Assembly (NCBI RefSeq): GCF_000013045.1
Contig: NC_007677.1
Location: 1,054,001 to 1,118,000 of the forward strand
Direction: 5' to 3'
Length of the DNA: 64,000 bases
Source: Salinibacter ruber DSM 13855
GTDB lineage: Bacteria > Bacteroidota > Rhodothermia > Rhodothermales > Salinibacteraceae
The notes under the pieces were generated by a model. The model was given only the letters and a program-made list of their open reading frames with translations, had not been told where the DNA came from and ran no database searches. The translations under genes were made by a program, and so were the position numbers. This document shows, in pieces, positions 1-64,000 of this stretch (positions are counted from its first letter, which is position 1; every line of letters starts with the position of its first letter).

Positions 1-199
1 CGCCCACGCGCCGGTTCCTGGGAGGGGCGCCGGACCCCTTTTACGCCGCTCACGCCCGAACACAAGACTGAGGTGCCGGTGCTCAGGCGCGTGCGCCGGA
101 AGGGGCCGGGAAGCGGTCACGGTAGGGGCAGGCCGTCTCCGCCCCAGCCCTTCGAGGGGCCTCGGCCCAGGGGGGCGGCGTTCCGGTCGGTCGGCGGCT

Positions 200-2272
200 C
201 TACAGCGTCGCCTCCTCCGACGGATGCCCGTCCCCGCTGTACTCCTGTGGCACCTCCTCCGGCGCGGAGTGGCCTGCGGAGGCCGACTGGCCTGACGGGG
301 CGGGCTGGCCTGTTGAAGGCGACGAGCCTGCCCCCGCCTCGATCCGGAACTGCTGAACCGTCTCCTCCAGCTCGGTGCTGAGCCGCTCCAGCCGGTCGGC
401 GGTGTCGGACACCTCCGTCACCCCGGCCGCCGACTCCTGGGCCGCCGTCGAGATCGACTGGACGCTCCGGGCAATCTCCTCGCTGGTGGTGGACTGCTCT
501 TCGGAGGCCGCCGCAATCTCGTCGGTCATCTGCTCGACCCGGCTGATCGAGCCGACAATCTCGTCCAGCACGGCGCTGGCCTCGCGGGAGAGCTCGATCC
601 CCTCCTCCGCGTTGGCGCTGCTTTGGCGGGCCGCCTCCACCGCCTCCTGGATTTCGGTCTGGACCTCGCCGATGATCTCGGCAATCTCGGTGGTGGCCTG
701 GTCGGTCTCCTCCGCCAGCTGGCGCACCTCCTCGGCCACGACCCCGAAGCCCTGGCCGGTGTCGCCCGATCCGGACTCGCTGCCGGCCCGGGAGGCCTCG
801 ATCGCCGCGTTGAGGGCCAGCAGGTTGGTCTGGCCGGCGATGTCGTCGATCGTCTCGACGACCTGGCTGATCTCCTCGCTGGAGGCCTGGAGGCGCTCGA
901 TGGTCTCGGCGGTGCCCTGGACCTCCGCGGCGATCTCCTCCATCTTGCCGGTCGCCTCGGCGACGACCTGTTGGCCCTCCTGGGCCTGCTGGCTGCCGTC
1001 CCCGGCGGCCTCGGCGACCTGCTGGACGCTGCGGGCGTTTTCCCCGATCGTCTGGTTGAGCTCTTCGACGGCGGCGGCCACCTCCTCGGCCTGGGCGGAC
1101 TGCTCCTCCGCAGACGCGGCCATCTGCTCGGAGGAGGCACTGATCTGCTCGGTCGCCGAGGCGGTCGAGCCGGCCGCCTCCCGGACCCGCCCGACGATGG
1201 AGCGGAGGCCGGCGACCGCCTCGTTGAAGCCCTCAAACAAGCGACCGATCGCGCCCTCCCGGCCGGTGGGGAGGCGAACGGTCAGGTCCCCGTCGGCAAA
1301 GCGGCCGATCGCCTCCAGCATCGTGTCGACGCTCTCCTGGAGGCGCTCCTTCTGCTGCTCGGACTCCCGGACGGCCTCCTCCACGCGGCGCTCGACGGAG
1401 GCCTTCTCGTCTTCGAGTGCCTCCATGGCCTCGGCGATCTGGCGCTGCTGCTGGTTGAACGCCTCGGCGACCGCGGTAATCTCGCGGGCCCCCTCGACCG
1501 AGACGGTCACGTTCTCCTCCTCGCTGTCGGTCAGCTGGCGGGCGAAGGACCGGAGCGGGTTGGTGACCCGGCTGCGCAGGACGTAGAGGATCGCCGCGAT
1601 CCCCGCCGCCAGGAGGATGAAGATGCCGACCATGGCCCACCGGACGGTTGCCGACCAGCTTTGGTTCGACGCGACCCTCTGCGCGGCCTGCTCCTCGATG
1701 GTTCGTCGAAACTGCTGCGTCGGTTTCATAATCGTCTCCTTCGCCGCCGCGTATTCTTCGCCAAACATCAGCTGCTGGGCCTTGTCGCGCTTCTCCTCGG
1801 CGGTAAGGGCCTGATCTGCCGCGGTCAGAGTGGCCTCCGCGACCGCACTGGGCATCTCCGATTCCGGTACGCCTTTGGCCTCCAGGACGAGGCGCATCGC
1901 CTGCATCTCGGTTTTCACGAGTGCATCGGACGCTTTCTTTGCCTCTTTTAGGAACTGAAGCGCCTCGTCCGATGCTCCCTTCAACTCCAACTCGTTGACG
2001 GCCATCTTGCGGCGCTGGGTCTCCTGGACCTCCGTCCAGTACTTATCGAGATGCTTCGGGTCGCCGGTCACCGCAAACAAGCGAGCCTGACGGGTTAGGT
2101 AGTCGGAGGCATTCGCGACCTGCTGGCCAAGATTCTGAAAGTCGTATTGTCGTTCGTACGACGACTTGAGGGCCTCGGCGGAGCGGGAGTTGACGTAAAG
2201 TCCCGCGCCGAGAACGAGCAGGAGTATCGTGAGGGTGACCGCGGCCCGGCGGGTGATCTTGGAAAGCTGCAT
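200..2272 (-). CDS. Methyl-accepting chemotaxis protein (transmembrane chemoreceptor)
   Basis: Chemoreceptor of about 690 residues that would relay a periplasmic signal to the CheA/CheW array. A membrane segment lies at the N-terminus (residues 6-28), a helical periplasmic domain of about 175 residues follows, then a second membrane segment near 205-227, a HAMP linker and a long coiled-coil signalling domain. The hairpin core is recognisable from IAGQTNLLALNAAIEASRAG and GFGVVAEEVRQLAEE. Between these two blocks (about residues 493-508) there is an extra Ser/Gly/Asp-rich stretch not found in standard MCP tips. The tail is Ser/Gly/Pro-rich and has no CheR/CheB tethering pentapeptide. The start MQLSKITRR at 2272 puts charged residues just before the first membrane segment; an ATG 21 bases upstream (2293) is also open. 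No che genes are adjacent. Confidence 0.93.
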   Translation of the reverse strand: MQLSKITRRAAVTLTILLLVLGAGLYVNSRSAEALKSSYERQYDFQNLGQQVANASDYLTRQARLFAVTGDPKHLDKYWTEVQETQRRKMAVNELELKGASDEALQFLKEAKKASDALVKTEMQAMRLVLEAKGVPESEMPSAVAEATLTAADQALTAEEKRDKAQQLMFGEEYAAAKETIMKPTQQFRRTIEEQAAQRVASNQSWSATVRWAMVGIFILLAAGIAAILYVLRSRVTNPLRSFARQLTDSEEENVTVSVEGAREITAVAEAFNQQQRQIAEAMEALEDEKASVERRVEEAVRESEQQKERLQESVDTMLEAIGRFADGDLTVRLPTGREGAIGRLFEGFNEAVAGLRSIVGRVREAAGSTASATEQISASSEQMAASAEEQSAQAEEVAAAVEELNQTIGENARSVQQVAEAAGDGSQQAQEGQQVVAEATGKMEEIAAEVQGTAETIERLQASSEEISQVVETIDDIAGQTNLLALNAAIEASRAGSESGSGDTGQGFGVVAEEVRQLAEETDQATTEIAEIIGEVQTEIQEAVEAARQSSANAEEGIELSREASAVLDEIVGSISRVEQMTDEIAAASEEQSTTSEEIARSVQSISTAAQESAAGVTEVSDTADRLERLSTELEETVQQFRIEAGAGSSPSTGQPAPSGQSASAGHSAPEEVPQEYSGDGHPSEEATL

Positions 2273-2294
2273 GGACGTCCGGGAAAGATGCATT

Positions 2295-2339
2295 CTTGAG
2301 TGTGCACGATTCAGTTGTTCGAGTTATCGCGCACTCAAG
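2295..2339 (-). other. Inverted repeat in the leader of the chemoreceptor gene
   Basis: Arms CTTGAGTG / CACTCAAG match perfectly over 8 bases and continue imperfectly into GCGCGAT / ATCGTGCA, with about 15 bases of loop. It sits directly upstream of the chemoreceptor start on the transcribed strand, so it could be a leader hairpin or an operator palindrome. The rest of 2340-2662 shows no gene. Confidence 0.4.
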
Positions 2340-2662
2340 GCTGCCTTTTAAGGCGGTCTTTCCGTAGACTCCGTTAGGGAGTAATCGACGGGGCCATGGG
2401 TCTAAGCCCGGGCGGGTCGAGAAGAGCAGGGACCCCAGGCCTGTTTGGCTCAGTCTAGGGCCAGTCGCGCACAGGACGGTGCCTCCAAAAGCGATGCGCT
2501 TAGGGACGCCGGGGACACGAAGGCCCGCTGGAGACCACAGACGAGACGGGGCGTCCAGGCGGATCCGGCGGGCCAGAAGACAAGCGGTAACTGGAGAGGG
2601 CCCCGGAAGAGCGTCGTGCGGGCGAAGAAGGCCGCTCGGTGCCGGGGCCCTGCGGCGATGCG

Positions 2663-5600
2663 CTACGTCGGCCCGGGGAGCCGCACTGTGAAGTGGCTTC
2701 CCTCGCCCTTCTCGGTGTCCACGTCGATGGACCCGCCCATCTGGTCGACGGCCTTCTTGGTGACGGTCAGGCCGAGCCCGGTGCCCTCGTACTCCCGTGC
2801 CAGGCCCTCCGACTCCTGACGGAACGGATCGAAGAGGGTCTCGACCACCCCCGGATCCATGCCAATGCCGGTGTCTTCGACGTCGAGGACGGCGGCTTTC
2901 CCCTCGCGGGCGACCCGAATCCGCACCTCCCCGGCATCGGTGTACTTGATCGCATTGGAGACGAGATTTTGCAGCACGATCTGCACGCCCCCCTCATCCG
3001 CCTCGGCCCACACGGGGGCCTCTCCGGCGTCCACCCGCAGGCGCAGTCCCTTGCCCTTGGCTTTCGGGCGAAGCTCCTCGGCAATGGTTTCCGCCTGCGC
3101 GGCAACGTCCACCGCCGTGCTCTCCAGCTGCATCTGCCCCGCCTCCAGTTTGGACAGGTTGAGGACCCCATCGAGCGTGTTCAAAAGCCGGCGGCCGCTT
3201 TTTCCGATGAGGTTCGCGAAACGGAGGGCGGCCCCCTCCGCGTCCTGCGTCTCCTCCCCAATGGCGTCGGCGAAGCCGATAATCGACGTCAGTGGCGTGC
3301 GGATCTCGTGGCTCATGTTCGCGAGCATGGCGGACTTGGCCCGGCTGGCGGCCTCCGCCTCCGCCCGGGCCGTCTCGGCCTCCTCTTTTGCCTCGCGGAG
3401 CGCGCCCTCCCGGTCCAGGCGGCCCAGAACGAGGGCCGCGTAGCTGCTCAAAATCTCCAGCAGGCGAAGGTTGAAGGGATCGAAGCCTCCGCCCTCCGTC
3501 TTGCCGACGACCACGACGCCACGGTCCCCGATCGGCACGGCCGCCGCGGAGCGCAGCCTCCCGTACTCGATGTCGTTGTCGAGCCCGCCTACGTCTTCGA
3601 CGATGACCGTGTCCCCGGTCTGGAGGGCCCGTGCCGAAAGGCTGTCTCCGCTTTTCGGTTGTGGCTCGGGGGAGGGGACGGAAGGGCCTGCGATCGTCGT
3701 CCGCGCCGGATGGATGGTGTCGCCGTCTACGAATCCCGTGTTGCGGAGCGGGTAGTCGAAGATGCTCCCAAGAAGCTCGTGGATGCGATCGGAGACCTCG
3801 TCGGGGCCTTCGGTCGTGAGCACCCGGCGCGTGGCCCTGTACAGGGCCTCGATCTTGTCCTGTCGTTCGTGGAGGGCCTGCTCCCGCTTCTTCCGCTCGG
3901 TGATATCGATTCCGAAGGCTGCGACATGGGTCACTTCCCCCTCAACGTCGGTGATGGGCTTGTGCGTCCGTAGGAAGTGCCGAACCCCATCCGGCGTGTC
4001 CATCCGCTCCTCGAACTGAGTGGTTCGCTGCTCCTCGGCGGCCGTCCGGATCGCTTGATCTCGGCGGCGCCCAAGCTCCGGGTCCATGCCTCGTTTCCGG
4101 CAGTACTCCAGGTTCGTATGGCCGATGATCCACTCCCTCAGCTCTGGATCCGCGATGCTCTGCTTGTTGACAAATTCGTACCGGCCATCGGGCTTGAACA
4201 CCGCGAGGTCCTTTACGGCCTTCTCCAGGATCTGCTCGTAGTATTGCTTTGTGCTCCGCAGCTCCCGCTCGTCTTCTTTGCGGGCGGTGATGTCACGGAC
4301 GACGCAGACGATGCTCCCGTCTTCGAGGACCGTTAGGGTCAGCTCCTGCGGAAACGACGACCCGTCCTCCCGCACCCCCCGGGCCTCTCCCCGCCAGTCT
4401 CCGGTCTCCTCCAATGCCGCCATCGCCTCCGCTTCCAGGCGCTGCTGCTCCGCCTCCTCGTAGCAGGCCGTCCAGGACCGTCCCACGAGAGCCCCCGGCG
4501 TGTCGTATCCGTAGATGCTCGCGTGGGCCTGGTTGACGTACTGGTAGGTGCCCGCCTCGTCGAGGATTGCGATTCCGTCGCTCGCGACCTCCATGGCACT
4601 GGACCGATGCCGGAGGGCCCGCTCCTTCTGCCGGCGGTCGGTCATGTCCCGAACCGTGCACACGAGCCGGCCCTCGCTCACGACCGTTAGGGACAGGGCC
4701 GCGGGGAAGGTCGTCCCGTCGGGACGGCTGCCGGTGACCTCTCCCTGCCACTGGCCCTCCTCCTCCAGGATGGGGAAGACCTCTTCTTCAAGGCGGGCCA
4801 CCTCGTCGTCGGCGTAGAGCCGTCGCCAGGATGCCCCGAGCAGCACCTCCGCGCTTTCGAACCCGTACATGTCCGCGTGGGTCTCGTCGACGTAGACGTA
4901 CCGGCCGTCTTCCAGAACCGCAATGCCGTCGGCGGCTTCCTCGATCGCTCGCAGCGACGACTCGATTGTGCGTCGGCGTTTCTCCTGCTCGGTGATGTCC
5001 CGGAAGATGCCCACTGCGATCTGCCGCCCCCCGACCTCCACGGTTGCCGCGCTGATCTCGACCGGCACGTTTTCACCGTCGTCGGTCTGGACGTAAATGG
5101 AAGAGCCGTCCTCGAAATGCCGGACGGTCTCCTCTGCGCCCGACCGGCAGCACGCCTGAAACAGACGCCGGTACCGACCGGCCTCCCCGTCGGGATGCAG
5201 GTCCGTCTGGTGCCGTCCGGCGATCTTCTCCTCACTGGCCCCGATAAGCTCGGCGGCCTTCTGGTTGACTTCGACGAGACGGCCCGTGTCGATGTCGGCC
5301 AGAATTACCGGATCGGGCGCCGCCTCCAGGAGCAGCTCGTATTTGTCCCGGATCGCGTCGGTCTTCTGCTCCCGGCGGTCCTGCTCCAAAACGCGCCCGA
5401 TCGACTGGGCAAGCAGCTCCAGGGCCGCCTCATCGCCTGGCCCCAGCGGCGCGGAGCGCGGCTCCCGGCTCCCAAAGCACACCGTGCCGTAGACCCGGCC
5501 CTCGACGATGATTTTGGTGCCGAGATAGCAGGACAGGTCGTACGTTTGGTAGGCCGGGTCCGTCGTCCAGCCCTGCTCCTCTGCATTCTCGATCGAGAGG

Positions 5601-5821
5601 GCCTCGCTTTGGGTGATCAACTCTCGGCAGTAGGTGTCCGGCAGGTCGGCCTCTGCGCCCCTCTGGAGCTTCGGATGCGCCCCGACCGCCGCGACGGTCC
5701 GGTGGGTCGACTCCGCCAGGTCAATTTGGGCAAGAAAGCCGACCTCGACCCCAAACCGGTCGACCCCTGCCTGCAGGAGAGCCCGAACCCGTTGCCTCGA
5801 CGACAGGCCGTCGGTGCCCAT
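2663..5821 (-). CDS. Multi-domain GAF/PAS sensor histidine kinase
   Basis: Soluble sensor kinase of about 1052 residues. Domains in order: N-terminal GAF (about 5-150, containing CREL and SCYLGTKI), four PAS domains (about 155-640, each with NQ/N-type PAS cores and linkers ending in DITER, DMTDR or DITAR), a second GAF (about 645-790, KIEALYRATRRVL), then HisKA with the phospho-acceptor His838 in ANMSHEIRTPL, and HATPase_c ending FTVRLPGPT. No membrane segment is visible, so it is probably cytoplasmic. The chosen start MGTDGLSSRQRVR begins right at the GAF domain. The frame is open back to 6094, but that extension is poor in acidic residues and unlike the rest. There is no adjacent response regulator. 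Its C-terminal half is a close paralogue of the divergent kinase at 6926-9751. Confidence 0.9.
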   Translation of the reverse strand: MGTDGLSSRQRVRALLQAGVDRFGVEVGFLAQIDLAESTHRTVAAVGAHPKLQRGAEADLPDTYCRELITQSEALSIENAEEQGWTTDPAYQTYDLSCYLGTKIIVEGRVYGTVCFGSREPRSAPLGPGDEAALELLAQSIGRVLEQDRREQKTDAIRDKYELLLEAAPDPVILADIDTGRLVEVNQKAAELIGASEEKIAGRHQTDLHPDGEAGRYRRLFQACCRSGAEETVRHFEDGSSIYVQTDDGENVPVEISAATVEVGGRQIAVGIFRDITEQEKRRRTIESSLRAIEEAADGIAVLEDGRYVYVDETHADMYGFESAEVLLGASWRRLYADDEVARLEEEVFPILEEEGQWQGEVTGSRPDGTTFPAALSLTVVSEGRLVCTVRDMTDRRQKERALRHRSSAMEVASDGIAILDEAGTYQYVNQAHASIYGYDTPGALVGRSWTACYEEAEQQRLEAEAMAALEETGDWRGEARGVREDGSSFPQELTLTVLEDGSIVCVVRDITARKEDERELRSTKQYYEQILEKAVKDLAVFKPDGRYEFVNKQSIADPELREWIIGHTNLEYCRKRGMDPELGRRRDQAIRTAAEEQRTTQFEERMDTPDGVRHFLRTHKPITDVEGEVTHVAAFGIDITERKKREQALHERQDKIEALYRATRRVLTTEGPDEVSDRIHELLGSIFDYPLRNTGFVDGDTIHPARTTIAGPSVPSPEPQPKSGDSLSARALQTGDTVIVEDVGGLDNDIEYGRLRSAAAVPIGDRGVVVVGKTEGGGFDPFNLRLLEILSSYAALVLGRLDREGALREAKEEAETARAEAEAASRAKSAMLANMSHEIRTPLTSIIGFADAIGEETQDAEGAALRFANLIGKSGRRLLNTLDGVLNLSKLEAGQMQLESTAVDVAAQAETIAEELRPKAKGKGLRLRVDAGEAPVWAEADEGGVQIVLQNLVSNAIKYTDAGEVRIRVAREGKAAVLDVEDTGIGMDPGVVETLFDPFRQESEGLAREYEGTGLGLTVTKKAVDQMGGSIDVDTEKGEGSHFTVRLPGPT

Positions 5822-6925
5822 CGCCTGACGAATCCGCCTTCGAAACGAGGAGGCGAATTGACCGGCAGATGGGGGGATGTTCTCTGGAAAAGAGCCCTCG
5901 GTGGTGGTCTTCCCTGCGTCTCCGTCCGATGAGACCGCAGTCAGCGACCGAAGCAAGGAAGGACCTGTGGGTAGGAAGGAATCCGGAGAAGCCCTCCAGG
6001 GGACAGGTGAGAACCGGTGGGTGGAAGGGGTAGGGTCCCGTGCGTGACTCATGGGCCCGTGTGAGCAGATAAGCGGAGAGTGCGTACAGGGCATCTGTTC
6101 AGGCCGTGTGCATCCCCCAAGAGATACACAGTCGTCGCGGCGCGCCCTGCGTCATCGCGAACGATCGGCGCAGGGTAAGCCGCTCGTACTTATCTTTTAG
6201 ACAATCAGATCGGAAAAATGTTTTCCTATAACTACGGATAGAATCCACTCGAACACGCCCCGATGGCAATCTTCGCCTCCGCCAATGCCCGGGCCGGTGG
6301 GCCCGTCGGCCTGGGGGCAGTCCCAAGGGACAATCTTCTCGTTGTATGCAGCAAATACCATGCGCGTCGCTGTGACTGCGGGACGTCTGTCGTCGTTTCC
6401 GGCCGCTTCGGTTCGTTCCCCGACGCAACGACTCGTCTGAGAGATCGTCTGGGGGACCGGATCGGTGTCCTCCAGACGTGTGGATGCACCGGCCCCGATG
6501 CCCAGAAAGCGTCGTAGTGGCGTAATCGGAGGCCCGGTGATTTGGAATGAGTCCTCCCGGAACGGTCCTGAGCGCGAGGCACGCAATGGTTGCGTACAGG
6601 GGGCCGTTCTGCGACAATGCGCCGTGCGACAGGGAAGAGGGCCGGGCATCTTGCCGCGGGTGGGGCCCCGTCAGCGTCCCCGATGGCATAGGGTTTGACG
6701 CCTATACAGAGACCAGTGCAGGCGTAGATCTCTGGGTGGGTTCCACCGACGAGCGCAGTCAACAGGTGTTGCTGTCGGTGCGGATCGTCCGTCGGCATCC
6801 CGACCCGATCGTCCGTGGACGGCCCCCTCGGCCCGCTGCGCTCTGAGGATTGCATTCGACGGCCGCGTTCAGATCCTCCGTGGCAGTGCGCGAAGCCACT
6901 GTTTCTGAAAGACGCTTCCCAGTTC
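5822..6925. other. About 1.1 kb between divergent kinases without a convincing gene
   Basis: Both large kinases read outward from this stretch. Open frames exist on both strands, but their translations are rich in Arg/Pro/Cys and poor in Asp/Glu, unlike real genes in this genome. An AT-rich patch at about 6188-6240 is the most promoter-like part and could serve the minus-strand kinase. No RNA gene or repeat was recognised. Confidence 0.5.
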
Positions 6926-9751
6926 ATGAATCTGTTTCACGCCCTCGATCCGACGCACGTGACATACCTACTTGTCTTTGGAGCTGGAGCAGTAGGGGGA
7001 CTACTCGGCCTCATGGCCTTCGGATTCCTGGGACGCCCGGCAGAGACCCGGCGGCGTGAGGCGGCCTCGGACGGACCGCAAGCGGCGCGGAATGCCCGCC
7101 TGGAGGCCCTCACCGAAACCATGCCCGGCGTGCCCTACGAATTTCGGGTCGGGCCGGACGGCGAGCAGTCCATTGCATTCATCGGAGACGGGGCCACCGA
7201 GCTTCTGGGGCTCGCCCCCGAGTCGGATGGGTTCTACGAACGATTTGTGGAGCACATTCCGGAGAGCCACCGGGGGGCGTTTCTTCGGTCGGTGGAGGAG
7301 GCGGTCACGACGCGTTCGCACTGGCGACACGAGGTTCCGTTTGATCGGCCCGATGGGGAGCGCATCTGGCTCCTCGGCTCCGCAGAACCGGATCCCCAGG
7401 AGAAAGGAGCGTTGTTTCGGGGACTTCTCCTCAACATCACGGAGCGGATCGAAGAGGAGCGTCGCCGCGAGCAAGTCATCCGACGTGTCACCGACGCGAT
7501 CGTCGAGGTGGATGCCGAGTGGTGCTTCACGCTCGTCAATGACCAGGCCGAAGCGCTCTACGGAATGAAGGAAGAACACCTACTCGGGAGGACCCTCTGG
7601 GACGTATTTCCCCGGACGAAAGGGACCCGTTTCGAGGAGGAATACCGGCGGGTGATGCGGTCCCGTGAGCCCGTTCGGTTCGAAGAGCGCTTTGGGGGAA
7701 TGGGCACATGGTTCGACATTCAGGTCTATCCAAATCCGGACGGGGGCCTGGCCTTCTACTTCGACGACGTCACGAAGCGGAAAGAACGGGAAGAACAGCT
7801 TCGGGAGCGGGAGGAATTGCTCCGGTCGATCACCGAAAACGTCTCGGAGGGCATCTACCGGTCGACTCCGGAGGAGGGAATCGTATACGCCAATTCCGCC
7901 TTCGTCGAGATGTTTGGGTACGAGAGTCGCGACGAGCTACGGGCGGCCGACCCGTCAACGTTCTACGCCGATCCCGCCGAACGGGAGGCGCTCTATCGAC
8001 AGGAGGACGAGCAGGGCGGGCTCGACGGGGTCGAAGTGCAGTTCCAGCGGAACGACGGGTCGACATTCACGGGCCTGCTCAGTACTCAACAGGTCGATGC
8101 GCCGGACGGAAACCAGGTGTACAACGACGGTGCCGTCACCGACATCACCGAACGCAAGGGCCGAGAGCGACGGCTCGAACAGACCGAGACGCTGTTCCAG
8201 AACGCCCAGGACGCCCTTTTTCTCATCGACGTACGACAAAAAGACTCGGCGGCGTCATTCACGTACCGTCGAGTCAATCCCGTGTACGAGAGAAAATTTG
8301 GGTATACCGAAGAGGACGTTCGAGGGCGCTCTCCGGAAGAGGTGTTCGGGGCAGAAACCGCCGAATTTCTAGAAGAAAGGCTCCAGGCGTGCAAGCGTCG
8401 GCGCGAGCCGCTCGACTACGAGGAGAAGATTCCACTGGAGGAGGGGATGGCATACTTCAGAACCCGTCTTGCACCCGTGATCGTCGACGGGGAGGTGAAG
8501 CAGATCGTGGGAACCCCTCGCGACATCACCCAGCGCAAGCGGCGGGAGCAGATGCTCAAGAGTCGCCGGCGAAAAATTGAGGCGCTCTACCGGGCGACCA
8601 GCGGGCTCCTTTCCGTTGAGACCCGGGATGCCGTTCCGGGCCGCATCGCCGAGGTTTTGCAGGAGGTGTTCGACTTTCCGCTCCGGCACGTTGGCCTGGT
8701 TGAGGGCGAGATGCTCGTTCCCAAGGAGACGGTGGGGGAGGACCTCTCACGCATGCCGGAGCCGAAGGCCCAGCCCCTGAGCGAAGACCTCGTGGCGACC
8801 CGGGCGATTCAGGCGGGAGAGGCCGTCGTGGTCGAATCGACCGGCGGCCTGGAAAACGATCTTGACTACGGCACGCTCTCCACCCTGGCGGGCATACCGA
8901 TCGGGGGGCACGGGGCGGTGGTCGTCGGGAAGGAGGCCGGCACCTTCGACGCGCTGGACCTGCGCCTTCTGGAGGTGCTCGGGGGCTATGGGACACTGGT
9001 GCTCGGCCGGCTCGAACGGGAAGAACGGCTCGTCCAGGCCCGCGAGGAGGCCGAGGAGGCCGCCCAGCTCAAGTCGGCAATGCTCGCCAACATGAGCCAC
9101 GAGGTCCGCACCCCCCTCATGTCGATGATCGGGTCGGCGGACCTGCTCCGGGAAGACCTGGAGGAGGCGGGCCTGGAGGGGGAGCCCGCCGACATGGCCG
9201 AGCAAATCTTCCGGAGTGGGCAGCGCCTGCGGGAAACGCTCGACTCGGTGCTTGAGCTCTCCCGGCTTGAAAGCGGGGCCTACACCCTTGACGACGACTC
9301 CGCCTACCTGGACGTGGTCGTCCGGGAAGTGGCCCAGGAGCTGAACCTGAGGGCCCACGAGAAGGGGATTCAGCTGGAGGTCGGCAGCCCGGGGGCGTCG
9401 GTCGAGGCGGGGCTGGACGAGACGGCCGTGCGCCGGATTGTGAGGAACCTCGTCGAGAACGCCATCAAGTTCACGCCGGAGGGGGGCAAGGTGCAGGTGC
9501 GGGTCGAGCCCGAAGACGAGGAAACGGCCCTGCTGGCGGTCGAGGACACGGGCGTCGGGATCGCGGAGGAGGCCCGAGAGGACATCTTCGACGCGTTCAA
9601 GCAGGAGTCCGAGGGGCTGGGTCGGGAATACGAGGGGAGTGGGCTTGGCCTGTCGATTGTCGACCGGCTGACGACCATGCTAGGCGGGACCATTGAGGTC
9701 GAGAGCGAGAAGGGCACCGGGACCCGGTTTGCCGTACGGCTTCCCCGATAG
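6926..9751 (+). CDS. Membrane-anchored multi-PAS/GAF sensor histidine kinase
   Basis: Kinase of 941 residues. One membrane segment (about 12-34, YLLVFGAGAVGGLLGLMAFG) is followed by four PAS domains (about 57-165, 178-290, 295-410, 415-540), a GAF domain (about 550-690, KIEALYRATSGLLS), HisKA with His725 in ANMSHEVRTPL, and HATPase_c with the N box NLVENAIKF and G box EGSGLGLSIV. It ends FAVRLPR. The start MNLFHALDPTHVTY at 6926 places the membrane segment at the N-terminus; the frame is open to 6815, but the extra residues are not membrane- or domain-like. It is an orphan kinase, with no receiver protein beside it in operon arrangement, although the next plus-strand gene carries a receiver. 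Confidence 0.9.
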   Translation: MNLFHALDPTHVTYLLVFGAGAVGGLLGLMAFGFLGRPAETRRREAASDGPQAARNARLEALTETMPGVPYEFRVGPDGEQSIAFIGDGATELLGLAPESDGFYERFVEHIPESHRGAFLRSVEEAVTTRSHWRHEVPFDRPDGERIWLLGSAEPDPQEKGALFRGLLLNITERIEEERRREQVIRRVTDAIVEVDAEWCFTLVNDQAEALYGMKEEHLLGRTLWDVFPRTKGTRFEEEYRRVMRSREPVRFEERFGGMGTWFDIQVYPNPDGGLAFYFDDVTKRKEREEQLREREELLRSITENVSEGIYRSTPEEGIVYANSAFVEMFGYESRDELRAADPSTFYADPAEREALYRQEDEQGGLDGVEVQFQRNDGSTFTGLLSTQQVDAPDGNQVYNDGAVTDITERKGRERRLEQTETLFQNAQDALFLIDVRQKDSAASFTYRRVNPVYERKFGYTEEDVRGRSPEEVFGAETAEFLEERLQACKRRREPLDYEEKIPLEEGMAYFRTRLAPVIVDGEVKQIVGTPRDITQRKRREQMLKSRRRKIEALYRATSGLLSVETRDAVPGRIAEVLQEVFDFPLRHVGLVEGEMLVPKETVGEDLSRMPEPKAQPLSEDLVATRAIQAGEAVVVESTGGLENDLDYGTLSTLAGIPIGGHGAVVVGKEAGTFDALDLRLLEVLGGYGTLVLGRLEREERLVQAREEAEEAAQLKSAMLANMSHEVRTPLMSMIGSADLLREDLEEAGLEGEPADMAEQIFRSGQRLRETLDSVLELSRLESGAYTLDDDSAYLDVVVREVAQELNLRAHEKGIQLEVGSPGASVEAGLDETAVRRIVRNLVENAIKFTPEGGKVQVRVEPEDEETALLAVEDTGVGIAEEAREDIFDAFKQESEGLGREYEGSGLGLSIVDRLTTMLGGTIEVESEKGTGTRFAVRLPR

Positions 9752-10026
9752 GCCGGCGGCCCAAAGCGCGCCAAGATCTGTGTTGTGCACGTGCAGGCGT
9801 CGGGTGTGCGGACCCAGGGCACGGCCGATGCGCCCCGGCGGTTGGCGCCCCATACGCGTTCCGGAGAGCGCCCAAACGCTAGGATGTCACTTTGTGTTAC
9901 ATAAAAGTGAAGACGAGGTGCGCGCACATCTATCGTAGACTTTTTCGCCCCCAATGTGCTGTTTTTAAGTGCACAAATTAAGCTAAGTGCTACTCTAGCA
10001 GGCCGTTACTCAAGGCGTTTATTCTT
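9752..10026 (+). promoter_or_regulatory. AT-rich leader upstream of the receiver/HDOD gene
   Basis: The last 140 bases before the ATG at 10027 are clearly AT-richer than the surroundings. They contain a small inverted repeat, TGTGC (9955) / GCACA (9971). This is a plausible promoter/operator region; no individual -35/-10 pair could be chosen with confidence. Confidence 0.3.
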
Positions 10027-12117
10027 ATGGCTTCGGAGCATCCTACCGAAAATAGTCAGACGACCGAAGGGGCCGCAGGTGTCGAGCAGGATCTGGGGGC
10101 CGTCCTGACCGGACAGAACACGCCCTCCTTCATCGCACGCCTGGGCCGCGAGGCGGAGACGGCCCTCGGGTCTATTCTCGACCTGGCGGGGCGACTGCGG
10201 GACGCTTCCTCCGACATCGACGCGGTGACGACGAAAATCCAGGGGCGTGGCGAAACCCTTCGAAGAACCTTTCGGTCTCTGAGGCACCTTGCGCGTCTGT
10301 CCGACGAGGACGGCGCCCCCGATTCCGAAGAGGTCGATGCCGTTGCCCTGGCCCAAGAATGCCTCGATGAGCTCGATTCGGCCGCCCGCGGCACGGGACT
10401 CGAACTTGCTCTTGAGGCGCCGTCGTCCCCCGTCGAGATCACGACGAACGGGGCGACGCTGCGCCAGGCGCTGCGCCACCTTCTCGCAAATGCGATCACG
10501 TCCACCGCCCAGGGAGCGGTGACCCTTCGCGTCGACGAAGAGGACGCCGGGATCGCCTTTCGCGTCGAGAGCACCGGTACCGGGGGGCCTGGGGAGCCCG
10601 ACGGGGATCTTTCGTCGCTGTTTGAGCCTTTTGGGCAGCGAGAGCCGGAACAGGGGGCATCGCCGAAAGGGCTCGGGCTCGGCCTGCCGCTCGCCAACGC
10701 CTTTTCCGATTATCTGGGGGGAGCCCTTGACGTTGAGAGCGGTCCCGAGGACAGACGGGGGGTTACGCTACGCGTGCCCCGTGACATTGTGGGGGCCACC
10801 CAGGAGGAAACCGACACGGGGGAGGACCGAGAAGCAATTCGTCTGCTGGTTGTGGAGGACAACGACGTCACCCGCCGGCTGCTCCGCCGAATGCTCGAGG
10901 ACGCCTACCAGGTCGACATGGCCGAGGAGGCCGGGGAGGCGATCCAGCAGGCCGAAGAGGAGGCCTACGACGTGTTCATTCTGGACGTGAACCTGAAAGA
11001 CCGCCGCACCGGTGTAGAGGTGCTTCAGGCAGTGCGCAGGATGGAGGGGTACGGGTCCACCCCTGCGGTCGCCTGCACGGCGTACGCCCTGGACGACCAC
11101 CGCGAGCATTTTCTCCGGGCCGGATTCGACGACGTCGTGGCGAAGCCGGTCACCAAGCGCGAAATTCTCGATGTCGTCGATCAGCGGCTCGAAGAGCCTA
11201 CTTCGTCGGAGGTGGAGGCCCCGGAAATATCATTGTCGGGGATTGAACTCCCCCCAATCCCGACCACACTCATCGAGGTCGCAAGTCTCGCGTCCAGCCC
11301 CGAGTCCCCCGACGTGGAGGCGCTCACGGAGGCGTTGCAGAAGGACGCGGTGGTGTCGCAGTGGCTCATTCGCCACATCAACTCGGCGTACTACAGCATG
11401 CGGGAGTCCATCGATACCGTCGAGCGGGCCGTGCGGTACCTCGGCTTTCAGCCGGTGTGCAACCTCATCCTGACGAAAGTGATTGGGGAGAGCTTTTCCG
11501 GTGCCGAGGAGCCGGAAGGGGAGCAGGTCCAGCAGTACATCATGAAAACCAGTGTGCTGGCGGCCTACGTGGCCCGCGAGCTGTCGAAGGAGATCGGCTT
11601 CGAGGAGCCCGGCGTGGCCTATACCGGCGGCATTTTTGCCCAAATCGGCCGGCTGGCCCTGCTCGAAGACGAGGGCGAGACCTACGTCGACCTTTGGTTT
11701 GAGGAGCAGGACCGGTCGGCGTCCTTTCGGGGCCCGCCCCCGCAGGGACAAGAGATTCTGCACTTCGAAGAGGACTACGTGCAGAACGGCCTTGCGGTGG
11801 GGAAGGCGTGCGGCGTCTCCGACAAATTGCAGGCTGTCCTCCGGGCCCACCACCGTCCCGCCCGGGCCCGTACGGCGTTCCGCCCGCTCGTCCCGCTCGT
11901 CGCGGTGGCCTTCAAGGTGGCCCACCACGCCGACGACCTCGAAGACGAGAATCCGTGGGACGGCGAGGAGGCCCTCGCCCGCGACCTTCAGGGGTTCCAG
12001 GTGACCCGTCACGTAGTCGAGGGGCAGCCCCTTTCCGAGCGGAAGCTGATCGCGCTGGTCGTGGACATCGTCGGGGATGCCATCGAGTTCGTCGACGAGG
12101 TTCTGGATGCGGCCTAG
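10027..12117 (+). CDS. Degenerate histidine kinase / receiver / HDOD signalling protein
   Basis: Protein of 696 residues with three parts. The N-terminal third has a helical dimerisation-like segment and HATPase_c (about 135-260, G box PKGLGLGLPLANAF). A receiver domain follows (about 271-392, LLVVEDND, phospho-acceptor Asp320 in FILDVNL, conserved Lys in AKPVTK). The rest is an HDOD domain (from about 408, LPPIPTTLIEVASL, then LIRHINSAYYSMRESIDTVERA). Where a histidine kinase would have SHE(I/L)RTPL, this one reads GREAETAL, so the phospho-acceptor His is replaced by Arg41. Self-phosphorylation at the usual site is therefore unlikely. The receiver may take phosphate from one of the neighbouring orphan kinases (inference). 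HDOD proteins are usually regulatory scaffolds in motility, stress or second-messenger control. Confidence 0.88.
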   Translation: MASEHPTENSQTTEGAAGVEQDLGAVLTGQNTPSFIARLGREAETALGSILDLAGRLRDASSDIDAVTTKIQGRGETLRRTFRSLRHLARLSDEDGAPDSEEVDAVALAQECLDELDSAARGTGLELALEAPSSPVEITTNGATLRQALRHLLANAITSTAQGAVTLRVDEEDAGIAFRVESTGTGGPGEPDGDLSSLFEPFGQREPEQGASPKGLGLGLPLANAFSDYLGGALDVESGPEDRRGVTLRVPRDIVGATQEETDTGEDREAIRLLVVEDNDVTRRLLRRMLEDAYQVDMAEEAGEAIQQAEEEAYDVFILDVNLKDRRTGVEVLQAVRRMEGYGSTPAVACTAYALDDHREHFLRAGFDDVVAKPVTKREILDVVDQRLEEPTSSEVEAPEISLSGIELPPIPTTLIEVASLASSPESPDVEALTEALQKDAVVSQWLIRHINSAYYSMRESIDTVERAVRYLGFQPVCNLILTKVIGESFSGAEEPEGEQVQQYIMKTSVLAAYVARELSKEIGFEEPGVAYTGGIFAQIGRLALLEDEGETYVDLWFEEQDRSASFRGPPPQGQEILHFEEDYVQNGLAVGKACGVSDKLQAVLRAHHRPARARTAFRPLVPLVAVAFKVAHHADDLEDENPWDGEEALARDLQGFQVTRHVVEGQPLSERKLIALVVDIVGDAIEFVDEVLDAA

Positions 12118-12208
12118 CCCCGCCCCCGGAGGCGTCTGCGCAGCCGCTTCTGATTGCCCGGCACGCCCCCACCTCCCTGCCTCAGGGGACAACGGGACGC
12201 ACAGGCGA

Positions 12209-14683
12209 TTAGGAGGGCCCGGCAGTGGCGGACCGGCGGGCACTGAGCTGTAGCACCAGCCGTCGCGTGCTGGTGAGGAGGTCGGACTCGAGGATGACGT
12301 TGCGGGCCGGAAGGCCCAACGCGCCGAGGCGGGCCGTTACGTCGGTGCCGTTGCTGTGCTGGGTCGTCACGGCGAGCAGATGCTCGGGGTCGATCTGGGC
12401 CTCGTCTACGAGCCAGCGCGTGATGCGGAGGGCCTGCGACGGGGCGGAGGGGTCGACGTGGAGGACGAGGTCGCGCACCTCTCCCATGCGGTCCCGACGG
12501 TCCTTCAGGGTAGCGGCGCTGCAGGAGCGAACGTCGAAGTGGGCAACCACCTTCTCGTCGTGCTCCAGGTAGCGGGCGAGGCCCTCCTGGGCCCGGGGCG
12601 TCTGCTCGACGACTAGGATGGGATGGCGGTCGGCACTGGGGCGCGGGGCGGGCGGGAACGTGTGGGCTACGGACTCCTCCAGCGCCACGTCGTAGAGAAA
12701 GTCCGCCACCTGGTCGGGGAAGGCCCCCTCGTCGGTGTTCCAGTCGGACTGAAACGGGTTCATGAGGCAGGTGCGGAGGAGGGTCAGCGACGCCCCGTTC
12801 TCCGCGGCCTCCTGCACCACGTCCGTGGGCAGCAGGTCCTCCAGGATGTGCGCGTAGCCGGCCACGTCGACCTCGGTGCGGGAGAGCAGGAAGGCGTACT
12901 GGTTGATGTCCTCCCGCCCGTCGACGGTCATCTGCTGCCAGATCCGGTTCGTGTAGTCGTTCAGGGAGGCGACGCTTTCGACGCCCGGGGCCGGGGCGAT
13001 GACAAAGCAGAACGCGACCGTCTCCGGGTGGTGGAACGGGCGCAGGTTCAGCTCCCCCTCGGCGGCGGAAAAGCGCTCCGTCAGCGCCTCAAAGAGCTGC
13101 TGGTTGGCCCGGATGCAGTTTTCCATGAAGCGCCCGTGCCCGTCGGGCGTGAGGGGCACCATCGCCTGCGACAGGTAGCAGCTGACGGCCACGGCGCCGG
13201 GGCGGGAGCCCTCCAGCGTCCACTGCCCCAGGAAGCCGCCGAACCCGGACTGGTCCTCGTCGGCGAGGTACGGCGCCTTGTAGGCGATGGCGTCGCGGAC
13301 GTGGTAGTCCCGGAAGAGAACGGCGCCCGCGGGGTAGGGCACGTAGCCGAACTTGTGAGGGTCGATCGTGATGGAGTCCGTCGCGGGGAGCGTCGCGAGG
13401 GCCTCCGCGTCGTCGGCGGGCAGGAGGCCGTCGGGGCCCGCGAGGTCGTCGTCGAGCTGGGCGGGCGGGACGAAGTTCCCGTCTTCCGTCTTCGGGAGAA
13501 GGGAGGCAAAGAAGCCCCCGAAGGCGGCGTCGCAGTGGTGCCAGAACGTGAGGCCGGCGTCGCCGACCTCCTGGCGCACGGCCTCAATCTCGTGCAGCGG
13601 GTCGATGGCGCCCTCCTCCGTGGTGCCCACGATGGAGACGACCCCAAGCACCGGCTGCCGGTTCTCGATGCACGCGTGGAGCCGCTCGCGCAGCGCGTCG
13701 GTGTCGAGGCGGATGCGGTCGTCCACGGGAACGGTCTCCAGCGCGTCGGCCCCGAGGCCCACCACGTCCATGTTTTTCTGCCAGCAGTAGTGGGTCGCCT
13801 GCGAGATGAACACCTTCGGCAGACGGGCCGGGTCGTCGGGAAATGCGCGGTTGTACTGGAGCAGAAACGAGGCGAGCCCGGCCCGCCGCACGCTGGGGAG
13901 CGCCTCCTGAAACGCCTGCGCCCGTGCCGGCGGCCCCTCCTGCAGGGTCGCCTTGATGCGCAGGTGCAGGTCGGTGATGGCGTCGATCGGGAGGTTGGAG
14001 AGGCGCCACGTGGACAGGGCGTCGAGGGCTGCGCGCTCGCCGGTGGCGGTCGTCACCTCCAGGTCGGCGAACGACGCTAACGCGTCGGTCTGGTGGGCGA
14101 CGAGGCGGACGGCCAACGGGTAGAGCCGAATGTTGCGGGCGATCCAGAGCGTTTCCAGGTTTGCCACCGTCCCGCCGCTGCAGAGGTGCCCCCAGCTGTA
14201 GGCCGAGCGCCGCGCGTGGGCGTCGCGGGGCAGCGTCTCGGGAAGAAACGTGGGGTAGCCCACCATCTCGGCAAGGGCCTTGAAGTAGGCCCGCTCCTCC
14301 CGCACCGTCTCCGGGGACACCTCCGCCACCACGTTGTTTTGGTTGTAGAGGAGCCCGGCAAAGTAGCCCACGAAGGCGGGCAGCGACGGGTCGCTCACGA
14401 TGTGGGCCACCTGCCGCGGCGAGTAGAGCGGGGCCGCGCGCTTCAACTCCGCCAAAATTTTTGAAAGCTCGTCCCGAAGCCGGGCCGACATGTCGTCGAA
14501 CGCCTCGGTCCGCTTGTCCCGCTCATCGATCAGGCGGGGGTCCCGCGGGTGAAAGTTGCGGCGCCAGAAGACGTGGTCGCGGAGCACTTCGAGGAGCAGG
14601 CGCTCCAGCTCGTCGGCGTTCTCGCCCTTCGGGCCGAGAAAGGCGGCCTTGTGGAGTGCGTCAGAGGACGGGGGGGTGGACAT
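12209..14683 (-). CDS. PLP-dependent group II decarboxylase with extra C-terminal domain
   Basis: Protein of 824 residues. The core (about 90-650) is a group II amino-acid decarboxylase of the glutamate/aromatic-amino-acid type: a glycine-rich GHLCSGGTVANLE region, HCDAAFGG (the Asp that contacts the pyridine nitrogen), and the PLP-binding Lys444 in IDPHKFGYVPYPAGAV. Substrate cannot be told from sequence. It is much longer than typical family members (450-550 aa). Residues 687-824 form an added alpha/beta domain starting HPILVVEQTP, which looks like a receiver or other flavodoxin-like fold with no obvious phospho-acceptor Asp. The start MSTPPSSDALHK at 14683 is preferred over an ATG 54 bases upstream. 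It converges with the HDOD gene. Confidence 0.88.
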   Translation of the reverse strand: MSTPPSSDALHKAAFLGPKGENADELERLLLEVLRDHVFWRRNFHPRDPRLIDERDKRTEAFDDMSARLRDELSKILAELKRAAPLYSPRQVAHIVSDPSLPAFVGYFAGLLYNQNNVVAEVSPETVREERAYFKALAEMVGYPTFLPETLPRDAHARRSAYSWGHLCSGGTVANLETLWIARNIRLYPLAVRLVAHQTDALASFADLEVTTATGERAALDALSTWRLSNLPIDAITDLHLRIKATLQEGPPARAQAFQEALPSVRRAGLASFLLQYNRAFPDDPARLPKVFISQATHYCWQKNMDVVGLGADALETVPVDDRIRLDTDALRERLHACIENRQPVLGVVSIVGTTEEGAIDPLHEIEAVRQEVGDAGLTFWHHCDAAFGGFFASLLPKTEDGNFVPPAQLDDDLAGPDGLLPADDAEALATLPATDSITIDPHKFGYVPYPAGAVLFRDYHVRDAIAYKAPYLADEDQSGFGGFLGQWTLEGSRPGAVAVSCYLSQAMVPLTPDGHGRFMENCIRANQQLFEALTERFSAAEGELNLRPFHHPETVAFCFVIAPAPGVESVASLNDYTNRIWQQMTVDGREDINQYAFLLSRTEVDVAGYAHILEDLLPTDVVQEAAENGASLTLLRTCLMNPFQSDWNTDEGAFPDQVADFLYDVALEESVAHTFPPAPRPSADRHPILVVEQTPRAQEGLARYLEHDEKVVAHFDVRSCSAATLKDRRDRMGEVRDLVLHVDPSAPSQALRITRWLVDEAQIDPEHLLAVTTQHSNGTDVTARLGALGLPARNVILESDLLTSTRRLVLQLSARRSATAGPS

Positions 14684-14968
14684 GGCGGGCGGAAGTTGTT
14701 GGCGAGAAGCAGGAGTGAGCCCTACGGGACGGGGCAAGAATCTTTTCGGTGTGGCGGATTTTCACGGAGGGGGCGGGGGCTTGGCCGGCCCCTGGCCAAC
14801 GAGATCGTGAATTCTTCGTCGCGGACGGGGGGGCACCCGTGCTGTGGAGCGGAACCCGGAGGGGGCTTGGGCGAATACCTGAAATCGACCGTGCCCTGTT
14901 CTATCCTGTGGCGTGCCGGCTGCCCAGTCGGCCTGCGTTCTGTCTGCCTCACCGACCCGGTCGCGCGC

Positions 14969-15454
14969 ATGCCGACGACCCAAACCACCAAGATCAACCA
15001 GCTGCTGGACCCGGAGCACGTCCGCATCGGGCTGGCTGAGCCCTCGAAGACCGCGGTGATCGATGCGCTCGTCGACGTGCTCACCGGCCACGGGGCCATC
15101 AGTCGCCTCGACGACGTGCGGGCGGCGATCTTTGCGCGGGAGGAGAAGATGTCGACCGGGGTGGGGAAGGGACTCGGCCTCCCCCACGCCAAGACCCCGG
15201 CGGCCTCCAATACGGTCGCGGCCTTCGCGACCACCGACGAGCCGGTCGACTTCGGGGCGGTCGACGACGTGCCCGTGCAGATTCTCCTGCTGCTCGTGGG
15301 GCCGGAGGAGCACAAGTCGCAGCACGTCAAAATCCTGGGCCGCATCTCGCGGCTCGTAAGCCGGGAGCCGCTGCGGGAGCGCCTTCTGGACGCCGAGACG
15401 CCGGAGGCGGTGATCAAAACCCTCCGCGAGGGGGAGGCCGCGCTCCGGAGCTGA
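14969..15454 (+). CDS. PTS EIIA domain protein (fructose/nitrogen type)
   Basis: Stand-alone EIIA protein of 161 residues, PTS_EIIA_2 family (PtsN/FruA-like). The active-site His73 lies in GLGLPHAKTP, the family's phospho-His signature. The helix LVGPEEHKSQHVKILGRISR is also typical. No EIIB/EIIC is nearby, so a regulatory role like PtsN or a link to another carrier is more likely than direct sugar transport (inference). The start MPTTQTTKINQLL matches the usual N-terminus of the family; the open frame upstream is not domain-like. It is followed 70 bases later by hisS. Confidence 0.9.
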   Translation: MPTTQTTKINQLLDPEHVRIGLAEPSKTAVIDALVDVLTGHGAISRLDDVRAAIFAREEKMSTGVGKGLGLPHAKTPAASNTVAAFATTDEPVDFGAVDDVPVQILLLLVGPEEHKSQHVKILGRISRLVSREPLRERLLDAETPEAVIKTLREGEAALRS

Positions 15455-15524
15455 GGCCGGGGGCGGCGCGCAGTAGAGGGCGGGGACCCACTTCTCTGAT
15501 CTTCTTGAGCGATTCCTGTTGCCA

Positions 15525-16832
15525 GTGAGCACTTCGTTCCAAAACATCAAGGGCACCTTCGACATCCTGCCGGACGCCTACACCGACGACGGGGGGACGC
15601 GGGTAGCCGCCAGTGCCGAGTGGCGCCACGTGGAGGCCACGGTCCGCGACGTGATGCGTCGCCACAACTTCGAGGAGATCCGGACGCCCGTGCTGGAGCC
15701 CACCGAGCTGGTGGCGCGCGGGGTGGGCGAGTCGACCGACATCGTGCAGAAGGAGATGTTCGCCTTCGAGCGGAGCGACACGCAGTACGTCCTGCGGCCC
15801 GAAATTACGGCGCCGGTCGTGCGCTCCTTCCTCCAGCACCACCTCGACCAGCGCGGCGGGGTGCAGAAGTTGTTTTACATCGGCCCGTGCTTCCGCGCCG
15901 AGCAGCCGCAGAAGGGGCGCTACCGGCAGTTTCACCAGTTCGGCATCGAGGTCCTGGGCGCGGATCAGCCCCGGGCCGATGCCGAAACCATCGCCGTGCT
16001 GATGGCCGTGTGCGAGGCGCTCGGCCTGTCCGACCTGCGCCTCCGCCTCAACACGCTCGGGACGCCGGAGCGCCGCGAGGAGTACGTCGCCGCCCTGCAG
16101 GACTACCTGGCGCCGCACGCCGACGAGCTGTCGGAGACGAGCCGCCGTCGCCTGGAGCAAAACCCGCTGCGCATCCTCGATACGAAGGTGGAGCACGAGC
16201 AGGCGCTCCTGCGCGACGCGCCCACGCTCATCGACTTTGTCAGCGACGAAAGTCTCGCCCACTACGATGAGGTCAAGAGGCTGCTCGGCGACCTGGGCGT
16301 TGAGTACGACGAAGACCCTCACCTCGTACGGGGACTGGATTACTACACCGAGACGACCTTCGAGCTCGAACACCCGGGCCTTGGGGCGCAGAGCGCACTC
16401 GCGGGTGGGGGGCGCTACGACCGGCTCGCGGAGGTGTTGGGCAGCGACGATCCGGTGCCCGCGGTCGGCTTCGCGGCGGGGATGGAGCGCCTTTTCCTCG
16501 CGCTCGATGCGGCGGAGGCGGACCGGCCCGGGGCGGACACGCCCGATGTTTTCATCGCGGCCCTCGGCGACGAGGCGGAGGCGTGGTGCTTCCGCACGGC
16601 CCAGGAGCTGCGCGCGGGGGGGCTCCACGTGGCCCACGACCTCATGGGCCGGTCGCTCAAGGCGCAGATGAAGGAGGCCAACCGGCAGAACGCCCCGTAC
16701 GCGATGATCATTGGGGGCAACGAGTTGGAGGCCGGGGCCGCGACCGTCAAAGAGATGGAGAGTGGGGAGCAGGAGGACGTTCCGTTTGACGACCTGGTCG
16801 AGTACCTCACCAGTCCCGCCGAATCCGCTTAG
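15525..16832 (+). CDS. hisS: Histidyl-tRNA synthetase
   Basis: Class II aminoacyl-tRNA synthetase of about 435 residues that charges tRNA-His. Motif 2 is CFRAEQPQKGRYRQFHQFG, and the histidine-specific motif is LVRGLDYYTETTFE. Motif 3 (AVGFAAGMERLFL) and the C-terminal anticodon-binding domain (about 335-435) follow. Length is normal. The start is not an ATG: GTG at 15525 (MSTSFQNIKGTFDIL) or TTG six bases earlier; there is no strong Shine-Dalgarno to choose between them. Confidence 0.95.
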   Translation: MSTSFQNIKGTFDILPDAYTDDGGTRVAASAEWRHVEATVRDVMRRHNFEEIRTPVLEPTELVARGVGESTDIVQKEMFAFERSDTQYVLRPEITAPVVRSFLQHHLDQRGGVQKLFYIGPCFRAEQPQKGRYRQFHQFGIEVLGADQPRADAETIAVLMAVCEALGLSDLRLRLNTLGTPERREEYVAALQDYLAPHADELSETSRRRLEQNPLRILDTKVEHEQALLRDAPTLIDFVSDESLAHYDEVKRLLGDLGVEYDEDPHLVRGLDYYTETTFELEHPGLGAQSALAGGGRYDRLAEVLGSDDPVPAVGFAAGMERLFLALDAAEADRPGADTPDVFIAALGDEAEAWCFRTAQELRAGGLHVAHDLMGRSLKAQMKEANRQNAPYAMIIGGNELEAGAATVKEMESGEQEDVPFDDLVEYLTSPAESA

Positions 16833-16887
16833 CGGGGATCCGCACTGGGGAATGTTTGCTGACTGTCGACAATTGTCTCTCGTCTCA

Positions 16888-18123
16888 ATGCCGAAGAAGG
16901 TGTGGGTGCTTTTTCTCTTGTGCGTGGGGCTGGTACTAGGGTGTCGGTCCCGCAGGCAGGCCATGAATGGGGAGGGGACGTCCGTGCGGGCCATGACCTA
17001 CAACATTGAGGACGTGCGCACCGCCGACCTGCGCCGGACCGACCACCCCCGACTCCAGCGGGCGGCGGCGCGCATTCAGCACCTCGCCCCCGATGTGCTG
17101 CTCGTCAACGAGATGACCTACGACCAGCCGGGCGACCCCGGCTACCGGGCGGGCGACCCGGAAGGCCGCAACGCCCAGCGGTTCGTCCACCATTACCTCT
17201 CCACGCCGCAGGCCGACTCCCTCGACGGCCTCTCGTACCGGACGGTGATGCTCCCCGTCAATACGGGGCTGCACAGCGGGCTCGATCTCAACAATGACGG
17301 GCAGGTCGCGCCGGCCGTCCCGGAGATCCCCGGCGCGCCCGAGGACGGCAGCGTGCCCCCACAGACCGACGCGGGGCGCACCTACGGCAACGACGCATGG
17401 GGCTTCGGCACCTTTCCCGGGCAGTACGGCATGGCCCTCCTCGTCCGTGACGATTTGACGGTGCTCCGCGACTCGATCCGCACGTTTCGGCTCCTGCCGT
17501 GGCACGAGAAGCCGAACGCGTCGGTGCCCCTCGACACCACCTCGTTTGAGCCCTGGTACAGCCCGGCAGAGTGGGCCGCGGTGCGCCTCTCGTCCAAAAG
17601 CCACTGGGACGTGCCGGTGCGACTGCCCAACGGAGAGGTCCTGCACGTGTTGGCGAGCCACCCCACGCCGCCCGGGTTCGACGGGGTGGCCCGACGCAAC
17701 AATCACCGCAACCACGACGAGGTGCAGTTCTGGAGCGACTACCTGAACCAGGCCGCCTACGTCGAGGACGATTCGGGACGGGGGGGCGGCCTGCACGACG
17801 ACGCCCCGTTCCTCGTCATGGGGGACCTGAACGCCGATCCGGACGACGCGTCGATCTTCCGGAACGCCATCCGGCACCTGATCGGCCACGAGCGCGTCGA
17901 CGGGGGCGTGGTGCCCGAGGCCTCGCCGGCGCGGCAGGCGGACTATCCGGACCTCGACCCCGACGACACGTCGCGCTGGGGGGCCCGCATCGACTACGTG
18001 CTGCCGGCCGCCACCGTGGCTGTCGACGACGCCGGGGTGTGGCGGCCCGCTCCCGCCCGCGTCCCCGACGTGCCCGTGAGCGACCACTTTCCGGTCTGGG
18101 TGGACGTGCGCGTCGGCCCGTAG
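16888..18123 (+). CDS. Endonuclease/exonuclease/phosphatase-family lipoprotein
   Basis: Protein of 411 residues, probably lipid-anchored. The signal peptide MPKKVWVLFLLCVGLVLGC ends in a lipobox. The rest is an endonuclease/exonuclease/phosphatase fold: TYNIEDV, LLVNEMTYD (metal-binding Glu), MGDLNADPDD and, at the end, VSDHFPVWVDV (catalytic Asp-His). The substrate could be nucleic acid or a phosphoester; export suggests extracellular scavenging. The start at 16888 is set by the signal peptide; the frame is open further upstream into hisS, but that part is not protein-like. Confidence 0.85.
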   Translation: MPKKVWVLFLLCVGLVLGCRSRRQAMNGEGTSVRAMTYNIEDVRTADLRRTDHPRLQRAAARIQHLAPDVLLVNEMTYDQPGDPGYRAGDPEGRNAQRFVHHYLSTPQADSLDGLSYRTVMLPVNTGLHSGLDLNNDGQVAPAVPEIPGAPEDGSVPPQTDAGRTYGNDAWGFGTFPGQYGMALLVRDDLTVLRDSIRTFRLLPWHEKPNASVPLDTTSFEPWYSPAEWAAVRLSSKSHWDVPVRLPNGEVLHVLASHPTPPGFDGVARRNNHRNHDEVQFWSDYLNQAAYVEDDSGRGGGLHDDAPFLVMGDLNADPDDASIFRNAIRHLIGHERVDGGVVPEASPARQADYPDLDPDDTSRWGARIDYVLPAATVAVDDAGVWRPAPARVPDVPVSDHFPVWVDVRVGP

Positions 18124-18176
18124 ACCGCGCCCCCTCACCGTCACGACAATTCCCAATCTTCTCTTCGTTGCTTGTT

Positions 18177-18605
18177 ATGGAGTGGAGACAGGACACCGTC
18201 CGCCTCGCCCCGAAGCCCCGCGGGTTTCACCTCGTCACCGATCAGATCCTGGAGCGTGGACCCCGCCTGGACGACTTTCAGACGGGCCTCCTGCACGTCT
18301 TCATTCAGCACACCTCTGCCTCCCTCACGATTAACGAGAATGCCGCCCCGGCGGTGCGCGGCGACATGGAGCGTCACTTCAACGAGATGGTGCCCGAGAA
18401 CCAGCCCTACTACCAGCACACCGTGGAGGGCCCCGACGACATGCCCGCCCACATCAAGGCGTCGCTGCTCGACACGAGCCTCTCCGTTCCCCTCCAGGAT
18501 GGGCAGCCGGCCTTTGGCACCTGGCAGGGCATCTACCTGAACGAGCACCGCGACAACGGCGGCGCGCGCTCGGTGGTGGTGACGGCCTATGGGGAGACGG
18601 CGTAG
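18177..18605 (+). CDS. YjbQ/UPF0047 family protein
   Basis: Protein of 142 residues covering the whole UPF0047/YjbQ family: HTSASLTINENA, the conserved acidic segment DDMPAHIKASLLDTSLSVP, and the C-terminal GTWQGIYLNEHRDNGGAR. Members show weak thiamine-phosphate synthase activity and are often annotated as secondary thiamine-phosphate synthase; the physiological role is unsettled. The ATG at 18177 gives the family's usual N-terminus. It converges with the minus-strand oxidoreductase, whose end is only 16 bases away. Confidence 0.9.
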   Translation: MEWRQDTVRLAPKPRGFHLVTDQILERGPRLDDFQTGLLHVFIQHTSASLTINENAAPAVRGDMERHFNEMVPENQPYYQHTVEGPDDMPAHIKASLLDTSLSVPLQDGQPAFGTWQGIYLNEHRDNGGARSVVVTAYGETA

Positions 18606-18621
18606 TGCCGCAGAGGGCAGG

Positions 18622-19986
18622 TTAAGCGACCGACTTGGCCCGTGGCGCGATTCGTTCGGTGAGGCGTCGGGCCCGGGCGTAGAGGTTGTGCACGTGGGTG
18701 TAGGTGAAGCGGGCGCTCCGGCCCAACAGGTGAAGATTGTTGAAGTGGTCCAGGTACGTCTTCAGGCGGTTGGCTTTGTCGTGGGCACCGACCTCCAGGA
18801 TGGGGTACGCGAAAGGGAGGGCCCGGTGGTCGACCGCGACGACATCTCCGTCCCCCTCGATGAAGCCCTGGGTTGCCAGCAGGTCCACCGCGCTGTTCCG
18901 AAGGGTGTCGTCCGACTGCTCCCACGCCTCGGTGTGCGGATGGCAGGGGCGTTCCAGGACGACGACGGTCTGGTCGTCGGGGGCCATGTGGGGGCTGCGG
19001 TTCTTCGGTTCGTAGAGGCGGGTGAACGGGACCGACCGTTCGGGAAAGTAGAGGGAGGCGTTTGCGGTAAGGCGGGGGCGGTCCAGCCCCAGCACCACGA
19101 GACGAAGGTGGCGAAACCGCATCGACTCGGCCACCGACCGCACCGCCTCGGGCGGCGGCGGGTCGAGCAGATGAAGCACGCGCGTCAGGGGCAGGGTGCT
19201 CACGATTGAGTCCACGCCGACGCGGGCATCGTCGTTGACCGTGACCTGACGGATCTCACGGTCGTCGTGCGACAGCCGGGTGATGCGGGCCCCGGTACGG
19301 ATCCGGTCGCGGCCGATGGCGTCGGCGGTGGCCTCGGCGATCTGGCCGTAGCCGTGCTTGGGGTAGTAGAAGGAGCCGTCGAGGTGGCGCGCCTTCTGGG
19401 TTGGGCCGCCAAAGGCCTCAAGTAAAAACGTCTTGAGGTCGAGGCCCTCCAGGCGATCCCCCGCCACGCGGGGCGAGAGCGTGGTGGCGTCGGCGCCCCA
19501 CAGCTTCTCGGTGTAGTTGAGCAGGAAGTGTCTGGCGAGGGTGGGGCCGTAGCTCTGCAGGGCCATCTCCTCGAAATGCTCGGCGTCTTCCGAGACGCGA
19601 GGAATGGACAGCTGCTCCCACGCGATTTGGGCGAGGAGGGAGGGCGAAAGTTTTTGCAGGAGGTCGTAAGGGGCAAGGGGAAAGTCGATGCGCCGCCCGC
19701 GCCAGCAGATTTGGCTGGGGGCGTCCACGCGGCGGAGGTCGTCGCCCAGGAGGGCCCGCACGTCGGCGGTCACCGCGTCGTTCTTGTCGTGGAAGCGGTG
19801 CGCGCCGGTGTCGTAGCGGAACGGGCCCATCTGGAGCGTCCGCGCGTTGCCGCCCACGGCGTCCGCGGCCTCGAAGAGGCGCACGTCGAGCCCCTGCTTC
19901 CGGGCGTAGAACCCGGTCGCGAGCCCGGCGGGGCCTGCCCCCAGTACGGTCAGAGGGGACTCCTGCGGGTCAATGGTCGTAGACAT
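18622..19986 (-). CDS. FAD-dependent oxidoreductase (amine-oxidase / UDP-galactopyranose-mutase-like)
   Basis: Protein of 454 residues with an N-terminal Rossmann dinucleotide-binding motif (VLGAGPAGLATGFYARKQG, about 14-32) and the following VRLFEAADAVGGNARTL. The segment DTGAHRFHDKN resembles protoporphyrinogen-oxidase-like and UDP-galactopyranose-mutase-like proteins of polysaccharide loci. No membrane segment is visible. Its start overlaps the end of the membrane glycosyltransferase-like gene by 17 bases, so the two are probably translated together and act on one glycan or lipid-glycan substrate (inference). Confidence 0.8.
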   Translation of the reverse strand: MSTTIDPQESPLTVLGAGPAGLATGFYARKQGLDVRLFEAADAVGGNARTLQMGPFRYDTGAHRFHDKNDAVTADVRALLGDDLRRVDAPSQICWRGRRIDFPLAPYDLLQKLSPSLLAQIAWEQLSIPRVSEDAEHFEEMALQSYGPTLARHFLLNYTEKLWGADATTLSPRVAGDRLEGLDLKTFLLEAFGGPTQKARHLDGSFYYPKHGYGQIAEATADAIGRDRIRTGARITRLSHDDREIRQVTVNDDARVGVDSIVSTLPLTRVLHLLDPPPPEAVRSVAESMRFRHLRLVVLGLDRPRLTANASLYFPERSVPFTRLYEPKNRSPHMAPDDQTVVVLERPCHPHTEAWEQSDDTLRNSAVDLLATQGFIEGDGDVVAVDHRALPFAYPILEVGAHDKANRLKTYLDHFNNLHLLGRSARFTYTHVHNLYARARRLTERIAPRAKSVA

Positions 19987-21484
19987 AAACGGTCACCTTG
20001 GGCCACATGCGATTGACGTGCGGGTTGTGGTAGAACGTGCGGGTGCGGGTCGGGGCCTCGTCGAGCAGCGGTGCGTAGGTGCCCACCACCAGGGTGCGTC
20101 CCGTTTCCGCCTCCCGCAGGCGGTGAACGTCGGACGAGTCTTCAATTGAGAAAAACCGGGCCCCCACCTGCTGGGTTCGGAGGTATGTGTTGACGAGCGG
20201 GACGGACGCGACGCGCGTCGGCCCGGAATCCGTCTGGGCCGTGGTCTCGACAAACGCCTTGGCCTGGGCGATGGCCGATGGGGTGCGGTGCTGGGCCACG
20301 AGCACGAGCGTGACCGCGGCGTAGGCCCCGGCGGCCGCCAGGATCCCCCCGCGGACGGGCCACGCGCGGGCCCGCCACAGGGCCGCTGCGCCCGCCGCCA
20401 GCACCGGGAGCAGCAGTGCCAAGAGGGGCAGCACGTGCCGGCTCTTGTGCACGACGTTCTGGAAGAAGAACATCCAGAGGGCGTAGGGGACGGCCCCGGC
20501 CGCAATCATCCGGGCATATCGGCCGTGGAGGGTCCCGGACCGCCACAGCCGCCAGGTCCCGGCCCCACCGGTTGCCGCCACCCCTGCCCCCACGAAAGCC
20601 GTGCTCCAGTGACGCCCCGGCCACCAGCCCCCGAGTCCATCGGCCCACAAGCCCTGCACGGTCCCGGCGAGGCGGCGCCCGAGGTCCGACTCCGTCTGCA
20701 CCGTGCCGCCGAAGTCCGTGAAGTGACCGGTGGTCTGGCCCCACGCCACGTCGATCAGGGTCCACAGGCCTGTGTCTAGGACCATCGGCACGAGCCATAC
20801 CCCCACGCCGGCCCCCCCCGCCGTGATGAGGCGGACCGGTCGGGCGGAGCGTGCCAGCACGAGCAGGACCGGAATCACCACGAGGGGCAGGTACGAGAGC
20901 CGCAGCCCGGCCAGCAGCCCGGCCAGGAGCACGCCCACGAGCGCAGCCCGTCGCCGCCCCGGCCCGTCGCCGTTCCACGCCCGCATCAGCATTGCCAGTG
21001 TCGCCACGGCCCACGCCGTGCCCAGGAGGTCGGGCATGTAGCGATTCCCCATCAGCCACAGCAGAGGATTCAGGGCGACGACCCCGGCCAGCGCGGTTCC
21101 CTCTACGGAGCGCAGCGGTCGGCCCCACAGGCGCAGGAGCGCCCAGACGAGGCCGAGGGTGGCAAGCCCGCCGACCAGCGCAAAGCTGGTGCTAAACGAT
21201 CCGGTGGGCAGGTAGAACAGCTCCGCCGCGGCCCAGAAGAGAGGGTATCCCGGAAAGTGCGGCTGCAGCGCTGCGATGTCGTACTCGTCGGCCACGCTGA
21301 GGGCGAAGCGCAGGCTGTCCGGGTCCTCGATGTATGTGATCGTGGTGGCGAGGCGGCTGGCAATGCAGACCACGGCCAGCGCGCCCCACGCCATGCCGGG
21401 CGCCCTCCAGTACCGCCGGAGCATCCGGCGCCAGGGCGACGCATCGGCGGCGGTCACCGGCGAGGCTGTGTCGCGCGTGCTCAC
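19970..21484 (-). CDS. Polytopic membrane protein, GT-C (family 39/83-like) glycosyltransferase candidate
   Basis: About 504 residues with roughly 10-12 hydrophobic segments. The acidic pair in the first outer loop (EDPDSLRFALSVADEYDI) followed by QPHFPGYPLFWAA fits the layout of GT-C transferases that use polyprenyl-phosphate sugars, but I see no signature that fixes a subfamily. The start is uncertain: GTG at 21484 (MSTRDTASP) is used, while ATGs at 21565 and 21424 are also open. It is translationally coupled to the FAD oxidoreductase downstream. Confidence 0.68.
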   Translation of the reverse strand: MSTRDTASPVTAADASPWRRMLRRYWRAPGMAWGALAVVCIASRLATTITYIEDPDSLRFALSVADEYDIAALQPHFPGYPLFWAAAELFYLPTGSFSTSFALVGGLATLGLVWALLRLWGRPLRSVEGTALAGVVALNPLLWLMGNRYMPDLLGTAWAVATLAMLMRAWNGDGPGRRRAALVGVLLAGLLAGLRLSYLPLVVIPVLLVLARSARPVRLITAGGAGVGVWLVPMVLDTGLWTLIDVAWGQTTGHFTDFGGTVQTESDLGRRLAGTVQGLWADGLGGWWPGRHWSTAFVGAGVAATGGAGTWRLWRSGTLHGRYARMIAAGAVPYALWMFFFQNVVHKSRHVLPLLALLLPVLAAGAAALWRARAWPVRGGILAAAGAYAAVTLVLVAQHRTPSAIAQAKAFVETTAQTDSGPTRVASVPLVNTYLRTQQVGARFFSIEDSSDVHRLREAETGRTLVVGTYAPLLDEAPTRTRTFYHNPHVNRMWPKVTVYVYDH

Positions 21485-21604
21485 GAGGTCGAACGGACAA
21501 GTTGGGGAATCAGACACCGACGCCCCTCCCCCGCCGGGGCGGAAGAGGGGCGATCGGTCATGCATCACCGGGCACAACCCCGTGTGATCCGTATGGCGTG
21601 CAGA

Positions 21605-22846
21605 CTACCAGGCCGCCACGTTGCTGTCGCTGAAGCCGTAGGCGTCCGCGAGGATCTGCGTCGCGTCTGCGAGATCGCTCTCGTAGTCCGACACCTCCAA
21701 ATTTTCGTTATACGGCGGATCATTGCCGATGTCCTCAAGGATGTTGGTGAGCTGCGAATCGCTCAGCTCACTGTTGTAAAACTGGAGGCTCCAGGCAAAG
21801 GCTTTGGCTTCCCCCCAGGCGCCCTCGTCGATGTCTCCCTGCGCGACGGTTTTCCCATCGTCGAGGCCGCTCAGCGACCCCTCCATCGAGTTGATGTAGT
21901 GAATTACGTTGACCGCGACGACCTTCTCCCAGGCGTCGAGGGCCGTCTGAGCGTGACCAGAGGGATCCTCGCCGTTTTCGATGTCTTCGCGTCCTTCGAC
22001 GAGCGCGTTAAACGCATCGCGAGCGAAGTCGGGAGACGGTCCGTCGGTGCTCGAGGCTGCGGCGGACCGCTCGATGGCGTACGCGGCCCAGGTGTACACG
22101 TACTCGCTCGTGAGGTCGACCGAGCCGTTGCCGTCAATGTCGCGCGACACGTTCCCGTCGGCCAGTCCCTCTTCCCCGTTTTCGTAGTCGAGGTATGGCT
22201 CAAGCGTGCGGGGGAAGCCGAAGTAGCCGAAGGCGGCGTCCCACTGCTCGGCCCGGTTCGAGGAGACATTCTCGTTGGCGAAGTTGCTCAAAATCGCGGC
22301 GCCCTGGCCGTAGAGGGGCGTGCCCAGTAGCATCTTCTCGGCGAACTGGCTCAGGACGATTCCATTGTCGGTCCGGGTAATGTTCTCCGACCCGGCTCGC
22401 TCGAAGTAGTACTTAAGCATCTGGTCCGTCGTGATCCGCGACCCGGGATTGGGGGAGTCTCCACTTTCCAGATTCTGGCTCAGGGAGAGGGGCGCATCGT
22501 CCGTCAGGGAAGAAATATCCACCCCGCTTGCGATGTCGCCGTAGGTACTCTGCTCGGCGGAAATGCCGGAGGTTGGGAGCGTCTTGCCGTTGATGGTGCC
22601 CGTGTACAGTTCGTCGAGCACGGTCTCGGAGTTGTTGGAGGCGTTTCCGACCCGGACGCCGAGGTCAAACGCCAGAAGATTCGTCACTGCCTCCGTTCCG
22701 TAGGTGTTGGACGGATACTCAAACGTAGCGGTCTCGTCGCCACCGCCTCCATTTGAGCCGGTGCTATCGCAGCCCGTGAGCACCAGCCCCAAGGCAAGGA
22801 GGGGAAGCAAGAATGCGGTCGTGTAGCGAGAAAGGGAACGTTGCAT
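21605..22846 (-). CDS. DUF4856-family lipoprotein
   Basis: About 413 residues. The signal peptide ends in the lipobox LVLTGC, followed by a Gly/Asp-rich tether (DSTGSNGGGGDE). The body matches the DUF4856 family of Bacteroidota: YGTEAVTNLLAFDLGVRVGN near the start and a helical repeat-like remainder. The function of the family is not established. It lies downstream of a FecA-like TonB receptor on the same strand, with a hairpin in between, so a role in iron or ligand capture at the cell surface is a reasonable inference. The start MQRSLSRY at 22846 is preferred over the in-frame ATG 18 bases upstream. Confidence 0.8.
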   Translation of the reverse strand: MQRSLSRYTTAFLLPLLALGLVLTGCDSTGSNGGGGDETATFEYPSNTYGTEAVTNLLAFDLGVRVGNASNNSETVLDELYTGTINGKTLPTSGISAEQSTYGDIASGVDISSLTDDAPLSLSQNLESGDSPNPGSRITTDQMLKYYFERAGSENITRTDNGIVLSQFAEKMLLGTPLYGQGAAILSNFANENVSSNRAEQWDAAFGYFGFPRTLEPYLDYENGEEGLADGNVSRDIDGNGSVDLTSEYVYTWAAYAIERSAAASSTDGPSPDFARDAFNALVEGREDIENGEDPSGHAQTALDAWEKVVAVNVIHYINSMEGSLSGLDDGKTVAQGDIDEGAWGEAKAFAWSLQFYNSELSDSQLTNILEDIGNDPPYNENLEVSDYESDLADATQILADAYGFSDSNVAAW

Positions 22847-22889
22847 AGGAGTCGATGCGTTCATAAGAGTGTATCTGTGTGAAGAAGGC

Positions 22890-22926
22890 GCTCCGCCTCC
22901 CAGGATCAGGATCCGGGGGGCGGAGC
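22890..22926. other. Strong intercistronic hairpin between TonB receptor and DUF4856 genes
   Basis: Arms GCTCCGCCTCCC (22890-22901) and GGGGGGCGGAGC (22915-22926) form a 12-bp stem with one G-T pair. On the plus strand it is followed by ATTTTTC, the shape of an intrinsic terminator. Both flanking genes are on the minus strand, where only GCCTTCTTC follows. It could therefore act as a partial terminator or as an mRNA stabiliser that lets the receptor be made at a different level from the lipoprotein. Confidence 0.55.
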
Positions 22927-22942
22927 ATTTTTCTGTGTGGGG

Positions 22943-25504
22943 TTAGAAGTCGTACTGAATCGAGAGATTGACCTGGCGGCGGGCACCGGGGATGATGCCC
23001 GTACTCAGGTTGGCACTCGGCTGGCTGGGGTTGGAGTGCAGCCGCGAGCCGATGTACACGTTGTCCGTCACGTTCTTGGCGGTAAGCTGGATGCTGAGGG
23101 CGTCGGAGTACTCGTAAGTCGCTCCGGCGTCGATCACCGTATGGGCCGGCACGGGCCCCCGCTCGCCCCGGTTGTTGGTGGCCTCCAGGTTTTCGAGGTC
23201 GGTGTAGAAGCGGCCGGTGTAGCTGAGGTCGGTCGACAGGGTGAGTCCGATGTCCGAGAAGGCCTTCGACAGGCCCACCGTGGCGGTGTGACGGGGGGCT
23301 GCCGGCAGCTCGTTGCCGGTGATGTCTTCCGGCAGGCCGTCGATCGCGCTTGAAATGACGCCCTGCACGACCGACGACTGCAGGTAGGTATACGAGACGT
23401 CCAGCGTGGGGAGGGGGGCGGCAAAGAGCCCGCCTTTCACCCGGGTTCGGGCCTCCAGGCCGTAGCTCTCCACCACCCCCAGGTTTTGCTGGAAGCTCGT
23501 GCGGCCGCCCACCAGGTCCTCCACGTAGAGGTAGAAGCCGGTAACCTCGAACTGGCCGGCGTCGGAGCGGCCCCGCACGCCCAGCTCCGTGTTCCAGCTC
23601 TTCTCGGCCTTCAGGTCGAATCCGCCGTCGCCTGCGCCGGTGGCGCTGGGCGGATCGAAGCCCACGATGGCGAAGGTGGCGCTGGAGGGCGGCGTGTAGC
23701 CGCGGTGGACCCCGCCGAAGAGGCGGGCGTTGCCCGGCCCGAGCAGCGGGCCCAGGTCGGCGGTCCCCAGGTTCCAGTTAAAGCCGAGCCGGGGCAGGGG
23801 GACGACGCTCGTCTGGTCGCGGTACTGGCTGCCGTTGAGGCGGTTGATCTGAGATTGCTTGAAGGCCTCTAGCCGAAACCCCGGTGAGAGGCGGAGCGGG
23901 CCCCACTGCACATCCTCCAGCGCGTAGAGGGAGAGCGCCCGCGTCTCGTAGACCGAGCTGCCGCCGATGATCGTGACGGGGTCGGAATCGGACACGTCGC
24001 CCTGATAGAAAACGCCTTCCCGCACGCCCACCTCGTCGCTGATCTTGCGGTTGTCCTTGAAGCGTTCCCAGTGCAGGCGGCCGCCCACTTCCAGGTCCGC
24101 CTCCTGCCCGAGCAGGCTGTGCTGGATGCCCAGCGAGTGCTCGACGCCGGTAACGTAGAAGGTGCGCACGTTGCCGAAGTACGGCTTGTCATCCAGCGTG
24201 ATGTTTTCCTGGGTTCTCACGTCGCTGATGCCGACCCGCATGAGCGGCCCCGGCTCGTTCGGGGCGACCGGCTCGGCGTCCCTGTCTGGGGCCTGGTAGG
24301 CCTCCGCGTCCACGAACACATCCTTCTCTCGCCACCACGGGCGGTGAAAGACGTTGGCGTAAAGCCGCGTGGTGCCCTGCACGGCGTCGCTGTAGCGGCG
24401 GTTGTAGATCGTTCCCAGCGACGCCCGATAGATCTGGTAGAGGTCGTCGTCCTTGGGGTTGAAATCCGGGTCGGTGCGGAAGGAGTACGGCGTGAGGCCG
24501 GTATAGGTGGCGTTCAGCCGCTCATAGTTGGCATTGGTCTTGACGTACAGCGATCGATTGGCGCCGAGGTCGGCCTGCAGCTTGGCGGTGCCGTTAAACT
24601 GGCGGAAGTCGTTGTGCTGTCGAAAGCCGCTTCCCCGCTTGAAGAGCAGCTGGACCTGCGGGCGCACGTCGTCGGTCCCAAAGCCGCCGACCTCCCCGAA
24701 GGCGCTGACATAGCCGTTCGTACCGGGGGTCAGTTCGACGGTGCCCCCCGGCGAGCGGCGCTGTGGGCGGCTGGTGACGTAGTTGATCACGCCGGCCATC
24801 GTCTGCGGGCCGTGCCGGATCGTGGAGCTGCCCTTGATGACCTCGATCTCCTCGATGCGCTCGATGGGCGGGTTGTAGTAGAGCGGCGAGAAGACGTACG
24901 GGGCGGGTTGGATGGGCATTCCGTCCTCCATGACGAGAACACGCTGGGTCCGGCGGGGCTGCAGGCCGCGGATGCCCACCGACATGCGGGTTTGCGACAT
25001 GCCGTCGTCGGCCAGGCCGTAGACGCCGGGCACGTGCTTGAGGGCGGCCTGGGTGCCGATGGGGTCCATCTGGTCCAGGGCGGCGGCGTCCACCTTCGTG
25101 GCCGCCCCCGGAAGGGCCGTCCGGGTGCCGCGCGTGGCGCCGGTAATCTCGAGGCCTGACAGCTCTACGGTGGCGCTTGCCAGTTCTATGGTCAGGCGCG
25201 CCGCCTGGCCGGCCCGGACCTGGACCGTGCGCGTGGTCGTGACGTAGCCCACGTGGCGGACGTGCAGGGTCGTGCGCCCGGGCGGCAGGTTGGTGAGCAC
25301 AAAGCGACCGTCCGCGTCGGTGACGGTGCCTTGGGGCCGGTTGCTCCCGTTGACCCCCACCGTTGCGTCGGCAAGCGCCCCCCCTGTTTCTGCGGCAACG
25401 ACGCGCCCTTCTACACGGCCCGTCGGCCCGTCCTGACCTACCGCCAGCCCGTTATTTAGACCAAATACAAGAAAAGAGAGGGCGAGAACGTAGCCGACGC
25501 GCAT
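22943..25504 (-). CDS. TonB-dependent outer-membrane receptor, FecA-like
   Basis: About 853 residues. A signal peptide (MRVGYVLALSFLVFGLNNG) is followed by a carboxypeptidase-regulatory-like beta-sandwich (about 27-110, GRVEGRVVAAETGGALADATV) typical of Bacteroidota receptors. Next come a plug domain (about 125-255, GIRGLQPRRTQRVLVMEDG, IEVIKGSSTIRHGPQTMAGVI) and a long beta-barrel ending in the aromatic NLSIQYDF. The plug and early barrel resemble receptors for ferric citrate and similar siderophores. Substrate is inferred only. The in-frame extension upstream to 25750 lacks domain character, and the signal peptide fixes the start at 25504. It is 49 bases downstream of a small lipoprotein gene. 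Confidence 0.9.
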   Translation of the reverse strand: MRVGYVLALSFLVFGLNNGLAVGQDGPTGRVEGRVVAAETGGALADATVGVNGSNRPQGTVTDADGRFVLTNLPPGRTTLHVRHVGYVTTTRTVQVRAGQAARLTIELASATVELSGLEITGATRGTRTALPGAATKVDAAALDQMDPIGTQAALKHVPGVYGLADDGMSQTRMSVGIRGLQPRRTQRVLVMEDGMPIQPAPYVFSPLYYNPPIERIEEIEVIKGSSTIRHGPQTMAGVINYVTSRPQRRSPGGTVELTPGTNGYVSAFGEVGGFGTDDVRPQVQLLFKRGSGFRQHNDFRQFNGTAKLQADLGANRSLYVKTNANYERLNATYTGLTPYSFRTDPDFNPKDDDLYQIYRASLGTIYNRRYSDAVQGTTRLYANVFHRPWWREKDVFVDAEAYQAPDRDAEPVAPNEPGPLMRVGISDVRTQENITLDDKPYFGNVRTFYVTGVEHSLGIQHSLLGQEADLEVGGRLHWERFKDNRKISDEVGVREGVFYQGDVSDSDPVTIIGGSSVYETRALSLYALEDVQWGPLRLSPGFRLEAFKQSQINRLNGSQYRDQTSVVPLPRLGFNWNLGTADLGPLLGPGNARLFGGVHRGYTPPSSATFAIVGFDPPSATGAGDGGFDLKAEKSWNTELGVRGRSDAGQFEVTGFYLYVEDLVGGRTSFQQNLGVVESYGLEARTRVKGGLFAAPLPTLDVSYTYLQSSVVQGVISSAIDGLPEDITGNELPAAPRHTATVGLSKAFSDIGLTLSTDLSYTGRFYTDLENLEATNNRGERGPVPAHTVIDAGATYEYSDALSIQLTAKNVTDNVYIGSRLHSNPSQPSANLSTGIIPGARRQVNLSIQYDF

Positions 25505-25553
25505 ACTGCGAGATCCAATTCTGTATCCGTGTGCGAGGCGCCCACCGCCGAGA

Positions 25554-25790
25554 CTAGAAGCGGGCCGGGTTCGTCGTCGTGCTATTAGTCTTCGACGAGG
25601 ACTGGGTGGAATCCACGGCGGTGGCGGGCGGGGACAGGCGGTCGAGGGCACTGTAGCTCCCCCCTTCCTCGGGGGCTCCGTCCGATGGGCCCAGGATGGG
25701 ATCGTCCGAACACGCCGGCAGAACGACGAGCAGAAGAAGCAGGACCCCAAGCCCTATTCCCATAGAGCGACGTGTGAACGAGTGGTCCAT
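25554..25790 (-). CDS. Small lipoprotein upstream of the TonB receptor
   Basis: 78-residue protein with an N-terminal charged segment, a hydrophobic stretch (GIGLGVLLLLLVVLPAC) ending in a lipobox Cys, and a short polar Ser/Thr/Asn-rich tail. Only about 50 residues would remain after processing. No family was recognised. Position at the head of the receptor operon suggests a surface accessory to uptake. An AT-rich patch at about 25810-25880 upstream is the likely promoter area. Confidence 0.65.
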   Translation of the reverse strand: MDHSFTRRSMGIGLGVLLLLLVVLPACSDDPILGPSDGAPEEGGSYSALDRLSPPATAVDSTQSSSKTNSTTTNPARF

Positions 25791-25965
25791 GCAGAACGCA
25801 AGAGCAATGACTGACTATTTAGACCACTTATAGATAAGAGGGGCTTTCTCGACGATCAACCGCGGATCATACAGAAGCTGTAAAATTGAGAAGAGGGGGG
25901 CGCGTACAGCCGGGGCCCCAGGGCCTTCGTCTTCGTCCCTCGGAGGCGGGCCAGGCCCGGACGGA

Positions 25966-27834
25966 CTACTCGGCCGGTTCCAAGACCAATGCTCCCAGCG
26001 GGGGAAGGGTCAACGACAGAGAGTGAGAGTGCCCGTGTTTCTCGACCGGATCGCTGTGGACGGCGCCCCGATTGCCCACGTTGCTCCCGCCGTACACGTC
26101 GCTGTCGCTATTGAGCCGCTCGTGCCACCGGCCGTCCCCCGTGGCCCCGATGCGGTAGTCCTCGCGGACGACCGGGGTAAAGTTGAGCACAAAGACGAGC
26201 GACCGGTCCCCGTTGAGGCGGCGGTAGGTGAGGACGCTGTTCTCGCGGTCGTCGTACGCGATCCATTCGAAGCCGTCCTCCTGGTCGTTCCAGAGGGCCG
26301 GTGCGTTCTGGTAGAGGTGGTTGAGGTCGCCGAGCCACTCCATCAGGCCCTCGTGCAGCGGCTCGTCGGCGAGGTCCCATTCCAGCGCCCGGTCGTGGTC
26401 CCACTCGCGGTGCTGTCCGAACTCGCCGCCCATGAAGAGCAACTTCTTGCCGGGGTGGCCGAACATGTGGGCGTAGAGCAGCCGCAGGTTGGCCGCCTTC
26501 TGCCAGTCGTCGCCCGGCATTTTGCTCCACAGGGAGTTTTTGCCGTGCACCACCTCGTCGTGGGAGAGGGGGAGCGTGTAGTTTTCGGAGAACGCCCAGC
26601 TGAGGGTCCAGGTCAGGTCGCCGTGGTGGTGCTTGCGGTGGACCGGCTCCTTGCTCGCGTACTCGAGCGTGTCGTGCATCCAGCCCATGTTCCACTTGTA
26701 GAGGAAGCCGAGGCCGCCGTGCTCGGTGGGGGTGGTGACGCCGGGCCAGGCGGTCGACTCCTCGGCCAGCATGATCGCCTCGGGGTACTCGTCGTAGACG
26801 TGCTCGTTGGTGTCTTGGAGGAGGCTGATGGCGCCCAGGTTTTCGCGGCCGCCGTGCACGTTGGGCGACCAGTCGCCCTCCCGGGAGTAGTCGCGGTAGA
26901 GCATGGAGGCGACCGCGTCGACCCGCAGGCCGTCCACGTGGTACTTGTCCATCCAGAAGAGGGCGTTGGAGAGCAGGAAGTTGCGCACGCCGTTCTTGCC
27001 GAAGTCGAACACGCGCGTGCCCCAGTCCGGATGCTCCCGCATGAGCGGGTCCTCGTATTCGAAGAGGTGGGACCCGTCGAAGTAGGTGAGCCCCTGCGGG
27101 TCGGTGGCGAAGTGGCCGGGCACCCAGTCCATGATGACCCCGATGCCACGCTGGTGCAGCGTGTCGATGAGGTGCATGAGGCCTTCGGGGTCGCCGTAGC
27201 GGAAGGTGGGGGCGTAGTACCCGAGAATTTGGTAGCCCCACGACCCGTAGTACGGGTGCTCGGCGAGGGGCAGAAACTCGACGTGGGTGAAGCCGAGGTT
27301 CTGCACGTGGTCGGCCAGCGGCTCGGCGACCTCCCGGTAGCTGAGCGACGCGCCGTGCTCCTCGTGGCGCCAGGAGCCGAGGTGCACCTCGTAGATGGAA
27401 AGCGGCCCGTCGATCCCGCTGGGGCCCTCACGGGTGGTCATCCAGGCGTCATCGCCCCACGTGTAGGTGTCGAGGTCGGTGATGAGGGCCGAGAGGCCCT
27501 CGTAGGTGTTCTGGGCGGGCGGCTCCATGCGGAAGGCGTAGGGGTCGGTGCGGTCGAACCACTCGCCGCCGGCCCGGAGGTGGTACTTGTACTTGTCGCC
27601 CGGCTGGGCGCCGCGGACGTAGCCCTCCCAGAGCCCGCCCTCGCGTCGGTCCAGCACGTCGGCCCCGAAGCGCCAGTCGTTAAAGTCGCCCGTCACTTCC
27701 ACCCGGTCGGCGTTGGGGGCCCAGACGCCAAACCAGGTGCCCCGCTGGTTGGGGTGCGCCCCCATCCGTTCGTAGCTGTGGGTATGGGTGCCTTGCCGCC
27801 AGTAGTAGATGTCGTCGTCGGTGAGATGGGGCAT
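25966..27834 (-). CDS. glgB: 1,4-alpha-glucan branching enzyme
   Basis: GH13 enzyme of 622 residues that transfers alpha-1,4 chains to alpha-1,6 branch points. It has an N-terminal CBM48-like module ([23 protein letters not shown]), the catalytic barrel with nucleophile Asp306 in [17 protein letters not shown], acid/base Glu358 in MLAEEST, and the transition-state Asp in [10 protein letters not shown]. It lacks the extra N1 module of longer GlgB forms. It sits 45 bases downstream of treS-mak on the same strand and acts last in the GlgE route, branching the linear glucan. The start [15 protein letters not shown] at 27834 is preferred over the ATG ten codons upstream. Confidence 0.95.
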
Positions 27835-27879
27835 GGGGGGAGAAGAATGGGTGGAGCGGGACACTCGGGCAGGGAGGAA

Positions 27880-30800
27880 TCAGGCGTCGAGGGGGTCGGA
27901 AGCGGTCGCGTCCCGAGGGGCGAGCAGGCGGTGGAGGCCGTGCAGCGGAAGCCAGGCCCAGTCGGGACGGTGGTTGAGCTCGTAGCGGACCTCGTAGAGG
28001 GCCTTGTCGAGCAGGAAGGCCCAGAGGAACGAGTAGCGGGCGGGGGCGGCCGGAAGGAAGGCGGCGTCGCCGGTCGTGTCGGCGTAGGCGTCGAGGAAGG
28101 TGGTCTCCGTCCAGTAGAGCAGCGCGTCGATCCACGGCTCGTAGTCCGGGTCCACGTCGGCGTGGTCCTGCCAGGACGCGAGAACGGCGTACTCCAGGGA
28201 CCGAAGCATGCCCGCGACGTCGCGCAGTGCATTCTTGCGCCGCCGCCGCTCGTCGAGGGGGCGGGTCGGTTCGCCTTCGAAGTCGAGGACATAAATGTCG
28301 CCCTCGGCCCGGAGAAGCTGGCCGAGATGATAGTCGCCGTGGATTCGGATGCGGTCGTGGGTTCCGGGCACGTCGTCGAGGGGGGCGAGGCGATCGCGGG
28401 CCGCACTCCACGCCGGGTCGGACGGCACGTGCCCGGAGACCCGGTCCGGCTGCCGATCCAGAAGTGCGCGGGTCTCTTCCATCTCGGTCCGGATGCGCGT
28501 GCCCAGCTCCGCCCCCGCATCCGTCGGCGCCTCAACGGGGCGCATCTCGTCGCCCCCGGCCTGGGCCAGCGCGTGGTGCATCTCGGCGGTGCGCACCCCG
28601 AGCGTCCGCGCGAACGAGATCAACTCGGGGGCGAGCTCTTCGAGCCACACCGGCACCGTCGCGTCCGAGAAGCGGTCCGCCGTCCATTGCGGGCCATCCG
28701 CCGACGGGCCCGTGTTCTTGGCCTGCTCGTGCGGGAACGGCGAATTTTCGACGCGGTCGAGAAAGGTGGTCGTGCAGGAGAGCGTGTAGCTCCACGCGTC
28801 GGCATCCACCGCCAGGGCTTCCTGAAGCACCCCAAGGGTGTACTGGCGGTGGCGACGCCGGAAGTTGAGCGTGCCGTGAAGCCGCGGCGAAAACGTAAAG
28901 TCGATGTCCGTGAGGTGCTCCAGGAGCTCTTTCTCGGGGTTGGGGCCCTCCTCCAGGCGGCGGTAGAGCTTGAGGAAATAGTCGTTGTTGACGATGGCCG
29001 AGGTGTTGCTCTGCTCGCCGGTCAGGAGGCGCACGTCGTCGGGAGGGGCATCGCCCATCGCCTCGGACGGCTCGGCCGTGTAGAGCCCCTTCAGCGAGCG
29101 CCCGGTGCCGCCCCGCTGCCACCAGCGGAAGAGGGTGGCCCAGAACCGAGGGTTGACCGTGGCGTCGTAGACGAGCCGTCGCTCCTCGGTGTCCTCCACC
29201 TCCAGCCACGCCAGGGTGGCGTTCGGGTGCTCGTCGAGAATGTCGGAGGCCTCCGGCTCGGGGGCCGCCATCAGGGGCAGGGTGTAGAACGACGTGTCCT
29301 CCGGCAGGTCGACCCGGAGCACCGACAGGTAGACCACGGGGTCGCTCTGGAGGCGCACCGCGTCCTCGACCTCGACCCCTTCGATGCCCTCGCCCTTGCC
29401 GCCGAACCAGCGCTGCTCGTTGATAAACTCGGGGAGGAGCGCCTCGATCTGTTCGGGGCCGCGGCGCTGCGCCATCGTGGGCACGAGGACGTTCTGCAGG
29501 CCCTCGGCGACCGGCAGCACCGGACGGGTGCGGCCGTTCTTGTCCTCGAGGGGCTGAAGGCCGCTGCGGCGGGTGTCGTCGCGCTGTACGTCCTCTTTGG
29601 GCACGAGCTTGAACCAGTAGAAGTGGTGGGGGCCAACGGTCAGGTGATAGTCGTCGTCTTCGATGGGCGGGAACGCGGACTGGCCGGACAGCTCGACCGG
29701 CGCCAGGCCCTGCAGGTCCTCCCGGGCCGGAATGTGGACCGACTGCGTGAAGCGGGACAGGTTGTTCACCACCAGAATGCGCTCGCCCTCGTACTCGCGG
29801 AGAAACGCGAGGATGGACTGGTTCTCCACGGGCAGGAGTTCGAGACTGCCCCGGCCGAAGATGTTTTTGTGTTGCTGCCGGAGGGCAATAAGGCGGCGCA
29901 TGAAGTGGAGCAGCGAGTACGGGTCCGCCTCCGCGTCCTCCACGTTTACGAACTCGTAGCTGTACTTGCCCCGGTTGATGGGCGGCATGAACAGCTTGTG
30001 GTGCGGCGCCCGCGAGAAGCCGCCGTTCTTGTCGGGGCTCCACTGCATGGGCGTGCGCACCCCGTTGCGGTCGCCGAGGAAGGGGTCGTCGCCCATTCCG
30101 ATCTCGTCGCCGTAGTAGATGATGGGGCTTCCCTTGAGGCTCAGCAGCAACGCGTTCATGAGCTCGATGCGGCGGCGCTCGCCCCCGAGCAGGGGCGTCA
30201 GGCGGCGCCGAATGCCCACGTTGATGCGGAAGCGGTCGTCGGCGCCGTACTCGTGGTACATGTAGTCCCGCTCCTCGTCGGTCACCATTTCGAGGGTGAG
30301 CTCGTCGTGGTTGCGGAGGAAGAGGGCCCACTGCGCGTCGTCGGGGATGCCGCTGGTCAGGTCGAGCATCTCCACGACCGGCCGTCGGTTCTCGCGCCGC
30401 AGTGCCATGTAGAGCCGCGGCATGACGGGAAAGTTGAAGGCCATCTGCACGCCGGTGCTCTCCCCCTCCGCGTCCTCGCCGAAGTAGGGAAGCGTGTCCT
30501 CGGGCCACTGGTTCGCCTCCGCCAGGAGCACCTTGCCGGGGCCGTACCGCTCCTCCACGGCGGCGCGCAACTCCTTCACGTAGGCGATCGTCTCGGGCAG
30601 GTTTTCACTGCTGGTGCCCTCCCGTTCGAAGAGGTAGGGTACCGCGTCGAGCCGGAGGCCGTCCACGCCCATGTCGAGCCAGAAGAACATGACCTCCTTC
30701 ATCTTCTCCCGGACCTCAGGGTTGTCGAAATTGAGGTCGGGCTGGTGGGAGAAGAAGCGGTGCCAGTAGTACTTCTCCGCCTTCGGGTCCCACGCCCAGT

Positions 30801-31260
30801 TCGAATCCTCCGTGTCGGTAAAGATGACACGGACATCGTCGTACCGTTCGTCCGTGTCGCTCCAGACGTACCAGTCGTGCTTGTCGGAGTCCGGGTCGCG
30901 CGCCTCCTGAAACCAGGGGTGCTGGTCGGAGGTGTGGTTCAGCACCAGTTCTGTGATGACCCGCATGCCGCGGGCGTGGGCGTCGTCGAGAAAGGCCCGG
31001 AAGTCGTCGAGGTCGCCGTGGATCGGAAGGACCTTGAAGTAGTCGGCGGTGTCGTAGCCGTCGTCCCGGAGCGGGCTCTCCAGGAAGGGGAGCAGCCAGA
31101 GGGTGTTGACGCCCAGTGATTCGAGGTAGGGCAGCTTTTCGCGAAGCCCTTGAAAGTCCCCGTAGCCGTCGTTGTTCGAGTCGTAGAAGCTGCGGACGTG
31201 CAGCTCGTAGATGACGGCGTCCTTGTACCAGAGGGGGTCGTCGAGGAAGTCGTCGGGCAT
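27880..31260 (-). CDS. treS: Trehalose synthase - maltokinase fusion
   Basis: 1126-residue bifunctional protein. The N-terminal GH13 domain (about 1-540) is trehalose synthase (maltose alpha-D-glucosyltransferase), with nucleophile Asp205 in GLRLDAVPYLF, Glu248 in LLAEANQWPED and Asp319 in FLRNHDEL. The C-terminal half (about 600-1120) is a maltokinase (Pep2-type): FINEQRWFGGKGEGI near its start and the kinase-like catalytic loop RIHGDYHLGQLLRAEGDIYVLD. The fusion would isomerise trehalose to maltose and phosphorylate it to maltose-1-phosphate, the GlgE substrate. The start MPDDFLDDPLWYKDAVIYE at 31260 is the family N-terminus. The in-frame upstream extension consists of translated short repeats. 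Confidence 0.95.
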   Translation of the reverse strand: MPDDFLDDPLWYKDAVIYELHVRSFYDSNNDGYGDFQGLREKLPYLESLGVNTLWLLPFLESPLRDDGYDTADYFKVLPIHGDLDDFRAFLDDAHARGMRVITELVLNHTSDQHPWFQEARDPDSDKHDWYVWSDTDERYDDVRVIFTDTEDSNWAWDPKAEKYYWHRFFSHQPDLNFDNPEVREKMKEVMFFWLDMGVDGLRLDAVPYLFEREGTSSENLPETIAYVKELRAAVEERYGPGKVLLAEANQWPEDTLPYFGEDAEGESTGVQMAFNFPVMPRLYMALRRENRRPVVEMLDLTSGIPDDAQWALFLRNHDELTLEMVTDEERDYMYHEYGADDRFRINVGIRRRLTPLLGGERRRIELMNALLLSLKGSPIIYYGDEIGMGDDPFLGDRNGVRTPMQWSPDKNGGFSRAPHHKLFMPPINRGKYSYEFVNVEDAEADPYSLLHFMRRLIALRQQHKNIFGRGSLELLPVENQSILAFLREYEGERILVVNNLSRFTQSVHIPAREDLQGLAPVELSGQSAFPPIEDDDYHLTVGPHHFYWFKLVPKEDVQRDDTRRSGLQPLEDKNGRTRPVLPVAEGLQNVLVPTMAQRRGPEQIEALLPEFINEQRWFGGKGEGIEGVEVEDAVRLQSDPVVYLSVLRVDLPEDTSFYTLPLMAAPEPEASDILDEHPNATLAWLEVEDTEERRLVYDATVNPRFWATLFRWWQRGGTGRSLKGLYTAEPSEAMGDAPPDDVRLLTGEQSNTSAIVNNDYFLKLYRRLEEGPNPEKELLEHLTDIDFTFSPRLHGTLNFRRRHRQYTLGVLQEALAVDADAWSYTLSCTTTFLDRVENSPFPHEQAKNTGPSADGPQWTADRFSDATVPVWLEELAPELISFARTLGVRTAEMHHALAQAGGDEMRPVEAPTDAGAELGTRIRTEMEETRALLDRQPDRVSGHVPSDPAWSAARDRLAPLDDVPGTHDRIRIHGDYHLGQLLRAEGDIYVLDFEGEPTRPLDERRRRKNALRDVAGMLRSLEYAVLASWQDHADVDPDYEPWIDALLYWTETTFLDAYADTTGDAAFLPAAPARYSFLWAFLLDKALYEVRYELNHRPDWAWLPLHGLHRLLAPRDATASDPLDA

Positions 31261-31271
31261 TCGGGTACTGC

Positions 31272-31308
31272 GTTGGAAGGTTGGAACGTTGAAGGTTGGT
31301 ACGTTGAC
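31272..31308. repeat. Short imperfect GTTGGAA-type direct repeats between glgE and treS
   Basis: Four to five near-copies of an 8-base unit (GTTGGAAG, GTTGGAAC, GTTGAAG, GTTGGTAC) lie head to tail in the 91-bp gap between the two genes. The gap also contains an opposed ACGTTC element near 31339. Possible replication-slippage sequence; no function is shown. Confidence 0.5.
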
Positions 31309-31351
31309 GGCCGAACGTGAAAACGGTCCACCTGCCAACGTTCGAACGCCG

Positions 31352-33343
<1,992 letters not shown>

Positions 33344-33612
33344 GGTCGGATCGGGCGACGCGGGCGGCGACGTGGCAGAAGAGGCCATGCTGGCGTGGGG
33401 CAGGAGCGAGATGCGGGGAGCAGGGGGCGACGGCGGATATACACGCTACGCATTGGGGGACAGAAATCCCAACATGAGGGCCACAGGCGCCGAAGCCGTA
33501 GATGCAACTGTGGCCGGTTGGGCTCATTGTATCCGAGGTCTGCGGCCTGATTTTTGTGGTTCACGTTGAGCGCTGCAGACTGCTCTGCGCTTTTGAGTTG
33601 TCCTTGTGCTGT

Positions 33613-35796
33613 ATGGACGCGTCTTCTCCCTCATCGATCGACACGAGCCCGCAGAATCGGGGCGACCGTCACATTCAACCCGGCAAGCCCTATCCACGGG
33701 GGGCCACGTGGGACGGCATCGGCGTCAACTTTGCCCTGCACAGCGCCCACGCCGACCGGGTTGAACTCCTTCTCTTCGAGGACGCGGACGACCGCGAGCC
33801 GGCCGTCACGTTCGAGCTGCCGGAGCACACCGGCCCCATCTGGCACGGCTACGTCACGAACGTGCGTCCCGGACAGCTCTATGGATATCGCGTCTACGGC
33901 CCCTACGACCCGGCGAACGGGCACCGGTTCAACCCCAACAAGGTCCTGCTCGACCCCTACGCGAAGGCCATCGGGCGCCCCCTCCGCTGGGACGACAGCC
34001 TCTTCGGCTACGACGTGGACGCCGAGGAGGACGACCGTTCGTTCAACACGCAGGACAGTGCCCCCCACGCCCCCCTCGCGGCGGTGGTGGAGGAGACCTT
34101 CGCCTGGGGCAACGACCAGTCCCCCGAGATTCCGTGGCAGGACACCCTCATCTACGAGACGCACGTGAAAGGGATGACGCAGAAGCACCCGGACGTGCCC
34201 GAACGGCTGCGGGGCACGTACCTGGGCATGGCGTCCGAGCCGGTGCTCGATCACCTCAAGACCCTCGGCGTCACCACGGTGCAGCTCCTGCCGGTGCACG
34301 CCAAGCTGCATCGCCGGGAGTTGCTCCGGAAGGGCCTGCGGGAATATTGGGGCTACAACACCCTTTCCTACTTCGCGCCGGAGCCGGAGTACGCCGCCAA
34401 CGGCCCGACGAGCGCGGTGCGTGACTTCAAGATGATGGTCCGTGCCCTGCACGACGCGGGGCTTGAGGTCATCATCGACGTCGTTTACAACCACACCTGC
34501 GAGGGCAACCAGATGGGCCCCACGCTCTCGTGGCGGGGCGTTGACAACCGGACCTACTACAAGCTCAACCCCGACGACGAGCGCTACTACATGGACTACA
34601 CCGGGACGGGCAATACGCTCGACCCCGGCGACTCGTACGTCCTGCAGATGATCATGGACAGCCTGCGCTACTGGGTGACGGAGATGCACGTCGACGGCTT
34701 CCGGTTCGACCTGGCCTCGGCCCTGGCGCGCGAGCTGTACGACGTGGACATGCTCGGCTCCTTCTTCAAGGTGGTGCAGCAGGACCCGGTGCTGAGCCAG
34801 GTCAAGCTCATTGCGGAACCCTGGGACGTGGGGCCCGGCGGCTACCAGGTCGGGTCGTTCCCGTGGCAGTGGGCCGAGTGGAACGGCCGCTACCGCGACA
34901 CCATCCGCCGCTTTTGGCGGGGCGACCGCGGGATGAACGGGGACGTGGCCACCCGGGTCACCGGCTCCAGCGACCTCTACGAGCGGTCGGGCCGCCGCCC
35001 GTTCGCGTCCATCAACTTCGTGACGGCCCACGACGGCTTCACGCTGCAGGACCTCGTGAGCTACGAGCGGAAGCACAACGAGGAGAACAAGGAGGGCAAC
35101 GAGGACGGCCACGACGACAACCACTCGACGAACTGCGGGGTGGAAGGCCCCACCAACGATCCGGAGGTGATCGAGCGCCGGGAGCGGCGCAAGCGCAGCA
35201 TCATGGCCACGCTCCTGCTGTCACAGGGCGTGCCCATGATCTTGGGCGGGGATGAGCTGTCCCACACCCGTCGGGGCAACAACAATCCCTACTGCCAGGA
35301 CAACGAGATCAGCTGGTACGACTGGGACCTCGACGAACGCGAGCAGAAGTTCCTCGAGTTCGTCCAGCGACTCACGGCGTTCCGGCAGGAGCATCCGAGC
35401 TTCCGGCGACGGCATTTTCTGGACCCGGTCGACGAGTCGGACGGCTCCGGCGACGTGCTCTGGTGGCACCCCGACGGCCGTGAGATCACGGACGGAGACT
35501 GGCACGACGAGGGCCTGCACGCCTTCGGGTACCTGCTCCGTGGGCAGAACCTGGCGCCCGACTCGCAGGGCCGGCCCCGGACCGACGACTCGTTCCTGGT
35601 GCTCATGAACCAGGGCGGGGCGCCGGTCGAGGTTGAGGTGCCGGCGGAAACCAACGAACTCGACGATGTGCACTGCGCGGCCTGGCACGTGGTGCCGGAG
35701 CTGGCCGAGTTTCTGGACGATCCGGGCCCCGTTGAGCCGGGGGGCGTCCTGACGCTGCGTCCCCATCGACTCCTGGTCCTTCGGGCGGAGCCGTAG
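33613..35796 (+). CDS. glgX: Glycogen debranching enzyme, GlgX/isoamylase type
   Basis: 727-residue GH13_11 enzyme that hydrolyses alpha-1,6 branches. CBM48-like N-terminus ([24 protein letters not shown]), then the barrel with [16 protein letters not shown], nucleophile Asp366 in [13 protein letters not shown], Glu402 in [16 protein letters not shown] and Asp in [14 protein letters not shown]. It is divergent from glgE across about 270 bp, so a shared control region between 33344 and 33612 is likely. Together with the three minus-strand genes it makes a cluster for both building and breaking alpha-glucan. The ATG at 33613 gives the expected N-terminus; the open frame upstream is Cys-rich and non-homologous in look. 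Confidence 0.94.
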
Positions 35797-35935
35797 TGCG
35801 CGCCGGCGCCCCCTCGTGTCGTTCCGCTCCACAGAACACACCCCGACCGCGCGCCTTCTTGTTCATGCGCGGCCGGGCGCCGCCGCCCCGGGTCCGACGG
35901 ACTTCGCTGCGCTCCCCAACCGGTCTCCGCACGGC

Positions 35936-37034
35936 ATGTCCGACTCCCTCTCCCGCCGAGAGTTTCTTGAGCGTGCGGGCACCACCGTGGCCGCGTCGAC
36001 GGTGGGCGTTCCGTCCGTTCTCCTTCCTGATCGAGACGAGGTCCTCGGGGTGGCCCTCTGTGGCCTCGGCAACTACGCCAAGACCCAACTGGCCCCCGGG
36101 CTCCAGAAGACCGAGCACTGCGCGCTGCGCGGCATTGTCACCGGCTCTCCGGAGAAGATTCCGAGGTGGCAGCGGCGGTACGACATTCCGGACTCGAACG
36201 TCTACAGCTACGACACGCTGCCCGAGATTTCCAACAACGCCGCCCTCGACGTGGTGTATGTCGTGACCCCGCCGGGCTTCCATGCGCGGGACGCCATCAA
36301 GGCCGCCGAGGCCGGGAAGCACGTCTGGTGCGAGAAGCCGATGGCCATGACCGCGAGCGAGTGTCGCGCCGTGATCGATGCCGCCGAGAAGAATGGGGTC
36401 CAGCTCACCGTCGGCTACCGGATGCAGCACGAGCCCAACACCCAAACCATCATCCGGTACGGCGAAGACGAGACGTACGGCGCGGTCACCTCCGTCGCGA
36501 CCGCCGCGGGCTACGACGGAGCGCCCCCCGATCCGGACGACTGGCGTCGGGACGCCGAGCGTGGGGGCGGTGCGCTCTACGACATGGGCGTCTACCCCAT
36601 CAACGCGGCCCGCTACGCCACCGGCATGGAGCCGGTTGCCGTGACGGGGCGTACCTGGTCCGAGCGCGACGAGATCTACAGCGAGGTGCCCGAGTTTGCG
36701 GAGTTTACCCTGGAGTTTCCGGGGGGAGTGACGGCGACGGGAACGGCCAGCTTCGGCGCGTCGATGAACTACCTCAAGGTGGAGTGCACGGAGGGGGGGG
36801 TATCAGCTGCGCCCCTTTCAGGCCTACTCCGGCGTGCAGGGGACGACCAGCGACGGGACCCGGTTGCCCCCCGACCCGACCGACCAGCAGGCCCGGCAGA
36901 TGGACAACGACGCCCGAGCCATCAAAAACGACAATGCCCCCTTGGTCCCGGGCAGGGAGGGGCTCGCCGACGTTCGGGTTGTGCGGGCCATCATGGAATC
37001 CTCCGCGAACGACGGAGCAAGAATGGAGCTTTAA
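35936..37034 (+). pseudogene. Gfo/Idh/MocA-family oxidoreductase, frameshifted at a G8 run
   Basis: Starts MSDSLSRREFLERAGTTVAAS, a twin-arginine-like export signal, followed by an NAD(P)-binding Rossmann domain (VALCGLGNYAKTQLAPGL) and the signature CEKPMAMTASE. The frame is interrupted at the eight-G run at 36793-36800: removing one G restores YQLRPFQAYSGVQG and an in-frame end ...ESSANDGARMEL at 37034, for a normal 365-residue protein. Unshifted, translation continues as unrelated sequence to 37213. The length (1099 bases) is exactly one base too many. This may be a real null mutation, a slippage-prone switch or a sequencing error. The likely substrate is a sugar or polyol. Confidence 0.85.
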
Positions 37035-37367
37035 GGCACGATGCGATGGGCCGGCCGGTCCATCGCGTCCGGAATCCATCGCGTCCGGAAAACGCGTCTG
37101 CCCCCGTCCGGCGCCGTTGCGCCTGGCTCTTCTCTTCGGTCCGACCCACATCTCTTTCTGGCCGGAGCAGGCCGGATCGAATCGTCGAGGGCCCGTTGTC
37201 GATTCCGCGCTGAAAGCGCTGCACCCGGCCGGATCCGGCGAAACGCTTCTGGTGTCGCCAAATAGTGAAGATTTGAAGAACCAAACGGCGGCAAGTTATA
37301 AACAACATCTTCACGTGCCTAACACACAAACGGCTCATGAGTGGTTGGGCCGCACTTCTCGCCGGAC
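37035..37367 (+). promoter_or_regulatory. AT-rich leader before the 631-aa unknown gene
   Basis: No gene is supported here. The stretch 37257-37320 is notably AT-rich against its surroundings and includes TATAAA near 37299. It is the probable promoter area for the gene starting at 37368; exact elements are not assignable. Confidence 0.3.
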
Positions 37368-39263
37368 ATGCACTTCAATCGTCGTCTACTACGAGCCATG
37401 CGATACACGTTTTTCGGACACCTCTGCGGACAACTCTGTTCGGACTGTCAGGAGGACCTGGCACACGCTACCCTTCGGCTCTACCGACCCAAAGACGGGG
37501 ACGATCAAGTCGTCGCCCGTGCGACCGCGGACACCAAACACACGCATCAGATTCTCGATGCGGCGGAGGCAGAACAAAAGGCGGATCGTCTCTTGGTCGA
37601 GGCGGACCTCGATTCGGAGGGCCGCTTCAACGTTGTGCTCGACGAAGAGGTCGACTACGACGGGGACGCCATCGAGGTAGACGTGTACCTCGAATCGGTC
37701 CCCGGGATGCCGGAGGGCACGGAGGCAGGCCCGCTGCAGGTGAGTATCACCACCCTCCAGCCCCAGTGGCGCAAGGGCGAAGAGGGCGCTCGATTTGGCT
37801 GGGAGTACTGCATTCCCGAACGGTTCTGGTGCCAGGTTCGTGGGCAGTTCGGGGCCTGGACGATCTGCGGGGACGTAACCCTCTGCGAGACGGGCGCCCC
37901 CGTGGAGGGCGTGACGGTCATTGCGTTCGATCGGGACTGGATTCAGGACGATGAGGTCGGGATTGCGACCACCGACGGAAATGGCCGCTTTCGCATCGAC
38001 TATTTGCAGCAGGACTTCGAGCCCGGCACCGTCATCGACGTTGAACTGGTGGGCGGCCCCGACCTGTATTTTCGGGTGGAGACGCCCGCCGGGCAGCCGC
38101 TCCTCTCCGAAGACCCGTCTGCGGGACGAAGGAGCAGCCGGGAGAATGCCGGGCCCTGCTTCTGTGTGGACCTCTGCCTCGACGAGGAGCCCGACGACCC
38201 GGATCCTGAAGTCTACCCGGCCTTCACCCAAGTGGGCGGGTACGACTTTCAGACGGACATCGACAGCGGCCCGGCAGGCACGGGGGAGACCGTACGCGGC
38301 GGACGGGCCTTCCATCGCACCCTCCGACTGAATGGGATCATGTCGAAGACCCTAAACGGAAACCCCCTGGAGTACAAGTTTCAGTACCGAGAGCGGGGGG
38401 CGTCGTCCTGGAAGAACGTGACGCCCTCTCAGCTCCGCAAGATGAAGATTGGGACGCTCGAGAAGGTGGAAACTTCCGTCTCGCCCCCGCGCATCCGCAC
38501 CAAAGATTACGTCGTGGGGGGAACACCTGATTCCGATGAAGTGGGTGTCACTTTCAACGGGAACTGGATCCCGATGCCCCAAAAGTCGGGGATTTTTAGT
38601 GGGGATGGGTCGTTCGTGCCGAATCACAACCAGATCCAACTGGACTCCCGGACGCTGGCGACGTTTACGCCCGCGGTCGACCTAACCGGCATCGACGCGG
38701 GGGAGAGTGCCGAGGCCCCCTCTGGGGTCTCCCTCGTGCAGAACAAGCATTTCGAGATCAAGATGCTCGTCCGAGAAAACCCGCCCAACTCGAGTCCCAG
38801 CGCGTCCACGGAGGTGGGTCACCTCGAAAACATTGCGATCAACAATCGGCTCTACGACTATGTCCGTCACCCCAACTGGATGGGGGAGCCGGTCGACGAC
38901 GGGCTTGCCGTGGCGATGGTCAATCTCAAAGAGCTGGGAAGCGGCGGGTGCGAGGGCATCGAGGACGCCCTCAATGTACGCTTCACCGCGGCGCATCCGA
39001 ACCTGGGAAACGTCGGGATCACGGTGGAGGGGCCCGGCGGCCCGTACCGCACGTCTCCCACGCCCAGTGACCCGAATGTGAACGGGAGTCGGGACGAAAA
39101 CCTGTACGGATCGATCGATTTCCAAAACATCTCCGGGGGCAAAAAAGTCGAGGAGCTGAAAAACTGCGCGTACGTCGTGACCCTATCGGTGGGGGTGTTG
39201 CTCACAAACGGCGATCGCGTTCCGAGCAACCGACACGACCAGATCGCCTTTTGCAAAGGGTAG
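37368..39263 (+). CDS. Unknown protein with transthyretin/carboxypeptidase-regulatory-like domain
   Basis: Protein of about 631 residues; function not recognised. The N-terminal segment has FFGHLCGQLCSDCQEDL, a Cys cluster followed by LRLYRP as in small beta-sandwich modules. The second part has FGAWTICGDVTLCETGAPVE, where GDVTLCETGAPVEGV reads like a transthyretin/CarboxypepD_reg repeat. CFCVDLCLDEEPDDPDP is another Cys-rich joint. The C-terminal half is beta-rich with long polar loops. No signal peptide or membrane segment is visible, so despite the extracellular-looking modules there is no Sec export route. The start could also be the ATG at 37398 (MRYTFFGHLCG). It is intact and has coding-like composition. 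Similar multi-domain proteins exist in other Bacteroidota as far as I recall, without a known role. Confidence 0.75.
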   Translation: MHFNRRLLRAMRYTFFGHLCGQLCSDCQEDLAHATLRLYRPKDGDDQVVARATADTKHTHQILDAAEAEQKADRLLVEADLDSEGRFNVVLDEEVDYDGDAIEVDVYLESVPGMPEGTEAGPLQVSITTLQPQWRKGEEGARFGWEYCIPERFWCQVRGQFGAWTICGDVTLCETGAPVEGVTVIAFDRDWIQDDEVGIATTDGNGRFRIDYLQQDFEPGTVIDVELVGGPDLYFRVETPAGQPLLSEDPSAGRRSSRENAGPCFCVDLCLDEEPDDPDPEVYPAFTQVGGYDFQTDIDSGPAGTGETVRGGRAFHRTLRLNGIMSKTLNGNPLEYKFQYRERGASSWKNVTPSQLRKMKIGTLEKVETSVSPPRIRTKDYVVGGTPDSDEVGVTFNGNWIPMPQKSGIFSGDGSFVPNHNQIQLDSRTLATFTPAVDLTGIDAGESAEAPSGVSLVQNKHFEIKMLVRENPPNSSPSASTEVGHLENIAINNRLYDYVRHPNWMGEPVDDGLAVAMVNLKELGSGGCEGIEDALNVRFTAAHPNLGNVGITVEGPGGPYRTSPTPSDPNVNGSRDENLYGSIDFQNISGGKKVEELKNCAYVVTLSVGVLLTNGDRVPSNRHDQIAFCKG

Positions 39264-39424
39264 GGCTTCAGAGAGGGGGCGGAGTCCCGGGCGGACGGTG
39301 GCCCGTTCAGGGGCGAATCGGACGGGATGGAAGCGGGGCGGCCGGCACCGGTCCCTTGCGACTGGGGACGCTCGTTCTCACCTTGTGTCCGGTTGTTATC
39401 ATTTTCGATGAGCGTCCCCACCCC

Positions 39425-42190
39425 ATGCCGTTCCCGCTCCGCCGCCTCTCGATCGTGCTCGCCGTCCTGTTCGTGGCGGGCCCCGCCGGGGCCCAGCCCA
39501 CCGACCTGACGCCGGAGCGCTTCTCGTTTGACCCGGACCTCGCCTACGACAGCAGCATCCCCGCGCCCGAGGACGCGCTCGGCTACGAAATGGGCACGCA
39601 GTTTACCCTCCACGCCGACGCGGTGGACTACCTGCGCACGCTGGCCGGCGCGTCCGACCGGGTTCGGATGGGCACCTACGGCGAGACCTACGAGGACCGC
39701 ACGCTGCCCTATCTTGTCGTTACGAGCGCACAAAACCAGGGGCGTCTCGATCAGCTCAAGCGCAACAGCCGGCGCCTTTCGGACCCGGCGAGCCTGTCGG
39801 CGTCGGCCCGAGACCGGCTTCTCCAGAACCAGCCGGTGTTCGTCTCCTACAGCTACAACATCCACGGCAACGAGCCGGCCTCGACCGAGGCGGCCCTGCA
39901 GGTGGCCTATCGCCTCGCCGCGGCGCGGGACGACCGCACCCGGGCGCTCCTGCAAGACGCGGTCGTGATCATGTACCCGACCGTCAACCCCGACGGCCGC
40001 GACCGCTACGTCTACTGGGCCCGCTCGATGCAACGGGCGCAGGTGGCCACCGAGCCGGCCGACATCGTCCACGACGAGCCGTGGCCGCAGGGGCGGACCA
40101 ATCACTACTGGTTCGACCTCAACCGCGACTGGGTGTGGAACGTGCACCCCGAGATGGAGGGCCTGACCGGCGTGTACCAGGAGTTCATGCCGCAGGTGCA
40201 CGCCGACTACCACGAGCAGGGATACAACGACCACTACTTCACCATGCCCGGCACCACGCCGCGCAACCCGATCCTGCCGGACCGCTACGTGGCCTGGGCC
40301 GACACCTTCGGGCGCGCCAACATTGAGGCGTTCGACCAGAACCAGGTCGCCTACTTCACCCGCGAGGCGTTCGACTTCTTCTACCCCAGCTACGGATCGT
40401 CCTACCCTAGCGTGATGGGGGGCATCGGCATGCTGACCGAGCAGGCCGGCATCGGGGCGGGGCGGGCCGTCGAGAACAACGACGGCTACACGCTCACCTT
40501 CCGCCAGCGCGTGCACGACCACTACGCCACCTCGCTGGCGACGATCGAGGCGTCCGTCCAGAACCGGCGGGCACTTCTAGAATATGACCTCAATGCCCAC
40601 TCGCAGGCAAGCAACACGATCGAGACCGCCGCCTACGTCTTTCCCGACGACCGGGGAACCGGCTACCTCTACGACGTGCTCGACATGCTCCGCCACCACG
40701 GCGTCGAGGTGGCGCGGACGACGGAAGCCACCCGCCTCGACAATGCGCTCGACTACCGCACCGGCGAGCGAGCGGATCGTCGGGTGGAGGCCGGGGCGTA
40801 CGTCGTGCCCACCGACCAGCCGCGCCACCTTTTCGTGAACACGCTCCTGCAGCGCCAGGTGGCGTTTCAGGACTCGGTCATGTACGACATGTCCACGTGG
40901 TCGGCCCCGCTGGCCTACAACCTGGAGGCGTACAGCACGCGCGAGTCGGTCGGGGCCGAAACGGAGGTCGTAGAGACGGCCCCCACGCCGGACAGCGGCG
41001 TCACGAATCCCGATGCGCGGTACGCATTCGTCGTGGAGTGGAACCAACGGCATGCCCCGCGCGCCCTGTCGGCGCTCTGGGAGGCCGGGTACCGGGTGCG
41101 GGCGGCCCACGAGCCGTTCAGCACCGGGCCCCGATCGTTCGGGGCCGGCTCCCTCGTCGTTCTTTTGGGGCGCAATCCGGACCACGACGACCCGGCGGCC
41201 GACATGCGGCGCATCGCGTCGGAGGCCGGCGTTGAGATCGTCGGGCTGGATACCGGTCGCATGGCGGAGGGACCCGACCTGGGGTCGGCCGACAATGCCC
41301 CGGTGAAGCCCCCCGAGGTGGGCATGCTCGTCGACCAGCCCTTCTCCACCTACACGAGCGGACAGATCTGGTACCTGTTCGACCAGGAGACCGAGCTGCC
41401 CATCACCCGCATCCGAACGTCCAACCTGGAGGAGTCGGCCACCGGGGAGGGGCGGTACGCCCGCTACGGGAAGGCCTCCCTCGACGCGCTCGACGTGCTC
41501 ATCCTGCCCGGCGGCTACGGGCTCGACGCGGTCTTCGACTCCACCCGCGTCGACGCCCTGCGTGAGTGGGTGCGCGACGGCGGTACGCTCGTCGGCACCG
41601 AAGAGAGTGCCCGGTTCCTGACGGCGGACGGATCCGGCCTTACGGGCGTGGAGGCACTGCCGGACACGACCGATAGTCCCATCGGGCCGTACACCTCGTA
41701 CGCGGCGCGGGACGATTCAAGCGGGCTCGACTATGTGCCCGGCGCGGCCCTCACCGGCCGCCTCGACGCCACCCATCCGCTCACCTACGGGATTGGGGAC
41801 GCGGTCTACACGCTGAAATACGGCGTCTCTGGCCTGGAGCCGAGCCCAGACCTCCAGACGGCCGGCCACTACGCGAGGGACACCGAGGAGCTGCTCGTGA
41901 GCGGCTACGCTTCGCAGGCGAACCTGCAACAGATGGCGGGCAAGTCCTTTGCCGGCACGGTCGCGATGGGGGACGGGCGGGTCGTCTTCCTCGTCGACAA
42001 TACGCAATGCCAATCAGGGGTTGAGATAAACCACGTCGCCGCAAGCGGCTTGAAGAAAGGTGCAACCAACATCTTTCTGATAAGCCGCCCTTGGCGACAT
42101 GGACACTACCTCTACGCTCATTCGGATCTACCTGTTCATCTGTCAGCGCTACCGGGGACGGCTCGCCGAAGCGGCCCAGCGGCAGAGTAA
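39425..42190 (+). CDS. M14-family zinc carboxypeptidase, 3' end replaced by IS insertion
   Basis: Secreted metallopeptidase. The signal peptide (MPFPLRRLSIVLAVLFVAGPAGAQ) is followed by an M14 catalytic domain with zinc ligands in YNIHGNEPASTE (HxxE) and a downstream HADYHEQGYNDHYF. There is also a large C-terminal region with a glutamine-amidotransferase-like stretch (DVLILPGGYGLDAV). Residues 1-860 are native. At 42007 the reading frame enters an IS element and continues for 61 foreign residues to 42190, overlapping the transposase. The lost native tail (25 residues) is found intact beyond the element at 43005-43080; the undisrupted protein would be 885 residues. The catalytic part is complete, so activity may survive. 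Confidence 0.88.
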   Translation: MPFPLRRLSIVLAVLFVAGPAGAQPTDLTPERFSFDPDLAYDSSIPAPEDALGYEMGTQFTLHADAVDYLRTLAGASDRVRMGTYGETYEDRTLPYLVVTSAQNQGRLDQLKRNSRRLSDPASLSASARDRLLQNQPVFVSYSYNIHGNEPASTEAALQVAYRLAAARDDRTRALLQDAVVIMYPTVNPDGRDRYVYWARSMQRAQVATEPADIVHDEPWPQGRTNHYWFDLNRDWVWNVHPEMEGLTGVYQEFMPQVHADYHEQGYNDHYFTMPGTTPRNPILPDRYVAWADTFGRANIEAFDQNQVAYFTREAFDFFYPSYGSSYPSVMGGIGMLTEQAGIGAGRAVENNDGYTLTFRQRVHDHYATSLATIEASVQNRRALLEYDLNAHSQASNTIETAAYVFPDDRGTGYLYDVLDMLRHHGVEVARTTEATRLDNALDYRTGERADRRVEAGAYVVPTDQPRHLFVNTLLQRQVAFQDSVMYDMSTWSAPLAYNLEAYSTRESVGAETEVVETAPTPDSGVTNPDARYAFVVEWNQRHAPRALSALWEAGYRVRAAHEPFSTGPRSFGAGSLVVLLGRNPDHDDPAADMRRIASEAGVEIVGLDTGRMAEGPDLGSADNAPVKPPEVGMLVDQPFSTYTSGQIWYLFDQETELPITRIRTSNLEESATGEGRYARYGKASLDALDVLILPGGYGLDAVFDSTRVDALREWVRDGGTLVGTEESARFLTADGSGLTGVEALPDTTDSPIGPYTSYAARDDSSGLDYVPGAALTGRLDATHPLTYGIGDAVYTLKYGVSGLEPSPDLQTAGHYARDTEELLVSGYASQANLQQMAGKSFAGTVAMGDGRVVFLVDNTQCQSGVEINHVAASGLKKGATNIFLISRPWRHGHYLYAHSDLPVHLSALPGTARRSGPAAE
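42007..42026 (+). repeat. Left terminal inverted repeat of the IS
   Basis: 20 bases beginning ATGCCAATCAGGGG. It pairs with the right end at 42980-42999 with a single mismatch at position 5. Confidence 0.92.
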
Positions 42191-42992
42191 CAACGACCAG
42201 CCGGATTTTACCGACGAGGAGGTGCTGACAATTTACGTCTTCGGACTCATCAAAAAGCGGACGACCATCAGCGAGATTCACAAGTACGTCGAGGACCACT
42301 TTTCGGAATGGTTTCCCGAACTGCCTTCCTATCAGAGCTACAACCGACGCCTGAATCGGCTGAGCGCCGTTTTTGCTCCGTTGGTTGAAGAAGCCCTCTC
42401 AGAAGTTGGTTGCGAAAAGATCCGCGACGGGAGGATTCGCATCGCCGATTCGATGCCGATTATGCTGGCGAAAGGGCAGCGGGCCTCTCAGGCAATGGTG
42501 GCCTCCGATCGACTCGCATCGGTCGGTTACTGCTCCTCGAAGGATACCTTCTATCACGGCGTGAAACTCCATCTTGTCGTGGAACGCAGATCTGAGGAGC
42601 TTCCAGTCCCGGAGCGGGCCGGGCTGACGCCTGGAAGCGAAAACGACCTTCGCGCTCTCCGGCGGGTATTGCCGTTCATCGAAGATGGAGTCCTTTGCGG
42701 AGATAAGGCCTACTGCGACGGGCCGCTCAAAGAGCGACTTGCCGAAGACCAGAACCTCGATCTACTGACTCCGGTCAAGAGGGAAAAAGGCCAGAAGACC
42801 CTTCCAGCGGCAGATAAGCTGTTTTCCGAGGCTGTAAGTCGGCTTCGGCAGCCGATCGAGTCGCTTTTCAACTGGATCAACGAGAAAACCGGCATTCAGC
42901 GGGCCTCGAAGGTGCGTTCTTACCGGGGACTGTTGGTTCACGCGTTTGGTCGGCTCGCCGCCGCGATGCTCCTTCTCGCTCTCAACCCCTGA
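42099..42992 (+). CDS. DDE transposase, IS982-like
   Basis: 297-residue transposase filling the IS. The probable DDE triad is Asp117 (RIADSMPI), Asp202 (LCGDKAYCDG) and Glu254 (QPIESLFNWINEKTG). The N-terminal part has LPSYQSYNRRLNRL, resembling IS982-family enzymes, and GVKLHLVV plus LTPGSENDLRAL fit the same group; an IS4/IS5-superfamily relative cannot be excluded. The gene appears intact. Its 5' end overlaps the tail of the disrupted peptidase frame. Confidence 0.88.
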   Translation: MDTTSTLIRIYLFICQRYRGRLAEAAQRQSNNDQPDFTDEEVLTIYVFGLIKKRTTISEIHKYVEDHFSEWFPELPSYQSYNRRLNRLSAVFAPLVEEALSEVGCEKIRDGRIRIADSMPIMLAKGQRASQAMVASDRLASVGYCSSKDTFYHGVKLHLVVERRSEELPVPERAGLTPGSENDLRALRRVLPFIEDGVLCGDKAYCDGPLKERLAEDQNLDLLTPVKREKGQKTLPAADKLFSEAVSRLRQPIESLFNWINEKTGIQRASKVRSYRGLLVHAFGRLAAAMLLLALNP

Positions 42993-42999
42993 TTCGCAT
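42980..42999 (-). repeat. Right terminal inverted repeat of the IS
   Basis: Mirror image of 42007-42026. It includes the transposase stop codon (TGA at 42990). Confidence 0.92.
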
Positions 43000-43004
43000 A
43001 CGCA

Positions 43005-43080
43005 GTACCGCATGTTCTGGCGCGGCCCGAGCCGCATGATGCAGAACGCCGTGATGCTCGTGCCGGGACTGGTGGACTGA
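43005..43080 (+). pseudogene. Detached 3' end of the M14 carboxypeptidase gene
   Basis: Joined to 42006 after removal of the IS and one target copy, the codons read on in frame as YRMFWRGPSRMMQNAVMLVP and end GLVD-stop at 43080. This proves where the gene was split. Confidence 0.9.
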
Positions 43081-43119
43081 AAGGGCATGGAGGGGCCGGG
43101 ATGGCCCCTGAGGGCCGGC

Positions 43120-43503
43120 CTACCCGGCCGGCAAGGCGTCCTCGATGGTGTCCACCAGCCGGTCCCGAGTGAAGGGCCTGCCGACATACTCGTCGAACCC
43201 CTCCTGGAGAAAGTCGTCCCGGTCCCCAGGCATGGCGAAGGCCGTGACCGCGACGGCCGGAATGTCGTCGATGTGTTCCCGGCTCCGGATCGTGTGGAGG
43301 AGCTCTACCCCCCCGTCTTTCTCGCTGAGGTTGATGTCCAGGAGGAGAAGATCGAACGAGTTCGTCGCGATGTGGTCGAGCGCCTCCTCCACGTTCGGGA
43401 CGACGGTAACGTCGTATTCGCCTTGTAGCGTGTGCTCCAAAAGGAGACGGGTGTCCGGGTTGTCCTCGACCGACAAGATCCGCGGGGGATCGGATGTGTT
43501 CAT
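43120..43503 (-). CDS. Single-domain response regulator
   Basis: 127-residue receiver domain without output domain. The acidic pair is in ILSVEDNPDT, the phospho-acceptor is Asp56 (LLLLDINLS), the conserved Ser/Thr position is AVTAFAM, and a Pro follows at GRPFTRD. The expected Lys before that Pro is replaced by Arg (VGRP instead of VKP), which is unusual. The start MNTSDPPRILSVED at 43503 is preferred over an ATG 18 bases upstream. No kinase is adjacent, so it may serve one of the orphan kinases of the region. Confidence 0.9.
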   Translation of the reverse strand: MNTSDPPRILSVEDNPDTRLLLEHTLQGEYDVTVVPNVEEALDHIATNSFDLLLLDINLSEKDGGVELLHTIRSREHIDDIPAVAVTAFAMPGDRDDFLQEGFDEYVGRPFTRDRLVDTIEDALPAG

Positions 43504-43521
43504 GAAATGACTGCGGCCCAA

Positions 43522-44229
43522 CCTTATGAAATGTAAAATCTATAGGACGCAATATATGATCTACGGGAATCGTTCCATCCCTCATATGCTCATAACGTTG
43601 GGGGTCGGTCTGGGAAAATAATCCCCTGAACAAAATGAGAACTGAAAGAAGGGGCGTCGCATCCGCAGGGGGAAAGCCGCTAGGCCGAAGAAGAGGCGTC
43701 GGAAAACCGGAGGGGGAAGCACGGTTTTGCCCTCTGGGCATTCACCTCGATCGTACCGATGGGCCCAGTCCGATACCCCGATTCGTGCTTGCGGACACCT
43801 GCTTGAACGCCTTGAAGAGGGCTGGCACTCGCTCCGGGCCCGTGCCGATGCCGGTGGGCGCGGCTCCCGGCACCGCATCCTGATTGTGTGTCCCGCGAAC
43901 CTCGATGCGGGCCCCTCAGGGAGGCTTGATTGCACTGTCCAGTAAACTGCGACGGATGCGGTGCAGGTCATCTCCGTTTCAATGGCCCCACACCGGCGTG
44001 CCTGGCGCGTGCGTTCCGCAGGACGCACGGTCGCGAGCATGGCGGGCTTGAGCTGGCCTCTCCGGCCCGGTCCTCGACGCACTGCCCGAGGGGGGGCAGA
44101 ATCTCCGACCGTGTGTCCGGGACGCAATACTCGAGGTCCTCGTCCACGTCCGGGGCCGTGTCGGGGGCCGTTCGTGGATTCGGCAGCCGCCTCGGGCCAC
44201 GCCATTGCGTCGGTAGCGGGGCCCCGACC
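43522..44229. other. About 0.7 kb without an intact gene
   Basis: The first 60 bases are AT-rich and probably hold the response-regulator promoter. Fragments such as HLLERLEEGWHSLRARADAGG (plus strand, about 43796-43860) and LDALPEGGQNLRP (plus strand, about 44074-44114) read like protein but sit in different frames and are closed by stops. A decayed gene is possible; I could not identify its family. Confidence 0.4.
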
Positions 44230-44907
44230 TCACTCCCAGAATAGCTCTTTTAGGTCGTCCACGGCGTCGGGACGGGTGGCGATCATGTACTGGCGGCCGG
44301 CCTCGATCACCATGTCCCCATCGGCCAGGTCTTCGGTCCCGAGGTCCGTGATGACGGTGGCCTTCGTGGGCAGGTCGAGTTCCTCGAGCGATCTGCCGAC
44401 GGCCGGGGCGCCGGGCTTCGCCTCAATCTCGACAAGTTCAAACCGGGTTGAGAGATCGGTAATGGGCTGAACCGGGGCCCCGAACACCCGGCCGACCGCG
44501 ACGCGCGCCCCAGCACGCTCGGGAAAGACGAACGCCTCCACGCCGTCGGGATTGCCAGTGGCAGCGGGGGGGCGGTGGCTCCGGGCCACGCAGCGGGTAT
44601 CCGGCGCAAAATTTGCCGCCTGCTGGCAGATGGCAACATTCGTCGTTTCGTCGTCGGTCAGGGCGAGGAAGACGTCCGCTTCCCGGATGTTGACAGAAGT
44701 GAGAGTCTCTGCCTCTGTCGCGTCCCCCTGTACGAACGTGACGTCCTCGCGCCGCCCCGAGTGCACCCGGGTGATGCGCGGGTCCTGTTCGATAATCGTG
44801 ACCCGGTGGCCGTACGCGGTCATGAGCGTGGCCGTCTCCCGCCCCACTCGCCCCCCGCCTGCGATGATCACATTGAGGGTGTGCTCCCGGTAGTGCGATA
44901 CGCCCAT
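44230..44907 (-). CDS. trkA: TrkA-family potassium-uptake regulator (TrkA-N / TrkA-C)
   Basis: 225-residue RCK protein that would gate a potassium channel or Trk transporter at the inner membrane. Rossmann motif VIIAGGGRVGRETATLM, ligand-binding acidic end of beta-2 (VTIIEQDP), FVQGDATEAETL, and a C-terminal TrkA-C domain (about 140-222, FELVEIEAKPGAPAVGRSLEEL). It is a single-copy unit (half the size of E. coli TrkA). No channel gene is adjacent. Potassium control matters for a salt-in halophile (family knowledge). Confidence 0.9.
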   Translation of the reverse strand: MGVSHYREHTLNVIIAGGGRVGRETATLMTAYGHRVTIIEQDPRITRVHSGRREDVTFVQGDATEAETLTSVNIREADVFLALTDDETTNVAICQQAANFAPDTRCVARSHRPPAATGNPDGVEAFVFPERAGARVAVGRVFGAPVQPITDLSTRFELVEIEAKPGAPAVGRSLEELDLPTKATVITDLGTEDLADGDMVIEAGRQYMIATRPDAVDDLKELFWE

Positions 44908-45368
44908 GGCAGGTCGGTATGTGGACGTGAGCGGCCAATGAGTTGTGCTTGCCCCGTCTCCATCCCCTTCTTTCCCGTGTGGGGCCTTTGCGGGGGCTGC
45001 TCTCGTTGCCGTCAGGCTTGACTGGACGAGATTGGGGACCCGCTTCTAGCGCCTGGGGCGGTCGTGCGTCCAGTCCACGCTTGTCTCGAAAACACAGATA
45101 GACTTAACCGAACGCAGACAAGAAGAAAAAGAATTGAGGCCGTCCGTTCCGCCCCGCCGCAGACGTAACCCGCACCGCAAGATACGCGTCGCGTGTGGCT
45201 GGATCACGGCGGCACCCTGACCGGGGCAAGAGAGGACGCACGGACCGCTAACTGTGCCGTCTCCCGCGAACTCCGCTGTTGGATATGAGGAGGACGGGAA
45301 GAGACACAGCAGCCGTATGCAATTCGGGAAGGGAATCTCTGTCGATTCCAATGTCCCCGTGGGAATAG
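44908..45368. other. Gap between trkA and tRNA terminator, no gene seen
   Basis: An A-rich patch (about 45095-45140) stands out. Open frames on both strands lack coding character. Confidence 0.5.
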
Positions 45369-45399
45369 AAAAACCCGCCTCGGGAGCGACCAAGGCGGG
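45369..45399 (-). terminator. Rho-independent terminator of the tRNA transcript
   Basis: Minus-strand stem CCCGCCT / AGGCGGG (7 bp, perfect; plus positions 45374-45380 and 45393-45399) with a 12-base loop, followed by five T. It lies 21 bases past the tRNA 3' end. Confidence 0.85.
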
Positions 45400-45420
45400 A
45401 TTCGGAAGGGACAGTACCGG

Positions 45421-45494
45421 TAGCGTGGGAGGGATTTGAACCCTCGACCTCCGGGTTATGAATCCGACGCTCTAACCAACTGAGCTACCACGCC
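45421..45494 (-). tRNA. tRNA-Met (anticodon CAT)
   Basis: 74-nt cloverleaf on the minus strand. The acceptor GGCGTGG pairs with CCACGCT (one G-T pair). D arm GCTC/GAGC, anticodon loop TTCATAA with anticodon CAT, and T arm GAGGG-TTCAAAT-CCCTC complete it. The CCA end is not encoded. The elongator type is more likely than initiator because the anticodon stem lacks the three G-C pairs of initiators. A tRNA-Ile2 with modified CAT cannot be excluded without identity-element comparison. The anticodon stem has an A-C mismatch at its base next to the loop. Confidence 0.92.
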
Positions 45495-45581
45495 GCTAAG
45501 ACCACTGGTTTGTATGCCCGACTGCGCGTCGGGTGTTTCCGGCGTGCGGTGAAAAAGAAGTGGACGGCACCGCGTCCCTGT

Positions 45582-45800
45582 TTAGTTGAGGTGGTCGACG
45601 TGGCGGAGCGTCGCCGGGTCCATGAGGCGGTTGATCTCGTGGCGCAGCACGTCGCGCAGGTGCCAGCCGCTGGGCAGCTCGCCGTCCGAGACCTCCACGA
45701 ACAGCGTGATGCGTCCCCGCGTGGCCCGGAGGGCATGCTTGTCGGTGTGGGGGGCGTTGGGCCGGTACGCGTGAAATTGGAAACCACGATGAGAGTCCAC
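45582..45800 (-). CDS. Small hypothetical protein divergent from holB
   Basis: 72 residues from a GTG start at 45800; the same frame is open to an ATG at 45890. The stretch LRATRGRITLFVEVSDGELP followed by SGWHLRDVLRHEINRLMDP has balanced acidic/basic composition and GC-rich third positions like real genes here, unlike competing frames on either strand. No family recognised. Start and reality are moderately certain. Confidence 0.5.
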   Translation of the reverse strand: MDSHRGFQFHAYRPNAPHTDKHALRATRGRITLFVEVSDGELPSGWHLRDVLRHEINRLMDPATLRHVDHLN

Positions 45801-45983
45801 GGGGCGGAGGGGACGGGTGCACCATTGCGTGTGTGAGGATGCCGCCTCGTTCCACGGGGGCCATGCGGCTGTGTTCGGGGCCCTGTCCATGGGCGGGGGG
45901 CCGGTCTGGGGTTGTCCTCGTAGCCCCTGGGTCGTACGTTGTGTGTTCCAGTCATCCCCACACAGACGCCACACGCACGTCCG

Positions 45984-47171
45984 ATGGCCTGGAGTTCTGT
46001 TCTCGACCAGGAGCGGGTTGTTCAAACGCTGCGCCGGGCCCTCACCCAGGAGCGGGTGGCCCACGCCTATCTGTTGCACGGGCCCGACGGGGTGGGCAAG
46101 CGGGCCGTCGCCTACGAGATGGCCCGGGCCCTGCAGTGTCCCGAACAGGCCGACGAGGCCTGCGACGCGTGCCCGACCTGCCGCAAGACCCGGCGCATGG
46201 TCCACCCGGACGTGCACGTCAACCTGCCGCACCCCTGGAGCCAGGAGAAGGACCGTGACGAAGAAGACATGGGAAAGCGGATCCGCCGCCTCGGCGACAA
46301 CCCGTACGCGGCGATTGACTATGTGCGCCGCCCCTCGCTCGCCGACCCGTCCGAGACGTCGAACCAGCAGGTCTACTACCGCATCGACCAGGTGCGGCAG
46401 GACATCATCCAGCCCATGAGCCTGGCGCGGGGGGAAGGGGCGTACAAGGTCAACGTCCTCATCGACGCCGAGAAAATGCGGGAGGAGGCGGCCAACACGT
46501 TTCTGAAGCTGCTGGAGGAGCCGCCCCCGCAGACCGTCTTTTTGCTCACGACGAACCGACCCGAGCAGCTGCTGCCCACGATTTTGTCGCGGTGCCAGCA
46601 GCTGCGGTTCGACCCGCTCCTGCCGGAGACGATCGAGCAGGCCCTCGTCGACCGTGAGAACATGGCGCCGGACGAGGCCTCGATGCTCTCACGCATGGCG
46701 GACGGGTCCTACAGCCGGGCCCTTGAGCTGGCGGAGAACGACGCCCTGATGACCAGCCGCGAGCTGGTGCTCGACTACTTCCGGGCGGCCTACACGCAAA
46801 AGGTGGAGTCGCTCGACTCGTGCATTCAAGAACTGAAGAGCCAGGGCCGCGAGCGCGTGAAGAGTGTGCTTCGGCTTATGCTGCGCTGGATGCGCGATCT
46901 GCTCTTGTACCGCACGATGGGGGAGGAGGCCCCTCTGGTGAATGTGGACCAAAAGGAGGCCGTGGCCCGCTTCTGCAACAACCTGCCCGACGCCGACCTG
47001 GAGGGCATGGTGACGCTCGTGGAGGAGGCGATGGAACTGGCCGAGCGCAACGTGCGCGTCGCGCTGGTCCTCACGGCCCTTGCCCAGGGACTGGCCCGGG
47101 CGATGCGTGGGCAGGAGGTTGAGTCGTTGTACGTGCCGCTCTCCGAGGCCGAACGCCTAGCACCCGCCTAG
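45984..47171 (+). CDS. holB: DNA polymerase III delta-prime subunit
   Basis: 395-residue AAA+ clamp-loader subunit. Walker A LLHGPDGVGKR (about 31-40), a zinc-binding cluster Cys52, Cys60, Cys63, Cys66 (CPEQADEACDACPTC), EKMREEAANTFLKLLEEPP and the conserved arginine-finger-type segment ILSRCQQLRF. It loads the sliding clamp during replication. An insertion after the zinc site (about 75-130) is acidic and charged, as often seen in halophiles. The start MAWSSVLDQERVVQTLRRAL at 45984 matches the family; the frame opens 45 bases earlier. Confidence 0.93.
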   Translation: MAWSSVLDQERVVQTLRRALTQERVAHAYLLHGPDGVGKRAVAYEMARALQCPEQADEACDACPTCRKTRRMVHPDVHVNLPHPWSQEKDRDEEDMGKRIRRLGDNPYAAIDYVRRPSLADPSETSNQQVYYRIDQVRQDIIQPMSLARGEGAYKVNVLIDAEKMREEAANTFLKLLEEPPPQTVFLLTTNRPEQLLPTILSRCQQLRFDPLLPETIEQALVDRENMAPDEASMLSRMADGSYSRALELAENDALMTSRELVLDYFRAAYTQKVESLDSCIQELKSQGRERVKSVLRLMLRWMRDLLLYRTMGEEAPLVNVDQKEAVARFCNNLPDADLEGMVTLVEEAMELAERNVRVALVLTALAQGLARAMRGQEVESLYVPLSEAERLAPA

Positions 47172-47232
47172 AGTCCGAGTCCACCGACAGGGCGGGCCCG
47201 TTGATCCACTCGCCAATTGGCTTCTTGTTGTC

Positions 47233-48054
47233 ATGGGCCGTTCGTTCCGTATTTCTGTGCCGGTGCGCTGGGGGCCGGCGTTTGCGATGGCCCTAGCGGG
47301 GCTACTGCTGGGGAGCGCGCTTGCGTCGTCGGCGCGGGCCCAGTCTTCCGACGCGGCCAAGCCGGAGCTTGAGGACGCCCTCGCAGTGGTTGACAGCCTC
47401 CGTAGAGCGGGCGCCTTCCCGGCCGCGCAGGAGCGCCTGCAGTCGCTGCGCGAGCAGCACCCCGAACGGGTCCCGGTGCTGTGGCGCCTCGTCTACACCT
47501 ACGCCGACCTCGGACAGTCCACCGACGAGGAGAACGTGCGGGCGCAGTACTACAACAATGCGCTCAACGTGGCGAAGGCCGGCCTGGCGGCGGACTCGAC
47601 CAGCGCCCGGGCCCACCTCGCAATGGCGGTGGCCCAGGGGCGGGCGGCCCTGGATGCCGGCACCCGCGAGCGCATCGAACGGTCCCGCGCGGTCAAGCGC
47701 CACGCGGACCGGGCCCTCGCCATCGACTCGACGCTCGACGGGGCCTACCACACGCGGGGCCGCTGGCACCGCGAGGTGGAAGACATCGGGTTCGTCCAGC
47801 GGGCCATCGTCAAGACCGTGTACGGCGGGCTGCCCGAGTCCTCGATCGACCAGGCCGTGCGGGACTTTCGGCGCGCCCTGGAGCTCCGGGACCGGATTTT
47901 CCACCACCTGGAGCTCGGCAAGACCTACCTGCAGATGGACCGGCCGGACGCGGCGCGGCGCGAGCTGCGGGCGGTCCTCGACATGCCGGCCGAGGAGCCC
48001 TTCGACCCGCGGTACAAGGACGAGGCCCGCCGGCTGCTCGACGACCTCGACTAG
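47233..48054 (+). CDS. Exported TPR-repeat protein
   Basis: 273 residues. The signal peptide (about 1-36, FAMALAGLLLGSALASSARAQ) is followed by helical TPR-like repeats: ALAVVDSLRRAGAFPAAQERL, ARAHLAMAVAQGRAALDAG, and FHHLELGKTYLQMDRPDAA near the end. It resembles RMD/FAM82-like TPR proteins of bacteria. A protein-protein scaffold in the periplasm is likely. It ends 113 bases before the vWA gene, possibly a separate unit. Confidence 0.8.
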   Translation: MGRSFRISVPVRWGPAFAMALAGLLLGSALASSARAQSSDAAKPELEDALAVVDSLRRAGAFPAAQERLQSLREQHPERVPVLWRLVYTYADLGQSTDEENVRAQYYNNALNVAKAGLAADSTSARAHLAMAVAQGRAALDAGTRERIERSRAVKRHADRALAIDSTLDGAYHTRGRWHREVEDIGFVQRAIVKTVYGGLPESSIDQAVRDFRRALELRDRIFHHLELGKTYLQMDRPDAARRELRAVLDMPAEEPFDPRYKDEARRLLDDLD

Positions 48055-48167
48055 AGGCCATCGGGCGTTTTTACATCGAGCGTTTTTAACAGTGCGTCCG
48101 GAACGTCGGCAGGGGCGGTCGATGCCACTTCTGAGCCGTTGCCTGCGTCGCCCAATCGCCCGCCTGC

Positions 48168-49034
48168 ATGCCGTACTCCGCCGAAATTAGCCGTCAGCAG
48201 CCCACCGCAATCCTGTTCCTGCTCGACCAGTCGGCGTCGATGCAGGAGCCGTTCGGCGGGGCGGAGAAGACCGGCGACGCCGCCCCCAGCCGGGCCCGCG
48301 TGCTGGCCGATACGGTGAACGACCTCCTGCAGAATCTGGTGCTGCGGTGCGCTAAGGAGGAAGGGGTGCGCGACTACTTCCACGTCGGCGTCATCGGCTA
48401 CGGGCAGCGCGTCCGGCGCCTGGTCCAGCCGACCGAGGAGTACGACCCCGGCACCGGGCTCGTCCCCATCAGTCACCTTGCCGACCGCCCCCAGCGCATG
48501 GAGCAGCGGGTGAAGGAGGTGGATGACGGGGACGGCGGCACGACGGAGACGCGGGTCAAAACGCCGATCTGGTTCGATCCGCAGGCCAAGAACGGAACGC
48601 CGATGTGCCAGGCGCTCGACCTGGCGGCCCAGTCCGTGCGCGACTGGATCGACCAGCACCCGCACAGCTTCCCGCCCATCGTGCTGAACGTGACCGACGG
48701 GGAGGCGACCGATGGCGATCCGCTCCGCTACGCCCAGGAGCTCCGCTCGTTCGCGACCGACGACGGGGAGGTGCTGCTCTTCAATATCCACCTGTCCGCC
48801 TCGGAGGAGGCGCCGGTGGAGCTGCCCTCGGCCGCCGACGAGGTGCCAACGGACGACGAGTACGCCGAGGTGCTGTTTCAGATGTCGAGCCGCCTGCCGT
48901 TCTCCATGCGGTCCGCCGCCGAGCAGGAGGGCTACAGCGTGACGCTCGACACGCGCGGGTTCGTCTTCAACGCCGACCCGGTCTCGCTCGTCACATTCCT
49001 GGAAATCGGCACGCGGCCGAGCAACTTGCGGTAA
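48168..49034 (+). CDS. von Willebrand factor A domain protein (YegL/TerY-like)
   Basis: 288-residue cytosolic vWA protein. The metal-ion site is complete: Asp20-x-Ser22-x-Ser24 in LLDQSASM, a Thr in KNGTPMCQAL, and Asp in LNVTDGEATDGD. It has no signal peptide or membrane segment. It is the first gene of a triad with a PP2C phosphatase (45 bases downstream) and a protein kinase. E. coli has the same set as yegL-yegK-yegI, and comparative work on tellurite/stress loci named such sets TerY-P triads. It probably binds a phospho-regulated client; the client is unknown. Confidence 0.88.
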   Translation: MPYSAEISRQQPTAILFLLDQSASMQEPFGGAEKTGDAAPSRARVLADTVNDLLQNLVLRCAKEEGVRDYFHVGVIGYGQRVRRLVQPTEEYDPGTGLVPISHLADRPQRMEQRVKEVDDGDGGTTETRVKTPIWFDPQAKNGTPMCQALDLAAQSVRDWIDQHPHSFPPIVLNVTDGEATDGDPLRYAQELRSFATDDGEVLLFNIHLSASEEAPVELPSAADEVPTDDEYAEVLFQMSSRLPFSMRSAAEQEGYSVTLDTRGFVFNADPVSLVTFLEIGTRPSNLR

Positions 49035-49079
49035 GGGAGGCACGGTTTCGTCCAGTCCATGCATCGATGAGGAGCGTCC

Positions 49080-49883
49080 ATGAGCGCGACCGCAGGGCCC
49101 GATTCGTCGGGGGGAGACGCGTCTGCGGTGGACGCCCGTATCTGGGCCGTGTCGAAGGGCGATGCGAGCGCAGACGCGTACGAGGACGCGGCGCATGTCC
49201 GGGCCGAGGCGTGGCCGGTCCGGGCCGCTGTGGCCGATGGGGCGACGGAATCGGCCTTCGCCGGGGCGTGGGCCGAGCGCCTGGCGTGCGGCGTGGTGGA
49301 GGAGGACGCAACCACCCCCGAGGCCCTGCGCCGGGCCGTCCCGGCGTGGCAGGCGGCGTGGCGGGACGCGGTCCGTGAGCGCGCCGCAGGGCGCCCCTGG
49401 TATGTGGAGGCCAAGGCGGAGGAGGGCGCCTTCGCCACGCTGCTGGGCCTGTCGCTGCGGGCCGGGGGGCAGTGGCGGGCCGTGGGCGTCGGGGACTGCT
49501 GCCTCTTTCGGGTGCGAGACGAAGCCCTCGTGCGGAGCTGGCCCTTCGACGCGGGCGAGACCTTCACGAATCGTCCCGCCCTCGTCCCCAGCCGTCCGAG
49601 TCAAACGCCGCCCACGCCCGAGGCCGCCTCGGGAGAATGGCGCGCGGGCGATACCTTTGTGCTGGCCACCGACGCCGTCGCCGCCTGGCTCCTGAATTCG
49701 GAGGCCCCCGTCGGGCCCGCGACGGTCGGGGCGTGGAACGAGGAGCAGTTTCGGCGGGCCGTAGAGCAGGGGCGTACCGAGAACACGCTCCGCAACGACG
49801 ACGCCACGCTCCTCGTCGCACACGTGACCGAACCACCGTCTCCAGGCCCGGAGACGGCGGCACCGCCCATGAACCAATCGTAG
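49080..49883 (+). CDS. PP2C-like serine/threonine phosphatase (YegK/PphC-like)
   Basis: 267 residues with the PP2C motifs in order: AAVADGATESAFAGAWAE (metal-binding Asp), GAFATLLGLSLRAGGQWRAV, GVGDCCLFRVRD, FVLATDAVAAWLL (second metal Asp) and LRNDDATLLVAHV. Length matches compact prokaryotic PP2C. The start is ATG at 49080. It lies between the vWA and kinase genes with an 17-base gap to the kinase, a clear operon. It is expected to reverse phosphorylation by the neighbouring kinase. Confidence 0.88.
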   Translation: MSATAGPDSSGGDASAVDARIWAVSKGDASADAYEDAAHVRAEAWPVRAAVADGATESAFAGAWAERLACGVVEEDATTPEALRRAVPAWQAAWRDAVRERAAGRPWYVEAKAEEGAFATLLGLSLRAGGQWRAVGVGDCCLFRVRDEALVRSWPFDAGETFTNRPALVPSRPSQTPPTPEAASGEWRAGDTFVLATDAVAAWLLNSEAPVGPATVGAWNEEQFRRAVEQGRTENTLRNDDATLLVAHVTEPPSPGPETAAPPMNQS

Positions 49884-49900
49884 GGACGAGACGCCCCGTC

Positions 49901-51730
49901 ATGTCCAGCTATCCCACCCCGAGCGAGTACCAGGAGGCCCTCCAGGCCCCCGCCGTGGCGTTTGCGGACCCTGAGCTCCAGGACAGTACGCCCCGCACCA
50001 ACGCGCTCGGCCTGCCGCAGCCCATCACCGGGTCGTTCGCCGCCGTCTTCCCGGTGACGACGGACCCAGGGGGGCGGTACGCGGTCAAGTGCTTTTTGTC
50101 GGAGAGGCCCGCCCAGCACGCCCGGTACGAGGCCGTTGCCGAGGCCCTGGACGCGGTCGACCACGATGCGTTCGTCGAGTTTGCGTATCAGCCGGAGGGC
50201 ATCTCGGTGCGAGGGGACGCGTATCCATTGCTCAAAATGGAGTGGACCGGGGGCACCACCCTGAACCGGTTCGTGGAGGACCACCTCGACCGGCCCGATG
50301 TGGTCGATCGCTTGGTGGAGGCCTGGGCCCGCCTGATGGCAGACCTGGAAGACATGGATCTGGCCCACGGCGACCTTCAGCACGGGAATGTACTGGTGGA
50401 AACGGCGGGCGAGGCACTGCGCCTTCGCCTCGTCGACTACGATACCATGTATGTGCCGGCGCTGGAGGGGCGGGCGAGCGCGGAGGTGGGGCACCGCAAT
50501 TACCAGCATCCCGACCGCACCGACGCCGACTTTGGGCCCGCCCTGGACCGGTTTTCCGGGCTCGTCGTCTACGCCGCCCTGCGGGCCTGCGCCGTCCGGC
50601 CCGAGCTGTGGGATGAGTACGACACGGGGGAGAACCTGCTCTTCCGCGACGCCGACTTCTACGCCCCCGAAGAGTCGCCCCTCTTCGACGCCCTGGCCGA
50701 GACCGAGTCCCTCCGGGCGCTGACGGACGCGCTGCGGACGGCCTGCTACGTGGAGCCCGCCGACGTGCCGCCCCTGGCGGACGTACGGGAGGGGCGGCTG
50801 GAGCCAAGTCAGGTCTCGGTCTCCCGGTCCCGGGCGCGGCAGGGGCGCGACGCGGCGGAGCGGAGCACGGTGGCCCGCGCCTTCCTGCCCGCGACGATCG
50901 GGGGCGGAGGGGTCGCTCTTGGGCTGGCCGCAGCGGGGGGGGGCCTCACTGCCGCCGCGGTGCTGCTGGTCGGCATCGGCGTGGGGGCGGGGATCGTCGC
51001 GACGCGGTACCGGCGTCTCTCCCTCGTCCGGCGCCGGCGCCGACTGGAGCAGGAGGCCGACCGCTTCGCGTCCACGATCCGGGAGCTCGACCGGGAGCTC
51101 GAGAGCCTCCAGAAGAAGCGCGCGGAGTTGCGCACGTCGATGGACGAGCGGCGGCAGGAGCGCCTGCGGGAGATTCAGGCGAAGGCGCTCCACGACCGCC
51201 TGAAGCACCACTTTGTCAGGGAGGTGCGGGACATCGACGGGCTCACCCACAAGCACGTCGTGCGGCTGAAGGCCGCCAACCTCCGTACCGCCTCGGAGGT
51301 CACGCCCGAGGCAGTCGAGGACGTGCGCCGCATCAGCGACCGGGCCCGCGCCCGGCTTAAGATGTGGCGGGCGGCGCTGGAGGAAAAGTACGCCGACGAG
51401 ATTCCGGATGCCCTGTCCCCGGCCCAGGAGCGACGCCTGCAACGCTACATCGAGCACCGGATCGATGATCTCGACGACCAGATCGGCCGCACCCGCGAGA
51501 AGATACAGACGCAGCGGACAGAGCGCGAGCGCATCGAGGATCGGCTCGACGAGATGCCGGACCTGAGCATCGGGCGCTACGTGCGCTACCTGCTTCGGAT
51601 CGACACGCTGCCGGACCGGACGGAGGAGCCCCCCGCGCCCGCGCCGCGCCCCGGTCCCGAGTCGTCCACCGATCGTGTGCCGGTCCCAGAGCCGGTTGAC
51701 GAGGACCGCTCGTGGTGGGAGCGTGCGTGA
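49901..51730 (+). CDS. Protein kinase with membrane segments, coiled coil and helix-hairpin-helix (YegI-like)
   Basis: 609 residues. Kinase domain about 40-300: glycine-loop GSFAAVFPV, Lys63 in YAVKCFL, catalytic HGDLQHGNVLV with Asp158 (HGD replaces HRD), and DYD with Asp179 (replaces DFG). Two adjacent membrane segments lie at about 327-370 (GGGGVALGLAAAGGGLTAAA and beyond). A basic coiled coil follows (about 375-440), then a helix-hairpin-helix stretch (DIDGLTHKHVVRLKAANLRT, about 445-490), a second coiled coil and a Pro-rich acidic tail. The kinase plus HhH layout is that of E. coli YegI. The start MSSYPTPSEYQEAL is ATG at 49901. Confidence 0.88.
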   Translation: MSSYPTPSEYQEALQAPAVAFADPELQDSTPRTNALGLPQPITGSFAAVFPVTTDPGGRYAVKCFLSERPAQHARYEAVAEALDAVDHDAFVEFAYQPEGISVRGDAYPLLKMEWTGGTTLNRFVEDHLDRPDVVDRLVEAWARLMADLEDMDLAHGDLQHGNVLVETAGEALRLRLVDYDTMYVPALEGRASAEVGHRNYQHPDRTDADFGPALDRFSGLVVYAALRACAVRPELWDEYDTGENLLFRDADFYAPEESPLFDALAETESLRALTDALRTACYVEPADVPPLADVREGRLEPSQVSVSRSRARQGRDAAERSTVARAFLPATIGGGGVALGLAAAGGGLTAAAVLLVGIGVGAGIVATRYRRLSLVRRRRRLEQEADRFASTIRELDRELESLQKKRAELRTSMDERRQERLREIQAKALHDRLKHHFVREVRDIDGLTHKHVVRLKAANLRTASEVTPEAVEDVRRISDRARARLKMWRAALEEKYADEIPDALSPAQERRLQRYIEHRIDDLDDQIGRTREKIQTQRTERERIEDRLDEMPDLSIGRYVRYLLRIDTLPDRTEEPPAPAPRPGPESSTDRVPVPEPVDEDRSWWERA

Positions 51731-51760
51731 GGGGCTCGTTAAGAGGGCAGTTCCCCGAGA

Positions 51761-52177
51761 CTACTCATCCTCGTCCCAGAGGTCTTCCAGGTCGTCGATC
51801 GTCGTATCCGACGGTTCCTCCTCGGGGGTGTCGTCGCCGCGCACGAGGGCGAGGATGGCGTTGTGTTGGACGATCATGTAGTTCGTCTCCTCGTAGCGCA
51901 GGTCGATCGCCTCATTGCCCATAAAGAAGGCGTAGTCGCCCGGGTCGGCCTGGAGCGGCAGGTACCGGACGGGCGTTTCGGACTCCTTCCAGGTTTCGCT
52001 CTCGCTGTACTCGGGATTCTGGGTGAGATAGCCCGGGCCGGTTTTGACGACCCGTCCGCTCACCACTTCTCCCTGTTGGGATACCGACGCGGGCAGCACA
52101 AGACCGGTGTCCGTTTTGTCTTCGCCAGTCTGTGGCTCGATGAGAACGCGATCGCCGACGACAATCAGGTCCGCCAT
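51761..52177 (-). CDS. GroES-like (Cpn10-fold) protein
   Basis: 138 residues. GDRVLIEPQTGEDKTDTGLV and PLQADPGDYAFFMGNEAIDL match the Cpn10 fold. It is longer than GroES (about 95 aa) through an acidic insertion (QNPEYSESETWKESETPV) where GroES is compact, and an acidic tail TPEEEPSDTTIDDLEDLWDE. The usual mobile-loop sequence is replaced by SVSQQGEVVS. No groEL is adjacent. It is likely a specialised co-chaperonin relative rather than the housekeeping GroES. It converges on the kinase triad. Confidence 0.8.
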   Translation of the reverse strand: MADLIVVGDRVLIEPQTGEDKTDTGLVLPASVSQQGEVVSGRVVKTGPGYLTQNPEYSESETWKESETPVRYLPLQADPGDYAFFMGNEAIDLRYEETNYMIVQHNAILALVRGDDTPEEEPSDTTIDDLEDLWDEDE

Positions 52178-52334
52178 AAACATGAGCGTGAACTCGTAGA
52201 GAGAACGGGGAACGGAGCAAAAAAGACGGCAGGCCTAACGTGGCCGTCGACCGCAGGTTCATGCTCCCGCTCGGTTTGCACAAAAACCATACGCATCCTT
52301 GGTGCCGGGCCCGGACGAACTCAGGCGCCCTGGA

Positions 52335-52427
52335 CTAAACGAACTGAAATACAGCGTAGACGAGAAGACTCACGACGCCCGCAGCAATGGCCATCAGCCG
52401 GATCGTGCGGTCAATCGGGTTCTCCAT
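52335..52427 (-). CDS. 30-residue single-pass membrane protein
   Basis: Reads MENPIDRTIRLMAIAAGVVS followed by LLVYAVFQFV and a stop: a charged N-terminus and one membrane helix. ATG start at 52427. It stands alone in the gap between the GroES-like gene and pgl. Composition fits a real small membrane protein, but conservation cannot be tested here. Confidence 0.55.
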   Translation of the reverse strand: MENPIDRTIRLMAIAAGVVSLLVYAVFQFV

Positions 52428-52636
52428 GGTGGGGGTGGAGGGACCAGAAGTGGTGAAAAAAATATGTTCAGCGGATCCAAACGTACAAGATCGTCTCGTT
52501 TATTCAAACTGGGTGCACTGGAAGTTCATGGCTTCTTTTGAAGGCCGTTGCGGCTCGCAGGACGACCCTGGTAGGGTGTGGAGGGCGGTGGAGGCGCCTA
52601 CAGGGCGTTAAAGTGGGCATGACTGCACGGTGCCCC

Positions 52637-53386
52637 TTATTCCGAAGGATGGGGGCGTGCCGCCGCGTCCACGTACCAGAGCAGCGCGGCCCGGGGGGCC
52701 ACCTGGGCGGCCGGCAGCGACGAATCCTCTTGGTCGAGCACGCGGGCGAGAGCGTCTTCCTTCCTCGCGCCGGCCACGAGAAAAACGGCCCGCCGGGCGC
52801 CGTTGAGCGCCGGCAGGGTGCACGTGAGGCGGCGGGGAATCTCGTGGCGGGGCGGAGCGGTCACGGGGCGGACCCACGCCTCGTCGGTGCGGCGCTGCTC
52901 GGGCGTGCCGGTTTCGGGGAAGAGGGAGGCCGTGTGCCCGTCGCCCCCGAGGCCGAGAAGGACCGTGTCGAATGTCGTGGAGCGGTCGGAGAACTGGTGC
53001 CGGAGCGTCTCCGCGTAGGCCGCGGCGGCCGCGTCGGGGGAGTCCAGGTGGGTTGGCATCGGGTGCACCTGGTCGGGCGGGATGGGGACGGCCTCAACAA
53101 GTGCATCATTCGCCATGCGGGCGTTGCTGTCCGGATGGTCGAGCGGGACGAACCGCTCGTCGCCCCAGAACAGATGGATTTGGGACCAGGGCAGCGCCCC
53201 CTCGGCCTCCGCCGCAAGCAGTTCGTAGAGGCGCCGCGGCGTGCTCCCGCCCGCCAGGGCGAGGGCGTAGTGGTCTTGTGCACGGAGGGTCTCCTGGATG
53301 TCGGCCGTCAGGTCCCGGGCCGCCGCCCGGCTCAGGGCTTCGAGGTCGGGAAACCGGCGAATGGCAGACGAGGGCGATGGGGGCAT
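52637..53386 (-). CDS. pgl: 6-phosphogluconolactonase
   Basis: 249-residue enzyme of the oxidative pentose-phosphate pathway (6-phosphogluconolactone to 6-phosphogluconate), DevB type. Signatures: ALAGGSTPRRLYELLAAE, HLFWGDERFVPLDHPDSN and LLGLGGDGHTASLFPETG (phosphate-binding and catalytic His). No zwf or gnd is adjacent. The start MPPSPSSAIRRFPDLE at 53386 is preferred over an ATG 81 bases upstream. Confidence 0.93.
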   Translation of the reverse strand: MPPSPSSAIRRFPDLEALSRAAARDLTADIQETLRAQDHYALALAGGSTPRRLYELLAAEAEGALPWSQIHLFWGDERFVPLDHPDSNARMANDALVEAVPIPPDQVHPMPTHLDSPDAAAAAYAETLRHQFSDRSTTFDTVLLGLGGDGHTASLFPETGTPEQRRTDEAWVRPVTAPPRHEIPRRLTCTLPALNGARRAVFLVAGARKEDALARVLDQEDSSLPAAQVAPRAALLWYVDAAARPHPSE

Positions 53387-53482
53387 GCGGGCACGTGGGT
53401 TTGGAACAAGGGCCGGATCCGTGCGGTGGCGTGGCGGTGGTAGGCCGCCGTCGGCCCGGACGAGCATGGCATTGGGACCGGC

Positions 53483-54541
53483 CTACGCCGGCTGCAGGCT
53501 GGGCTGGGGCGAGGTCGGCAGGGTGAAATAAAACGTGGAGCCCTCCTCGGGAGCGCTCTCGACGTGAAGTTCGCGATCGTGGGCGGCGAGGATGTGCTTT
53601 ACGATGGCGAGTCCCAGTCCGGTGCCCCCCTGGTTGCGAGACCGGCTCTTGTCCACGCGGTAGAAGCGCTCGGTGAGGCGGGGAAGGTGGTCCGGTGAGA
53701 TGCCGATGCCGTCGTCCACGACCCGGATCACGACCTCGTCGTTCTGGCTCTCGGCCTCCAGCTGGACGGTACCGCCGTCCTGGTTGTACTTGATGGCGTT
53801 GTCCACCAGGTTCACGAGGACCCGACGGAGACGGTCGAAGTCGCCGTAGATCTGGGGAAGGTCCGGTGCGACTCGTTGCCGGGGCATAATGCCCTTCTCC
53901 TCGGCCCGAATTTCGACCGACTCGATCGCGGCGTCGAACAGCTCCGCCACGTTGAACGCCTCGTTTGACATGTCGAGCTCGTCCGTCTCGATCTTGGTAA
54001 TGGTCGAGAGGTCGCGGGCGAGGCTGTCGAGGCGGTTGGCGTGGTGGAGGATTTTTTTGAGGAACGTGCGGTTCACCGACTCGTCGTCGAGGGCGCCGTC
54101 CAGCAATGTCTCAGCGAAGCCCTGGACGGAAAAGATCGGTGTTTTGAGCTCGTGGGACACGTTTCCGATAAACTCGCGCCGGTAGCTTTCCATCTCCTTG
54201 AGCTCCTGGATTTCGGTTTCCAGGCTCTGGCCGGTGCGGTAGACCTCCCAGAGAAGCGTGCTCAGCTCGTCGCCGTGGGGGCCGGAGGGCGGCGTCTCGG
54301 CGGCAAACTCGTGGGTGCGGATCTCGTGCAGGACCCCCTGGAGGTGGCGGAGGCGGCGGTGGAGCCAGACGTGACTCGCGGCGTAGACGAGGACGGCAGT
54401 GCCCAGTCCGAGCAGGGCGGCGCTCCCGCCGGAGGCGCTCGACACGGCCACTGCTCCCAGCCCGGCGATGAGGCCCGCCGTGGCTCCAAGCTTCAGGCCC
54501 AGGCGGCTCACGAACGGGGGGAGCCGGGGAACAAATGACAC
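53483..54541 (-). CDS. PhoR-like sensor histidine kinase
   Basis: 352 residues. Two membrane segments near the N-terminus (about 16-33 and 40-58, with almost no periplasmic loop), a short HAMP-like linker, HisKA with His130 in EFIGNVSHELKTPIFSVQGF, and HATPase_c (NLVDNAIKYNQDGG, VVDDGIGISPDHLPRLTERF, GGTGLGLAIVKHIL). The absence of a periplasmic domain and the SHELKTP(I)FS core match PhoR. The cognate regulator is not in the window. Confidence 0.9.
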   Translation of the reverse strand: MSFVPRLPPFVSRLGLKLGATAGLIAGLGAVAVSSASGGSAALLGLGTAVLVYAASHVWLHRRLRHLQGVLHEIRTHEFAAETPPSGPHGDELSTLLWEVYRTGQSLETEIQELKEMESYRREFIGNVSHELKTPIFSVQGFAETLLDGALDDESVNRTFLKKILHHANRLDSLARDLSTITKIETDELDMSNEAFNVAELFDAAIESVEIRAEEKGIMPRQRVAPDLPQIYGDFDRLRRVLVNLVDNAIKYNQDGGTVQLEAESQNDEVVIRVVDDGIGISPDHLPRLTERFYRVDKSRSRNQGGTGLGLAIVKHILAAHDRELHVESAPEEGSTFYFTLPTSPQPSLQPA

Positions 54542-54669
54542 GGGCTCTGCGGGGTTATCAGAAACTCAACATGCGATTGGATCGGGTCATACTTTCTTGC
54601 CCCAGCCGCGCGTTCCACTGTCCAGGGGGCGGAGGCGTTAACAAACCGAAAACCGTCCCCGGCGAGGCG

Positions 54670-55416
54670 CTACGGGGCGCTGGGGAGGCCCGCCTCGTCG
54701 TCGAGGGCGGGCAGGCGGTCGAGGAGCGAGGAGAGGGGCGGATCGTGCGTCTCTGCAAATAGCTCGAACGACACGCGATCACCGATGGTGTCGAGGGGCC
54801 GATGCTCCTCGATAACGGGGCGGTAGGTCTCGTAGCAGTGGAGGGCCTCGCGCCCCGTTTCCAGGTCCTCGTCCCGAATGGGTACCTGGCAGTCAATGAG
54901 CGTTGGGGGGGAGTGCGTGAGGTGGGGCGGTCGGTCTGCGTCGTCGGCGGGGGAGAGGGTGTAAAACGCAAGCCGGCGAGGGGCGGTGGCCCCGTCGCGG
55001 CGAAGGGCGCACACCGCGCGCTTCACGACGGCGTGGGCCACGAGATGGTCGGGGTGTCCACTAATCCCGTGGACGGGGTACGTGACGACCACGTCCGGTT
55101 CGTGGGCGTGGATGTGGGCGGTCACCTCGTCCTCCAGCACCAGCGGATTGAGCTCGGCGAGCCCTCCGTCCGGGTATTCCAGGACGGTCAGGGAGCTAAG
55201 GTCCAGGGTGGCCGCCACGCCCTGCATCTCCTCGTAGCGTGCCGCCGCCATGTCCGCCTTCGAGTACCCGAGGCGCTCCCGTTGCGACGTGGCCTCGCCC
55301 CGCGTGAGGGTGAGCAGGTGCACCTCGTGCCCCGTGCGGCGCTGCTGGGCGAGGGCGGGCACCGGGCCAAAACACTCGTCGTCGGGGTGGGGGAAGACGT
55401 ACAGCAGAGAGGCCAT
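54670..55416 (-). CDS. PIG-L/LmbE-family deacetylase
   Basis: 248 residues. Zinc-binding PHPDDE at the N-terminus (residues 8-13) and the third ligand in GISGHPDHLVAH. The family removes acetyl groups from N-acetylglucosamine-type or related conjugates; the substrate cannot be assigned. The start MASLLYVFPHPDDE at 55416 is the standard N-terminus; an ATG 33 bases upstream is less likely. Confidence 0.88.
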   Translation of the reverse strand: MASLLYVFPHPDDECFGPVPALAQQRRTGHEVHLLTLTRGEATSQRERLGYSKADMAAARYEEMQGVAATLDLSSLTVLEYPDGGLAELNPLVLEDEVTAHIHAHEPDVVVTYPVHGISGHPDHLVAHAVVKRAVCALRRDGATAPRRLAFYTLSPADDADRPPHLTHSPPTLIDCQVPIRDEDLETGREALHCYETYRPVIEEHRPLDTIGDRVSFELFAETHDPPLSSLLDRLPALDDEAGLPSAP

Positions 55417-55523
55417 CGGGGGGCGGAGGCGTTTCGAAAGGCAATACACGTCCTCCTATGCACGAGCCGCCCGCGTGGTCGCCGCGAGGGCCGCGCGGAT
55501 TGTACCAGGAAGGGGGAGGCCTC

Positions 55524-55736
55524 TTAATCGGCGTCCCCATCCTCCTCAATGACCTCGTGGAACACGGTCTGGCCCGTCTCCAGCATCCGGCGCGCGTAGG
55601 GGTGACAGAGCTGGCAGTTTTCGCCGAAGGTGACGTGGGCCTGCAGCTCGCCGATGGAGTCCGCCCCTGTGTCCTCCGCCACGGCCTTCAGGGCCGCGAA
55701 CGTCTGCTCGTAGCAGTAGCAGCGGTCGATGGTCAT
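55524..55736 (-). CDS. Bfd-like [2Fe-2S] protein
   Basis: 70 residues with Cys6-x-Cys8 and Cys41-x-x-Cys44 (RCYCYEQ ... ENCQLCHPYARRM). The spacing is almost that of bacterioferritin-associated ferredoxin (CxC, about 32 residues, CxxC). A small electron carrier is likely. It is the last gene in line behind the B12 riboswitch, 27 bases after the BtuF-like gene, so a reductive step on cobalamin or a linked iron protein is possible (inference). Confidence 0.8.
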   Translation of the reverse strand: MTIDRCYCYEQTFAALKAVAEDTGADSIGELQAHVTFGENCQLCHPYARRMLETGQTVFHEVIEEDGDAD

Positions 55737-55763
55737 TGTGGAGGGGACGCGAATGAGAAAGAA

Positions 55764-56708
55764 CTACCGGGTTGCCGAGGGAGTCGGGGCCGGCTCGCGC
55801 CGCCAGGCCGTCTCTCGATGAGAGCGATCGATCGCGGCGTGGAAGCGGTCCGGGTGGAGGATCTCGGCCAGAATGTCCAGGGAGGCCGCCAGCCGGGGGC
55901 CGGGCCGATTGAAAAAGTGGTTGCCATCGGCACGGTACACGTGGCCCGCCTGCACGGCGCGGAGGGCGGCCCACCGGTTGTCGTTTCGGAGAACGTCCAT
56001 CTCCGCATCGGTCCGGGACAGGCCGAACCCACACGCCATTACGACGATGCGGTCCGGGTCGGCCTTGTGCAGGGCGTCGAGGTCGCCGCGGCGACGGGCA
56101 AAGACCGGCGTCCCGCCCGCCGCCTCTAGAAGCGTCGGGACCCAGCCCCCGGCCCCCATCAGCGGATCGATCCACTCCAGGGCCGCGACCGTAGGGCGGT
56201 CGGTCGCGTCGGCGGGCGCCACTGCGTTCGAGGTCGCCTGCATCCGGTCGCGCATCCGGCGCACGAGCCGGTCGCCGCGGGCCGGGCAGCCGAGCGCCCC
56301 GGCCACGCGTCGGATGTCGTCGCGCACGTCCGCCAGGGACCGGGGCTCCAGGGCGACGACCGTCGGGCTGCCCTCGATGCGGTCGGCCACCGCCTGCTCG
56401 ACCGTTGGGAGGGACACGGCGCACACCTCGCACTGTGACTGGGTGAGGATGAGGTCCGGGCGCAGGGCGTTCAGCCGCTCCACGTCCACGTCGTAGACCG
56501 ACATCGCCTCGTCCAGCAGGGCGCGCACCTGATCGTCAATCTCCCGGCTCGACCCTTCCAGCGGCACCTTTGGGGCGGTGAGGGCGGGCAGCGCCTCTAC
56601 CCCGGGCGGGTGGTCGCACTCGTGCGAGCGGCCCACCAGGTCGTCCCCGTGGCCGAGGGCGGCCACGATCTCGGTGGCGCTGGGAATGAGGGACACAATG
56701 CGGGGCAT
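55764..56708 (-). CDS. btuF: Cobalamin-binding protein, BtuF-like, without signal peptide
   Basis: 314 residues covering the class III substrate-binding fold: IVSLIPSATEIVAALG at the N-terminus, GRSHECDHPPG, and ALEWIDPLMGAGGWVPTLLE in the second lobe, a motif typical of cobalamin-binding BtuF-like proteins. The mature domain starts at residue 2, so there is no export signal. It may be cytoplasmic or exported another way. It sits in the riboswitch-controlled operon, 21 bases after the DUF6580 gene. No BtuC or BtuD gene is in the window. Confidence 0.85.
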   Translation of the reverse strand: MPRIVSLIPSATEIVAALGHGDDLVGRSHECDHPPGVEALPALTAPKVPLEGSSREIDDQVRALLDEAMSVYDVDVERLNALRPDLILTQSQCEVCAVSLPTVEQAVADRIEGSPTVVALEPRSLADVRDDIRRVAGALGCPARGDRLVRRMRDRMQATSNAVAPADATDRPTVAALEWIDPLMGAGGWVPTLLEAAGGTPVFARRRGDLDALHKADPDRIVVMACGFGLSRTDAEMDVLRNDNRWAALRAVQAGHVYRADGNHFFNRPGPRLAASLDILAEILHPDRFHAAIDRSHRETAWRREPAPTPSATR

Positions 56709-56729
56709 GGGGAAGAGGAGTAGTGAGGA

Positions 56730-57272
56730 TTACGCCGAGGCGGGGGCCGGGTCCACCCGGAGGGCCGGCACCACCCGCTTCAGCAGGGCCACTCCGCCAA
56801 ACAAGAGGCCCACGTACGCGGCATTGCCCGCGAGGCTGTTGGCGAGGTACGGGAGGCCGGCGACGTAGCAGGCCCAGAGGCCGGCGGCCGTCGGCGGGTA
56901 GGTGTCGAACAGCCACCACATTCCGAAATTGGTGACCAGGAAGAACAGCAGCGACCCGGCCACGGTAGCCCCGACGACGCGCCCCACGCTCCGCTCCGAC
57001 CGAAGCCCGAAGCCGAGCACGCCGATGGCCGCGAAGCCGCCGTAGACAAACGGCACGAGCGCGTGGAAGCCGATCACGAGGTCGCCCAGCAGCAGGGCCC
57101 CGAGCGACACGCGGAGGCCCACCCACCGGTTCGCAAAGTGCGCCCCGCCAAAGAGCGCCAGCGCGGCGATGGGCGTGACGTTGTGCGGGTGCGGGGCGAT
57201 GCGGGCGGCCGCAGCGAGCAGGACGATGCCGGTGAGAACGGCGAAGCGGATGAGACGATCGCGAGACGTCAT
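56730..57272 (-). CDS. DUF6580-type membrane protein
   Basis: 180 residues, five to six membrane segments. FAVLTGIVLLAAAARIAPHP, NVTPIAALALFGGAHF and FLVTNFGMWWLFDTYPPTAA are characteristic of the DUF6580 family of putative transport proteins. Within this operon it is the only inner-membrane component, so it may act in cobalamin passage across the inner membrane (inference, by position). Confidence 0.82.
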   Translation of the reverse strand: MTSRDRLIRFAVLTGIVLLAAAARIAPHPHNVTPIAALALFGGAHFANRWVGLRVSLGALLLGDLVIGFHALVPFVYGGFAAIGVLGFGLRSERSVGRVVGATVAGSLLFFLVTNFGMWWLFDTYPPTAAGLWACYVAGLPYLANSLAGNAAYVGLLFGGVALLKRVVPALRVDPAPASA

Positions 57273-57327
57273 AGGAGCCTAGATGTTTGCCGGTAGAAAC
57301 GGAGGCGCACGAGAACGCGCAGAGGCC

Positions 57328-58524
57328 CTACTGCCGGTCGCCGAGGAAGGTGATGTGTCCCGGAGAGTTCCCGGTCTCGAAGCGTGTGACTTCGTTCCCT
57401 TGTCGATCCAGAACGAGCGCCGTACCATTCGCACTGAAAAGTGGAAACCCACCTGCACCAACGGGCAGACGGGTCACGTACAGGTCCTGAGTCACGTCGT
57501 CGTACCCAACCGCAGTGATACCGATCAGCCCATCGTCCTGCGGGATCTCGAGGGTCGCGTCGAGCGCATTGGCGTTGGTATCGATCCGGAAGATCTCTCC
57601 CGTTCCGTTCCCTCCGAATGCCTGGCTCCCGCTAATGGTGTACAGCTCTTCGGCCCCCTCCGAGTAATACGCTGACTGCGACCCGTTCGCCGAACCAATG
57701 GGGGCACCAAGCTCCACGCGGTCTTTGATCGTTTCCTCGATCGGGCTCAAGAACAGCACTTCGGAAGCCTGTTCGCCTCCACCCTGACAGACCACCGCCA
57801 CCTCGTTCTCATCGTCCACGAATACACTCTTCGGATTGGCGCAGTCGGGGAGAGACAGCGTGGTGTTTACGGTGTCGGCGCCCGCATCGAGGACAGAGAG
57901 AGTCCCGTCCGCAGAGTTGGCTACAAACGCCTTCCTGGCAACCGCGGCAATTCCCTCCGGCGACCGACCAACGTCAACCCGTTTCGTGACCGAGTCGGCT
58001 TCCAGGTCCACCACCGATACGGTGCTCGTATCAGGGACGAAGTTCGATGGAGCGTCATCCAGATCGCGACTTAGGTTGGTGACATAACCCTTATTCTCTT
58101 CGGGGAAGGCAATCCGTCGCGGTGAGCGCTGCAGATTTGTGATCTGATCCACTGGACCGAGCTGCTCAGTATCGAACGTCGTAATCTTGCCTGCATTATC
58201 GGAGGTTGTATTGTCGACGACGAAGAGACGACCGTTGTGCTGAGCCAGGCTGTTGATAAAGGCCACTTCGATGTCCTTGAGGGTGGCCGTAGAGGCGGTG
58301 GGGTTGTAAAGCGTAAGGGAGCCGTCCTGGGCACTGAAGTTGCCCGAATTGGCGATCACCACGTCCGTCGTCACGCGGCGGCCCTCGTCGTCATTCGAGC
58401 CAAAGAGGTCGCAGCCCGTGAGCGACAGGGCAGCGACGGCCAGGAATGCGATCCAGACGGCGGGGCGGCGCAGCCGCGCATTCGGAAGGGACGGGAGAAC
58501 GGAAGACGAGGAAGAAGAACGCAT
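57328..58524 (-). CDS. Beta-propeller (YncE-like) surface lipoprotein
   Basis: 398 residues. Signal peptide with lipobox LSLTGC (Cys38), then repeated blades: VVIANSGNFSAQDGSLTLYN, GKITTFDTEQLGPVDQITNL, TVSVVDLEADSVTKRVDVG, GTLSVLDAGADTVNTTLSL. This is a DUF5074/YncE-like 7-bladed propeller of the type found with TonB receptors in cobalamin loci. It lies 12 bases downstream of the BtuB-like gene, in the same operon. It likely helps capture ligand at the outer membrane. Confidence 0.85.
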   Translation of the reverse strand: MRSSSSSSVLPSLPNARLRRPAVWIAFLAVAALSLTGCDLFGSNDDEGRRVTTDVVIANSGNFSAQDGSLTLYNPTASTATLKDIEVAFINSLAQHNGRLFVVDNTTSDNAGKITTFDTEQLGPVDQITNLQRSPRRIAFPEENKGYVTNLSRDLDDAPSNFVPDTSTVSVVDLEADSVTKRVDVGRSPEGIAAVARKAFVANSADGTLSVLDAGADTVNTTLSLPDCANPKSVFVDDENEVAVVCQGGGEQASEVLFLSPIEETIKDRVELGAPIGSANGSQSAYYSEGAEELYTISGSQAFGGNGTGEIFRIDTNANALDATLEIPQDDGLIGITAVGYDDVTQDLYVTRLPVGAGGFPLFSANGTALVLDRQGNEVTRFETGNSPGHITFLGDRQ

Positions 58525-58536
58525 CGTCGATAGAGG

Positions 58537-60513
58537 TCAGGAAGAGGGAAAGGAAAAGCGAAGTCGAAGGGTGGCGTGGCGGGGGGGCATGGGGTAGAGC
58601 CGCACGATTTCGTAGCGGCGGTCGAGCACATTTTTGACCTGCGCCTCCAGGGCGAGTCGGCCCGCATCGAAGGCCCACTCGTAGGCGGCCCGGACGTCAA
58701 CCGTCTGGTACGGTGCGAGCGACCTTGATTCGTCGGCAGAGTAGAAGCGAGGGCCTACGAGCCGGCCCGTCGCGGAGACGGACAGTCCTCGCCATTCCGC
58801 ACGGCCCCACAATTTCCACGTCTGTCGGGGGACGTAGGGCAGTTGCGCCCCGTAGGCCGGCGAGTCGGGGTTTGCCCGGTTTTCGGCTTCGGTGTGGGTG
58901 AAGTGGCTGCCGCCGGACAGGGACAAATTCGAACGCAGTTGTTGCCGTCCCCGCACGCTCAGCTCCAGCCCCCGGCTGTGGACGTGGGACACGTTGGACG
59001 GGCTCCACACCTGCACGCCGTTCGACACGTAGCTGGGCCGCCACACAATCTTGTCGGTCAGGCGCGTGGCAAAGGCGGTGGCCTCCACCGTGAGGAGGGC
59101 GTCGGGGCGCGCGAGACGGAAGGACACGCCGCCCTCCGTGGTCCAGCCGTCTTCGGGCTGAAGCCCAGGGGTCCCCCCCGGCTCGTAGTAGCGCTCGTTG
59201 AAGGTAGGGTAGCGGAAGGCGCGTCCCACGAGGCCGCGGAGCGTAAGGCCGACATCGTCGAACGGGCGCAGGCGGACGCCCAGACGAGGACTCGGCACGA
59301 CCGTGGGCTCGCCGTTCGCCCCGATGGCGTCGAGCCGCACCGCCGGCTGAAGCTCAAACGGAGCGAGGGAGAGGGTCGCGTCCACGAACGTGGCTCCGGA
59401 CACCCGGTCAACCCCTCCGTCCAGCGAGGCGTGATCGTAGCCGACCGTGGTGCCTGCCGTGATCGACCCGAGGGACGAGAGGGGATAGCGCAGCTCGGCG
59501 TCCGCGTCCGTGGCCGTCGTGAGGGTCGTGCGGTCGGTCTGGGTCGGGGGGTTGCGGTAGCGCAGGCGGGAGCGCTGTCCCTGTGCCGAGAGCTCGAGGG
59601 TGCCCGCCCCGAGGGGCAGGGTGCCCTCCGTCCACACCCGCCCCAGCTCGTCCCACTGACGAGCCCCCCCGCTGCGTGCGCTAGCCGGTCCCGGAAGGCC
59701 CCGCCGCGCCTTCGTCCACCACCCGGACAGGCGCCACCGCTGCGCGTCCCCCCGCCACGTTCCCCGTCCGAAGAGGGTCATCGTGCGGGCGCCGGCTCCG
59801 TTCCGCCGCAGCGTCTGCGTGGGCACCAGAAACGAGTTGCGGTACTGAAAGTCGCCGTCCGTGCGGTAGTAGCGCCCCGCCACCAGTCCGGACCAGGCGC
59901 CCCGCCCGCCCGACGCGAGGGCCGACACGTGCCGCTCGTCGTACGCGCCGCCGCCGCCCGCCACGCGGAAGAGCGGATCGGTCTGTGGGCGCAACGTGCG
60001 AAGGTGAACGGTGCCGCCCAGGCTCCCGGAGCCGTGCCGGGCCGACCCGGCTCCGTGCTGCACCTCCACCGACTCGATCAGCAGGGTGGGAAGCAGCGAC
60101 AGGTCCACCTGGCCCGTCTGCGGGTTCGCAACGCGCAGGCCGTCGAGCAGGACCTGTGTCTGCGTGCCGCCCATGCCCCGCATCGAGAGGGTGGCGAGGC
60201 CCGTGCTCCCGTACTGCTTGACAAACGCCCCGGAGCGCATCGACAGGAGGTCGGCCACCGACTGCGCGCCGCTCGCGGCCACGGCGTCCGCGTCGAGGGT
60301 CGTGACGTGGGCGGCCGCCGGGATGGAGGCGGCGCGGTCCAGAACCCCTTCCACCGTCACCTCGGGGAGGATCACGGACATTGCGATGGACGAGTCCGGC
60401 GGTTCCGAGACGACCGGGGGGCGCCGCGTCGTGTCGACGGGCGCGGGTGCCTGGGCCCATCCGGGGACGGGCAGCAGGAACGCCGAAGCGATAAGCAAGA
60501 CGAGTGCAGCCAT
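58537..60513 (-). CDS. btuB: TonB-dependent receptor, BtuB-like
   Basis: 658 residues. Signal peptide (AALVLLIASAFLLPVPGWAQ), a TonB-box-like region (SVILPEVTVEGV), plug (VADLLSMRSGAFVKQYGSTG, LSMRGMGGTQTQVLLDGLRV, IESVEVQHGAGSARHGSGSLGG with its final GG) and a beta-barrel ending in LRLRFSFPSS. Smaller than the FecA-like receptor, in the BtuB range. The upstream cobalamin riboswitch fixes its substrate class well. The ATG at 60513 is preceded by AGGTGAGGG at good spacing; an alternative GTG at 60528 falls inside that ribosome-binding sequence, though it would add an Arg to the signal peptide. Confidence 0.9.
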   Translation of the reverse strand: MAALVLLIASAFLLPVPGWAQAPAPVDTTRRPPVVSEPPDSSIAMSVILPEVTVEGVLDRAASIPAAAHVTTLDADAVAASGAQSVADLLSMRSGAFVKQYGSTGLATLSMRGMGGTQTQVLLDGLRVANPQTGQVDLSLLPTLLIESVEVQHGAGSARHGSGSLGGTVHLRTLRPQTDPLFRVAGGGGAYDERHVSALASGGRGAWSGLVAGRYYRTDGDFQYRNSFLVPTQTLRRNGAGARTMTLFGRGTWRGDAQRWRLSGWWTKARRGLPGPASARSGGARQWDELGRVWTEGTLPLGAGTLELSAQGQRSRLRYRNPPTQTDRTTLTTATDADAELRYPLSSLGSITAGTTVGYDHASLDGGVDRVSGATFVDATLSLAPFELQPAVRLDAIGANGEPTVVPSPRLGVRLRPFDDVGLTLRGLVGRAFRYPTFNERYYEPGGTPGLQPEDGWTTEGGVSFRLARPDALLTVEATAFATRLTDKIVWRPSYVSNGVQVWSPSNVSHVHSRGLELSVRGRQQLRSNLSLSGGSHFTHTEAENRANPDSPAYGAQLPYVPRQTWKLWGRAEWRGLSVSATGRLVGPRFYSADESRSLAPYQTVDVRAAYEWAFDAGRLALEAQVKNVLDRRYEIVRLYPMPPRHATLRLRFSFPSS

Positions 60514-60520
60514 AGAAAAA

Positions 60521-60548
60521 GCCCTCACCTCAGTACAGAGGCGCGGGC
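60521..60548 (-). promoter_or_regulatory. Hairpin covering the ribosome-binding site of btuB, followed by a T run
   Basis: Minus-strand stem GCCC...CCTC / GAGG...GGGC with a 6-base loop and a 3x3 internal loop. The 3' arm contains GAGGTGAGGG, the Shine-Dalgarno of the ATG at 60513, and five T follow. It could hide the ribosome-binding site or terminate transcription, so it is the likely expression platform of the upstream riboswitch. Confidence 0.6.
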
Positions 60549-60744
60549 GGCTGCACGGGGCCCACGAAGGACGCCCCCACGTCCGCGACAGGAGGGACGG
60601 ACGGGGCAGGATCGGCGTCCGCTACGGAGGGGACGCACGGAAGAACGGGGCCATGATCGGGGCAAGCGCGCCACAAGCCTCTGGTCCCGGAGGTTGTTGG
60701 CGGTGAGAGAATCCGCGATGGCGGTCGGGATCCTCGTCACGCAC

Positions 60745-61068
60745 ACAGGCAGGTCTCCTGGCTCGTCGAACCCACGGGCCGTCCAAGCGATCGGCGGCCC
60801 ACGGTCGACGGAAGCGCTCGGCGGCTCCCCTTCCCGCCACGACGAGCCGTCCCGACGATGGTTGTCGGGGTCACTCGGTCGGGCAGTGGCGAACCGCCTC
60901 CAGCGCGCGTCCGTCGTTCGATTCACAGTTGCGGGTACAGCCCCAGACTGGCCGTGGCGGAGGACGGAAGCGCAGTCGTCAAGACGAACTGAGCGCTTCG
61001 GCGTGCGCCAGGGCGGCACTGGTGTTCCCTTTTCATCCCGCCCGGCGGGCGCCGGGCGAGAACCTGTG
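60745..61068 (-). promoter_or_regulatory. Cobalamin riboswitch (aptamer)
   Basis: All main conserved blocks are present on the minus strand in order: ACAGGTT at the 5' end (61061-61067), GATGAAAAGGGAACACC (61021-61037), GGGGCTGTACCCGCAACTGT (60923-60944), GCCACTGCCCGACC (60877-60890), GGGAAGGGG (about 60827-60835), and the B12 box AGCCAGGAGACCTGCC (60748-60763). The element is longer than usual because of an extra hairpin at 60967-60999 (GAAGCGC / GCGCTTC) between the first two blocks. About 230 bases separate it from the btuB start. Confidence 0.93.
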
Positions 61069-61179
61069 ACGTGTGTGAAAGAACGGGTCTCAAATACAAT
61101 CCCAATGTAGACGCTCGGCGCGGCAAAGCACAATCCCTTCATGGGATCTTTCGTGTACGCGCCCAGGGCGCGAAAGGCG

Positions 61180-61575
61180 TCACTGACCGCGGAGGCGGCG
61201 GGCCAGTTTCGCGGTGCGTGCCGCATCGTTCGGGAGGGAGGCGTCGTCGTCGGGGGCCTCAAGGGGGCCAGGGGCTGTGCCGTCCAGTGGGGAGAGCCCG
61301 CTGGACTCGTCGTGATCCGCGATCCAGGCCTCGCTGGTGACGATTGTTTCCAGGTTCTGCACCCGCTCCTGCAGGGCATCCCGTTCCGCCTCCAGGCGAG
61401 CGAGGCGGTCCTGTAGTCCGTCGATCCGGTCCTCAACCTCACGCGTGGAGCTGCCCAGTTCCCGGTGCTTGGTCTTGAATTTAAGCCACTCCTTGTACCC
61501 GGCGAGGGCAATGCCCAAAATGGGGGTGGCGAAGACCATGACGACCGCAACCAGGGGAATGAGAGACATGGGCAT
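61180..61575 (-). CDS. Single-pass membrane protein with coiled coil (PspB-like layout)
   Basis: 131 residues. One N-terminal membrane segment (LIPLVAVVMVFATPILGIAL) is followed by a charged linker and a leucine-heptad coiled coil (VEDRIDGLQDRLARLEAERD and beyond), then an acidic, low-complexity tail. Layout resembles phage-shock PspB but the match is structural only. It is divergent from the sensor kinase at 61735. The start MPMSLIPLVAV at 61575 is preferred over 61611. Confidence 0.72.
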   Translation of the reverse strand: MPMSLIPLVAVVMVFATPILGIALAGYKEWLKFKTKHRELGSSTREVEDRIDGLQDRLARLEAERDALQERVQNLETIVTSEAWIADHDESSGLSPLDGTAPGPLEAPDDDASLPNDAARTAKLARRLRGQ

Positions 61576-61734
61576 GGCGCCGGGTTTGAATCGTTGAAAT
61601 AGCATAATCATACGCCGACGCCTTCATTCCTGTTGCACAGAGGGCAGTAGGCGAGGAGGGGCGCCGAACGAACGTGCCTGGGGACCGAAGGGGCGGACAC
61701 TTGATTTCGAGGAGTGCCCGCTTCACTTTTGGGA

Positions 61735-63741
61735 ATGGAAAACAAAACGGGCACATCCGCCCCCCCACCAACTGCGTTCCTCGTTGTGTCTCGAGCCATT
61801 GCCTGGCACCTTTCGTTTATCGGAGCGGGACTTCTATGGATCGCCGGTCCGGCATGGGGGGCTGCCCGTCCGACCCCCGACGACAGCCTTCGGCTTGGAC
61901 CGGCGGCGTCCATTGCCGAGGTCCGAGTGGATGCGAATGCGGACCACGTTCCGGACCGGAGGGGAGAGACCGTGACGGTGGCGGGGCGGGTCACGGCGGG
62001 GCGAGGGCGCCTGGCCGTGTCCCGGCCCCGACTGGTTGCGGTTCAGGACCGTACGGCCGGGATCCACGTGCGTCTGCCCGACAGCCTGGTCGTGGAGCGG
62101 GGCGACAGCCTTCGCGTTCGGGGAGTGGTGACGCACGCCTACGGGCTGACCCGACTGCGGGGGGCCGAGGGGCGGGTTGTGGAGGCCGGGGCCCGCACGC
62201 CGGCCCCGCTTCCACTCACCGTGAACACAGCGGCGGGGGAGCAGCACGAGGGCCGGCTCGCCCGCGTTCGAGGGCGCATCGCCGGAAAGGGGACCAACCG
62301 GGGGGGCGACTACCTGCGCCTTCAGGCCCAGGGGACCGCGTCGCCGGCGCAGATTGAAGTGTTCGTGGCGGAGCGGCACGGAGACCGGTTCGGGCTGGAT
62401 CGCTTCGCAGAGGGCGACGCGATCGAGGTGACAGGGGTGGTGGGCCAATACGACTTTGAGGCGCCGTACGACGAGTACTACCAAATCGAGCCCCGAGGCC
62501 GGGACGATCTTGCCCAGGTCGGGTGGCCCTCAACCTATCTCCGAGCAGCACTCCTGATTCTTGCGGGCGGAGGGCTCGTGGGCGCGATTGTCGTGATTGG
62601 GCTTCGGGCGGCCGTCCAGCGCCGCACGCAGGAGCTGGAGGAAAGCCGGGCCCGCTTTCGTCGGCTGGCGGAGGCCACGCTTGAGGGCATCGCCCTCCAC
62701 GAGACCGACGGAACGATCGTCGACGCGAATGCATCCCTGGCCCAGATGATGGACACGGACCGGGAGGCCCTGATCGGGAAGGACATCACCGCCCTCCTCG
62801 CGTCGGCCCCGTCGGTTCATTGGGACCGGGCCGAGGGGAGGACCGACGCCCCGGTCGAGACCGAACTGGTCCATGCGGGCGGCACGACGACCCCGGTCGA
62901 GGTCGAAACGCGGACCGTGACGACCGGCGACGAGCCCGTTCACGTGTGCGCCGTGCGGGACCTCTCCGAACGGAAGGAGTGGGAGGACGAGATGCTCCGT
63001 GCGAAACAGGAGGCCGAGCAGGCGGCTCGGCTCAAGTCAACCTTGATCCACAACATGAGCCACGAACTCCGCACGCCCATTACCACCATCACGGGCTACG
63101 CGGAAGTGATCATGGAGGAGGCCGAGGAGCCGCACCGGTCGTTTGCCCTTCAGATTCGGGAGAGCGGACGGCGCCTTTCGGACACGCTCCAGTCGGTGCT
63201 GGACATGGCGCAGATTGAGTCCGGCACGCTCGAGGTGACGGTGCAGGAGGTGTCGGTTCCGGGGGTGGTCCGCGACGTCGTCGACCGGCATGCGCAGGCG
63301 ATCGAGGACAAGGCCCTCACCGCGGAGCTCGACGTGCCGGAGGACTGTGTCGTGGCGACGGATCGCGCGCTCCTGTACCGCATCCTCAACAACCTGGTCC
63401 AGAACGCCGTCAAGTTCACGGAGAAGGGGAGATGTCAAGTCTGGGTTGAGCCCGTCGCGTTTGGGGTTCGCATTCACGTGCGGGACACGGGTGTCGGCAT
63501 CGACCCCGCGTTTCGGCCGCATCTCTTCGAGCCGTTTAAGCAGGAGTCCGAGGGGGTGGCGCGGGAGTACGAAGGGACCGGGTTGGGCCTCGCCCTCACG
63601 AAGCGCCTGGTGGACCTGCTCGGGGGCGCCATCGAGGTGGACAGCGCCAAGGGGGAGGGCAGTGCGTTCACGGTCGAACTGCCGTCGTTGACGGAGGCGG
63701 AGGCGTCCGCCCCGGCCGTCGCCGAGGGGCCGATGAACTGA
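61735..63741 (+). CDS. Sensor histidine kinase with predicted periplasmic OB-fold domains
   Basis: 668 residues. Signal anchor (about 15-43), then a periplasmic region (about 55-260) that reads like two OB-fold modules: ETVTVAGRVTAGRGRL...LVAVQDRTAGIHVRL and GRLARVRGRIAGKGTN...DAIEVTGVVGQYDFE. A membrane segment follows at about 270-292 (AALLILAGGGLVGAIVVIGL). A PAS domain (about 305-420), HisKA with His443 in HNMSHELRTPITTITGY and HATPase_c ending FTVELPSL complete it. Its kinase core is a paralogue of those at 2663 and 6926 (same KQESEG(V/L)AREYEGTGLGL segment). Start MENKTGTSAPPPT, ATG at 61735; an ATG 21 bases upstream is also open. Confidence 0.88.
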   Translation: MENKTGTSAPPPTAFLVVSRAIAWHLSFIGAGLLWIAGPAWGAARPTPDDSLRLGPAASIAEVRVDANADHVPDRRGETVTVAGRVTAGRGRLAVSRPRLVAVQDRTAGIHVRLPDSLVVERGDSLRVRGVVTHAYGLTRLRGAEGRVVEAGARTPAPLPLTVNTAAGEQHEGRLARVRGRIAGKGTNRGGDYLRLQAQGTASPAQIEVFVAERHGDRFGLDRFAEGDAIEVTGVVGQYDFEAPYDEYYQIEPRGRDDLAQVGWPSTYLRAALLILAGGGLVGAIVVIGLRAAVQRRTQELEESRARFRRLAEATLEGIALHETDGTIVDANASLAQMMDTDREALIGKDITALLASAPSVHWDRAEGRTDAPVETELVHAGGTTTPVEVETRTVTTGDEPVHVCAVRDLSERKEWEDEMLRAKQEAEQAARLKSTLIHNMSHELRTPITTITGYAEVIMEEAEEPHRSFALQIRESGRRLSDTLQSVLDMAQIESGTLEVTVQEVSVPGVVRDVVDRHAQAIEDKALTAELDVPEDCVVATDRALLYRILNNLVQNAVKFTEKGRCQVWVEPVAFGVRIHVRDTGVGIDPAFRPHLFEPFKQESEGVAREYEGTGLGLALTKRLVDLLGGAIEVDSAKGEGSAFTVELPSLTEAEASAPAVAEGPMN

Positions 63742-63768
63742 CTGGGGCGTCGATCCGGCGCAAAAGAG

Positions 63769-64000
63769 CTAGGGGGCGAGAAACCGCCGCACAGGGTCGA
63801 CGAGCGCCGGCCCCAACTCCTCCGGCACGTAGTGGCCGACCGAGGGGTAGCGGCGCACGGCGGTCCCCGAAACGACGTTCTGCCAGCGCCGCAGGCACGC
63901 CTCAGTGCCGAACGCCGGATCGGCCATGCCCCAGCACAGGAGGGCCGGGCAGTCCCGCAGCCGGTGTCGCCGCGTCCACAGGGCCCGGAGCCAGTCGGCC
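63769..64000 (-). CDS. Alpha/beta hydrolase, C-terminal part (runs off the window)
   Basis: The visible 77 residues read DWLRALWTRRHRLRDCPALL then CWGMADPAFG (acid-residue strand) and RRYPSVGHYVPEELGPALVD (catalytic His), ending RRFLAP. This is the end of a haloalkane-dehalogenase/epoxide-hydrolase-like alpha/beta hydrolase. The start lies beyond position 64000. It converges with the OB-fold kinase. Confidence 0.8.
   Translation of the reverse strand, partial: ADWLRALWTRRHRLRDCPALLCWGMADPAFGTEACLRRWQNVVSGTAVRRYPSVGHYVPEELGPALVDPVRRFLAP

What the first reader, a model, noticed from the sequence alone, without database searches (positions are those of the whole stretch)
37368..39263. 631-residue Cys-patterned protein of unknown function with transthyretin-like modules and no export signal
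It is intact, coding-like and unlike neighbours. Three Cys clusters (HLCGQLCSDC, TICGDVTLC, CFCVDLC) frame beta-sandwich-like segments that normally occur outside the cell, yet no signal peptide or membrane helix is present. It lies in an accessory zone between a broken oxidoreductase and an IS-hit peptidase. It might be a cargo or accessory of a non-Sec export system, or a cytosolic metal/disulfide scaffold.
Basis: partly seen in the sequence, partly recalled or inferred. Interest (0 to 1): 0.55.

Follow-up and report, generated by a model that had tools for sequence, protein, structure and literature searches.

The report
Signal-less cysteine-paired beta-domain protein family
This is an intact gene for a modular protein with no ordinary export tag, whose front half recurs with different back halves and whose cysteines tend to appear and vanish in pairs, which hints at a protein that ends up outside the cell by an unusual route; what it does there is not known.

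Summary
The gene is real and under purifying selection; its start is better placed at 37398 (621 aa). It belongs to an unnamed family found patchily in Bacteroidota: 18 of 394 sampled genomes (16 with the window-type protein, two with the front half only). A distant copy lies on Salinibacter plasmid pSR47. No hydrophobic signal segment was seen in 18 of 18 N-termini (hydropathy), and no gene neighbour is general (5 of 25 neighbourhoods at most).

The N-domain plus one TTR/CarboxypepD_reg-like module form an N-module (residues 1-262). It also occurs alone, with an unrelated C-part, and in front of a 2370-aa teneurin-like protein on a Streptomyces plasmid. Its TTR half resembles modules of TcA-type and some enzyme proteins. 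Cysteines tend to be lost in pairs, as disulfides would.

Carriers have an eCIS marker more often than others (11 of 18 versus 65 of 376), but 13 of 13 Salinibacter genomes lack the sheath, and in the two clusters inspected the gene lies outside. An eCIS route is thus unlikely here, as far as two markers tell. Structure prediction failed (pLDDT 30 and 38). Function is unproven.

The parts
37398..39263 (+). the gene: 621-aa signal-less protein, stop included; best-supported start ATG 37398
   Evidence: dN/dS 0.08-0.15 within Salinibacter
   Evidence: 37368 Met is Ile in two of four Salinibacter copies and its Arg-Arg pair is not kept in those two; distant relatives align from 37398; no hydrophobic stretch
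37398..37847 (+). N-domain, residues 1-150, first half of the N-module; holds C10, C14, C17, C138, C145
   Evidence: alignments A6 and A10; no convincing PDB relative
37848..38183 (+). transthyretin/CarboxypepD_reg-like module, residues 151-262, second half of the N-module; holds C157, C163, C254, C256, C260
   Evidence: Pfam hit in 18 of 18 members; stretch of lipoxygenase PDB 5ek8, E 5.2e-7
38205..39260 (+). C-part, residues 270-621, no convincing Pfam or PDB match; holds C518, C590, C619
   Evidence: window-type C-part in 17 of 19 N-module copies of the phylum sample
35805..39481 (+). accessory stretch between two conserved genes, holding this gene and an oxidoreductase-like stretch; 205 bp in family-negative Salinibacter G005
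   Evidence: locus L112, compared with L013, L014, L015

Best explanation
A modular protein of the extracellular kind, made without a recognisable Sec, Tat or lipoprotein signal. SHOWN: a two-domain N-module (N-domain plus TTR-like module, residues 1-262) recurs with different C-terminal partners (a 350-aa C-part here; an unrelated 461-aa C-part; a teneurin-like YD-repeat protein; nothing). Several of its cysteines are present or absent in pairs. The gene has no general neighbour and is patchily distributed, including on a plasmid. INFERRED: the N-module is a rigid, disulfide-braced presenting or docking unit, and the C-part is the part that acts or binds. The pairs proposed are C10-C138, C163-C260, C14/C17 with C157/C256, and C145-C254, with C518-C590 in the C-part. 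The protein folds in the cytosol and is oxidised after release through cell lysis or a non-Sec device. In Salinibacter that route is not an eCIS with the Pvc16 and sheath families tested, so lysis or an unidentified route is the default. Likeliest job: a released binding or antagonism factor whose C-part sets the target.
For: Full-length family. No hydrophobic N-terminus in 18 of 18 rows cut at the family start. N-module alone in G228 and with an unrelated C-part in G124; that C-part does not score against the C-part profile even at E 100 with filters off, and its best blastp match to another C-part is E 0.079 over 32 residues. N-module at the front of a 2370-aa protein with TEN_YD-shell E 3.8e-43 and a separate teneurin TTR domain further on. 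Paired Cys loss: C163/C260 18 both, 4 neither, 0 mixed of 22; C10/C138 7 both, 20 neither, 1 mixed of 28. TTR modules near the N-terminus of four TcA-type proteins. No general neighbour. Plasmid-borne copy.
Against: No experimental localisation. Signal absence was judged by hydropathy and alignment, not by a trained predictor; upstream extensions of the relatives were not examined that way. Few independent Cys-loss events, and C14/C17/C157/C256 could be a four-Cys metal site. Conservation next to GTPase genes in one genus also fits a resident cytosolic protein. TTR-like modules are common and do not by themselves mean export; the best-scoring TTR-only relative is in a hydrolase-like protein, not a TcA. 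Structure prediction failed. Of the C-terminal arrangements seen, all but the window type are single cases.
Confidence: 0.42

Rival explanations
1. A resident cytosolic protein: the Cys set is structural or binds metal, and the modules scaffold an intracellular process.
For: No signal in 18 of 18; no general secretion neighbour; CxxC at C14/C17, and four Cys (14, 17, 157, 256) that tend to be lost together; next to GTPase-like genes in four genomes of one genus (G110, G249, G222, G538).
Against: C163/C260 (22 and 28 sequences) are never mixed and C10/C138 are mixed once in 28, as for disulfides; N-module fused to a YD-repeat protein; related TTR modules in TcA-type proteins.
Confidence: 0.27
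2. A cargo or accessory of extracellular contractile injection systems in the genomes that have them, orphaned in Salinibacter.
For: Pvc16 in 11 of 18 family-positive versus 65 of 376 family-negative genomes, p 7e-5; 6 of 7 versus 15 of 143 in a sample of one genus; 3 of 3 versus 28 of 83 in one family; stratified p 1.2e-6 ignoring relatedness. Two of five carriers in the order outside Salinibacter pass the sheath cut-off (G048, G438). At least one aromatic residue in the first eight in 16 of 18, a trait given for eCIS toxins in PMC11297309 (passages).
Against: 0 of 13 Salinibacter genomes have the sheath. The gene lies about 12 kb (G139) and 32 kb (G538) from the marker with unrelated genes between; in the other ten Pvc16-positive carriers of the phylum sample it is on another contig (nine) or 1.3 Mb away (G249), though most are drafts. 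N-termini are less hydrophilic than the quoted eCIS leader of Pdp1 (hydropathy sums -18.3 to +16.1; -36.9 quoted). Seven Pvc16-negative carriers of the phylum sample also lack the sheath. In that genus two carriers that are 90% identical are both negative and two that are 92% identical both positive, and genome size was not controlled.
Confidence: 0.15
3. An antibacterial or anti-eukaryote effector whose C-part is toxic, released by lysis.
For: C-part swapping and YD-repeat fusion; patchy distribution and a plasmid-borne copy.
Against: The C-part is conserved across genera. It has no toxin match in Pfam, and the whole proteins have none in PADLOC (0 of 18) or PHROGs (two single weak hits, E 0.006-0.008, a minor tail protein and an unnamed family). 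No neighbour recurs in the way an immunity gene would.
Confidence: 0.11
4. A conventionally exported protein whose signal was missed through a wrong start.
For: Extracellular-type module.
Against: The start is fixed by alignment to distant relatives; the window's extension has no hydrophobic core and its Arg-Arg pair is not conserved.
Confidence: 0.05

Closest known systems
Transthyretin-like / CarboxypepD_reg domains (Pfam PF01060, PF13620)
   Same: residues about 155-207 match; 17 and 18 of 18 members hit these models
   Different: one module in a 621-aa protein with two other unassigned parts; known members are usually exported (recalled)
TcA subunits of Tc toxins (TcA_TcB_BD, ABC_toxin_N, Neuraminidase-like, VRP1)
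   Same: four such proteins (L084-L087) carry one or two TTR modules near the N-terminus that match the family profile
   Different: no TcA core, channel or TcB-binding domain here; the N-domain profile A6 finds nothing in them; their TTR modules lack the Cys set (by eye)
PETase-like hydrolase with N-terminal TTR module (L088)
   Same: best TTR-only match, E 5.5e-17
   Different: hydrolase body (PF12740 E 6.2e-11); no N-domain
Teneurin-like YD-repeat/RHS protein (Streptomyces sp. NBC_01450 plasmid, L083)
   Same: whole N-module, 33-36% identical, at the N-terminus
   Different: followed by NHL and YD shell rather than the 350-aa C-part; most of the Cys lost
Lipoxygenase PDB 5ek8 and an animal-haem-peroxidase-type protein (L090)
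   Same: N-terminal stretch matches the TTR module
   Different: enzyme bodies unrelated (An_peroxidase E 1.4e-20 in L090)
eCIS cargo (AlgoCIS Cgo1/Cgo2; eCIS-associated toxins)
   Same: no Sec signal; co-occurrence of genomes
   Different: no DUF4157 among the Pfam hits, less polar N-terminus, not in the cluster where seen, machine markers absent in Salinibacter

Membership tests
TTR-like / CarboxypepD_reg domain | match to the domain profile | tested here: met
   18 of 18 members hit PF13620 at E 0.1 or better, best 1.9e-7; window protein alone below the gathering score
eCIS cargo | genome encodes an eCIS | tested here: not met
   for this organism: sheath PF04984 in 0 of 13 Salinibacter genomes (10 of them at least 90% complete and at most 5% contaminated); Pvc16 absent in G000, G001, G006, G009, G010
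eCIS cargo | gene within about ten genes of the core cluster, or DUF4157 | tested here: not met
   no eCIS markers in Salinibacter; about 12 and 32 kb from Pvc16 in the two genomes inspected; DUF4157 not among the Pfam hits of 18 members
eCIS cargo | polar disordered N-terminal leader with aromatic residues (PMC11297309) | tested here: inconclusive
   hydropathy sums of the first 35 residues -18.3 to +16.1 versus -36.9 quoted for Pdp1; aromatic residue in the first eight in 16 of 18; disorder not computed
Tc toxin TcA subunit | TcA core and TcB-binding domains | tested here: not met
   no such Pfam hit in 18 members
Teneurin-like / RHS protein | YD-repeat shell | tested here: not met
   none in the window protein
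Sec or lipoprotein substrate | N-terminal hydrophobic core or lipobox | tested here: not met
   maximum 15-residue hydropathy 0.46 (window), at most 1.39 in 18 members; hydropathy only
Tat substrate | conserved twin arginine before a hydrophobic core | tested here: not met
   Arg-Arg only in the doubtful extension and not kept in two of four species
Disulfide-bonded extracytoplasmic protein | cysteines oxidised in pairs | tested here: inconclusive
   pairwise co-loss; no redox data
Anti-phage defence protein | PADLOC profile | tested here: not met
   0 of 18 members

The most novel reading that the evidence does not exclude
The N-module is a previously unnamed trafficking module for proteins that leave the cell without Sec. 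It is placed in front of exchangeable C-terminal parts (the 350-aa C-part, other domains, YD-repeat shells), shares its TTR half with TcA-type proteins, and is handled by contractile or lytic release machinery in genomes that have it.
Probability: 0.18. Interest if true: 0.72.

Novelty: new variant of a known kind. Interest (0 to 1): 0.45.

Why it matters
If the protein is outside the cell, it marks an export route that does not use Sec in a hypersaline bacterium and in scattered relatives, and the N-module would be a handle for finding its other cargo. The Cys pairing gives a direct, cheap test of compartment. If it is cytosolic, it is an unusual case of extracellular-type modules with about ten conserved cysteines kept inside the cell.

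Tried and rejected
Guilt by association: 24 relative neighbourhoods plus the window were compared with a crude greedy ORF caller, which missed the family gene in L019. The most widespread neighbour cluster is in 5 of 25 neighbourhoods; most clusters are confined to one genus, with a few (sizes 2-5) shared between distant genomes. A Pfam tally of 138 neighbour proteins, first 25 of 163 families shown, is led by GTPases of housekeeping type. Rejected as a guide to function.

Virus origin: no relative in viral contigs in three scans; none in phages with one relative as query; no PHROG hit for the window protein, two single weak hits in other members.

Matches dropped before counts: L009 and L010 (other proteins over short stretches); eight genomes and five with only the TTR module or a short stretch; L091 (match elsewhere, in a protein without the module). 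TcA-type, hydrolase-like and peroxidase-like proteins are counted as sharing one module, not as family members.

NCBIfam: none for the window protein at 0.001; six of 18 members hit the NikL model (best 5.7e-5) and one hydroxyisourate hydrolase (4.1e-4), both probably through the TTR fold.

Structure: whole protein, pLDDT 30.2, pTM 0.22; N-module, pLDDT 38.5, pTM 0.39. Only two sequences were admissible. No fold search was made, since such models give meaningless matches.

eCIS cargo in Salinibacter: rejected on absence of two markers. The association in other genomes is kept as circumstantial; relatedness and genome size are not removed. The seven family-positive genomes without Pvc16 in the phylum sample also lack the sheath. 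Of the five family-positive relatives in the order outside Salinibacter, G048 and G438 pass the sheath cut-off, G057 has a match below it, G026 and G045 have none.

Literature: 'Salinibacter ruber' with 'transthyretin' gave no paper. eCIS with transthyretin or carboxypeptidase regulatory-like gave seven papers, none about this family by title and abstract start. PMC8894135, PMC11297309 and PMC8213781 were seen as passages only. Listings only: PMC6425310 on teneurins, the lipoxygenase papers, for the rest. I make no wider claim that the family is absent from print.

Full report
WHERE IT IS. The window is contig 1, 1054001-1118000, of a two-contig genome (3,551,823 and 35,505 bases). The closest named contig found is Salinibacter altiplanensis. 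The sizes agree with Salinibacter ruber DSM 13855 as I recall them; no call names the strain.

THE GENE. The frame 37341-39263 is open. Relatives align from the Met at 37398 with the pattern M-x-Y-x-F-x-G-x-L-x-x-x-L-C-x-D-C in most. I therefore take 621 aa. dN/dS is 0.077-0.146 among four Salinibacter species and 0.185-0.223 against a 51% identical relative. It is a single copy in its genome.

DISTRIBUTION. In 60 relatives (own genome included), 8 carry true relatives (10 of 60 had any match; two dropped). In the order, 9 of 114 carry long matches (14 of 114 any match). In the phylum sample, 18 of 394 carry long matches (26 of 394 any match); in two of these, G124 and G228, only the front half is shared. 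Within one distant genus, 7 of 150. Two copies are visibly decayed: G048 (frameshift) and one of two in G102 (two stops). A 28% identical copy covering 96% of the query lies on S. ruber RM158 plasmid pSR47, annotated hypothetical. In family-negative Salinibacter G005 the two flanking conserved genes are 205 bp apart, whereas in the window about 3.7 kb lies between them; the S. altiplanensis locus has this gene but not the oxidoreductase-like stretch beside it. So the gene sits in an accessory slot and comes or goes independently of that neighbour. The direction, gain or loss, was not resolved.

ARCHITECTURE. In the window protein Pfam sees only the TTR/CarboxypepD_reg-like module at about residues 155-207, below cut-off. 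The profile of that module finds one solved structure with confidence, a stretch of a lipoxygenase (5ek8, E 5.2e-7); TTR-fold proteins score only weakly (TTR ancestor 0.34, TTR-52 0.72), no better than unrelated chains. The N-domain and C-part profiles find nothing convincing in the PDB, and the C-part nothing convincing in Pfam. Nine of 18 members have a weak Big_6 (Ig-like) hit, in L078 within the N-domain. There is no PADLOC hit, no PHROG hit for the window protein, and no NCBIfam hit above cut-off for it.

THE N-MODULE IS A UNIT. In the last phylum search, 35 of 389 genomes matched the N-module profile; 18 genomes (19 copies) match both halves. Seventeen of these copies are followed by the window-type C-part, one by an unrelated 461-aa part (G124) and one by a stop (G228). 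Outside the phylum, a Streptomyces plasmid encodes the N-module at the start of a 2370-aa protein with teneurin-type TTR, FN-plug, NHL and YD-shell domains. Proteins with only the TTR half: the best is a PETase-like hydrolase (L088); then come four TcA-type proteins, L084 from another Salinibacter species and L085-L087 (TcA_TcB_BD E 1e-108 to 1e-119 in three of them; ABC_toxin_N, neuraminidase-like and VRP1-type models in L084, L085 and L087, the first two of these in L086), a fragment with a stop (G080) and an unassigned 614-aa protein (L089). A cyanobacterial plasmid protein annotated neuraminidase-like also matches, and so does a haloarchaeal protein whose gene abuts one so annotated. An animal-haem-peroxidase-type protein (L090) follows. 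Many weaker matches were not followed.

CYSTEINES. In 22 diverse N-modules, C163 and C260 are both present in 18 and both absent in 4, never mixed; in 28 full-length sequences 26 both, 2 neither. In those 28, C10 and C138 are both present in 7, both absent in 20, mixed in 1; C17 and C157 both in 25, neither in 2, mixed in 1; C14 and C256 both in 27, neither in 1; C145, C254, C518 and C590 are in all 28. L017 lacks just C17 and C157 of the foursome, whereas L083 keeps C17 and C256 and lacks C14 and C157, so the partners within C14/C17/C157/C256 are undecided; L078 keeps only C254. C619 also tracks C10 and C138 to a degree. The simplest reading is disulfides; a metal site for the foursome is possible. 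The Fisher values of those calls treat related sequences as independent and are only descriptive.

EXPORT. No signal-like segment was seen in 18 of 18 N-termini by hydropathy, rows cut at the family start. The eCIS marker Pvc16_N was found in 76 of 394 genomes: 11 of 18 family-positive against 65 of 376 negative, p 7.2e-5. In a sample of one genus 6 of 7 against 15 of 143; within one family, 86 genomes, 3 of 3 against 28 of 83. Two further carriers in the order, G048 and G438, pass the sheath cut-off. Against this: Salinibacter carriers have neither Pvc16 (G000, G006, G010) nor sheath (0 of 13 in the genus). The two close same-contig cases have the gene about 12 and 32 kb from the marker with unrelated genes between. 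Carriers in that genus fall into fewer lineages than genomes. Of the eCIS toxin hallmarks reported in PMC11297309 and PMC8213781 (passages), cluster position and DUF4157 are not met, the polar leader is at best weak, and the aromatic trait is met in 16 of 18. So the machine link is a lead for other hosts, not an explanation here.

VERDICT. Ordinary in that the module is a known fold family; unusual in the combination of a signal-less protein, paired cysteines and a front half that recurs with different back halves. The mechanism proposed, release by lysis or a non-Sec device and oxidation outside, is inference.

Noticed in passing
window 42007-42997: An insertion of about 990 bp with 12-bp terminal inverted repeats (42014-42025 and 42981-42992) and a 297-aa ORF interrupts the 3' end of the downstream peptidase-like gene; the eight other Salinibacter loci compared lack it.
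   Followed up: partly
window 35793-37309: The oxidoreductase-like stretch upstream lacks about 337 bp in G010 (window 36530-36866) and does not align at all in S. altiplanensis, which has about 746 bp of other sequence there: a decaying accessory gene.
   Followed up: partly
L084 (another Salinibacter genome, G009): A 3361-aa TcA-type protein (TcA_TcB_BD E 1.4e-108) with two N-terminal TTR modules occurs in this genus.
   Followed up: partly
L085:455-9919: A 3154-aa TcA-type protein also carries ribosomal L7/L12 C-terminal-domain matches (PF00542 E 3.3e-37, two stretches), an odd pairing.
   Followed up: no
L082:10001-10204 (pSR47): The annotated gene of the plasmid homologue starts 204 bp downstream of the start that aligns with the family, so the public annotation is probably truncated.
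   Followed up: yes
L154:5440-7407 (Salinirubellus plasmid): In a haloarchaeon a 655-aa ORF with a TTR module directly abuts a gene annotated neuraminidase-like: perhaps a TcA-type protein split in two genes.
   Followed up: no
L156:8001-8204 (Haladaptatus plasmid): A weak TTR-module match (E 0.01) lies in a stretch without an annotated gene.
   Followed up: no
L083:7938-15050: Teneurin-like YD-repeat protein on a Streptomyces plasmid record that carries almost no annotation in the collection used.
   Followed up: partly
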